DNA of 36,024 nt from an uncultured Nitrospira sp. GTDB taxonomy: Bacteria; Nitrospirota; Nitrospiria; Nitrospirales; Nitrospiraceae. This document shows, one piece after another, positions 1-36,024 of the stretch (position 1 is its first letter; each line of letters starts with the position of its first letter). A program made the translations under genes and the position numbers. A model generated the notes under the pieces. That model was given only the letters and a program-made list of their open reading frames with translations. It did not search any database and was not told where the DNA came from. The stretch spans positions 1-36,024 of the forward strand of contig CABVRV010000032.1 in NCBI GenBank assembly GCA_902500755.1, in the 5' to 3' direction.

Positions 1-460
1 GGCGACTGCGGCTTCGCTTCCGGCGTTGGTTTCGGGGCGGTCGGCTGACCGTCGGTCGTAGATTTTTTCGGCGTGACCTCTTTGTGCTCCGTCGAGGCGT
101 CACTCTTCGGCACGGGAGCCACCGGCGACTGCGGCTTCGCTTCCGGCGTTGGTTTCGGGGCGGTCGGCTGACCGTCGGATCCAGACTTTTCTGGCGCAAC
201 CTCTTTGTGCTCGGTTGATGCCTCCCCTTTCGGCACAGGTGCGGGAGTAGCCGGCGGGTGTGGTTTTGCTTCCGGTGTTGATTTCGGTACGGTCGGCTGA
301 CTGTCGGATCCAGCCGGTGCCTGTGACGAGCTGGTCCCAGACTTCTCTGGCGCAACCTCTTTGTGCTCGGTCGACGTTTCACTCTTCGGTGCAGGAGCAA
401 CAGGCAATTGAGGCTTCGTCTCTGGAGCCGGTTTGGGTGATGTCGGTTGGCCATCAGAGG
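1..460 (-). repeat. Imperfect tandem repeats inside the exported repeat protein
   Basis: A block beginning GGCGACTGCGGCTTCGC at 1 recurs at 124 with its first 55 bases identical. Diverged copies start near 253 and 403. The steps are 123, 129 and 150 bases, all multiples of three (41, 43 and 50 residues), so copy number can change without breaking the frame. The copies nearest the window edge are the most alike, which suggests the array is still expanding or homogenising toward the 3' end of the gene. The protein unit alternates charged TEHKEV-type and Pro/Lys-rich segments. Confidence 0.8.
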
Positions 461-611
461 CGACCGGCGGCTGGGACGTCCCTGGAGACGTGGGTTTTTC
501 CACCGCACTTTCTTTTTCGTGGGCATCGGACGCCTCAGAGCGTCCACCCATCGACCAGATCAAGTACGGACTTAGAATGAGAACGATCAGTATTCGTGAT
601 GACTTAGTCAT
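1..611 (-). CDS. Exported Pro/Lys/Thr-rich repeat protein, 3' end outside window
   Basis: The reading frame is open from an ATG at 609-611 to the window edge, so only the first 203 codons are visible. A GAGGAGGG ribosome site lies about seven bases upstream. The product starts MTKSSRILIVLILSPYLIWS, a signal peptide with a basic n-region and a hydrophobic core. After it comes a low-complexity chain rich in Pro, Lys, Thr, Ser, Glu and Ala. A repeated unit contains STEHKEVAPEKS, then DGQPTAPKPTPEAKP. Such chains are usually extended spacers in periplasm- or envelope-spanning proteins; a globular or anchoring domain may lie beyond the edge. No catalytic domain is visible and the family is not recognised. 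The 25-bp dyad at 628-652 just upstream suggests specific control. The gene call is firm; the role is unknown. Confidence 0.8.
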   Translation of the reverse strand, partial: MTKSSRILIVLILSPYLIWSMGGRSEASDAHEKESAVEKPTSPGTSQPPVASDGQPTSPKPAPETKPQLPVAPAPKSETSTEHKEVAPEKSGTSSSQAPAGSDSQPTVPKSTPEAKPHPPATPAPVPKGEASTEHKEVAPEKSGSDGQPTAPKPTPEAKPQSPVAPVPKSDASTEHKEVTPKKSTTDGQPTAPKPTPEAKPQS

Positions 612-627
612 CGCACGATCCCTCCTC

Positions 628-652
628 GTGAGCTTCATACTATGAAGCTCAC
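628..652. promoter_or_regulatory. Perfect 25-bp dyad upstream of the repeat-protein gene
   Basis: GTGAGCTTCATA (628-639), one central base, then TATGAAGCTCAC (641-652): twelve paired positions without a mismatch. It lies immediately upstream of the ribosome-binding site of the gene starting at 611. Perfect symmetry with a one-base centre fits an operator for a dimeric repressor or activator. If transcribed it could also fold into a hairpin that touches the ribosome site. No regulator can be assigned. Confidence 0.6.
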
Positions 653-703
653 CCACGCATTCTAACTTGCTATGGCTTCCCTGTCATCTGCATAGACCAG
701 AAC

Positions 704-733
704 GCAGCCCCCTGTTCATCATCAGGAGGCTGC
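704..733. terminator. GC-rich hairpin between MFS gene and repeat gene
   Basis: GCAGCCCCCTG (704-714) pairs with CAGGAGGCTGC (723-733) through one mismatch, around an eight-base loop. It lies about 90 bases downstream of the MFS stop on the minus strand and could end that operon. There is no clear U-run on the minus side, so a simple intrinsic terminator is not proven. Confidence 0.35.
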
Positions 734-822
734 TCAAATTTAGTCTAGCCGGGATTGTGATCGACACGTAGGACGATTCGTGACGAGGCCGTGAGACTTT
801 CTTTATCTGGGCGGGGACCGGC

Positions 823-2142
823 TTAAGAAGGAAACGAGCCGGCCGTGGCAACCGTTAAACCTCGCGCGTGCGATTTGTAGAAACTGAAAAGCCATGCGGT
901 AGCAGCCGTCAGCAGAAGAATGGCGCTGATGCCTCCCAAGCTGGCAGCAGGGCCAATCGTATCCGCGGCCCATCCAAACCCCGCCATTCCAGCCATCGAT
1001 GACGCCATCCCTCCTGTTGCGAAGCTTGTAAACACTCGGCCGAGGAGATGCGTCGGCGTCAATTCTTGAAGCATTGTCCAGACTAACGGCGTAAACATGG
1101 CCGTGCTCCCCCCGATCACGGCAATCAAGGCTCCGGCCGCAAGAGGTGCGTCAAGGAAACCGAGTGCAGCCACAGCAATACCTCCGATCGCCAAAGCGCC
1201 GGACATGAATCGCAGACGCCAAGGTACGTCTCCTTGTGTAATCGAGGTGAGACCAAGGGAGGCCAATAGCATTCCGATGCCAAGCGCCGACCAGAGCCAC
1301 CCAAGTTGAATCGGACCGACTCCGAGCACGTCTTTGGCGAAGACCGGCAACAAAAAGATGAAGGCACTGATGCCCACGCTATAAAGCGTGGCCGTTAACA
1401 TGAGAAGCGTCACGGTTTTCTGTTCGACAAACACAAAGCGGAAACCCGCCAGCAAATCGCTGGTGATGCCTTCCGTCAAGCCTTTGCTCGCAAGACGTAC
1501 ATGATCGAGTGTTTCACGCACTCGAATGGGGAATATGCACAGCGCGGAGATAAAGAACGTCGCGGCATCAACATACAGCACGTTTTGTGCTCCGATGAGC
1601 GCAATGCCGAGACCACTGAGGGCAGGGCCCACCAGAAGTCCTACGTTTGTTGTCGTTTGCATCAGAGCATTGGCGGCAACGAGGCGATCTTTAGGCACGA
1701 TCAGTGGAACGGCAGAAGTCAAAGCCGGCCCAAAGACGGTCGAGAAGATTGCTGTGGCGAATACAAGGACATAGAGCCGATCGAGCGTCAAGGCCTCCAT
1801 GGCATAGAGTACCGGGATCAAGAAAACCATCAGAGTGCGAAGGAGATCGACCCCGATCATAACCGGCTTCTTTCGAACACGATCCAAATACACACCGATC
1901 AGTGGACCAAACAGCAGGGGTGGGATGGTTTGAAGCAACCCGACCACCGCCATTTTAAGCGCCGATCCGGTCAAGTCGTAAACAAACCAGAGCAACGCCA
2001 CTTTGTTAAGACTGTCACCGATCTGTGAGATCGTCTGGCCCGCGAACAAGAAGCCAAAGTCTCTCGTCTTAACTAATTCCCAGCCTCGCCCACGACTTGG
2101 GGTCGAGCCGGTTTCAATAGAATCAGCAGTCGTCTCAGACAT
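823..2142 (-). CDS. MFS transporter, drug/siderophore-exporter type
   Basis: A 439-residue major facilitator with about 12 hydrophobic segments. The N-terminal half has GVYLDRVRKKP in the loop between helices 2 and 3, matching MFS motif A (GxxxDRxGRR). It starts KTRDFGFLFAGQTISQIGDS after a polar leader, as in the MFS_3 / enterobactin-exporter-like group. The frame is open further upstream, but the ATG at 2140-2142 is preferred: everything before it is out-of-frame translation of the preceding glycosyltransferase gene. This ATG overlaps that gene's stop in ATGTCTGA, a coupling arrangement. The role is likely proton-driven export of a small molecule across the inner membrane. The substrate is unknown; coupling to a glycosyltransferase suggests, without proof, a glycosylated product or self-protection. 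Confidence 0.85.
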   Translation of the reverse strand: MSETTADSIETGSTPSRGRGWELVKTRDFGFLFAGQTISQIGDSLNKVALLWFVYDLTGSALKMAVVGLLQTIPPLLFGPLIGVYLDRVRKKPVMIGVDLLRTLMVFLIPVLYAMEALTLDRLYVLVFATAIFSTVFGPALTSAVPLIVPKDRLVAANALMQTTTNVGLLVGPALSGLGIALIGAQNVLYVDAATFFISALCIFPIRVRETLDHVRLASKGLTEGITSDLLAGFRFVFVEQKTVTLLMLTATLYSVGISAFIFLLPVFAKDVLGVGPIQLGWLWSALGIGMLLASLGLTSITQGDVPWRLRFMSGALAIGGIAVAALGFLDAPLAAGALIAVIGGSTAMFTPLVWTMLQELTPTHLLGRVFTSFATGGMASSMAGMAGFGWAADTIGPAASLGGISAILLLTAATAWLFSFYKSHARGLTVATAGSFPS

Positions 2143-3262
2143 GTCGGCCTCGTCCAAAAGCTTTGTGTGGCTCAGCCTTGAAAGCCCCATTATTGGAGCG
2201 CCCAAATGGCATGCTTTGTGTGGCTTGCACCGCTCCATCTTCGAGCAGCAGCCTTTCATACAGCGCCACGTAATCCCGGGCCATCCTATCCGCGGTAAAC
2301 CTCTCATCAAATGTAGCGCGGCACTGCTTTCGATCAATCAGTGAAACCTGGCCCACCGCATCCACCATCTCGTCAACGGTTTCGCAAATGAAGCCGGTGA
2401 CCCCATGATTGACGATTTCTGGAATCGAGCCACGCCGATACGCCAAAACCGGTGTTCCACACGCAAACGCTTCAATCAGGACCAGCCCAAACGGTTCCGG
2501 CCAGTCATAAGGACACACGAGCGCCATCGCATTGCCGATGAACTCGTCTTTTTCGGCATCGGAGATCTCTCCGACGAACTCAATCAAGGGGTGGTCGAGT
2601 AACGGCTCAACTTCAGCTTCAAAGTACGTCCGATCCGCACGATCCACCTTTGCCGCAATGCGAAGGGGAAGCCCGGCCCGTTTGGCGATTTCGATCGCGT
2701 GGTCCGGACGTTTTTCAGGAGCGATCCGCCCCACAAACGCCAGATACCCTTGCGACTGTGGTTGAAACGTGTACAGGTTGCGCGGGAGTCCGTGATACAC
2801 GGTGCCGGCCCAGCTGGCCCAGGGCAGCGGCCGGCGTTGGGAGTCGGATATGGAGACCAACGGCATTTCAGAAAACTCGCGGTAAACCGGCTCAAGCTCC
2901 GGAAGGTCCAAGCGGCCATGCAGAGTCGTCACGACGGGAACGGGATTTCTTCGCGCCAACGGAAATCCGTTGAAATCCAAGTGCGAGTGAATAATATCGA
3001 AGTCGGTTGCCGATCCAAGACCTCTCTCCTGCAGCATCATCAGTGGAGCATCGCGGTTAAAGATACCGGTATTCAACCGGAGAGCCTGTGGGCAGATCGC
3101 TTCAAGCCGCGCGGCCGTTTCCGAGTCGCCGCTGGCAAACAGCGTCACATCATGCCCTAAGGCGACCAACTCTTCCGTAATGTACGAAACGATTCGCTCG
3201 GTTCCACCATAGAGTTTCGGCGGAACGCTTTCCCATAACGGAGCCACTTGCGCGATTCTCAT
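2135..3262 (-). CDS. Family 4 glycosyltransferase
   Basis: A 375-residue GT-B retaining glycosyltransferase that moves a sugar from a nucleotide donor to an unknown acceptor. The N-terminal Rossmann half starts MRIAQVAPLWESVPPKLYGG, with the Gly-rich acceptor loop followed by TERIVSYITEEL. The C-terminal half begins near FVGRIAPEKRPDHAI and carries EPFGLVLIEAFACGTPVLAY, the E-x7-E signature of the GT4 family, which binds the donor. The length is normal. The last 30 residues (SNNGAFKAEPHKAFGRGRHV) are polar and probably disordered. A GGAAGAAAGGA stretch precedes the ATG. The stop overlaps the MFS start, so the two form an operon. Such soluble enzymes act at the inner face of the membrane in polysaccharide, glycolipid or compatible-solute pathways. 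The acceptor cannot be read from sequence. Confidence 0.88.
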   Translation of the reverse strand: MRIAQVAPLWESVPPKLYGGTERIVSYITEELVALGHDVTLFASGDSETAARLEAICPQALRLNTGIFNRDAPLMMLQERGLGSATDFDIIHSHLDFNGFPLARRNPVPVVTTLHGRLDLPELEPVYREFSEMPLVSISDSQRRPLPWASWAGTVYHGLPRNLYTFQPQSQGYLAFVGRIAPEKRPDHAIEIAKRAGLPLRIAAKVDRADRTYFEAEVEPLLDHPLIEFVGEISDAEKDEFIGNAMALVCPYDWPEPFGLVLIEAFACGTPVLAYRRGSIPEIVNHGVTGFICETVDEMVDAVGQVSLIDRKQCRATFDERFTADRMARDYVALYERLLLEDGAVQATQSMPFGRSNNGAFKAEPHKAFGRGRHV

Positions 3263-3315
3263 GAGTTTTCCTTTCTTCCTCTGGTAATCGACCTGGTCAT
3301 TCAGTCGTCAACTTA

Positions 3316-3360
3316 TTTAGGCGTCAGTGAGGTGGGTCGTGTTGATCGTGACCGCCTAAA
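3316..3360. repeat. Spaced inverted repeat upstream of the glycosyltransferase gene
   Basis: TTTAGGCG (3316-3323) is mirrored by CGCCTAAA (3353-3360). With one bulged base the pairing extends through TCA/TGA to 11 pairs around a loop of about 20 bases. It sits 54-98 bases upstream of the gene starting at 3262. It may be a leader hairpin, an operator or the end of an upstream transcript. No U-tract follows on the minus strand. Confidence 0.35.
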
Positions 3361-3440
3361 GAAAGATGGTTGAGGGTTGAACTTTGATGCGCCGTTCGTT
3401 GAGACGTTCATGTTGCTTGCATTTCCTCTCCTGTCGAACG

Positions 3441-3605
3441 TCATGCTACGCACTGCATGTCTTTGAGCTCAACGGACAAAACCTCTCGGATCAAACCGAA
3501 ATATGTCCAGTCGTAGAAACTTGACTTGCCGTTTGGCCTTACAACGGCTGCCCGTCCGATGGGGGAATGGTTTCTGAGTTTTCGTGGGGCCATTTGAACC
3601 TGCAT
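3441..3605 (-). CDS. Possible 54-residue small protein
   Basis: An open frame in an otherwise gene-free stretch (3263-3734). From the ATG at 3603-3605 it gives a basic N-terminus (MQVQMAPRKLRNHSPIGRAA) and the aromatic patch SSFYDWTYFGLIREVLSVEL. A GAGGG lies ten bases upstream. The frame stays open eleven codons further up. No family is recognised. Codon choice is unremarkable and composition is protein-like, but the length is short enough to occur by chance. The rest of 3263-3734 shows only the inverted repeat at 3316-3360. Confidence 0.3.
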   Translation of the reverse strand: MQVQMAPRKLRNHSPIGRAAVVRPNGKSSFYDWTYFGLIREVLSVELKDMQCVA

Positions 3606-3734
3606 CGGACAAGAACCCTCATGCACAGCTATGGCAATCAACGATGCGGAGAGATCGCGACCTCTGTAGCCGTCGCGACATACTAAGTCTCCCGCAACGA
3701 TACGAGGACCACGCCCACCGCGCGGAGCGATCTC

Positions 3735-5012
3735 TTACTCGCGGATCCGCGCGGCCTTTACGATTTTCTCTCCTCTGATTTGCTCCAGGAAGAGATCCGG
3801 TGGGACTGCCGGGGGAACAATCTGTACTTCCTGCCAACCTTCGTTTATTGACCCTTTATGACCCTTCTTTTCATGGACCCACTGGTCGATACTCTCCTGA
3901 CTGGTGCCCTCGCTGAAGGTGACCCAAAAGAGGAACGGCTGCATCTGGGAGTTCTGCCGACTCTCTGCCACCTGCAATGACTGATTTTTTCTCGCAACAT
4001 CTCCTTGAGTCGCCAGCAAACGCTCCGGGTTTGGATCGACGGCCTTCGACGCGTTCACGCTCGCCGTGTGAAGCTTGGCCGTCAAAGTCTGATTACGCTC
4101 TTCCAGGCTGGCCACCTCTCTTGATAACTTGGCATTGTCTTCGGTAAGGCTTCTGATCGCCATTTCAAGCTGCTCTTGATCCACCACTCCCCTGCCGACA
4201 GGATGGGGGGTCGTGCGATCCGTCTCAGGTCCGGGGCTTTCCTGACGCTTCTCCATCTCTTCCTTGACCATGACGACCCTGGAGGCCACAGACTCGTGGC
4301 TCGACGACAGCTTCGCCATGGTTTGGTGGAGTTGTGCCATACTGTTCTGCTGAGACTGTAGGGCTTCTCCAACCTTCTCCTGCATCCGCGCCAGTGCACC
4401 CACCTGCTGTTCCAGCTTTTCCATGTCAGTAACCGAGACAGTCCGGAGAGCTTCTGGTTGCACTCCAGAAGTCAACATCTGTTCCGGACCCATCCAAGTT
4501 GCCACTCGATCAAGCACCAGTCCAACCACCATGACCGCCAACAAGGCTTGCGTGAAGGCGACGGTTCGCATACTGTGAGCAATCGCAGCGTCAGGACGCC
4601 GAATCGCTAGCCTGTCGGCTACGTCGGCAAAAGTTTTCCCTATCCGACTCCAAAAACTCGGTTTAGAAACAAACACGGCGTTGAGCGATCCGCCTTGCGC
4701 GGTATTGTGGACACACAGCTCGACCGCATCAGACGAAAGCTGAACGCGGCTCGTCCGATACCCATATTCAGGTGCCACTAACCCGCCTAGGAGAGTTCCG
4801 TCTTCCGTTCGAAGCTGTATCGTCTCGATGTGATCGAGACTCTGGACATGCAATGTCGCATCCATCCCGGCGCCCTCAAGCTCGCCGACACGCCGCTCAT
4901 TAATGTAAACCTGTATCGGATCCAACACGCCGGAAACCGAGCGGCTGAGCGGGTTGCTCAATGATTGAAGGAGTTGTGATCGATATGCTTCCAAATCCTC
5001 TTCGTAACCCAT
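3735..5012 (-). CDS. Single-pass membrane protein with long coiled coil
   Basis: 425 residues, starting behind a near-perfect AGGAGGT ribosome site five bases from the ATG. Residues 1-145 form a soluble, presumably cytoplasmic domain with beta-rich stretches (DPIQVYINERRVGEL, ETIQLRTEDGTLLGGLVAPE). One hydrophobic helix follows at about 153-170 (FTQALLAVMVVGLVLDRV). Residues about 195-320 are heptad-patterned coiled coil (MEKLEQQVGALARMQEKV; LTEDNAKLSREVASLEERN) broken by a Pro/Gly-rich hinge near 258-275. A small C-terminal domain (PFLFWVTFSEGTSQESID to the end) follows. Positive residues before the helix place the coiled coil outside the cytoplasm. It lies 69 bases downstream of the HTH-like gene in the same direction, so the two are probably co-transcribed. 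No family is recognised. The layout (cytoplasmic domain, one helix, periplasmic sensor) resembles anti-sigma or sensor proteins, which is only an analogy. Confidence 0.75.
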   Translation of the reverse strand: MGYEEDLEAYRSQLLQSLSNPLSRSVSGVLDPIQVYINERRVGELEGAGMDATLHVQSLDHIETIQLRTEDGTLLGGLVAPEYGYRTSRVQLSSDAVELCVHNTAQGGSLNAVFVSKPSFWSRIGKTFADVADRLAIRRPDAAIAHSMRTVAFTQALLAVMVVGLVLDRVATWMGPEQMLTSGVQPEALRTVSVTDMEKLEQQVGALARMQEKVGEALQSQQNSMAQLHQTMAKLSSSHESVASRVVMVKEEMEKRQESPGPETDRTTPHPVGRGVVDQEQLEMAIRSLTEDNAKLSREVASLEERNQTLTAKLHTASVNASKAVDPNPERLLATQGDVARKNQSLQVAESRQNSQMQPFLFWVTFSEGTSQESIDQWVHEKKGHKGSINEGWQEVQIVPPAVPPDLFLEQIRGEKIVKAARIRE

Positions 5013-5081
5013 ATCAACCTCCTGACTTCCTTTCTCTATCTTCAGGCTTCATGCCAGGCACTGCGTGCACCAGAGACCCAC

Positions 5082-5948
5082 CTAGGGCCGCACTAATAAT
5101 TCCAGGCGTGGCTTTTCTTCGGTCAACGACCCGCTGGAACCCAATCCCCAAGCGGTTTGCATACAGTCTAGGCACAACGCGAGGTGCCAAATTCGGTAAT
5201 CGCACCCGTAACCTTGAGTGAACATTTCTCTCCATTGTGCACGCGAAAGACAGGGATAATGATCCGGTTCACTTTTTCGGTAATGTGCCTGGGCAACCCT
5301 GATCAGGCGTTCTGCTTCTCCATTGAATCGCTGACGATGACGTTGCTGTTGGCTGGCCAATTCCACCAGCTCTGTTTTCGTGAGACCGATCTCATCCATC
5401 GTTCGTTGCCATCCGCTCTCACGCCATCGACGAAAATTCTTATAGATGCGCTGACTTTCCAGCCCATTGAGGCCGGTTACCGCAATCACTTCCCCGGCAC
5501 CCCATCCATAAGAGTGGCGATACAACGCAATCAGCGCATCACGGCTGACCACCGCTCTGGCCACAAGCCCATCGAGGAATCTCCCCAGCGGTCTTAGAAG
5601 GTCCGGGTGATAACAAAACGGCTCCGGCTTACTGTGCTGTTTGGCGACCAACGAGTCGAACAAAAACAATGGCCGACAAGGAACTTCGCTGCGGCCACAG
5701 ACCAGGAATCGCTCAAGATATTCGGAACCCCAACGGAGCGCAAATTTCTCATGCTCGATATCGTCATTCCACTGGCCGGTTTCCCGTAGAAACCGCTTGG
5801 TATAGCCCGTGGCTCGATCCAATAGAACCGGCAAGGCCTGCGAGACGACTCGATCAAACTCATCCGACGTCGAGACAACCTCTTCAAGGCGACTCACCGT
5901 GACCGTGTGATCAGCCATCACCTGGCTCTTGCTGACTGTATTCTGCAT
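5082..5948 (-). CDS. Unrecognised HTH-like protein (possible regulator)
   Basis: A 288-residue soluble protein rich in Arg, Trp and Tyr. Residues 137-178 (RDALIALYRHSYGWGAGEVI, then GLNGLESQRIYKNFRRWRES) look like the helix-turn-helix of sigma-70 region 4: a helix, a turn around TGLNG, then a basic recognition-like helix. The N-terminal part (DEFDRVVSQALPVLLDRATG) is helical. The C-terminal part contains HLALCLDCM with a CxxC pair at 259-262, possibly metal- or redox-active. The first ATG (5948) has no clear ribosome site, and a second ATG at 5918 is possible. It is followed by the coiled-coil membrane protein. A DNA-binding regulator controlled by its membrane partner would fit, but homology to a sigma factor is not shown. 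It could equally be an RNA-binding or structural protein. Confidence 0.7.
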   Translation of the reverse strand: MQNTVSKSQVMADHTVTVSRLEEVVSTSDEFDRVVSQALPVLLDRATGYTKRFLRETGQWNDDIEHEKFALRWGSEYLERFLVCGRSEVPCRPLFLFDSLVAKQHSKPEPFCYHPDLLRPLGRFLDGLVARAVVSRDALIALYRHSYGWGAGEVIAVTGLNGLESQRIYKNFRRWRESGWQRTMDEIGLTKTELVELASQQQRHRQRFNGEAERLIRVAQAHYRKSEPDHYPCLSRAQWREMFTQGYGCDYRIWHLALCLDCMQTAWGLGSSGSLTEEKPRLELLVRP

Positions 5949-6601
5949 GGCCGTTATTTATGTCGTGAAGTTATTGTGCCTCGGCCGATATCTGAAGAGC
6001 ATTGGACAAATATCCCACCTTGCCCGCTGGTTTTGTCCGTTGTTTCGAACATCGTATCCCTGGTAGAGGATTATCGTTTATCGATCTCCTGGATTGAAAT
6101 CTCCACTACAAGGTTCAGCCATCCCATTAAGCCCCATTCAATTCAATTTAGGTGTGCTTGTTTCTTAATCTGTAGAGTGAGAAAACCTCATCGGCAGAAG
6201 CACCTAATCCAACCATCATCACTTAATCAGAATAGACCCGGCAATTGCTAGTGGTTTGACGCATTATATTTGTTAATGCTCAGAAACCGTGGCTTACTCT
6301 GAAAACGATCTTCTAGACAGACTCTTTCCGCGCTATTCAGATTCGGTGATTACCTATATAGGGCTTATAGACTCTCACACCACAATATACTGTAGACGAT
6401 GAACCATCCTCAGCTTTCTGATCCATGGCCAACTGGAGCATCAAAGGCTCTCACTCCATTCACGGAAATCGAGATAATTAGATCGGTAATGGCAAGGTTT
6501 AGACGAATGCAGGGAGCCCACACTCTGCAGAGCTCACGTGGAGATAGAGCTAAAAGACCAGGTCAGAGATCACTATCACGCTCCTGCCACGGCAGGTGTG
6601 C
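5949..6601. other. Gene-free, AT-rich intergenic stretch
   Basis: About 650 bases without a convincing gene. Base composition falls below that of the neighbouring genes, especially at 6050-6520. Short open frames here have no ribosome site or protein-like composition. It should hold the promoter of the minus-strand pair starting at 5948 and the end of the minus-strand cluster at 6602. The 12-mer CTAGTGGTTTGA at 6248-6259 recurs at 22237-22248 in another AT-rich spacer. No tRNA-like fold was found by eye. Confidence 0.5.
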
Positions 6602-6886
6602 TCACCATTGATCTCGAAAAAAAAGGAAGTACCCAATGGCAACCGCAATCGCCTGGAACAGGATCAACCAACGCATGCGACCCCATTTGGCCTCAGACTG
6701 GGTATCCTTCATTCTCCGAAGCAGAGAAGGCTGCGTCAGAAGAAAGCTCGCGATCATGTCCCGCGCCTCTTCCCGGCTATGGTTGCCCTCAAGCATAACC
6801 TGCTTGATCGCTTCGTCTCGATCGCCTTGCACCAGCGCTTCCAATGCCTTCGGGGGAAGACTGTATTGAAGAGTTTCTTCGGTCAT
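6602..6886 (-). CDS. Small L7/L12-CTD-like protein with C-terminal membrane helix
   Basis: 94 residues from the ATG at 6884-6886. The soluble part LPPKALEALVQGDRDEAIKQ, then SREEARDMIASFL, follows the helix-loop-helix pattern of the ribosomal protein bL12 C-terminal domain (IKxVR...GLxxAKxxVE), with several consensus positions changed. A single hydrophobic helix near the C-terminus (LILFQAIAVAIGYFLFF) anchors it with a very short tail. It is a paralogue of the protein at 7662-7943: same length, same order, and the shared LP-x-A-x-EAL start. A GTG at 6920-6922 behind AGGAAGAC would add 12 residues; the paralogue favours the ATG. Bacterial proteins with this domain outside the ribosome have no settled function. 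It is the last gene of a three-gene minus-strand cluster. Confidence 0.65.
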   Translation of the reverse strand: MTEETLQYSLPPKALEALVQGDRDEAIKQVMLEGNHSREEARDMIASFLLTQPSLLRRMKDTQSEAKWGRMRWLILFQAIAVAIGYFLFFRDQW

Positions 6887-7056
6887 AATAGGATGGGAGT
6901 GTACCAGAAACGACCTGCTCACGTCTTCCTGATTTCAATGGCTCGCTTGATCTCGCAAGAGGTGATGCCTGAGCCCGGTTCATTCTTGAAAGCGGTGCGT
7001 TTATTCATACCAGTCAGCCAGCGGACGCGTGGTTCACGCCTCGTGAATAATGCAGG

Positions 7057-7638
7057 TTAGAAGAGCGGGTGGTGCGGAGCCGATGCGGAGGGGACGCCAG
7101 TCGGGACCTCGCCGGCATTACCGAGGAATCGCCAAACACCGTCTTCCTTCACCAGATAGTGAACCTCGCGAAACCAGCTATCGAGTGTGATGCGATTCCC
7201 CGTGCGTTCGTCGGTGCCATACAACCCGCCCGTACAGGTCACTTCCAGGCGAAGTTCATTATTCACCGGTACGACCTTGATATCGGAGAACAGATGGAGG
7301 GACTCCAGAGCCTTGTAATGCTCGAACACTTCACCCCACACCCGCCGTACGTCGGTTTCTTTCAACCCATGGTAGTCATAGGTCGGCGCATAAAACTTCA
7401 TGAGGGCATCTCTATCTTCCTTGCGCAATGCCGTTTCCGCGCGTTCGAACGAGGCAAGCAGCTCTTTCACAACCGGATGGCCAAGCAGGCGTTTTTGCCC
7501 GGTAAGCTTCTTCCCCTCCACCAATAACGATGTCTCGGGTAATACTTGCACCTTGGCTACGGCCACAAGGGGAGCAAGTGCCCACCACACCACCAGACTT
7601 AACACGAAAAATGCAGATACACTTCGATCACGTTTCAT
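7057..7638 (-). CDS. Exported NTF2-like (SnoaL/DUF4440-type) protein
   Basis: 193 residues. The start at the ATG 7636-7638 gives a clean signal peptide: MKRDRS, a hydrophobic core FFVLSLVVWWALAPL, and a likely cut after VAVA. The open frame upstream is rejected because it overlaps the preceding gene and spoils the signal. The mature part has the cone-shaped NTF2 pattern: a long helix (FERAETALRKEDRDALMKFY), APTYDYHGLKETDVRRVW, then strands ending WFREVHYLVKEDGVWRFLGN. This fold serves as a small-ligand pocket or dimer scaffold; no catalytic set is evident, so it probably binds rather than reacts. It lies in the periplasm between two membrane-anchored L7/L12-like proteins, 23 bases after the first, which suggests a shared complex or response. 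Confidence 0.72.
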   Translation of the reverse strand: MKRDRSVSAFFVLSLVVWWALAPLVAVAKVQVLPETSLLVEGKKLTGQKRLLGHPVVKELLASFERAETALRKEDRDALMKFYAPTYDYHGLKETDVRRVWGEVFEHYKALESLHLFSDIKVVPVNNELRLEVTCTGGLYGTDERTGNRITLDSWFREVHYLVKEDGVWRFLGNAGEVPTGVPSASAPHHPLF

Positions 7639-7661
7639 TTGAACACCCACTTCATGTGGAA

Positions 7662-7943
7662 TCACCGTCCTTGCATCACGAGAAACGCAACCCCGGCAGC
7701 AAACACCAGAATGCCGACCAGCCAACGGACGAATCGCTGTTGCGCCGTGGCGAGCACCTGGTCCATCTTCTTCATGAGCGCCGGCTGGGAGGCAAGATAG
7801 GCCTCCACCACCCCTTTCGCCCCTGTCAGGCCGATATTGCGTTCCTGACGAACAACCTTGATTGCCTCAATCAAGTTCCCATGCCGCAACGCCTCAATCG
7901 CTGCTTTGGGAAGATCGGGAGAACGCTTTGATTTGTTCGACAT
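7662..7943 (-). CDS. Small L7/L12-CTD-like protein with C-terminal membrane helix
   Basis: 93 residues from the ATG at 7941-7943. Residues 11-60 contain EAIKVVRQERNIGLTGAKGV followed by VEAYLASQPAL. This closely follows the bL12 C-terminal motif IK-x-VR-x5-GL-x2-AK-x2-VE, which in the ribosome contacts translational GTPases. A hydrophobic C-terminal helix (FVRWLVGILVFAAGVAFLVM) with a four-residue tail makes it tail-anchored, so the L12-like domain faces the cytoplasm. No clear ribosome site is seen. It is the first gene of the cluster 7943-6602, upstream of the exported NTF2-like protein and the second L12-like paralogue. The true ribosomal bL12 is longer, has no membrane helix and lies with rplJ. 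Function unknown. Confidence 0.7.
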   Translation of the reverse strand: MSNKSKRSPDLPKAAIEALRHGNLIEAIKVVRQERNIGLTGAKGVVEAYLASQPALMKKMDQVLATAQQRFVRWLVGILVFAAGVAFLVMQGR

Positions 7944-8113
7944 ACACGAAAGAGCAGAGCACAAGGTCTCATATGCCTTTCATACTTATAGCCATTGCCA
8001 CGATAGGAGAGCAACGCTAACGGAGTTCTTGCCAAATGCCAAGCGCGAAAGAATCCATCTCCCTGGATAGCGAGATCCTTTGAACCAGTTGTATCCGTCT
8101 CGAAAAGAGAGGC

Positions 8114-9055
8114 ATGATTCATTCCGGTACTTCGACCACTATGCCGCTTTCTCTTCAGATTTTTATCGCGATCTTCGTCATTGGTGCCTTCCTTCGATCC
8201 CGCGCCATCCTGAGCAAGAACCATGCAGAACGATTGGCGAGGGTTGTCTTTTCGGTCAGTCTTCCGGCGACGATTCTCGTCTCGCTGGATCCTGTACCAC
8301 TCGCACCCACAGTCTGGAAAATCCCGTTGGCCGCCTGCCTCATCACCCTTCCGATGGTTGTCTGCGCCTGGTTCCTTGCCCATTCGTTACAGCTACCTCG
8401 CAAAACGCAAGGTGGGTTCCTGTTGGCCACCGGTTCAATCAATTCTGTGTACTTTGCCTTTCCCGTCATCCTCGCGACGTTCGGCAACGAAGGATTGACT
8501 CAAGCCGTGCTCTTCGACCTCGGACAAACCACACTGACCCTCACGATCCTCTACGGCGTAGCTGTCTGGCATGGCGCACACGCTGTCACTGCAAAATCGG
8601 CCGCAGTCCGCTTCCTTTCTTCTCCTCCTCTCTGGGCACTGACCTGTATCCTCACGGTGAAATTATCCGGGTATCACCTGCCTCCCTGGCTGCTTGAGAT
8701 GCTCAGGCCCCTTCATTTCACCACCACTCCACTCGCCAGTTTGGCGTTGGGACTGTCGATCAGCTTCTCCGCAGTGCTCCGAAGCGTGCGGTTAGCGACA
8801 CTGGGGGTGGCAGTACGAATGGGAGGTGGGCTGTTGCTTGGTTTCGCCGCAGTGTTCCTGTTGGAATTCACCGGAGTGGAGCGTGCGGTCGTGATGCTGA
8901 TAGCAGCGATGCCCTCGGCGGTCAACTCCGTCATCTTCGCTGCGGAGACAGGCCTTGATGAGGAGCTGGTCGCGTCGATCGTTACTCTGTCCATTTGCTT
9001 AGGCGTCGTGATGCTCCCCTGGTTACCTGAGCTGGCAACCCTGCTGATGGAGTGA
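8114..9055 (+). CDS. AEC (auxin efflux carrier) family transporter
   Basis: A 313-residue hydrophobic protein with about ten membrane helices in two five-helix halves. It shows family hallmarks: LPATILVSLDP after helix 2, GSINSVYFAFPVILATFGNE in helix 4, and AAMPSAVNSVIFAAETGLDE in the second half, where a Pro in the helix marks the transport site. AEC/BART members move small organic anions or other solutes across the inner membrane. The substrate cannot be read here. The ribosome site is ambiguous: GAGAGG is only one base from the first ATG, and a second ATG at 8141 is possible. It is a single plus-strand gene, convergent with the CBS gene and only 14 bases from it. Confidence 0.85.
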   Translation: MIHSGTSTTMPLSLQIFIAIFVIGAFLRSRAILSKNHAERLARVVFSVSLPATILVSLDPVPLAPTVWKIPLAACLITLPMVVCAWFLAHSLQLPRKTQGGFLLATGSINSVYFAFPVILATFGNEGLTQAVLFDLGQTTLTLTILYGVAVWHGAHAVTAKSAAVRFLSSPPLWALTCILTVKLSGYHLPPWLLEMLRPLHFTTTPLASLALGLSISFSAVLRSVRLATLGVAVRMGGGLLLGFAAVFLLEFTGVERAVVMLIAAMPSAVNSVIFAAETGLDEELVASIVTLSICLGVVMLPWLPELATLLME

Positions 9056-9069
9056 TCGCCGCGGTCCTG

Positions 9070-9906
9070 CTATGCCTTAGCGAGAAATCGAGGTCGATCC
9101 CTGATGGAGACCATTTTCACCAAGTCCCGTATGGAGAGCACCCCGATGATCTTCCCGTTTTCCGTCACGGCCAAGTGACGTACACCCTGTTCGGCCATCG
9201 CTTTACTGGCATCGCGTATGGTGCGATTGACATCGACATCCAGTAGAGGAGAACTCATCACGGCACTCACATGAGTGCTGTCTGGATTTCGGTTGCCAGC
9301 GAGTCCTTTCCAGACCAAATCGCGCTCAGTCACAATACCGACGATCTCGCCGGCCTCGATCGTCAGCAATGACCCGATCCGCTTCTCCCGCATGAGCTGA
9401 GCCGCCGCCCGAATAGACGCATCGCTCTGGATCGTCACGAGTATAGTCGCCATCAGAACGCTCAGTGGGCGGTACACCTTGTCAAGATCGCAGACGGGAC
9501 CACGTTCGGCGTCCACAAATGATCGCACGAGATCCCGCACCGACACGATCCCGACGATCTCGCCGGCTTCCTCCACACAGAGATGACGCACATGATGAGT
9601 TTCCATCAACTGGCTGGCATCCAACATGGAGTGGGCTCCGTCGATCGTCAAAATCTGATTTACCATGACGCGATCCACCATCGTAGCCATAGGATCTAAA
9701 GCCACTGCGAGCACTTTCCGTACGAGATCCGCCTCCGTGATAATCCCAACCGGTCCCCGCTTGGGATCATACGAATCCACCAACAGACAGCCGATCCGTC
9801 GAACAGCCATCCGCTCGGCTGCGGCTGTAATCGTCGAGTCCTGTGGAACGACCTCCAAATAGCGATGCATATAATCCTGAACAGCTCCACCGGCATGCTT
9901 ATCCAT
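9070..9906 (-). CDS. Four-CBS-domain (double Bateman) protein
   Basis: 278 residues from the ATG at 9904-9906, chosen because AAGGAG lies five bases upstream; the earlier ATG at 9939 has no ribosome site. Four CBS domains follow without any other domain: about 10-75 (ending GPVGIITEADLVRKVL), 78-135 (GEIVGIVSVRDLVRSF), 150-210 (GEIVGIVTERDLVWKG) and 215-275 (GKIIGVLSIRDLVKMV). The G-[IV]-[IV]-[ST]-x-[RA]-DL endings are the nucleotide-contact edge of CBS folds. Stand-alone CBS proteins bind AMP, ATP, SAM or similar ligands and report energy state to partners. The perfect inverted repeat at 10087-10104 lies 181 bases upstream. The partner is unknown. Confidence 0.87.
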   Translation of the reverse strand: MDKHAGGAVQDYMHRYLEVVPQDSTITAAAERMAVRRIGCLLVDSYDPKRGPVGIITEADLVRKVLAVALDPMATMVDRVMVNQILTIDGAHSMLDASQLMETHHVRHLCVEEAGEIVGIVSVRDLVRSFVDAERGPVCDLDKVYRPLSVLMATILVTIQSDASIRAAAQLMREKRIGSLLTIEAGEIVGIVTERDLVWKGLAGNRNPDSTHVSAVMSSPLLDVDVNRTIRDASKAMAEQGVRHLAVTENGKIIGVLSIRDLVKMVSIRDRPRFLAKA

Positions 9907-10341
9907 CACAACTCCTTGTTCCATAGATAGACTGCTCATTCACTCAATGATAAGTCCTTGGCGACCACTATACCCGATAGTGACGGAACGCGCACGACAC
10001 CATTAGGTCGATCCGAATACAGTGGCCCACGTGAAAGGGCCGTTCTAATTGAATCCTTACGAACCCGTGTGCTCCCAGGCCCTCAAACTAGGGTTTTACC
10101 TAGTATTATTATGAAACACTAATCTCTGTATCCTTCACCTTCTACACTTTCATCGACTACGCTGGCATCCGCACTGCGTATTGTCCCCGACACGGCTCTT
10201 GACGGTAACTCGTTACAATTACGTACGAACATAGCGAATGAGATGAGTCAGCACGATGTGTTTCTCGGTTCTTTCCCCCTTTGGCATTCAACTTGCCTTT
10301 CCAAATTGAAGGCAGCATTGGATACCTAACAAGGGTGAAAC
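9907..10341. other. Divergent intergenic region between CBS and small-operon genes
   Basis: 435 bases without a convincing gene. It must contain the promoters of both divergent units. It holds the perfect inverted repeat at 10087-10104, and a second short hairpin GGCCC-N8-GGGCC occurs near 10023-10040. No confident -35/-10 pair was identified. Confidence 0.5.
10087..10104. promoter_or_regulatory. Perfect inverted repeat ACTAGG-N6-CCTAGT, candidate operator
   Basis: ACTAGG, six bases (GTTTTA), CCTAGT: exact 18-bp symmetry in an AT-rich spacer between divergent genes. A related site, ACTAGGGATGTCACTAGT, lies at 22202-22219 upstream of another small gene, with 14 of 18 positions equal. Its size and spacing suit a dimeric helix-turn-helix regulator. 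The NarL-type regulator at 22304-22957 is one possible binder, purely by proximity. Confidence 0.4.
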
Positions 10342-10656
10342 ATGGAACACACAACAAACCCTATCAGTGTTCGTATTGACTGGTGCCGTCGCCAATCGGC
10401 ACAAGCCCGTACAGATCAAGAGGCAGACGGGTGGCGCGCAGAAGAGGACGGGTTGCGCGATGCCTTGATCAGTGGCGACCACAGTCATGACTATCGGCTA
10501 TACCCTCAAGAGATCCAGGAGCGGTATTCCCGTGGCTTCCAAGATGGAACGGTGTTGCTACACGCCGCGCGGATGGAGCGCACACTATATGCGACTGGAA
10601 CCTCGGACCCGGTTCCTCAGGTTGAAAGGGACGACCCGCAAGGAGATGAACAATGA
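10342..10656 (+). CDS. Hypothetical acidic protein, first gene of a small operon
   Basis: 104 residues. AAGGGTG lies five bases before the ATG. The sequence is hydrophilic and rich in Asp, Glu and Arg (QEADGWRAEEDGLRDALISG; HDYRLYPQEIQERYSRGFQD) with no signal peptide or membrane helix. It is predicted to be a mostly helical cytoplasmic protein. No family is recognised. Its last codons overlap the start of the zinc-ribbon gene by four bases (ATGA), so the two are co-translated and probably act together. Confidence 0.65.
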   Translation: MEHTTNPISVRIDWCRRQSAQARTDQEADGWRAEEDGLRDALISGDHSHDYRLYPQEIQERYSRGFQDGTVLLHAARMERTLYATGTSDPVPQVERDDPQGDEQ

Positions 10657-10850
10657 ATTGCCTACGATGCAACGGCCTTACCGTCAGTGACGACAGCATT
10701 GCGGTTGAGATTGGATCGTCGTCGGACTTTCATGGTTGGCGCTGCGTCAATTGTGGAATGATCGTCGACGATGTGATCCAAAATAATCGGCGTGCCCTCC
10801 AGCGATCGAGGAGATCCGGAGGCACGGAACGACGCTGTGAGGCCGCTTGA
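10653..10850 (+). CDS. Small zinc-ribbon protein
   Basis: 65 residues. Two CxxC knuckles, MNCLRCNG (Cys3, Cys6) and WRCVNCGM (Cys31, Cys34), frame a short beta-like segment and should hold one structural zinc. The tail is basic (NNRRALQRSRRSGGTERR), which would suit nucleic-acid or ribosome contact. GGAG lies within ten bases of the ATG, inside the end of the preceding gene. The stop is followed at once by a hairpin, so the operon has two genes. Compact zinc ribbons occur in many regulators and adaptors; the specific role is unknown. Confidence 0.72.
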   Translation: MNCLRCNGLTVSDDSIAVEIGSSSDFHGWRCVNCGMIVDDVIQNNRRALQRSRRSGGTERRCEAA

Positions 10851-10871
10851 CGTGGAGCTTGCTTCCACGTC
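10849..10871 (+). terminator. Hairpin at the stop codon of the zinc-ribbon gene
   Basis: GACGTGGA (10849-10856) pairs fully with TCCACGTC (10864-10871) around a seven-base loop. It begins inside the TGA stop. Only TT follows, so the U-tract is weak. Position and stem strength still make it the probable end of the two-gene transcript. It also separates this operon from the convergent macro-domain gene. Confidence 0.5.
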
Positions 10872-11011
10872 TTACCGCCAGATTGCGGTAGATGATCACG
10901 CCGATACCAGGGCGATGTCGAATGAGTTCCTCTAAGCCTCGTTGGAGTCGTTCGGCGACCTCGGTGTCATTCACCATCATTGCCACGACACGCGTGGGAC
11001 GAGATATGAAT

Positions 11012-11500
11012 TCAGTGCCCCTCTGTCGCCTGGACGCCCGGTTGATACGTAGCGTACACGTAGACCGGGATGGACAAGTGGCCGAGATGTTTTTCAATCA
11101 ACGGCTTCACATCCTCCCAGTCGAGACCGCCGACACCTGTAGCTAAACGAGGAAGCGCGAGGCTTTTGACCTTCTCACCCTCGACCAGCTTGAAGAGAGC
11201 TTTAAGACAGTGATTGACGTTCTCGATCGTGGCTTTTCCAGGTTTGGCCCCATGGCTGGGAGCTGGTTCTTGCGTAAAGAGGCTCACAATGCGCACCCCA
11301 CCGGCTCCAGCCCACGCCCACAATTCTCCGGTCTTCGGGGTAAACGTTTGGCAATAGTGCCTGAAGTCTTTGTACATGGCGGGCCACTGTTGCCTCAGTG
11401 ACAACGCTAAACCGTTCGTGTATCCATCGTTGGGAGCAACACCGTGCGCTACCATTGCTGCCCTTGTGTGTAAAATATCTCCTGCCACTTCTTTCAGCAT
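11012..11500 (-). CDS. Macro-domain (ADP-ribose-binding) protein
   Basis: 162 residues from the ATG at 11498-11500, which has GGAGG four bases upstream. It begins MLKEVAGDILHTRAAMVAHG, the macro-domain strand with GDI and the Asn/His-type adenine edge. It then has NDGYTNGLALSLRQQWP and, near the end, SLALPRLATGVGGLDWEDVK, matching the loop that wraps the diphosphate (P-x-[IL]-[AG]-x-G-x-G-G). Such proteins bind or hydrolyse ADP-ribose, ADP-ribosylated protein or nucleic acid, or related metabolites. The group resembles single-domain phosphatase-like macro proteins of bacteria and phages. It is a lone gene, convergent with the preceding operon. No ADP-ribosyltransferase is visible nearby, so a toxin-antitoxin role is not supported. 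Confidence 0.82.
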   Translation of the reverse strand: MLKEVAGDILHTRAAMVAHGVAPNDGYTNGLALSLRQQWPAMYKDFRHYCQTFTPKTGELWAWAGAGGVRIVSLFTQEPAPSHGAKPGKATIENVNHCLKALFKLVEGEKVKSLALPRLATGVGGLDWEDVKPLIEKHLGHLSIPVYVYATYQPGVQATEGH

Positions 11501-11650
11501 AGAACCTCCGTTACGCATCCGATCGCAATAATATGGGGCGACGCGAGGTGCCCCGTCTCACATCTATCAATGTCGAGCCAATCGTCCTTGCGAATCTCGT
11601 CTCCTTCCGCTATGAAATAGAACGCTCTTCATGAACTCAGGATCGCTGTC

Positions 11651-12103
11651 GTGGTCCATATCAGACCGGCAACCGAGGTAGATTTTCCTGCACTCCTCCA
11701 GGTGCAACGAGAGGCCTTTGGAGAATATGCCGGCATCTACACGCTCAGCGGATGGACAACGGAAACTCTCGAAAGTCTCAAAGAAGATGCCAAAGAGAAG
11801 CATATTTTCGTGGCCGAGGCGGAAGGAGAGATCGTCGGCTCTGTGCGCTTTTGGACGGTGGCTGGTGTCTGCGTCATCCGGTTGCTTTCCGTCAGTCCTG
11901 CGTACCAGGGACAAGGAGTTGGAAAGACGCTGATCTTCGAGATTGAACAAGCAGCAACCGATGCCCATAAGTTTTACGCCTGCACCATGCTGCGCACGGC
12001 CAGAAATATTCAGTTCTTTATGGACCTCGGATACAAGGCCGAATCGCTTCTCCCCAACCATTATGACCACCTCGACTTGATCTGCTTTGCCAAATATCGC
12101 TGA
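11651..12103 (+). CDS. GNAT-family N-acetyltransferase
   Basis: 150 residues beginning at a GTG (11651); AGGA lies about eight bases upstream and no ATG is available. The GNAT core is clear: IRPATEVDFPALLQVQREAF at the N-terminus, IFVAEAEGEIVGSVRFW for strands 2-4, and motif A LLSVSPAYQGQGVGKTLI, whose Q-x-x-G-x-G loop binds the acetyl-CoA pyrophosphate. NIQFFMDLGYKAE near the end is motif B. The substrate (amine, amino acid or protein) cannot be determined. It is a single gene, convergent with the FGE-like gene 53 bases downstream. Confidence 0.85.
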   Translation: MVHIRPATEVDFPALLQVQREAFGEYAGIYTLSGWTTETLESLKEDAKEKHIFVAEAEGEIVGSVRFWTVAGVCVIRLLSVSPAYQGQGVGKTLIFEIEQAATDAHKFYACTMLRTARNIQFFMDLGYKAESLLPNHYDHLDLICFAKYR

Positions 12104-12156
12104 GCCCTTCGCCTGAGACAGGACACTGTCCACTCGTCAAACCGACCGATCAGCAA

Positions 12157-12936
12157 TTACGGCGTCTTCGCGCAACGGAACCCATAGCCGAACTGCTGAC
12201 CTGATGGATCGGCATTGAAACGGAACGATGTACGTAGAAATTCAGGAACATAGAGCCACGACCCGCCCCGCACGACCTTCGTGTCGCCCTTTGCTGGCCC
12301 GATTGGATTCTTTTCAGGACCTTTCTTGTAAAACTCATTCCCGTACCAATCAAAGACCCATTCCCAGGCATTACCGGCCATATCATAGATGCCATAGGGG
12401 CTTTTCCCGGCCTCGAAAGACCCAACGGGAGTTAAGGCCTGATGATTATCCCAATCCTTTCTTCCATAATTCGCATGGAGTCGAGTCGGCGCTTCATTTC
12501 CCCAGGGGTAGATCCGACCATCTGTTCCTCGCGCCGCCTTCTCCCACTCCGCTTCCGTCGGGAGGCGTTTACCGGCCCATTTACAGTAATTGACCGCATC
12601 CTCCCAGGTCACGTTGACGACCGGACGTCTCTGATGTTGCGGTTGATTCATAATGCTCCAGTCCGGTGGCTCCTCCATGTCCGTCACCTTCAGGTACCTC
12701 GCATACTGTCCCACCGTCACCTCATACTTATCCATGTAGAAGGCATTGAGGTAGATGCTCCGCACCGGCTTTTCATCATCCGCGTGACTGCTTCCTCTTG
12801 TGAACTTCCCAGCCGGCACCAACACCATCTGCTGATCCAGCGTATCAGGCTCCACTCCACTTTCTGCGGCATGTGCGGTCGCCCCCGAAGCCATGAAAAA
12901 GCACAACACAACCGTTCTCACCAGCATGTGTCTCAT
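12157..12936 (-). CDS. Exported formylglycine-generating-enzyme-like (SUMF1) domain protein
   Basis: 259 residues from the ATG at 12934-12936 behind GGAGGGAGG. A signal peptide (MRHMLVRTVVLCFFMASGAT, cut near AHA-AE) sends it to the periplasm. The rest is one FGE-sulfatase fold: MVLVPAGKFTRGSSHADDEK, YMDKYEVTVGQYARYL, PVVNVTWEDAVNYCKWAGKR, LPTEAEWEKAARG, GIYDMAGNAWEWVFDWYGN, VVRGGSWLY and GFRC at the end. True formylglycine generators need two cysteines just after RGGSW in a C-x4-C pattern. Here that segment reads EFLRTSFRFNADPSGQ, with none. It is therefore probably not a sulfatase activator but a binding or other-activity member (PvdO/EgtB-type diversity). It is a lone gene. Confidence 0.85.
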   Translation of the reverse strand: MRHMLVRTVVLCFFMASGATAHAAESGVEPDTLDQQMVLVPAGKFTRGSSHADDEKPVRSIYLNAFYMDKYEVTVGQYARYLKVTDMEEPPDWSIMNQPQHQRRPVVNVTWEDAVNYCKWAGKRLPTEAEWEKAARGTDGRIYPWGNEAPTRLHANYGRKDWDNHQALTPVGSFEAGKSPYGIYDMAGNAWEWVFDWYGNEFYKKGPEKNPIGPAKGDTKVVRGGSWLYVPEFLRTSFRFNADPSGQQFGYGFRCAKTP

Positions 12937-13140
12937 GGACCTCCCTCCAAAATTGTGTCCACCAGGTACATCAGCTCCCACCTGTCTGAAAATCTAGGAA
13001 ACCTGAACATGTCCGACACGTTTACCTGGCAGCACCTACAAGATTAATGCCTGACCTTCCATGTGATGAACACTCAGACGGCCGGTCGTAACTAGTCGTC
13101 CTTCTCAACACTTTCATTCCATATTGACGAGCCCGCCACA

Positions 13141-16100
13141 CTACACCCATTCCGGAGCCTCCGCTTGGCTCACCTCACCTCCCCCAAACAGACTGTAGAG
13201 CACCGGCAGGACAACGAGTGTCAGCGCTGACGAGGTGAAGAGTCCTCCGATCACAACCGTCGCAAGCGGCCGCTGAACCTCGGCGCCAATCCCTTGCGCA
13301 AGCGCCAGCGGAAGCAGTCCGAGCAACGTCGTCATCATTGTCATCACGACCGGGCGAAGACGAAGGCTGCAGCCGGCCAGAATCGCCTCGTCGATCTGCC
13401 GTCCCTCGTTGCGCAGCTGGTTGATATAGGAAACCAACACGATCCCGTTTCCCACTGCGAGTCCGAACAGCTCGATGAAGCCGATGGAGGCCGGCACGCT
13501 CAAATACTGCCCGCTCAGCCACAGAGAGACCACGCCACCGATCAACGCGAACGGGAGATTGAGGATGATCAAGGTCGCATACCGCAGCGAATGGAACGCC
13601 CAGAAGAGGAGGAAGAAGACGAGACCCAGCGTGATCGGCACGACGATCATCAACCGCGCATTGGCCCGCTCCATATTTTCAAACGCGCCGCCCCAGACGA
13701 CGGTATACCCTACCGGCAAGTGGAGCTGTGCCGCGAGCTTCGCGCGCCCTTCATCTACGACGCCACCGATGTCCCGGCCGACGACATTGAAGCCGACGAA
13801 GATGCGGCGTTTCACATGCTCACGGCTGATGCGCGCTGGCCCTTCACGCATTTCGATGGTTGCGAGATCACTCATCGGGATCAAGGCTCCGGATGCCGCC
13901 TTCACCCGAATCTCCCCGACACTCGCAACACTGTTCCGGTATGGCTCCGGGAATCGTAAGATGAGCTGAAATCGCCGCTCACCTTCATAGACCTGCGTCG
14001 CCGGTTTACCACCGATCGCCGTGGTGATGATCTCCTGCACGTCGGCCACGTTGATGCCAAACCGGGCAATTCTCTGACGATCGATGTCGATGGTGAGATA
14101 AGGCTGTCCGGAAGTTTGTTCGACCTTGATGTCTTTGACTCCCTCAATCCGCTGCAGCAAAGATGCGATCTCCTCCGCTTTGTTCCACAGTACGTCGAGG
14201 TCGTCACCGAATAGCTTGATCGCGCATTCGGTCCTGATACCGGAGATCAACTCATCCACCCGTTCCTGAATCGGCTGGCTCATCAGCACGGAAATTCCGG
14301 GAATTTCAGCCAATTTGTTCCTAATGGCGTCGGTGAGTTCCGACTGCGTCTTAGCTGTCTTCCAGGTGCTTCGATCGTGCAAGGTCACTACCGGGTCGCT
14401 CTCGAATGGTTCTTCAGGTGTATACGCGATTTCCGGCCTCCCGATTTTGCTCACGGCCATACGAACCTCCGGAAACTCCAACATCGCCTTATGGGTCTGT
14501 TTCTCCATCTCGATGGATTCCGGCAGAGACACGCTCGGCAGACGGACGATTTGAGGGGTGAGCGCACCTTCCTCCAGTAGGGGTATAAACTGCCGTCCAA
14601 TGAAGGGCACAAGGGCCACGCTGGCAAGCACGATGGCCGACGAACCGGCCAGGACGCCTATCCGATGCCGCAGGGTCCATTGCAGCACTGGCAGATAATG
14701 CTGCTTCATCCAGCGAGCGAGGCCCGTTTCCTGCGGATGGTCACCACGCAGGAGCAGCGACGCGAGCACTGGTGACAAGGTCAGTGTCACCACGACCGAA
14801 GCTAAGAGTGCGATTACCAAGGTGTAGGCCAGCGGGGCGAACATCTTGCCTTCCATCCCTTGCAGCGTCATGAGCGGCAGGAACACGACGCTGATGATCA
14901 GAATGCCGAATAAGATCGGCCGACCCACTTCCTTCGTGGCATGAAGAATGACGCTGAGCCTGCTTTCCTGCGAGGCGCCGCGATGTTGGGCAAGGTGCCG
15001 ATAGGCATTTTCCACCACGACCAGGGACCCATCAGCGATCTCGCCGATGGCGATCGCCAGCCCGCCAAGCGTCATCAAGTTGGCGGAGAGCCCAAACCCC
15101 TCCATAGCGATAAAAGTCACAAGCGGCGTGACGATTAACGTGACCGTCACAATAACGGCACTACGGACATGGCCCAGGAAGAAAAAGAAGACGAAGACCA
15201 CCAGCACAATCCCCTCAATCAATGCGTCACGGACCGTGTGAATGGCGGCATTCACCAGCTCGATGCGATCGTAGAAGGGAATCAGTTTCATCCCTGACGG
15301 GAGGACATTGCTTTGCTGCAGATCCTCCACCTTGGTCTTGACGGCTTCGACCACCTCGCGGGCATTACCTCCGCGCAGCATGAGCACGATGCCGGCAACG
15401 ACTTCCCGCTCCCCATTGAGCACCACCGCACCATGGCGAACGGCTTGGCCGATGCGGACCTCCGCCACATCGCGAAGAAAGATTGGCGTGCCACCGGATT
15501 CCTTCAGGATGATCGATTCGATATCACTCATGTTCTTGATCAGACCCAACCCCCGGACAATCGCACGCTCTGCATGACGCTCCAGGACATTCCCGCCGGC
15601 ATTGGCATTGTTCTTCGCAACGGCCTCGTAGACCTGGTGCAGCGTCAGATCGAATTTACGCAGCTTGGCCGGATCGACGAGGACCTGATACTGTTTGACG
15701 AACCCACCCATGCCGTTTACATCGATCACCCCCGGCACGCTCTTGAGAAGCGGTCGCAGGACCCAGTCTTGGATGGTCCGCTGGTCCGTCAATTCCCGCT
15801 CGACGACCTGAGTATCAATCACCGTGGCACCGGGCCCTGTCCTGAGCTTTGTCGAAGGGCCCTCCACGTAGTATTGATAGACTTCTCCCAACCCGGTACT
15901 GACCGGCGCCATCACTGGTTCGATCCCTGGTGGCAATCGTTCGTTCGCCGCGATCATTCGTTCCAGCACCAACTGGCGGGCAAAATAGACATCGACATCG
16001 TCCTTGAACACGACCGTGATCTGCGACAGTGCGAACTTAGACAGCGACCGGATCTCCGTTAAGCCCGGCAGGCCGGTCATTTGGATTTCGAGCGGATAGG

Positions 16101-16296
16101 TGATAAACCGTTCGACTTCGACCGGCGATAACCCCGGCGCGTCGGTCAGTACCTGCACTTGGATGTTCGTCACGTCGGGGTAGGCATCGATTGGGATCGA
16201 CTCAAAGGCGATCACACCAAGGACGGACAACAGACAGGCGAGGCCGATGACCAGTATTCGTTGCCGCAGCGAAAATTCCAGCAGAGAGGCGATCAT
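13141..16296 (-). CDS. czcA: Heavy-metal RND efflux pump, CzcA/CusA family
   Basis: 1051 residues, the usual length for HME-RND pumps. It starts MIASLLEFSLRQRILVIGLA (first membrane helix), followed by IPIDAYPDVTNIQVQVLTDA, the CzcA/CusA N-terminal signature. GGLAIAIGEIADGSLVVVEN carries the helix-4 acidic residues used in proton relay. The two large periplasmic loops (residues about 35-335 and 560-870) include the second-half porter region with SQPIQERVDELISGIRTECA, also family-typical. The C-terminal helices end in LVVLPVLYSLFGGGE. It exports divalent or monovalent metal ions from the periplasm or cytoplasm using the proton gradient. The metal cannot be assigned safely. Its ATG overlaps the adaptor gene's stop (ATGA), so they are coupled. 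No outer-membrane factor gene is present. Confidence 0.93.
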   Translation of the reverse strand: MIASLLEFSLRQRILVIGLACLLSVLGVIAFESIPIDAYPDVTNIQVQVLTDAPGLSPVEVERFITYPLEIQMTGLPGLTEIRSLSKFALSQITVVFKDDVDVYFARQLVLERMIAANERLPPGIEPVMAPVSTGLGEVYQYYVEGPSTKLRTGPGATVIDTQVVERELTDQRTIQDWVLRPLLKSVPGVIDVNGMGGFVKQYQVLVDPAKLRKFDLTLHQVYEAVAKNNANAGGNVLERHAERAIVRGLGLIKNMSDIESIILKESGGTPIFLRDVAEVRIGQAVRHGAVVLNGEREVVAGIVLMLRGGNAREVVEAVKTKVEDLQQSNVLPSGMKLIPFYDRIELVNAAIHTVRDALIEGIVLVVFVFFFFLGHVRSAVIVTVTLIVTPLVTFIAMEGFGLSANLMTLGGLAIAIGEIADGSLVVVENAYRHLAQHRGASQESRLSVILHATKEVGRPILFGILIISVVFLPLMTLQGMEGKMFAPLAYTLVIALLASVVVTLTLSPVLASLLLRGDHPQETGLARWMKQHYLPVLQWTLRHRIGVLAGSSAIVLASVALVPFIGRQFIPLLEEGALTPQIVRLPSVSLPESIEMEKQTHKAMLEFPEVRMAVSKIGRPEIAYTPEEPFESDPVVTLHDRSTWKTAKTQSELTDAIRNKLAEIPGISVLMSQPIQERVDELISGIRTECAIKLFGDDLDVLWNKAEEIASLLQRIEGVKDIKVEQTSGQPYLTIDIDRQRIARFGINVADVQEIITTAIGGKPATQVYEGERRFQLILRFPEPYRNSVASVGEIRVKAASGALIPMSDLATIEMREGPARISREHVKRRIFVGFNVVGRDIGGVVDEGRAKLAAQLHLPVGYTVVWGGAFENMERANARLMIVVPITLGLVFFLLFWAFHSLRYATLIILNLPFALIGGVVSLWLSGQYLSVPASIGFIELFGLAVGNGIVLVSYINQLRNEGRQIDEAILAGCSLRLRPVVMTMMTTLLGLLPLALAQGIGAEVQRPLATVVIGGLFTSSALTLVVLPVLYSLFGGGEVSQAEAPEWV

Positions 16297-17540
16297 AGCG
16301 ACGGCTCGATCTTGTGCCGTTCCATTTCGGACTTGAGGGCGAAGGAGCCCTTCGTCACAACCTGTTCGCCTGTTGTGACCCCTTCTAACACTCTGACCAC
16401 GTCTCCCTCTTCATTCCCCAACTTGACGGTCCGCGCTTCGAAGGTGCCGGCTTCCCGTTGAACAAACACCATCTTGCCGACAGGTCCATCCTGGACGGCC
16501 TCTAACGGTACGCTCAGCACGTCCGGACTTGAGATTGCCAACACGCTGATGATGGCGAACATTTCCGGCTTCAACAGTCGATCGGAGTTCGGCACGGTGA
16601 CCCGCAGGCTCATCGTGCGAGTTGCCGGGTCAAGTACGTCTCCGAGATAGGTGATGGTCCCACCGAAGATCGCATGGGGATAGGCCGCCACGACTACGGT
16701 GACTTTTTGATCCTTGCGGATGAATCGCACGTCCTTCTCCGGCACATTGCCGATCACCCACACATCCGTGAGATTGGCCACGGTAAAGAGCTTCTGCTCT
16801 GTTTCAACTACTTCTCCCCTCGTGATGTTTCGGGTGATGACTCGCCCGTCGAATGGTGCGCGTAGGGGCATGTCGGCCTTGATCGTCAATTCTCGATCAA
16901 GCCTGTCGATCTCCTCAGGAGGCACACCAAGCAATTGGAGACGGTTTTTTGCTTCCCGCACTTCGGCTCGTGCCGTCTTCATGGCAGCTTCGCGTCGTTG
17001 CAGTTCCGCAAGGCTGACAGCCTTGTTTTCATACAGATCCTTGGCGCGGAGATGCGCCAGCTCCGCTTCATGCAGTCTTGCCCCGGCCTTGAGATAGTCT
17101 CCTTCCGCAACGCCAAGGTCCACGCTATGGAGCATCGCCAGGAGCGCACCCTTTTTCACGTCCTGCCCGACATCGACATGGACCTTCACAACCCGGCCAC
17201 GAATTAGGGTGGTGACCTCGGCCAGTTCGTTTTGGTTGGCCTGGACGGTGGCGGGAAATTCACGATGTGAAAGAAGTTGCCCATGCGTCACCGGCACGAG
17301 TTCCAGCTGCATGCGGGACAACTCTTCCGGCGTGAGACGCAACAGCCCTGATTGTGCGGAATGTGAGTCCGGTTTGACTGTAGAGGTATCCGACGGTTTG
17401 TTCTCGCAGGCAATGCCCACCGTTATGATTACGCAAGTCGTCAGACTACATATGGCCCGAGCGAGAAATTTAGTTGGCCTTTGATTCGGTCGGTTATAAC
17501 CCACGGATCGCAACTCCTTGGCATGGCGCTTCGAGCTCAA
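16293..17540 (-). CDS. czcB: RND periplasmic adaptor (membrane-fusion protein), CzcB/CusB type
   Basis: Up to 415 residues from a TTG at 17538-17540 with GAGGAAGG just upstream. A GTG at 17504, preceded by AAGGAG, would remove 12 residues and gives an equally good export signal (AICSLTTCVIITVGIACENK, possibly acylated at the Cys although the lipobox is weak). The rest is a classic adaptor: barrel-sandwich half GRVVKVHVDVGQDVKKGALL, alpha-hairpin (about 150-215, EAELAHLRAKDLYENKAVSL), second lipoyl half MPLRAPFDGRVITRNITRGE, beta-barrel and membrane-proximal domain. It joins the inner-membrane pump to an outer-membrane channel. It is the first gene of the czcBA unit, divergent from the gene at 17742. 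Confidence 0.9.
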   Translation of the reverse strand: MSSKRHAKELRSVGYNRPNQRPTKFLARAICSLTTCVIITVGIACENKPSDTSTVKPDSHSAQSGLLRLTPEELSRMQLELVPVTHGQLLSHREFPATVQANQNELAEVTTLIRGRVVKVHVDVGQDVKKGALLAMLHSVDLGVAEGDYLKAGARLHEAELAHLRAKDLYENKAVSLAELQRREAAMKTARAEVREAKNRLQLLGVPPEEIDRLDRELTIKADMPLRAPFDGRVITRNITRGEVVETEQKLFTVANLTDVWVIGNVPEKDVRFIRKDQKVTVVVAAYPHAIFGGTITYLGDVLDPATRTMSLRVTVPNSDRLLKPEMFAIISVLAISSPDVLSVPLEAVQDGPVGKMVFVQREAGTFEARTVKLGNEEGDVVRVLEGVTTGEQVVTKGSFALKSEMERHKIEPSL

Positions 17541-17741
17541 GTACCTTCCTCATCCATTTGACCCTCTCGCACGGGGCATGCCTCAAAACACGTTGTTTTC
17601 CTCTTGCGGAGCTCGATATTCGTGGTCTATTGCCACTGTACGGATATGGCGCTGTAGCGAAATGCGACAGTCGTGCTGTGGACTGCTTGGCGCTCATGAT
17701 CGTTGATATGAGATACTGATTTAGAAAGGGATCGACCCAGC

Positions 17742-18692
17742 ATGGAAATCCAGCCCCAATTTCCAGACGAACAATCTCCAAGGGGTGAATTTACCCGCCA
17801 GCCGGACGCGTTCCGAGGATGGGTCACAGCCGACGGCAGCTTGGGCTATCTCGCTGAACCGGGACGCTATCATCTCTACGTATCATGGGCCTGCCCATGG
17901 GCCCATCGTACAATCATCGTACGCAAGCTGAAGCAGCTCGAAGGTGTGATCGGGATGACGGTCGTCGATCCTATTCGTGACGAGCGAGGATGGGCATTTC
18001 GCGAGGGGTCGGGCCACTCCCTCGACCCTGTCAATGGGTTTCAGTACCTCCGTGACGCGTATAAGGCGACCGACCCGAACTACATCGGGCGAATCACGGT
18101 TCCCGTGCTGTGGGATCGAGTCACGAAACGCATCGTCACCAATTCTGACGATGACCTGATGAGAATCTTCAACGGTGAGTTCAATCGATTCACTGAAAGC
18201 CCGATCGACCTGTATCCGGACGGACTCCGGCAGGAGATCGACGAGCTCAACTCGTTCATCTACGAGAACGTGAACGATGGGGTCTATCGAGCGGGATTCG
18301 CCACATCGCAACAAGCCCACGAACGAGCCGCAAGGCGATTGTTTGCGGCGCTGGACCGACTCGATGCACGCCTTGCCGTCCGCCGTTACCTATTCGGACC
18401 GGAGCTTGTGGAAACCGACTGGCGACTCTTTGTCACGTTGGTCCGGTTTGATGCGGTGTACTACGGTCATTTTAAGTGCAACATACGGCGAATCATCGAC
18501 TACCCGAATCTCTTCGGATATCTCAAAGACCTCTACCAAACCGACGGCATCGCCGAGACCGTGAATGTCGACCATATCAAGCGCCATTACTACATGACGC
18601 ACGACGACATCAATCCGACTCGTATCGTCCCAATCGGCCCCGACCAAGACCTCTCGACACCGCATGGGCGTGACCATCTAAGCTCGCGTTAG
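17742..18692 (+). CDS. Glutathionyl-hydroquinone reductase (xi-class GST)
   Basis: 316 residues. The N-terminal region carries GRYHLYVSWACPWAHRTIIV, with the catalytic Cys51 in the C-P-W-A-H-R motif that defines xi-class enzymes of the YqjG/PcpF/ECM4 type. RITVPVLWDR and IVTNSDDDLMRIFN give the cis-Pro and glutathione-binding edge. The helical C-terminal domain includes ETDWRLFVTLVRFDAVYYGH, HFKCNIRRIIDYPNL and HIKRHYYMTHDDINPTRIVP, all typical of the family. These cytoplasmic enzymes reduce S-glutathionyl-hydroquinones with glutathione and help in quinone detoxification. AAAGGG lies 11 bases before the ATG, a long spacing. The gene stands alone, divergent from the metal-efflux operon. Assignment is firm. 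Confidence 0.92.
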   Translation: MEIQPQFPDEQSPRGEFTRQPDAFRGWVTADGSLGYLAEPGRYHLYVSWACPWAHRTIIVRKLKQLEGVIGMTVVDPIRDERGWAFREGSGHSLDPVNGFQYLRDAYKATDPNYIGRITVPVLWDRVTKRIVTNSDDDLMRIFNGEFNRFTESPIDLYPDGLRQEIDELNSFIYENVNDGVYRAGFATSQQAHERAARRLFAALDRLDARLAVRRYLFGPELVETDWRLFVTLVRFDAVYYGHFKCNIRRIIDYPNLFGYLKDLYQTDGIAETVNVDHIKRHYYMTHDDINPTRIVPIGPDQDLSTPHGRDHLSSR

Positions 18693-18928
18693 CTGCTCCA
18701 GTCACAATGCCGGAGGCTTCGGATCTTTCCATCCCCGTTCATTGTCTAATGGAATAGACAGTCCTGATGACATTCTCCCCATCTCGCGGAACATGCTTGG
18801 GTTACGCATGGTTGTAGCCGCCTCTTTCTGCGGAGTTTTGGAACAGTCTTTCTTGATCAATTCAAGCACAAGAGTTGCTCCATCACGAACCTATGGGTTC
18901 GCAATCTTTTTAACTGAAAGGAGCAGTT

Positions 18929-19009
18929 ATGGACATGATGTGGCTGTTCGCCCTTGTAATGGGTGCACTCCTCATTGGGGGAATCGTCGTCTACAAGAAG
19001 AGTGTGTAA
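18929..19009 (+). CDS. 26-residue single-helix membrane protein (YxKSV tail)
   Basis: AAAGGAG stands six bases before the ATG, an ideal ribosome site. The frame encodes MDMMWLFALVMGALL, continues as one membrane helix, ends IGGIVVYKKSV and stops at TAA (19007-19009). The short acidic N-terminus and Lys-containing tail suggest an N-out, C-in single-pass protein of the inner membrane. A near-copy of the same length lies at 21384-21467 on the other strand, with identical MD start and Y-x-KSV end. That second copy argues strongly that this is a real gene rather than chance. Transcription probably ends at the terminator at 19154. Candidate roles are a small subunit or regulator of a membrane enzyme or transporter. 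A type I toxin is an alternative. Confidence 0.75.
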   Translation: MDMMWLFALVMGALLIGGIVVYKKSV

Positions 19010-19015
19010 CTCGTC

Positions 19016-19067
19016 GTCCCAGATTGGGACTGCCCCGTGGGAAAGCGCTTGGTTTCCGAGAAGCGCT
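19016..19067 (+). ncRNA. Possible structured 3' region or small RNA after the mini-gene
   Basis: Downstream of the mini-gene the transcript can fold GTCCCA-N3-TGGGAC (19016-19030) and AGCGCTT-N10-AAGCGCT (19044-19067), before the strong terminator at 19154. There is no reading frame with a ribosome site between 19010 and 19153. A 145-base structured leader to a terminator is long for a plain 3' end. It could be a 3'-derived small RNA or an antitoxin-like RNA. The evidence is only these stems. Confidence 0.3.
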
Positions 19068-19153
19068 CATGCTTGGAAAGCCGTCTGGTCGTGGGGATGG
19101 AGACCTCTCCCAGGGCAACTAGACTTTCGCTTCGTCGAGCCCCTTCCTAAATG

Positions 19154-19195
19154 CCATCGCTCGCCTTTCTCAAAGGCGAGCGATGGTTTTGTTTC
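19154..19195 (+). terminator. Strong intrinsic terminator
   Basis: CCATCGCTCGCCTTT (19154-19168), loop CTC, AAAGGCGAGCGATGG (19172-19186): a perfect 15-bp stem followed by TTTTGTTT. This is the strongest terminator in the window. It ends the plus-strand transcript carrying the 26-residue gene. On the minus strand it lacks a U-run after the stem but does have AAA/TTT pairing, so it may also limit read-through from the other side. Confidence 0.9.
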
Positions 19196-19229
19196 TGCGC
19201 GTAATGTCGTAAGTTGATCGGTTTGCGCC

Positions 19230-20075
19230 TTATCTGACAACAAGTACTGAACAGGCACTCTGTTGCGCGAGTTTCATCGAGACGCTGCCTTGGAGAAAAC
19301 GCGTAACGGCGCTTCGCCCTTTGGCCCCTGTGACGACCAGATCCGGCTGCTCGCGATTGACCACCTTCATAATTTCTTCAGCGGCTGGCCCCACGCATGG
19401 AAACTGCCTGACGCGATACCCGATTTTCTCAAGCTTTGCCGCCTCTTGTGCAAGCAGTTTTTCCCCGGCTTCCTTCACCACTGTATAGCGAAGGAACGGC
19501 ATGACATGCACCAGCAGAATGATAGGTGGCTCGGCTTTTGGCCCGACCTTGAACTGCTTGGCGAGGAACCGAAGGGCTTTGGTGGAGGAGGGAGAGCCGT
19601 CCGTCGCCACGAGCATCCGCCGAAGAGTTTGGGGAGGCTCTTTCACAATCAAGACCGGACAGGACGCATGGAGTGTCACGGTTGTCGAGACACTTCCCAG
19701 CACAAAACGATCGATAGCATCTAACCCGCGGCTCCCGACCACGATCAATCCCTTGTGACCCGCCTGTTCGATCAGGGCTTGTGCAATCTTGTCCTGCACG
19801 ACGCGCACCGAGCCCTTAAGCCCTAGCTTCACGAAGCGCTGCTTCGTCTCTGCTTCTACCCGCTTGGCTCGAGACTCCACAAGGTGAATGGCTTCCCCTT
19901 CGTCCGGTTCATACCCGCTGACGAACGGTTGGACGATGAACGACGGTCGTACGGATTGAAGGTCCATCGCATGAATCGCTGTGACTCGTGGCGCCATCCG
20001 AAAAGGCATCTCGCCGAGCCAACCCAACGCCCATTCAGAATACTTTGATCCATCCACTCCTATGACGGCTTTCAT
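19230..20075 (-). CDS. Universal stress protein, two UspA domains in tandem
   Basis: 281 residues from the ATG at 20073-20075 behind GGGAGGAGG; the frame six codons longer lacks support. Domain 1 (about 1-145) begins MKAVIGVDGSKYSEWALGWL and holds GSRGLDAIDRFVLGSVS. Domain 2 (about 150-281) begins RRMLVATDGSPSSTKALRFL and holds GAKGRSAVTRFLQGSVS. Both keep the ATP-binding pattern G-x2-G-x9-G-S, so both sites probably bind ATP. These cytoplasmic proteins accumulate under starvation, oxidative or respiratory stress. It is a single gene, with the plus-strand terminator between it and the mini-gene. Confidence 0.92.
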   Translation of the reverse strand: MKAVIGVDGSKYSEWALGWLGEMPFRMAPRVTAIHAMDLQSVRPSFIVQPFVSGYEPDEGEAIHLVESRAKRVEAETKQRFVKLGLKGSVRVVQDKIAQALIEQAGHKGLIVVGSRGLDAIDRFVLGSVSTTVTLHASCPVLIVKEPPQTLRRMLVATDGSPSSTKALRFLAKQFKVGPKAEPPIILLVHVMPFLRYTVVKEAGEKLLAQEAAKLEKIGYRVRQFPCVGPAAEEIMKVVNREQPDLVVTGAKGRSAVTRFLQGSVSMKLAQQSACSVLVVR

Positions 20076-20313
20076 CGGCCTCCTCCCTTGCACGAGAGAT
20101 TCTTATGACCCAATGTCCTGACTCCGCCTACGCTGATAAGAGAGACGCAACGTTGATGCCACGATCATGCGGCCGTAGCCGCTGTCCGTCAGCCCCTCTT
20201 TCAGGAGAACAATTCAGAAATAAATGAATGGCGGGTAACTCGACTTTTTTGGTACAGTGCGCCACTGCTGCCTCAATGCTCGTGTTATTAATCTCAAGAG
20301 GGTTATCCGAAGG

Positions 20314-21237
20314 ATGAAGACAACAGGCGCGTGTAGGCCGGCCTGCTTCAGGCAAGGTGAATATGGACTCGTTCTTGTCGTCGTATTGATCGTGCTTTCC
20401 GGTTGCGCGGCTCAAAAAGCCGCAACCAGCCCACTCACTCCAAACATCGGACAAAACGCACAGCCTGTTCTTCTGGCTGATGTCGATCCAAGGACCATCC
20501 CGTCAGCAGCACCAGCCCACGACACGGTTTCTGAAGAGCCATTTGATCCGTTTTCCAAACCGGGTGAAGAGGGGGTCGAAGAGTACGATCCATGGGAGCC
20601 ATTGAACAGTAAGGTTTTTGATTTCAACTGGCAGCTTGATCGCTGGCTGCTGAAGCCTGCGGCCAAGGGTTATAACTTCATCGTCCCCAACATCGTCCAG
20701 GTGGGCTTCAGCAATTTCTTCTACAATATTCGTGTCACGCCACGCTTCATGAATAATCTTTTCCAGGGCAAGTTCAAAGGCGCGGGGATAGAAGCGGGTC
20801 GCTTCCTCATCAATACGACGGCCGGGGTGGGTGGATTCTTCGATGTGGCCCAACACTTTCACCTGACCACGCCGGAAGAAGATGCCGGACAGACACTCGG
20901 GTTTTACGGAGTCAGACCCGGCCCCTATATCATGGTGCCGTTTCTGGGACCGTATACCGCTCGAGATCTTGTCGGGTACGTCGGAGACATCGCCCTGAAT
21001 CCCGTCTATTGGTTGATGTTCCCGGTCATTGAGATCGATGCCATTCCTTCCGTCGTCCCCCATGCAAATAGGACAACGAGCTCTCTGATTCTCCTGACGG
21101 CGCGTGGAACAGAAATCGTGAATGATCGCTCATTGAACTTGGAGAAGTTCCAGGGGGTAGAGGAGTCCACCTTGGATCTCTATGCGGCGGTCCGTAACGC
21201 CTACCTTCAAAAGCGCGCCAAGGCAATCCGAGAATAA
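20314..21237 (+). CDS. mlaA: MlaA/VacJ-type outer-membrane lipoprotein
   Basis: 307 residues from the ATG at 20314. A lipoprotein signal ends VVVLIVLSGC with the acylated Cys31; there is no Asp at +2, fitting outer-membrane sorting. After a 60-residue linker comes the MlaA core: DPWEPLNSKVFDFNWQLDRW, NFFYNIRVTPRFMNNLFQGK, GRFLINTTAGVGGFFDVAQH, EDAGQTLGFYGVRPGPYIMV and PFLGPYTARDLVGYVGD. This is the doughnut-shaped phospholipid channel that removes phospholipid from the outer leaflet and passes it to MlaC. No mlaBCDEF genes lie in the window. The ribosome site is unclear (GAGGG 11 bases away). An earlier GTG at 20257 is less likely because it would spoil the signal. Confidence 0.9.
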   Translation: MKTTGACRPACFRQGEYGLVLVVVLIVLSGCAAQKAATSPLTPNIGQNAQPVLLADVDPRTIPSAAPAHDTVSEEPFDPFSKPGEEGVEEYDPWEPLNSKVFDFNWQLDRWLLKPAAKGYNFIVPNIVQVGFSNFFYNIRVTPRFMNNLFQGKFKGAGIEAGRFLINTTAGVGGFFDVAQHFHLTTPEEDAGQTLGFYGVRPGPYIMVPFLGPYTARDLVGYVGDIALNPVYWLMFPVIEIDAIPSVVPHANRTTSSLILLTARGTEIVNDRSLNLEKFQGVEESTLDLYAAVRNAYLQKRAKAIRE

Positions 21238-21383
21238 TTGATCGACGTTCTTCAAGCTCTCGCGTCGTTGTCTTGAAGTGCGCTTGGGGTCTCCCCAACC
21301 AACGACCCCGTTTGGATGACCATCGAGTTGGCTTGCCCCACAGCTCAGTCAGTATCACACATTACGAAGTGGCAGAGCGCCGA

Positions 21384-21467
21384 TTAAACGCTCTTGTTGT
21401 AGATGATAATGCCGACGACGAAGATCACTAGCATCACGGCTGCAAACGTTAAGAAGGTACTATCCAT
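21384..21467 (-). CDS. 27-residue single-helix membrane protein (YxKSV tail)
   Basis: GGAG lies eight bases before the ATG (21465-21467). The product starts MDSTFLTFAAVM, runs through one hydrophobic helix (LVIFVVGIII) and ends YNKSV before TAA (21384-21386). Compared with the 26-residue protein at 18929-19009 it has the same MD start, a membrane helix of the same span with the GxxxY spacing kept, and an identical K-S-V end. The DNA of the two genes is clearly diverged while the protein pattern is kept, which points to selection. It is convergent with mlaA and about 150 bases from its stop. Function unknown; see the twin gene for options. Confidence 0.75.
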   Translation of the reverse strand: MDSTFLTFAAVMLVIFVVGIIIYNKSV

Positions 21468-21880
21468 AGTAGTTACTCCGTTCGCCTGGACCCACCACAG
21501 CAAATGCCCTCAAGGATGAGACCGATGGACAGCTCTTGCCTGAGGAAAACTCCCAAGGACGACAGCCGAAAATCTGATGCCAAACAACAACTTGGCCCCA
21601 TGGACATTGGGAAACCAAGATCTTCCAAAACTTATTCCGCAGAAAACATGTTGTCAAGTAACTTGGACGGAACACCCGGAGCAAATTGATCGGTGCAGAA
21701 TACGAGGAGGCCGCAAGGTCATTACGGTCTTTATAGGCACACAAAGACCGATGAGGATCATAACTACCCCGTGACCGTGAACAGCAGGTTCACTCACCAG
21801 TGAGCAATGAAGCTGCGAAAAATTATGAGGATTATGTATCTTTGTCGAAAAGAATCCGGTGGAAAGCTGGGAAGAAAATA
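21468..21880. other. Gene-free stretch with several short hairpins
   Basis: 413 bases with no supportable gene. CGGTCTTT (21725-21732) pairs with AAAGACCG (21743-21750) around ten bases. Next come GTGAAC-N5-GTTCAC and CTCAC-CA-GTGAG side by side near 21777-21805. None is followed by a good U-run. The cluster lies downstream of the minus-strand gene at 21881 and may hold its transcript end, plus the promoter of the 27-residue gene. Confidence 0.45.
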
Positions 21881-22141
21881 CTAGACAGCAGTCTGAACGC
21901 GACCGTGTCTTGAAGAAACCTTGGAAGGCTCACCTGCTATTGGATAGACCTGAACCGAGTAGGTCCGATCCGGGTCTAGTGTCACGCAAACCTTGCCCGT
22001 CTTATTGAGATAATCGATGGCCAAGTATACTTGATTCCAAGTCAGGTCAGGACACAGCCCCACGACCTCTTCCATTGAGCAGCGAGCCCCAAACTCGTCC
22101 AGTGCCCGATGAACACGTTCTATAATCGCTGAAACCTGCAT
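21881..22141 (-). CDS. Small winged-helix-like protein
   Basis: 86 residues with GAGGAAGG four bases before the ATG. MQVSAIIERVHRALDEFGAR is followed by SMEEVVGLCPDLTWNQVYLA, then IDYLNKTGKVCVTLDPDRTY. This gives two helices, a turn, a putative recognition helix and a two-strand wing, a compact winged helix-turn-helix of about 70 residues. The tail (PSKVSSRHGRVQTAV) is polar. It could be a transcription regulator or, as with many small wHTH proteins, a protein-interaction module. The site ACTAGGGATGTCACTAGT (22202-22219) lies 61 bases upstream and may be bound by it or by the neighbouring response regulator. Confidence 0.7.
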   Translation of the reverse strand: MQVSAIIERVHRALDEFGARCSMEEVVGLCPDLTWNQVYLAIDYLNKTGKVCVTLDPDRTYSVQVYPIAGEPSKVSSRHGRVQTAV

Positions 22142-22201
22142 TCGACCTTCCTCAGCAATACTTTATGATCGAATAATAATCAGTTCGCCCTACACTTGTG
22201 A

Positions 22202-22219
22202 ACTAGGGATGTCACTAGT
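22202..22219. promoter_or_regulatory. Imperfect ACTAGG/ACTAGT repeat, candidate operator
   Basis: ACTAGGGATGTCACTAGT shares 14 of 18 positions with the perfect inverted repeat at 10087-10104. A further ACTAGT lies at 22236-22241. It sits in an AT-rich spacer between the response-regulator stop (22304) and the gene starting at 22141. ACTAG-type words are not rare in this window, so significance is modest. Confidence 0.3.
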
Positions 22220-22303
22220 AAGACGAAGGTATATTACTAGTGGTTTGATATCGTACTTATTATAGACTTCGGTCTCTATCAGGTACCCGACTCGGGAGCA
22301 TCC

Positions 22304-22957
22304 CTACGTCGACACGCTCACGAGGCCCTCAGCGATTGCGTACTTGATGAGCTCGGCGGTGGAATGCAGATCGAGTTCGCCCATGATGCGAAACTTATGG
22401 AATTCCACGGTCTTCACGGAAATATTGAGAATAGAGGCAATCGTTTTGGTGCCTTTTCCCTCCGCGACAAGCTGGAGCACCTCACGTTGCCGTTGTGTCA
22501 AAGACGTCACCAATGGCTTGCTTGGCTGCCCATCCGGAGATTGGAGTGTCGCCGCCAACACATCCTTCGTGATCAGCGGAGTCATGTAATGTTGACCTCG
22601 CATGACGGCCTGAATAGCTTGCTTGAGTTCCACCGCCGCTGATCGTTTTATCAGATAACCTGCAGCCCCAGCCTTAAAGGCTTCTGTCGCATAGGTGGGA
22701 GTGGCGTGCATAGTTAGAAAAATGAGCTTGCTTTCCGGCACCGACTTGGTCAACTGACGCGCCGCATCCAACCCGTTAAGCAGCGGCATGGAGATATCGA
22801 GCAATACGATGTCGGGGCGTAGCTGTTCGGCCATTTCGACCAACGTACGCCCATCTTCCACCATCCCAACCACCTCGCCCTCGGCTTCGACCAGCTTCCG
22901 CAGCCCGGCCAGAACAATGGCGTGATCATCTGCCATCAAAATACGCGGCCGTTTCAT
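22304..22957 (-). CDS. NarL/FixJ-family response regulator
   Basis: 217 residues. The receiver domain (1-120) has the acidic pair in ILMADDHAIVL, the phospho-acceptor Asp54 in IVLLDISMPLLNG, Thr82 in FLTMHA and Lys104 in GYLIKRS, all present. The LuxR-type helix-turn-helix (about 150-212) reads LTQRQREVLQLVAEGKGTKT, then IASILNISVKTVEFHKFRIM. The ATG overlaps the kinase stop by four bases (ATGA), so the pair is coupled. Phosphorylation by the upstream kinase should drive DNA binding as a dimer. Target genes are unknown; the ACTAGG-type sites in this window are candidates only. Confidence 0.93.
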   Translation of the reverse strand: MKRPRILMADDHAIVLAGLRKLVEAEGEVVGMVEDGRTLVEMAEQLRPDIVLLDISMPLLNGLDAARQLTKSVPESKLIFLTMHATPTYATEAFKAGAAGYLIKRSAAVELKQAIQAVMRGQHYMTPLITKDVLAATLQSPDGQPSKPLVTSLTQRQREVLQLVAEGKGTKTIASILNISVKTVEFHKFRIMGELDLHSTAELIKYAIAEGLVSVST

Positions 22958-25677
22958 GTGACCTCCACGTCAATGGGCACCCAAGCACAGACCTTCGTCC
23001 CCTGGGATGGCCGCGACTGAATTCGGAAAAAGCCATGTAATTGCCGCAACCGTTCCTCCATGCTGCTCAACCCCAGGCCTTGTTCATGGGCGCTCAAATC
23101 ATCCAGGTTACACCCTTTTCCATTGTCAATAACGGACAGTCCGACCCCTTTGGAGGACCCACGGAGCTGGACGACCACCTGCGTTGCCTGCGCATGTTTC
23201 ACGACGTTCTGGACACTCTCTTGCATCACCCGGAAGAGACAGGTGGCGTGATCGATGGGAACGGCGGTGGGAACCCCAGCAATCTTGATGCGGATCGGTA
23301 GGCCCGTGCGCCGAGAAACCTGCTGGACATGATCTTCGACGGCTGGACGCAGTCCGGCATGCTCCAAGAGCGAGGGGTGAAGGCGGTAGGCCAGCGTGTG
23401 CACGTCATCGGACAGCTGCTCCAGCTGTTCACGGAGTGGCGTGAGACCGGGAGTCAGTTCAGCCGCGACGCCGGAGGGATGCTGTTCCAACGACGCCACC
23501 TCCAAGACCAACGCCGCTAATCGTTGGCTGACATCATCATGCAGGTCACGAGCAATGCGCTGACGCTCTTGTTCTTGCGCATTCAGCAGCTTGGCCGTCA
23601 GCTCTTCCAACTGGACCTGTTGCTGGTGCAGCGCCTCTTCAGCCTGCTGACGCTCGGTGATGTCGACCGCCACACCTCCCAACAGCACCGGTGCTCCCTT
23701 GTGATCCATAATGGGGAATTTGCTCACAAGTGCGTGTCGAATCTCCCCATTCTGGATGAAGGGCGCGACCGTGTGCAGCGGTACCCCGGTCTCCCGCACC
23801 TTCCGATCGTTGGACTCGTACTGTTCGGCGACGTCCGCCGGCCATAATTCGGAGGCCGTCTTCTCTTTCCAAACCGCTCCCTTCAGCAGGGATTCTTGGA
23901 AGAGTCGATTGACGTACAGATATCGACCCTGGGCATCTTTGATCCACGCAAATCCATGCAAGTGATCCATAAAGGAGGCGAACCGGCGCTCACTGATTTT
24001 CAGCGCCTCCTCGGCCTGTTTGCGTTTCGTGATGTCGATCATGGCACTCAAGGTTCGAGTGGGACGACGCTCGGGCCCTTCATGATCGAATAACGTCCAT
24101 GATCGAACGTTCACCCAGCGGATGCTGCCGTCGGGTCCCAGCACGCGGTGTTCGACTGAGGAGAGATCGTCACCGGCGAGATCCTGCGCTTGCGTAATCG
24201 CCATGGCGACTGCTTGGCGGTCTTCCGGATGGATGCGCTGAAGATACCCCTCCAAGGAGGCCGGTTCATCCGCTTTCACGCCGTAGATTTCCCTCATGAC
24301 CGGCGACCAGTACACTTTTCCTGTGCGATGATTATGGTCAAAAATACCGAAGTTGGCCAGACGAATGACCTGATCCGATCGCTCCTCGCTCTCACGGAGT
24401 GCGCACTTTGCTTCCACGCGAGCGGTCACATCTTCCGTCGCAATCACGATACCGCCGACTTCATCCCCGCTATACCAGGGGCGGACATTCCAGGTTATCC
24501 ACTGTACGGAGCCATCAGATCGGACGAACCGGTCCTCGTCTTCGCTGAGAATTTCTCCAACCAGACCTCGGTGATGGACATCCTTCCAGCGAGCTGAAAT
24601 ATCGGGAAACAGGTCATAGTGGGACCGACCGATGATATCTCCTGTCAGCCGATACTCCTCCATCCAGCGACGGCTTGCCCCCAGATAGCGCATGTCCCGG
24701 TCGAACATCGCGATCGCGGCAGGAGCATGCTCGATGAATAAACGAAACCGCTCCTCGCCTTCACGCAGGGCTTCGTTCACCCACTTCTGACTGGACACAT
24801 CGACTTGAAATCCGATGAGTTCGAGTGGCGCACCACCATCATCGCGAAGAAGACGCACCTCATCGCGAAGCCAGCGATAGGTCCCGTCCTTGTGGCGGAA
24901 CCGGTACTCATGTATATGGCGACCGTGTTCAAAGGTTCTCAAGAGACCGGCCAACACATACGCGCGATCATCGGGATGAATATGGCTGATCCAAAAGTCT
25001 GAGTCGTCGGTGAAGTCCTGCGGACTGTGCCCGAGCTGCTCCACCACGTTCTCACTGACGAATGTCGCGCCATAATCCCCGCTGGCTCTACAGGCGTAGA
25101 GCACCACCGGCGTGGACGTCAATAAGAGTTGTTGCCTCGCCTGCATGGTTCTCAATGCCGTCGTGCGCTCTTCGACGTGCTGCTCAAGTGTCTCATTGAA
25201 CCGGCGAAGTGCGTCCTCCGCCTGCTTCCGCTCTGTAATGTCATTGCCGATCGTGAGTATGCAGGACTTCCCGTTCAGTGTGATTACGTTCGTGGAGATG
25301 AGGAACTGTCGGAGTGCTCCGTTCTTCAGCCGCATGGATACTTCAAGATTCCCGACCGCCCCTTCTGATCGAAGTCGATCGATCAATCGCGCACGCTCGT
25401 GGGGATCTGGCCAGATCCCCAACATCAACGTCGTTTTTCCGATGACTTCGTCTCGACGAAAACCGAAGATCTCCAGGCACGCGTCGTTGATCTCGAGACA
25501 GAGCCCGGTCTCGAGTTCCGTGATACCGATCGGGTGAGGACTCAGGCGGAAGGCTTCGGCAAAGACATCGTCTCCTGCCGATCCGACGGCGTTGTCTTGC
25601 CGATCTCCTGCGTGAAGTGTGGGTGAAAGCGGTCGAGCCCTCACCCAACGCTTTTTCTTGGCGGCTTTGGGTGTCAT
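22954..25677 (-). CDS. Cytoplasmic multi-PAS histidine kinase (NarQ/HisKA_3 type)
   Basis: 907 residues from the ATG at 25675-25677 (MTPKAAKKKRWVRARPLS). The frame is open 76 codons further up but composition there is unlike protein and no ribosome site is clear at either start. Five PAS/PAC units follow, ending near ILTIGNDITERKQAEDAL, ELIGFQVDVSSQKW, GGIVIATEDVTARVEAK, TLSAMIDITKRKQAEEAL and LLGGVAVDITERQQAEEAL. The HisKA_3 box has ERQRIARDLHDDVSQRLAAL with the phospho-accepting His, and the C-terminal ATPase has VSVIDNGKGC-like GLSVIDNGKGCNLDDLS and EQGLGLSSMEERL. No membrane helix is seen, so it senses an internal signal, perhaps redox or a ligand. It forms an operon with the NarL-type regulator. 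Confidence 0.9.
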   Translation of the reverse strand: MTPKAAKKKRWVRARPLSPTLHAGDRQDNAVGSAGDDVFAEAFRLSPHPIGITELETGLCLEINDACLEIFGFRRDEVIGKTTLMLGIWPDPHERARLIDRLRSEGAVGNLEVSMRLKNGALRQFLISTNVITLNGKSCILTIGNDITERKQAEDALRRFNETLEQHVEERTTALRTMQARQQLLLTSTPVVLYACRASGDYGATFVSENVVEQLGHSPQDFTDDSDFWISHIHPDDRAYVLAGLLRTFEHGRHIHEYRFRHKDGTYRWLRDEVRLLRDDGGAPLELIGFQVDVSSQKWVNEALREGEERFRLFIEHAPAAIAMFDRDMRYLGASRRWMEEYRLTGDIIGRSHYDLFPDISARWKDVHHRGLVGEILSEDEDRFVRSDGSVQWITWNVRPWYSGDEVGGIVIATEDVTARVEAKCALRESEERSDQVIRLANFGIFDHNHRTGKVYWSPVMREIYGVKADEPASLEGYLQRIHPEDRQAVAMAITQAQDLAGDDLSSVEHRVLGPDGSIRWVNVRSWTLFDHEGPERRPTRTLSAMIDITKRKQAEEALKISERRFASFMDHLHGFAWIKDAQGRYLYVNRLFQESLLKGAVWKEKTASELWPADVAEQYESNDRKVRETGVPLHTVAPFIQNGEIRHALVSKFPIMDHKGAPVLLGGVAVDITERQQAEEALHQQQVQLEELTAKLLNAQEQERQRIARDLHDDVSQRLAALVLEVASLEQHPSGVAAELTPGLTPLREQLEQLSDDVHTLAYRLHPSLLEHAGLRPAVEDHVQQVSRRTGLPIRIKIAGVPTAVPIDHATCLFRVMQESVQNVVKHAQATQVVVQLRGSSKGVGLSVIDNGKGCNLDDLSAHEQGLGLSSMEERLRQLHGFFRIQSRPSQGTKVCAWVPIDVEVT

Positions 25678-26171
25678 GGGGAGAGAAATTGATTCTAGTC
25701 CACTTACAGGAACCCCGCAAGGACATATTCTCTGCGCATGAGGGATTTTGGCGAACGCGTGCCGCTTCGTCGTGTTGTCAGAACCGAAGCCCTGGCAAGA
25801 GGAACATGAAGTCACGTGGATTGCATGGAAATCGTGCAAGGCCAGGATCATGCCAGCACGATCCCCATCGTGCGGGTGTTTCATCCAGAAGCAAAAGTCG
25901 CCCACGAAGACAAGCCGACAACTCCATCCTTACGATCGACCGCCCTCGCAATTCCGGCAGCGACACCATTGTGCGGCAAGTGGTCGCGTTCTCCGTGCAT
26001 ACAGACCAGCTGATCCATCCTGAACCAGCATGCCGCAGATCATATTATTCCCTTTGCGGCCATGGCAGCAGGCAGAAGTCCGTTTGTCATTTCCGCGATG
26101 GGCGACCCCTTCGTGCTCAGCTTGTCTGTCCATTCGCGCCTGATCTACAATATTATATCCGCGAGGTGTGT
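25678..26171. other. Divergent intergenic region upstream of kinase and lipoprotein
   Basis: About 490 bases. Both strands stay open in long frames here (minus to 25905, plus across the whole region), but neither extension has a ribosome site or protein-like composition. It must hold the promoter of the kinase operon. The plus-strand promoter candidate at 26122-26151 is listed separately. Confidence 0.4.
26122..26151 (+). promoter_or_regulatory. Candidate sigma-70 promoter of the adhesin-E-like gene
   Basis: TTGTCT (26122-26127), an 18-base spacer, then TACAAT (26146-26151), close to TTGACA/TATAAT. Start of transcription would fall near 26158, leaving a short leader that still includes the GAGGTG ribosome site before the ATG at 26172. 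Confidence 0.35.
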
Positions 26172-26870
26172 ATGCCTCAGATTCTTCCTCCCGTCCTTCT
26201 TCTCGGTGTTCTGCTCGTGCTGGCGTCGTGTGGAGACTCCAGCTACCAAGTCCGTCAACCTCTTGGCTATGGCATGATGCCTCCTGGTGAAACCTGGGTA
26301 GCCGTTGACAGTGCCTACCAGTCCCCGGCACATAACCTGGTGTACTTCGATCCAACGACGATTCGCCGAGACGGAGCTCTTGTCACGCTGTGGCAGTTGA
26401 CCGACTATAAGTGGATGCAAGGGAACGCGCCGTTCGGGCGGTTCATGATGGGTCCCCACCGGTTCTTCTCGACGAAGTCGCACAAGGAATTTGACTGCGT
26501 CGACAAACATGTTCGGTTATTGGCGTCCTCTGAGCACTCTCAGCACATGGGCACCGGTGTCCGACATGCGGTGGCGGTTGCCCAAGACTCCAGACTTCCC
26601 ATTGAACCAAGCAGTATCAACGAGGCGCTGTGGAAAGTAGCCTGTGGCAAAACAGAAGAAGGTATCATTATTCTTCATGGGCGTTCTCTATGGGCATACC
26701 CAGCCCACGACATGTGCCTTCTTGCTACAGACCTTAGTCGCTTCTTGTGGCAGAGTTCCCCAATCCTTTCGTTCTTCATTTCTCGCAGCCCCTCTAACCC
26801 TCAGAGATGTGGCTCAAATACCAAGCTTCAGACTAAACGAGCTCTGGCCTCGTCCTTGCTGAACGTTTAG
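26172..26870 (+). CDS. Lipoprotein of the surface-adhesin-E-like family, odd C-terminal tail
   Basis: 232 residues. GAGGTG lies four bases before the ATG at 26172. The signal MPQILPPVLLLGVLLVLASC ends in a lipobox with acylated Cys20. The body has the adhesin-E-type pattern: AVDSAYQSPAHNLVYFDPTT, IRRDGALVTLWQLTDYK, the central Cys in KEFDCVDKHVRLLASSEHSQ, and VACGK closing the domain near residue 157. Members normally end about there with a disulfide between these two Cys. Here about 70 further residues (ILHGRSLWAYPAHDMCLLAT onward) do not look like the family and are Ser/Leu-rich. They may reflect loss of the original stop or a frameshift. It is probably an envelope protein of unknown role. 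Confidence 0.68.
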   Translation: MPQILPPVLLLGVLLVLASCGDSSYQVRQPLGYGMMPPGETWVAVDSAYQSPAHNLVYFDPTTIRRDGALVTLWQLTDYKWMQGNAPFGRFMMGPHRFFSTKSHKEFDCVDKHVRLLASSEHSQHMGTGVRHAVAVAQDSRLPIEPSSINEALWKVACGKTEEGIIILHGRSLWAYPAHDMCLLATDLSRFLWQSSPILSFFISRSPSNPQRCGSNTKLQTKRALASSLLNV

Positions 26871-26929
26871 TCAGTAGTGATTGAGGGTCATCACAGGCGC
26901 TTAGCGCATGACAGGAAGGGAGGAGTCCT

Positions 26930-27130
26930 ATGTCCGTTGCCAAAATCATCGAGATCAGCGCCGAATCACCCACGAGTTTCGAGGATGCCATCGTCCAAGG
27001 AATAGCCAAAGCATCCAAATCCGTCCATGGCATCAAATCGGCCTGGGTAAAGGAGCAACATGTCGTGGTAGAAAACCAGAAGGTCACCATGTATCGCGTG
27101 GATCTGAAGGTGACGTTTGTGTTGGATTGA
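26930..27130 (+). CDS. Dodecin, flavin-binding dodecamer protein
   Basis: 66 residues, the normal dodecin size, with GGGAGGAG four bases before the ATG. The sequence follows the beta-alpha-beta-beta plan: VAKIIEISAESPTSFEDAIV, QGIAKASKSVHGIKSAWVKE, QHVVVENQKVTMYRVDLKVT, FVLD. The SAWVKEQ stretch holds the Trp that stacks on the flavin or riboflavin ring, and Q-type contacts follow. Dodecins assemble as hollow twelve-mers in the cytoplasm, store or buffer flavin and quench its photochemistry. It is 60 bases downstream of the adhesin-E-like gene in the same direction, possibly co-transcribed. Confidence 0.92.
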   Translation: MSVAKIIEISAESPTSFEDAIVQGIAKASKSVHGIKSAWVKEQHVVVENQKVTMYRVDLKVTFVLD

Positions 27131-27426
27131 GTTGGGCAGGAGAAGGTGACGGGTTGCTGAGGGTAACGGATGGGCCGGTCGCTCGGCCTGATCCTTCTCT
27201 TCGTCGAGGGCCTGTAGCGGTTTGCATTCCGGCACCCGGACGATGAGCGTGGAGTCCGGTTCGACGATGGGCACAGCTCAGAAGCGCCGTTCGATCATCC
27301 CTCCTTAATCGTGATCCCTCTGGGATCAGGGCTCACGCTGAAGATTGTGAGTTTCATGATTTGCCTACGGTCAGCGCTTTCGGGTTATAGCTATGCTCAA
27401 ATACTGCGACAGTCTCATGACGACAT
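27131..27426. other. Intergenic stretch between convergent dodecin and SPFH genes
   Basis: About 300 bases without a supportable gene. The first part can fold: an outer GAGAAGG/CCTTCTC pairing (about 27140-27200) encloses GGCCG-N6-CGGCC. It may be the transcript end of dodecin, though no U-tract follows. Nothing else is visible. Confidence 0.35.
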
Positions 27427-28284
27427 CTATCGCGGTTGATCAGCACCAGGACTGATGATCATCGGAACATTCAGTTTTTCTGGCACGATGATGGTCTTGG
27501 AATTAGGGCTCTCATATAACTTAAATCGCAAATAGTCCGGCGTCAGCGTTTTGGTGATGATGTCTTGCGCCTGCGACTGTCCCGTCGCACGGATTCTCAT
27601 GCTATCGGCTTCGCCTTCCGCGCGAATCTTCAATGAATCTCCCTCGCCCTTAGCCTGAATCCGGGCAATGTCGGCATTGCGCTGAGCAATGACCACCTCG
27701 AAGTCCTTCTGTTCTTTCTCCTGTTCCTTTGCCTGTTTCTGCTCAATGGCTCGCAACACCATCTGCGAAAATTCCATTTCGGACAGCGCTACATTATAGA
27801 CATCCAAATGGCGACCTTTGAGTGTTTCGACGACGACGGCTTCGATCTTATTGCCGATCTCGCTGCTTCGCTCGGGAAGGGTGACCATGGTGTAGTTTGC
27901 GACGACCCCTCGGACAGCCGACAAGAGTTGGGGGTGCACAAGTTGCTTGTACCATTCAGGCCCGACTTCCTGGGCCAAAAAGTAGATCTCATCGGGGACC
28001 GGACGCATCGTGATGGTGGCGTACACAGTGACCGGCAGATCATCTGCGGTCAAAGCGTCGACTTTTTCCCGGAAGCTTTTCCATCGCGTGTCGTAGACCA
28101 GGACGTCATTCCAAGGCGCTCGCCAGTAAAATCCTTCCTTGAGCGGTTCCTTCGTCAGCCCGCTGGTAAGCGGGTACCAGCGCAGTCCTCGATTTCCCGG
28201 GTTGACCGTGCTACTACAACTCTGGAGGACCATGAGCATCGGGATGAGTAAAAGTAGCAGCCGAACTGTTACAGACTGTTTCAT
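27427..28284 (-). CDS. Lipoprotein-anchored SPFH/band-7 (prohibitin-like) protein
   Basis: 285 residues from the ATG at 28282-28284, with AGAGGAG upstream. A lipoprotein signal (MKQSVTVRLLLLLIPMLMVL, then QSC) with Cys23 replaces the usual membrane helix. The SPFH domain follows (GLRWYPLTSGLTKEPLKEGF; YDTRWKSFREKVDALTADDL; VYATITMRPVPDEIYFLAQE). A charged helical stretch comes next (AIEQKQAKEQEKEQKDFEVV; RIQAKGEGDSLKIRAEGEAD), typical of prohibitin/HflK-type oligomers. The C-terminal TPDYLRFKLYESPNSKTIIV is also family-typical. Such proteins form large rings that organise membranes or proteases. Being a lipoprotein puts this ring in the periplasm. It lies 42 bases after the other lipoprotein gene, in an operon. 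Confidence 0.85.
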   Translation of the reverse strand: MKQSVTVRLLLLLIPMLMVLQSCSSTVNPGNRGLRWYPLTSGLTKEPLKEGFYWRAPWNDVLVYDTRWKSFREKVDALTADDLPVTVYATITMRPVPDEIYFLAQEVGPEWYKQLVHPQLLSAVRGVVANYTMVTLPERSSEIGNKIEAVVVETLKGRHLDVYNVALSEMEFSQMVLRAIEQKQAKEQEKEQKDFEVVIAQRNADIARIQAKGEGDSLKIRAEGEADSMRIRATGQSQAQDIITKTLTPDYLRFKLYESPNSKTIIVPEKLNVPMIISPGADQPR

Positions 28285-28326
28285 ATAGTTCTCCTCTTTC
28301 TTTGTCGTGCAGAAAGCCTTCAAGAC

Positions 28327-28728
28327 TTACGGGTCCGCCGGATGGTGTCGCGCCTTGCGGGCCACGGACGCATGAGACTCGGATATCCCTTCGAGTTCCT
28401 TTGCCGTCTGTTCGTAGTAATGTCCCAACAACCGTGCGCCGGAAACCAGATCTGCGTCAGAGCCAAACAGAGCCTCGTAACGTGCAGCAGCGATCGCTTG
28501 TGCATTGGCCTTCTCGCGCATCGCATCGGCCTGGGTCTTATAATAGTCGGCAATGGCAGTTTGATCATGTAAGGGATCATAGGAGCTCAGATCGATCGAT
28601 TCAGGAGACACGCAGCTGGACATCCCCGACATGATGATAACGAGGAGCAGGCTTCGGCTTACCGAGGTACGCGCCTGATCACCATGGCTCGTTCTCCTTT
28701 CGCATCGACGGCGGGACCGATCGTTCAT
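28327..28728 (-). CDS. Small helical lipoprotein, partner of the SPFH protein
   Basis: 133 residues from the ATG at 28726-28728. ATGs at 28758 and 28746 are in frame and cannot be ruled out. The long basic n-region (MNDRSRRRCERRTSHGDQAR) is followed by a hydrophobic core and MSSC, an acylation site. The mature part is short and helical (TAIADYYKTQADAMREKANA, LLGHYYEQTAKELEGISESH), with repeated alanines and charged residues. No domain is recognised. It is directly upstream of the lipoprotein SPFH gene and probably co-transcribed. A complex on the periplasmic side is a reasonable guess. Confidence 0.7.
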   Translation of the reverse strand: MNDRSRRRCERRTSHGDQARTSVSRSLLLVIIMSGMSSCVSPESIDLSSYDPLHDQTAIADYYKTQADAMREKANAQAIAAARYEALFGSDADLVSGARLLGHYYEQTAKELEGISESHASVARKARHHPADP

Positions 28729-28877
28729 TCGTATCAGACCTTTCATGACCGGATGCATGACCTGAGTGCTTGCGAAGATTGTACTACATGGAATGCTTCA
28801 AACAACTAGGCATGCGAGGAGACTCTTAGCAACACGAACTGCGTCACCGCTGTCTCTCTATCTCGTGCACTACGACC

Positions 28878-29282
28878 TCACATTGCATGGCCTTCAAATC
28901 TCACCCTGGTCATTATCGAGCCAACCACCGGATGTAGAGTAGGAACATGCTGCTTCTCTTTCTCCGATAACGCCCATTTCCAGGACCCCATCGCAGTGCC
29001 ACGCTCACCTTCATGAATGGTCTGTGCCAGGTCAGCATCCGACTTCCGTTGCACAGCGGGACTGGTGAGATCCGCCGGTGGAGGCGTCACGTCATACGCC
29101 TTTCCTCTTCCCTGTTCTCCATGGCAGAACCGGCAATATTGCTCATACAGCCGCTTGCCCTCCTGCAGGTTATAGTATTCGCGTAACGCCTCCTCACTAC
29201 TCTTCTGCTCCGCGAGAGCGTACGAAAGGATCGCGCACGACAACGCGAAGAAGAGAAACAACACGATGGATCGTGATGACAT
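28878..29282 (-). CDS. Mono-heme c-type cytochrome, C-terminus apparently frameshifted
   Basis: 134 residues as read, from the ATG at 29280-29282 behind AAAGGGGA. A signal peptide (MSSRSIVLFLFFALSCAILS, cut near ALA) exports it. QYCRFCHGEQGRG holds the heme-binding C-x2-C-H (Cys50-Cys53-His54) and GTAMGSWKWALSEKEK holds the likely axial Met98. The family then normally ends with a helix like HVLAYIRSLA. Here the frame gives HVPTLHPVVGSI and 14 more residues. Removing one of two C bases (28942-28943) restores HVLLYIRWLAR and a stop at 28913-28915. This is either a recent frameshift, a sequencing or assembly error, or a changed tail. It serves periplasmic electron transfer. Confidence 0.82.
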   Translation of the reverse strand: MSSRSIVLFLFFALSCAILSYALAEQKSSEEALREYYNLQEGKRLYEQYCRFCHGEQGRGKAYDVTPPPADLTSPAVQRKSDADLAQTIHEGERGTAMGSWKWALSEKEKQHVPTLHPVVGSIMTRVRFEGHAM

Positions 29283-29522
29283 AGCTTTCCCCTTTCTGAT
29301 CTTTCTACAAGGAGAACGGGCAACCATTGTGCCATCGAAACGAGTCATCGTTTGATCACAGCCGTGTTTGAAGTTGTTGAATGCACGGACCTTTGCCGCG
29401 CCGTAGGATCCAGCCTAGCCTCGGCATCGGGAAAAACTCCACGGAAGACGTGCTGCTCACTGTCGCGGAATGCTACATTTCACGCAGACCGATTCAACGA
29501 AGGAAGAAGATTTTTGACAGTG

Positions 29523-30578
29523 CTAGCAGATTCGCGGCAGTTGCTCGCCCGACAGCAGATCGAGTACACGATGGGTGCCAACCACAGTCCGCAAAGCAAC
29601 CATGGGAGGATCGCGGTCCGTCACGACACCGATGTGAGCCGCCAGACTGGCTGCCTTGTGCCGTCGCATGACAGCGAGAGTGGCTTCAGCCTGCCGAGCC
29701 GGCACGATCGCCACGAAACGTCCTTCGTTCGCCACATAAAGTGGATCAAGTCCTAAGAGCTCGCAAGCTCCACGCACCGGTTCACTCACAGGAATGGCTG
29801 GCTCTTCCACCGTCATCCCGACCTTGGCCGCTTCGGCCAGTTCGTTCAGGACACTGGCCAGCCCGCCGCGTGTGAGATCGCGCAGGCAATGGATGTCGAT
29901 ACCACTGTCGATCAAGTCGGCAACGATACGATGCACCGGCGCCGAGTCACTCTCAACGTTGCCCGCGAACGTCAATCCTTCTCGTACACTGAGCACCGCC
30001 ACGCCATGGGAGCCGAGATCACCGCTCACAAGAATGGCATCACCCGGTTGTATCAAAGTCGGCAAGACACGAACACCGGCTGGCACCAGGCCCACCCCGG
30101 ACGTATTGATGAAAATCTCGTCGCCCTTGCCGCGATCCACAACCTTCGTGTCGCCCGTCACGATCGGCACACCTGCCACCCTCGCGGCCTCGGCCATCGA
30201 GTGCACGACTCGCTGCAGCACATCCATACTGAGCCCTTCCTCCAGGATGAATCCCGCGCTGAGATAGAGAGGCTTGGCACCACACATGGCTAGATCGTTG
30301 ATCGTGCCGTTCACCGCCAAACTTCCGATATCACCCCCAGGGAAAAACAGCGGACGCACCACATACGAATCGGTAGTGAAAGCAAGCGTTCCATTCTCCA
30401 CCGGCCAAGTCGCACCGTCATGCATGGAGTCCAGTAGAGGATTGTGAAAAGCCCGCACGAACACATCTTGAATCAGCTCCTGCATGAGCCGCCCGCCCCC
30501 ACCATGCGCAAGCTGCACAGTGTTCTTTGTTGAGACAGGCAAGGGACAAGCCGGTTCAAAGGGTTTGTTATGGCTCAT
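29523..30578 (-). CDS. hypE: HypE, hydrogenase maturation carbamoyl dehydratase
   Basis: 351 residues from the ATG at 30576-30578. It belongs to the PurM/AIR-synthase-like fold: LAHGGGGRLMQELIQDVF, FTTDSYVVRPLFFPGGDIGS, LAVNGTINDLAMCGAKPLYL, GDTKVVDRGKGDEIFINTSG, DLTRGGLASVLNELAEAAKV. It ends PRIC with the C-terminal Cys that receives the carbamoyl group from HypF and is dehydrated by ATP to thiocyanate, the source of the CN ligands of NiFe hydrogenase. It lies 54 bases after hypD. Cytoplasmic; works with HypCD. No hypABCF gene is in the window. Assignment is firm. Confidence 0.95.
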   Translation of the reverse strand: MSHNKPFEPACPLPVSTKNTVQLAHGGGGRLMQELIQDVFVRAFHNPLLDSMHDGATWPVENGTLAFTTDSYVVRPLFFPGGDIGSLAVNGTINDLAMCGAKPLYLSAGFILEEGLSMDVLQRVVHSMAEAARVAGVPIVTGDTKVVDRGKGDEIFINTSGVGLVPAGVRVLPTLIQPGDAILVSGDLGSHGVAVLSVREGLTFAGNVESDSAPVHRIVADLIDSGIDIHCLRDLTRGGLASVLNELAEAAKVGMTVEEPAIPVSEPVRGACELLGLDPLYVANEGRFVAIVPARQAEATLAVMRRHKAASLAAHIGVVTDRDPPMVALRTVVGTHRVLDLLSGEQLPRIC

Positions 30579-30608
30579 AGTTGTCTCTCTCGCGAAGCCC
30601 GCTTCACA

Positions 30609-30642
30609 TTTCACTTCTCGCGTTTCACTTCTCACTTTTCAC
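30609..30642 (-). repeat. Short direct repeats across the hypD stop and hypE leader
   Basis: TTTCACTTCTC occurs at 30609-30619 and again at 30623-30633, followed by TTTTCACATTTTACG; read on the minus strand this is a run of GTGAAA-like words. The hypD stop (30632-30634) lies inside it, so the last residues of HypD (HVKCEK) are made by the repeat. Such A/G-rich GTGAA repeats look unlike the surrounding coding DNA. Confidence 0.6.
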
Positions 30643-31741
30643 ATTTTACGTGGCTTCGATATCTATAGTATGCGGCACAGGCCCCTTCACTCGACACCAT
30701 CGGCGCTCCTAGCGGTTGTTCCGGTGTGCAACGAGTCCCAAAGGCCGGACAGTCAGGCGGTTTGAGCAATCCCTGGAGAACCAACCCGCTCTGACATTCC
30801 GGATCTTCAATACCTACTGCGAGCTGCGCAAGTTCCCGTTGAAACTTCAGTTCAGCGTCGTAGGCGCAGTAAGCAGACTTGAGGCGCAGACCGCTCGCCG
30901 GAATTTCGCCGATACCGCGCCAGGCCCGCGACACCGGTTCAAAGACTTCGTCGACAATGGTCCTCGCTGGTCGGTTCCCTTCCCGGCTGACCGAGCGTAC
31001 ATACTGATTCTCGACCTTGACCCGTCCTTCCTCCAACTGACTGACCAGCATCGCAACACCTTCGAGCACATCGAGCGGCTCGAACCCGGTTACGACGATA
31101 GGGACTTTATAGCGCTGTGCGATGGCCTCATACTCCTCATAGCCCATCACGGTGCAGACGTGACCTGCTGCAAGAAACCCCTGGATGCGATTCTGTGGCG
31201 ACGACAGGATCGCCTCCATCGCTGGAGGCACCAGCACGTGAGCGATCAGCAGGCTGAAGTTCGTGATCCCCGCCTGCTCCGCTTGCCTCACCGCCATGGC
31301 CCAGGCCGGTGCGGTTGTCTCGAACCCCACCGCGAAACAGACGACCTCACGATCGGGATGCTTTCGAGCCAGTTCGAGTGCGTCCAACGGCGAATAGATG
31401 ATCCGGACATCTCCACCGGCTGCCTTCACGCCAAACAGATCACCAGATGAACCAGGCACACGCAACATGTCACCGAACGAGCAGAAGATCACACTTGGCA
31501 AGGATGCGAGACAGACCGCTTGGTCGATCAGAGACACCGAGGTCACACAGACCGGACAGCCGGGCCCATGGACAAGGGTGAGGTTAGGCGGCAACAGACT
31601 ATCGAGACCGAACCGTACGATCGAATGAGTCTGGCCCCCGCAGACCTCCATGATCGTCCAAGGCTGGGTTACTGCTTTCTTTAGCCGCTCCGCCAGCGCC
31701 GCGGCCACTGCGCGATTGCGAAATTCATCCACGTATTTCAT
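30632..31741 (-). CDS. hypD: HypD, hydrogenase maturation iron-sulfur protein
   Basis: 369 residues from the ATG at 31739-31741, with AGAGGA eight bases upstream. It contains the hallmark motifs: [15 protein letters not shown] with the essential Cys, [18 protein letters not shown] with the C-x2-[13 protein letters not shown], and in the C-terminal half the [4Fe-4S] cysteines around [33 protein letters not shown] and [11 protein letters not shown]. HypD with HypC carries the Fe(CN)2CO unit and takes cyanide from HypE. The protein is full length; the extreme C-terminus runs into short repeats. It is the first gene of a two-gene hypDE unit. Upstream there is no hypC but a foreign-looking gene, so the operon may have been split from its relatives. 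Confidence 0.95.
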
Positions 31742-31912
31742 GAGCGGGATCCTCTGCAATTTCGTTAATTGGTATTAGCCGGACAACCTAGAAGAAGTGG
31801 TGTGGTATCGGTACTCCTCCCCGTGGAACAGCCACCACTTGAGCGTTCCACATGGTCGACTAGAAACAGTGGCGCGAAGATCCGCAGCGAATGGTCCGCA
31901 CCGAACCAAGGT

Positions 31913-33034
31913 CTATTCGTCATAACTTTTGAGCAACTCAACCGCTTCATGCACATCAGAGACAACTTCGCAGCCGAGTTCTTTGTCCAAAGTCAGTGGC
32001 CTCTTAGTGACCAGAACTTGGAGCGACCTTTCAGTGAAAAATGCATCACAGTAGGACAATGCGGCCGCCGCATGATTGAAATCGAGAAAGTCATTTTCCT
32101 TGAATCGTCGCCCCCTATTCCAGCGCACCGCTGCGTGGCAGGAGGCTATAACGTGAAGCGTAGGCAACTGCTCGATGAGCCGTCTTTTTCTGAAACCAGA
32201 AACAATCAGCGTTTGTAACATTTGCTCATGTTCGATTCGACGTTGGGGATCCACTTGCGACGGTTCGCGCGTCTCTTCTTCGAACATTTTCTCCAGAATC
32301 TGGACGCCAACTTTCGCATAGAGGCTGACCGCACCTGCCACTTCGATAGCGTACGTTTGCTCGAAGCTTCTGAGCTCATGCGCATGCTGGTGGTTCCCAG
32401 TGTTTAGCTTGTCGGTCAGTTGGCTGAAAGCATGACGCGGTGGCGCTGGTGCAAACGAGAGCCTATCAACTACAGTCCCAAGTGGTAGTTTCCACATGTG
32501 ATCGAAGAAAGCCTTCTGAGTTGCCAGCTCGACGGAAGCGCCAAATCGCGTATCAGTCGGATAAAACAGGCCAAGGACATAACTCAGTTTTGACCAGACT
32601 AGGCAGCACATCGGGTCTAAGGCCCTCTGACCTCGACAGGCATAGAGGAAGTGCGCAAGCTCTGTGCCAATCCGCTCGTCCTGAGGAGCGAGCGTAACGC
32701 CGAGGCTAAGATCATCGATTAGCGCCGCTGTCGCTTGACGTGTTCTAAGATCCTCTTGCCTGATCAACTCGGCGAATACTGCTTCGCTTATGGGACAAAA
32801 TACCCGACCGCCTTGCACCTGTATTCGGAGCAGCTCAAGTAACTCCTTATCTACAGGTCGCTTTTCGCGGTCTAGGGCCGCCTCGCGCAACAATATCCAG
32901 TAACGTGAATCAAGATAGACTGCTCGTCGCTCATTCAGTGACTTAGCAAGATCGATTCGGCACGCGCGTACGTACTGATCTAGCGAAACATGCGGCTCCT
33001 TGCGGTGTTTCTCAATATTCGCCCCAGTTCTCAC
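31913..33034 (-). CDS. PIN-like domain protein, possible ribonuclease
   Basis: 373 residues from a GTG (33032-33034) with AAAGGTGG upstream. AVYLDSRYWILLREAALDRE gives the first strand with Asp42, as in PIN folds. ISEAVFAELIRQEDLRTRQA could supply a catalytic Glu, and NDFLDFNHAAAALSYCDAFF, then TERSLQVLVTK, is the C-terminal D-x2-D-x2-H...CD-x-FFT pattern of the PIN-like superfamily. A 200-residue mostly helical insert lies between. PIN proteins are metal-dependent RNases, often in stress or defence. Codon use is less GC-rich in the third position than neighbours such as hypD, which suggests transfer. The HNH gene is 92 bases upstream, same strand. The function is a guess from fold only. Confidence 0.65.
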   Translation of the reverse strand: MRTGANIEKHRKEPHVSLDQYVRACRIDLAKSLNERRAVYLDSRYWILLREAALDREKRPVDKELLELLRIQVQGGRVFCPISEAVFAELIRQEDLRTRQATAALIDDLSLGVTLAPQDERIGTELAHFLYACRGQRALDPMCCLVWSKLSYVLGLFYPTDTRFGASVELATQKAFFDHMWKLPLGTVVDRLSFAPAPPRHAFSQLTDKLNTGNHQHAHELRSFEQTYAIEVAGAVSLYAKVGVQILEKMFEEETREPSQVDPQRRIEHEQMLQTLIVSGFRKRRLIEQLPTLHVIASCHAAVRWNRGRRFKENDFLDFNHAAAALSYCDAFFTERSLQVLVTKRPLTLDKELGCEVVSDVHEAVELLKSYDE

Positions 33035-33126
33035 TGATGAACCACCTTTCCTCCGCCAAACATTCCATCAAATGTTCCAAGCATAGGGCTGCCGATGAGC
33101 TGGAGGCATTCGACAACAAGGCGCCG

Positions 33127-33624
33127 TTAGGGCTCAGGGAGGTCACGCTTGAGGCTGTTATGTTGTTGGCACAAGAATCGAAGGTTTGATAATTCATCTC
33201 TGCCACCCCGAGAAAGAGGTTTTATGTGATCAACGGTCAAGCGATCGAGGACCTCGCATCCGGGGATAGCGCAAACGTGCGGTATACCTGCATCGAGCAT
33301 GGCAAGTACCAGATGTGAGCGTTTGGAGTTGAACTCGGTTCGGCGTATTCTCGTATGACGCTTCCTTGCCTTAGCACCCGCTTCTGCAGCCTTAATCTCC
33401 TCTAACAAGCGCAGATAGTCCTCATACTGGAGCTCTCGGTACTTCGCTAGCGGCCCCATTCCGCCGCAACAGGCATCACAGAGGTGCTGATTGTTCATTT
33501 GGGAATGTGCAGTATGGATGGCCTGGAAAAGTTCTTCCGCCGAGACATCCAGAGCCTCCTCGTGCACGAGAACGCCTACGTTTGGCGCAAAGGATAGGAG
33601 TTTGCCTATATGTATGAGTGGCAT
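33127..33624 (-). CDS. HNH endonuclease-like protein
   Basis: 165 residues, with AGAGG eight bases before the ATG. The C-terminal 50 residues are a canonical HNH finger: PHVCAIPGCEVLDRLTVDHI, KPLSRGGRDELSNLRFLCQQ, HNSLKRD. It contains the zinc pair Cys118/Cys123, the catalytic Asp132-His133, Asn147, and the distal His155. The N-terminal part has HLCDACCGG and a charged helix (YEDYLRLLEEIKAAEAGAKA). It is probably a metal-dependent DNA nicking or cutting enzyme, or a restriction-like effector. It lies between the transposase (68 bases) and the PIN-like gene (92 bases), all minus strand. Mobile-element cargo or a small defence unit are both possible. Confidence 0.85.
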   Translation of the reverse strand: MPLIHIGKLLSFAPNVGVLVHEEALDVSAEELFQAIHTAHSQMNNQHLCDACCGGMGPLAKYRELQYEDYLRLLEEIKAAEAGAKARKRHTRIRRTEFNSKRSHLVLAMLDAGIPHVCAIPGCEVLDRLTVDHIKPLSRGGRDELSNLRFLCQQHNSLKRDLPEP

Positions 33625-33681
33625 GTGCGTTGCCTCTGCGGTCTAAGAAGCCCCATCCTGCTTACACCGATCCGCTTTATA

Positions 33682-33705
33682 GGAATTAGGGGTCAGAGTA
33701 CAATT
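33682..33705 (+). repeat. Left 24-bp inverted end of the transposase unit
   Basis: GGAATTAGGGGTCAGAGTAC followed by AATT. It matches the reverse complement of 34466-34489 at 22 of 24 positions. It contains the transposase TGA. The core AGGGGTCAG is seen once more at 35296-35304. Confidence 0.75.
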
Positions 33706-34400
33706 TCCGATCTGATCACTCCTTTTGGTCGCCCCCGTGTTTCCCCAATCAACCGCCTTCCGACTTTACTCCCAATTTCCTCCTGAAAGGATTCACTCCC
33801 CACCACTCGCCCCAGCTGCGTCGCCTTCCGGATATGCTCCCATTCAGTGTCAGATACCGAGTCCTCTAGCCACTTGGCATAGGCCGAGGCTCGCGCCTGT
33901 AGGTTATCCCCCAGCGTGACGTACCAGGGGTCCTCATCCAGCAGAGGAGCCGGTTGCCCCAGGGCACGTCCGTGATAGCTGCTCCATCGGTAGTCGCGGG
34001 GGTGACGCACCATTCCCGCTCGAACGGGGTTCAATTCAATGTACCGGCTACATGCGATTAAATATTCATCCCGGCTCACAATCGCACTCTTGAAGCGCCC
34101 TTCCCATAAGGTGCCCGTGCGCTTATAGGCGTCATTTACATACCGGACATACCGACGCCCGACACTCTGCATGAAACGACCCAAATCGCCTTCGTGTTCC
34201 GGCTCCACTAAGAGATGAACATGGTTGGTCATCAACACGTAGGCATAGAGTCGTGCCCGGCATTTGTGTTTGGCCTCTCGCAGACAATTCAGAAAGACCT
34301 CATAGTCCTTCGGCGCAAGAAATATGGGCTGCCGGTTGTTGCCGCGCTGGATGACGTGATGGGGGTAAGACGGCAGGCTAAGTCGAGGCGAACGCGCCAT
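33693..34400 (-). CDS. REP-associated tyrosine transposase (Y1_Tnp family)
   Basis: 235 residues from the ATG at 34398-34400; the upstream TTG is less likely. It starts MARSPRLSLPSYPHHVIQRG and NNRQPIFLAPKDYEVFLNCL, the RAYT N-terminus. YAYVLMTNHVHLLVEPEHEG carries the HUH metal motif (His-x-His). YVRYVNDAYKRTGTLWEGRF, KSAIVSRDEYLIACSRYIEL and NPVRAGMVRHPRDYRWSSYH are the family's signature blocks; the catalytic Tyr lies in the YIEL region. It nicks single-stranded DNA at REP-type hairpins. The C-terminal extension (GSKVGRRLIGETRGRPKG) is common in the group. The gene looks intact and may be active. Confidence 0.92.
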   Translation of the reverse strand: MARSPRLSLPSYPHHVIQRGNNRQPIFLAPKDYEVFLNCLREAKHKCRARLYAYVLMTNHVHLLVEPEHEGDLGRFMQSVGRRYVRYVNDAYKRTGTLWEGRFKSAIVSRDEYLIACSRYIELNPVRAGMVRHPRDYRWSSYHGRALGQPAPLLDEDPWYVTLGDNLQARASAYAKWLEDSVSDTEWEHIRKATQLGRVVGSESFQEEIGSKVGRRLIGETRGRPKGVIRSEIVL

Positions 34401-34465
34401 GGTCAAGGATCCTCGCGAACCAATGAGACGGACAACCTACGCCGATGCTGGCTTTACTGTCAATT

Positions 34466-34489
34466 AATTGTTCTCTGACCCCTATTTCC
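34466..34489 (-). repeat. Right 24-bp inverted end of the transposase unit
   Basis: AATTGTTCTCTGACCCCTAT followed by TTCC. On its outer side the 9-bp word CCCCTATTT is repeated head to tail (34479-34487 and 34488-34496). The stretch to the next gene (34490-34778) shows no other gene or signal beyond an ACTAGT/ACTAGA pair near 34519-34536. Confidence 0.75.
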
Positions 34490-34778
34490 CCTATTTCCAG
34501 TTATTTGCTGTACACAACACTAGTATCTTCACTAGATGACAAGCGCTCCCCGAATGCTATCGTATATGTGCAAATAGCCTGGGGAGTTCTCGGGCGCATG
34601 GAGGGGCAACAAACACGCCGGACTATCAGACAGAGGGCGATGATGTCGAAGGGCAATCTAACTTTTCATCAATCTGTAGCATCGCTTTTGTCGGCCTGTC
34701 TCCCCATAGAACAGCATCTCATGGGTAGGGTAACAAGATTATCCAAGGCAACTTCTCCACTCACACGAGGAGGGAACT

Positions 34779-35081
34779 ATGAATGATGACCAGACACCCA
34801 ATGACCCTGCGAAGCTTCAACTCATACGGGAGTATCTTCGAAAGTTCCTCTTCTCTGATGTCCAGCAGAGATCCGATGAACAGATGTGGACCCATTTTTC
34901 ATTTAACGAGAGACCGCAGCGCTCGGAGATTGTGTTCCACCGAACGTTCCTGGACGATTGTAGGAACCTTGATGAAATCATGGAGAAAAGTATCATGCCG
35001 TTGCTTCTCGCCAATCCAGGGAAATCAATTATTGTAGGAGAAATGGGAGGGCTAAGCGTCGAAGACAGCGGTCACACCTAA
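34779..35081 (+). CDS. Hypothetical 100-residue protein
   Basis: GAGGAGGG four bases before the ATG makes this a confident gene. The protein is soluble, slightly acidic and helical: AKLQLIREYLRKFLFSDVQQ, SDEQMWTHFSFNERPQRSEI, VFHRTFLDDCRNLDEIMEKS, LLANPGKSIIVGEMGGLSVE. There is no signal peptide, metal motif or known domain. It is the only plus-strand gene in the accessory end and lies between the transposase unit and the BECR/DUF2283 pair. Function unknown. The 238 bases after it (35082-35319) hold no supportable gene; they contain the GC palindrome-rich GGCGCGGCGCC around 35228 and an AGGGGTCAG word. Confidence 0.65.
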   Translation: MNDDQTPNDPAKLQLIREYLRKFLFSDVQQRSDEQMWTHFSFNERPQRSEIVFHRTFLDDCRNLDEIMEKSIMPLLLANPGKSIIVGEMGGLSVEDSGHT

Positions 35082-35319
35082 AATTCTACTGTCCACCGGA
35101 CGAAGAGCAGCAAGAGCCGCGCTCAAGACGGTGTTCCGGAAAAAGTTCAGATTATCCTCGAATGCCTTGGAAGGGTGCAAGGGATCTCGGCGATCCATGG
35201 CGTGCTACCCCGAACGCGGAGTTAACCGGCGCGGCGCCGTTGGCCGCGTCCGCATCGAGCGTGGGGGCGAGAGATTTCGAACGAAGAAAGACGTAAGGGG
35301 TCAGCCCCCTCGACTCTCA

Positions 35320-35556
35320 CTAGGCGGCGTCTGCCCCCGCGCTGGATTTGGCATGCAGAACAGTGACGCCGACCAGTTCGTTTCCGTCGTAATGATAGAT
35401 GAAGCGCCCGTCCATTTCGCTGTCGGTCGCCCGTTGCGGTTTTCTCAGGCTGATATACAGCACGTCCGCTTCGTCATCGTAATCGAGCCACAGGTGGTTG
35501 GAACGCAAGTTCAATGAATGCGGGACCAGGCTGAGGATGTCTATGACTTCTGCCAT
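35320..35556 (-). CDS. DUF2283-family protein, candidate antitoxin-like partner
   Basis: 78 residues with GAGG six bases before the ATG. LWLDYDDEADVLYISLRKPQ, then MDGRFIYHYDGNELVGVTVL, follow the DUF2283 pattern (YD-x-EADxLYIxL ... YDxxGxxVGxxIL), a compact beta-rich fold of about 60 residues. DUF2283 proteins are often encoded next to small nucleases or DUF4258-type proteins in two-gene units. Here the ATG overlaps the stop of the BECR-like gene by 16 bases, so they are translated together. An antitoxin or inhibitor role is likely from context but not proven. Confidence 0.85.
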   Translation of the reverse strand: MAEVIDILSLVPHSLNLRSNHLWLDYDDEADVLYISLRKPQRATDSEMDGRFIYHYDGNELVGVTVLHAKSSAGADAA

Positions 35557-35825
35557 TGGATGCCTCTTTTGAGCAGCTTATCGATCTTCGAAGTCATGAA
35601 TGCTGTGATCACGAACCCATCCTGCCCCTGTTCCTTGTAGGCGACCACGACATGCTTCGCGCTGATCGCAGTTTGGTCATAACGCTTGCCCGCCAATAGT
35701 TCGGCTTTGATGCCGGTCACGATAGAATCCGGATCACCAACCGTTTCCACAACAAGATCGAGGTGTCCTGCCAGATAATCGTGCGACTCGATAATGTGGC
35801 TCCACCGTTCATGCGTGAGACGCAC
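35541..35825 (-). CDS. BECR-fold (barnase/EndoU/ColE5/RelE-like) small protein
   Basis: 94 residues from a GTG at 35823-35825. No ATG exists upstream before an in-frame stop, and no clear ribosome site is seen, so the 5' end may be incomplete. MRLTHERWSHIIESHDYLAG, HLDLVVETVGDPDSIVTGIK, KHVVVAYKEQGQDGFVITAF and MTSKIDKLLKRG match the family often annotated as phage-type BECR nuclease: a His in the first helix (RWxHI), a beta sheet, and the FxTS end. Such proteins are suspected RNases. Paired with DUF2283 it resembles a toxin-antitoxin module. The first gene of the pair. Confidence 0.75.
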   Translation of the reverse strand: MRLTHERWSHIIESHDYLAGHLDLVVETVGDPDSIVTGIKAELLAGKRYDQTAISAKHVVVAYKEQGQDGFVITAFMTSKIDKLLKRGIQWQKS

Positions 35826-35911
35826 CTGGTTGCTATTGCAAGTTTTGGAGACCTCTGATCTCTTCTAGGCCTCTCTACTATCATCGGTACGGTAGTCGTC
35901 AAAGCGGCTTT

Positions 35912-36024
35912 TCAGGCAGCGTCGGTTTCGATCTTGCCAGGAAGCTTGCTAAGGATGAGTTTTTGTAGTTCGACCTTGTTGGCGGCATTGTCGATATCAA
36001 TACCCACTAGCCGTCCACTCGAAT
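35912..36024 (-). CDS. C-terminal 36 codons of a gene entering from the right
   Basis: The minus strand is open from the window edge to a TGA at 35912-35914. It reads SSGRLVGIDIDNAANKVELQ, KLILSKLPGKIETDAA. This is protein-like, with a balanced charge pattern and helix-forming end. It is too short to name. It is 86 bases upstream of the BECR-like gene in the same direction. Confidence 0.55.
   Translation of the reverse strand, partial: SSGRLVGIDIDNAANKVELQKLILSKLPGKIETDAA

Follow-up and report, generated by a model that had tools for sequence, protein, structure and literature searches.

Paralogous single-helix mini-proteins that co-occur with ammonia-oxidation genes in Nitrospira

Introduction

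Very short membrane proteins are known from several settings. FixQ/CcoQ is a short, single-TM protein with an MD start and a basic end. The type I toxins, such as Ibs, TisB, Ldr and ZorO, are small and hydrophobic, and their genes are often duplicated and intergenic. Peptides of under about 30 residues tend to escape usual gene calling. Comammox Nitrospira are important nitrifiers and, to our knowledge, the genes that they keep beyond amo, hao and the cytochromes are poorly defined. A genus-wide family of mini-proteins closely co-occurring with comammox would be a new genome marker, and would provide concrete candidates for extra helices of ammonia monooxygenase (AMO) or its partner.

Small helical proteins also accompany larger membrane enzymes. 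In PMC10030591, the archaeal AMO subunits AmoX, AmoY and AmoZ are described as small membrane proteins, largely helical and confined to one group of ammonia oxidisers; AmoZ is a 12.8-kDa protein with an N-terminal soluble domain, and the AMO subunit genes of the Nitrososphaeraceae are dispersed over the genome. According to PMC8098663, the Rockwell crystal structure of pMMO contains a single extra helix that was left unidentified. Finally, single-TM mini proteins belong to respiratory enzymes, as exemplified by the 37-aa CydX (PMC4325964).

Results

The window, which is the whole 36,024-nt stretch of uncultured Nitrospira DNA that we analysed, was noted in a first-pass annotation for two look-alike, single-helix frames of 26 and 27 residues, each with a ribosome site. 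Both frames and both sites were confirmed. The locus I gene (18929–19009, plus strand) encodes the 26-aa single-TM protein MDMMWLFALVMGALLIGGIVVYKKSV, followed by a stop, and is preceded by a Shine-Dalgarno sequence, AAAGGAG (18917–18923, plus strand), located 5 nt upstream of the ATG. The locus II gene (21384–21467, minus strand) encodes the 27-aa single-TM protein MDSTFLTFAAVMLVIFVVGIIIYNKSV, likewise followed by a stop, with GGAG (21476–21479, minus strand) 8 nt upstream of its ATG. We aligned 17 orthologues of the former and 20 regions orthologous to the latter. The locus II frame can be extended upstream to a TTG, yielding 39 aa; the ATG is kept in the locus II orthologues aligned.

Used as the sole query, the locus II protein retrieved one relative from contig C4, in the same genome as the window (E = 3.1e-4), and gave weak matches (E about 0.6) to a copy on C1 and to the first mini-protein (hereafter, mini). 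A profile generated from these four sequences identified a fifth copy there, on C2 (E = 0.004), and numerous copies in other genomes. Profile matches to related frames occurred in 64 of the 80 Nitrospira genomes examined, at 1–10 per mini-bearing genome, counted at E ≤ 0.001, such that a few may fall in longer frames. The family set comprised 96 rows, from which 15 weak partial matches (E 0.13–0.90, mostly within long frames) were excluded. All 94 members counted as full-length, that is, excluding a truncated copy from G012 and a short one from G021, start with M-[DE], and 93 of them have an upstream ribosome site. Members are single-pass proteins of 25–31 residues, with a mean Kyte-Doolittle value of 2.79 across a 15-residue core. 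The N-terminal Asp/Glu is probably outside and the C-terminal Y-K-K inside. The copies occupy intergenic sites, and the upstream regions of paralogues are unlike one another.

To calibrate the family model, we scored 10,696 small ORFs (18–45 aa, nested starts included) from a 400-kb portion of G024 that happens not to include the known copies of that genome. The top control ORF scored 7.6 bits. By comparison, the minis at named MlaA loci scored 37.9–60.0 bits, with the exception of those at L146 (19.9 and 17.1 bits). The motif M[DE]...[YW]x[KR][SG], which describes the two ends, was present in 1 of 2,179 control ATG-ORFs of 20–32 aa versus 3 of 171 in the window, one of these three (33514–33597) being unrelated to the family. 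A Y-x-K-S-V tail had been proposed for the two minis. The conserved end was borne out, but the final V is not general because the family-wide tail is Y-K-K-[SG]-x.

The minis are under purifying selection: dN/dS was 0.07–0.27 across six groups picked by sequence prefix, including 0.15 in the locus I group and, at locus II, 0.18 in the 27-aa group and 0.07 in the 26-aa MDTLI group. An early stop occurred in a single row of the 96, the locus II copy of G012, indicating that single copies can decay. Conservation is also one-sided on the helix. More specifically, the best period among 36 non-redundant sequences was 100° (60–180° tried; shuffle p = 0.0003), a pattern as for a helix that would pack on a fixed partner. 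Overall, the earlier suggestion of a real family is strongly supported by the related frames in the genus, the control scores and the selection data. The refuting outcomes named beforehand, an absence of related frames in close relatives or homologous DNA that tolerates stops and frameshifts, did not arise. Judged by sequence comparison, the likeness of the two window minis is not due to chance; the two are paralogues of one multi-copy family of single-pass membrane proteins that, among the genomes searched, occurs in comammox Nitrospira.

No convincing mini was found outside the genus in a search of 246 genomes of the phylum. Weak profile matches occurred in frames of about 170–290 aa, both in Nitrospira (best E = 1.7e-4) and in other genera of the Nitrospiraceae (E 0.01–0.05). 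In the two loci examined, the matched part is a helix at the N terminus of a single longer protein; we take this as helix likeness, a common origin being possible. A search of the open-access PMC literature found no description of the minis, and the family is apparently undescribed.

Comparison against characterized families yielded weak matches only, and assignment to FixQ/FixS, an LPXTG anchor, DLW-39 or a PHROG was rejected. FixQ/CcoQ (PF05545) gave no significant profile match (best E = 0.15, 2 of 22 members), and the minis are shorter than FixQ/CcoQ. CydX-type subunits gave no family match. Three of the 22 members scored just above the cut-off of the LPXTG-anchor model TIGR01167 (16.1, 17.3 and 18.4 versus 15.9 bits), the others falling below it or being unmatched. 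The minis and the anchor share a hydrophobic helix followed by basic residues. However, the anchor is the end of a long protein, whereas a mini is a free peptide. The LPXTG motif is absent from all 22 rows inspected, and in none of the rows seen does the match begin before profile position 8. The best PHROG match was to phrog_3879, which is of no known function (E = 0.0014, 3 of 22 members); among defence models, one member matched ZorA with E = 0.056. A profile search of the PDB, including AMO entries 9leg, 9pxf and 9cl6, revealed no mini-like chain.

Two neighbours flanking the minis had been noted, a universal stress protein and an MlaA lipoprotein. They are syntenic at the two loci, but other mini copies have different neighbours. 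The stress protein (19230–20093, minus strand; Pfam Usp) is convergent to the first mini gene. MlaA (20257–21237, plus strand; Pfam MlaA) is convergent to the second, and a convergent mini pair enclosing MlaA occurs in 15 genomes, including the window's. A GST-fold protein (17742–18692, plus strand; Pfam GST_C_2 and GST_N_2), resembling a glutathionyl-hydroquinone reductase by eye, is a recurrent neighbour of locus I. Other locus I neighbours include an RND transporter for metal efflux, of the CusA/CzcA family, together with its adaptor. Locus II adjoins a NarL/LuxR-type response regulator (22304–22957, minus strand; Pfam Response_reg and GerE) and, identified by Pfam scan, a multi-PAS histidine kinase (22954–25905, minus strand). 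The locus II regulator is a 56–58% identical paralogue of one that adjoins amoCAB in G024, the window's copy being at 56%.

The putative regulatory elements of the two loci differ. At locus I, the motif GCA[CT]-N5-TTGCT (18866–18879, plus strand) starts 61–70 nt upstream of the ATG and resembles a sigma-54 −24/−12 element, minus the first G of the −24. It occurs in all 17 locus I orthologues (the MDM/MDT group) but in only 3 of 79 other rows (G002, G008 and G009); the idea that all paralogues share one sigma-54-like promoter was rejected. Further upstream, an inverted repeat, TGTCTA-N6-TAGACA (18743–18760), whose TGTC...GAC core is kept in the 17 orthologues, is possibly an operator or part of a promoter. 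The second mini gene has a sigma-70-like promoter, TTGACA-N17-TAAGTT (21629–21657, minus strand), with the upstream TTGACA present in 17 of 20 locus II rows. The structured transcript tail reported after the first mini exists, but is an ordinary intrinsic terminator with a 16-pair stem (19153–19187, plus strand), located between that gene and the convergent stress-protein gene.

The locus II promoter precedes a leader of about 155 nt in the window and roughly 170–190 nt in most orthologues. Two leaders folded no better than shuffled sequences (z-scores of 0.01 and −0.36), and the consensus from 16 of 20 rows, four being excluded, had two-sided changes in 1 of 17 pairs. These results lend no support to a conserved RNA leader at locus II. 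Scans of the window detected no sigma-70-like antisense promoter, though the same scan also failed to report the conserved locus II promoter. The sole Rfam match in 18600–22300 was P17 sRNA, at 18 bits versus a gathering score of 45.

Within the Nitrospirota, the minis track complete ammonia oxidation with near-perfect co-occurrence. Among the 80 genomes of the genus, all 58 that are AmoC-positive have minis, AmoC being present in several as fragments at contig ends, and all 16 mini-less genomes lack AmoC. Of the six mini-bearing genomes without AmoC, four have AmoA (G008, G283, G286 and G294) and one has HAO (G222). In the sixth, G284, one mini was found, but no AmoA, AmoC or HAO. Minis are almost never present in the relatives examined that lack ammonia-oxidation genes.

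On an rpoB tree of 31 of the 80 genomes, the mini trait changes state about four times, so the independent events are few. The mini-less G288 and G290 are nested in mini-bearing clades; both are without AmoC or a strong HAO match, G290 retaining a distant multi-haem match. Given the approximately four changes and the 78–87% completeness of G288, G290 and G298, a single gain followed by a few losses may underlie the co-occurrence. In a 24-row DNA tree, the mini rows formed one group with G288 as the sole interruption; the protein tree was poorly resolved. The AU test went against a single mini-bearing clade (p = 2e-5 and 7e-7 for the 24-row and 31-genome trees, respectively), both tests being run once a tree had been seen. 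The rpoB tree was constructed without G304 (960 bases) and the partial sequences of G034 and G285, and no rpoB was obtained from G014, G033, G289, G017, G293 or G295.

Discussion

Our tentative first choice is that the minis serve a membrane complex in the ammonia-oxidation branch, either as accessory subunits of one helix each or as its regulators, the partner being putative. The helix would dock via its conserved F-V/M-L-GG-V-Y face onto one inner-membrane partner, which might be AMO or one of the electron partners of AMO. Because their promoters differ, the paralogues could supply a mini under different conditions. The first-pass annotation had raised the idea of accessory subunits of a respiratory or transport complex. 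The accessory role is favoured because of the single conserved helix face and the co-occurrence with ammonia-oxidation genes. The paralogy between the locus II response regulator and the one that adjoins amoCAB in G024 is a further point in favour of the ammonia-oxidation branch.

The foremost alternative, though a somewhat unlikely one, is that the minis are stress- or nutrient-responsive regulatory membrane proteins, each paralogue responding to its own signal and tuning a transporter, kinase or protease, with the comammox link reflecting lineage history. The multiple loci and unlike upstream regions fit this proposal, as do the stress-protein, GST-fold and two-component neighbours and the locus I RND transporter with its adaptor. 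However, at least one copy is kept in every AmoC-positive genome, and the AMO-less, nested G288 and G290 have none, which goes beyond lineage history, albeit with few events and two incomplete genomes. It is considerably less probable that the minis belong to some other membrane complex that has a special form in comammox, such as a terminal oxidase, complex I or a quinone-linked enzyme, whether as subunits or as assembly factors. CydX and FixQ/CcoQ-type subunits are similar to the minis in size and topology, and FixQ was matched, if only at the E-value given above; nevertheless, no such family matched the minis convincingly, and neither cbb3 nor other oxidase genes were evident by eye among the neighbours, ten of which were Pfam-scanned. 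The earlier suggestion of type I toxins, which damage membranes and are held in check by antisense RNAs, is weakened and now improbable, less likely than a subunit or regulator: the minis are toxin-like in being small, hydrophobic, multi-copy, intergenic, narrowly distributed and, at locus II, preceded by a leader, but they have a single conserved helix face, the leader structure is unsupported, the Rfam match and the promoter scan, which missed the locus II promoter too, gave no antisense RNA sign, and one member was unmatched in 50,697 phage and 72,556 plasmid records.

A bolder form of the accessory-subunit reading, which we consider unlikely but worth stating, is that the minis would be missing single-helix subunits of the bacterial AMO assembly, or of its quinol or cytochrome partner, with isoforms swapped by condition and with every loss of ammonia oxidation accompanied by loss of the minis. 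The reading draws an analogy, by description and not by sequence, with the extra subunits of archaeal AMO and the unassigned helix of pMMO. Like AmoX, AmoY and AmoZ, the minis are small helical membrane proteins of ammonia oxidisers with scattered genes; by contrast, those subunits are archaeal, and the sections of PMC10030591 considered here make no mention of mini-like paralogue sets. The extra helix of Rockwell pMMO (PMC8098663) is likewise a single helix, in a member of the AMO/pMMO superfamily, although that pMMO is from a methanotroph.

Two further observations concern gene arrangement. A fixed subunit would, as a rule, be expected to be linked or single-copy, and no mini lies within the three amo regions inspected (L245–L247), which argues against such a role. 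The up to 10 diverged copies per genome, with their unlike upstream regions, would suit regulators or stress peptides equally well.

The small genes of the window and their family

Both small frames proposed in the first-pass annotation are present, at 18929-19009 (plus strand; locus I) and 21384-21467 (minus strand; locus II). They encode minis, predicted single-TM proteins of 25-31 residues. The locus I gene starts ~236 nt 3' of a GST-fold gene and is convergent to a universal stress protein gene. The locus II gene is convergent to an MlaA gene; close by are a NarL-type response regulator, a multi-PAS histidine kinase and an 86-aa gene that falls in no Pfam family. The genome (G000; 3.83 Mb, 203 contigs) carries five copies, two on the contig of the window (C32) and one each on C4, C1 and C2; four are rows of the four-row profile A1. 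Upstream of locus I, at 13141-17540, are a CusA/CzcA-family heavy metal efflux RND transporter and its adaptor, whose synteny is kept in many of the regions read. By eye, a frame at 33693-34406 resembles a REP-associated (Y1) transposase.

Of 59 genomes, 35 had a match to profile A1 at E <= 1; the convincing matches are in 29 genomes of a single genus. A search of 246 genomes of the phylum with the 22-row profile A2 found no convincing mini outside this genus; the matches there were weak (E 0.007-0.1), in frames of at least 132 aa. The family comprises 96 rows, 94 of them full length and representing 79 distinct proteins. All 94 begin with M-[DE], and 93 are preceded by a recognisable ribosome site. 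The minis are genes under selection: synonymous versus nonsynonymous change, a check proposed in the first-pass annotation, gave dN/dS values (Nei-Gojobori; groups defined by sequence prefix) of 0.07-0.27 across six groups, namely 0.15 for locus I (17 sequences), 0.18 for locus II (11), 0.14 for locus III (11), 0.13 for locus IV (10), 0.07 for MDTLI (6) and 0.27 for MESS/MDSSLLM (6). A decayed locus II orthologue in G012 (L112, 6053-6097) stops after 15 residues (MDSTFLVFTGVLLAI); other minis are kept in that genome.

Searches of Pfam, PHROGs and PADLOC returned weak matches only, and Rfam a single sub-threshold one. Three of 22 minis exceeded the cut-off of the NCBIfam LPXTG-anchor model (16.1-18.4 bits versus 15.9; E 0.0025-0.013), matching by helix and basic tail alone, without an LPXTG motif. 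A 210-214-aa protein of several Nitrospirota genomes (L134, 1453-2097; L137, 1459-2091) has a weakly mini-like N-terminal helix, the best match among mini-bearing genomes reaching E 1.7e-4. This helix may reflect a distant origin of the family or a chance likeness.

Co-occurrence with ammonia-oxidation genes

Minis co-occur with genes of ammonia oxidation. Among 35 genomes of the genus, AmoA (PF02461) was found in 20, all with minis. In the 15 AmoA-negative genomes, AmoC (PF04896) occurred in exactly the nine with minis, and AmoB in four, again all with minis; AmoC was seen as fragments only in G002, G006 and G031. Across the whole genus (80 genomes), minis were found in 64 and AmoC in 58, several as fragments only. 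All 58 AmoC-bearing genomes had minis and all 16 mini-less genomes lacked AmoC (Fisher p 2.8e-12, uncorrected for descent). Six mini-bearing genomes had no AmoC. AmoA was found in four of these (G008, G283, G286 and G294) and a full HAO-type match (E 1e-137) in G222; in G284 (87% complete, 440 contigs, one mini) AmoA, AmoC and HAO were all not found. An HAO family match was absent from 13 of the 16 mini-less genomes; G279, G290 and G305 gave a distant multi-haem match above the Pfam cut-off (E 2e-31 to 4e-30), as against E 1e-130 to 1e-140 for strong matches in nine mini-bearing genomes. Neither AmoA nor AmoB was found in the six mini-less genomes searched for them.

An rpoB DNA tree was built from 33 rows, two of them outgroups and the other 31 drawn from the 80 genomes of the genus. 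In it, mini-less G288 grouped with G009, G294 and G292 (100/100), and mini-less G290 with G021 and G284 (100/99). The minimum number of changes of the trait was four. Since G288 and G290 fall inside mini-bearing clades and at least four changes are needed, the co-occurrence seems to exceed a single clade marker, but with few independent events. Moreover, the MAGs of G288, G290 and G298 are incomplete (87, 82 and 78%, respectively), and a tree of 24 rows joined all mini-bearing rows in a single group, interrupted by G288 only.

Three amo regions (L245-L247, 6-16 kb each) contained no mini. The locus II response regulator (22304-22957) and the one beside amoCAB in G024 (L247, 11303-11956) are NarL-type paralogues of 56-58% identity; regulators near other minis fall below this, at 26-49%. 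Control sequence from G024 (20 stretches, 400 kb in total) contained no such regulator. The related regulators hint at a possible shared regulatory link.

A conserved helix face and a proposed role

In 36 non-redundant sequences, the conserved positions were F(-15), V(-12), M(-11), L(-8), G(-5), G(-4), V(-1), Y(0), K(+1) and K(+2). They lie on one face of the helix, the entropy moment being maximal at 100 degrees (shuffle p 0.0003). Such conservation would be expected of a helix with one face packed against a fixed partner, or against itself; it would be less expected of a purely membrane-perturbing peptide. The mini is most likely an inner-membrane accessory helix, predicted from its charge pattern to be N-out/C-in, that would dock on an ammonia-branch complex, its paralogues most likely being condition-specific isoforms. 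Small extra subunits are described in archaeal AMO (PMC10030591), and a helix was left unidentified in a pMMO crystal structure (PMC8098663). These are precedents for an accessory helix, not evidence that minis belong to such a complex. A PDB search with minis returned PsbM alone (E 0.71), though AMO entries are present there.

Arrangement and control regions

Seventeen regions hold two minis, convergent and 1.5-2.6 kb apart in 15 and in tandem in two. MlaA lies between both minis in all 15 convergent pairs, including that of the window. At named MlaA loci of Nitrospira and other Nitrospirota, a mini was found in 38 of 80, L146 having only a diverged one; among the others, the sequence of L159 and L165 stops shortly past MlaA. 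No mini lay within 6 kb at the locus of N. moscoviensis (L172) or at that of Ca. N. defluvii (L187). Other minis neighbour NHL-repeat, methyltransferase, ProA-like, RRM and further genes (some named from a Pfam scan, the rest by eye). Because neighbours differ, the common factor is the mini and not a partner gene. On JABMDK010000002.1, two MlaA genes ~7.6 kb apart (L145, L153), each with adjoining minis, represent an apparent duplication of the mini-MlaA unit.

The motif GCA[CT]-N5-TTGCT precedes all 17 locus I minis and 3 of 79 other rows, and the same 17 share an inverted-repeat core (TGTCTA-N6-TAGACA in the window). Of 20 locus II rows, 17 have TTGACA upstream, followed in the window by a 17-nt spacer and TAAGTT. 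An alignment of the locus II leader from 16 of these 20 rows, with a mean identity of 68%, gave no supported RNA structure. As upstream regions are unlike between paralogues, their regulation probably differs. Upstream of MD[AT]NW minis in L103, L104, L105 and L108, TTCAT/TTCAC elements noted by eye repeat ~11 bp apart, recalling a Pho-box-like direct repeat.
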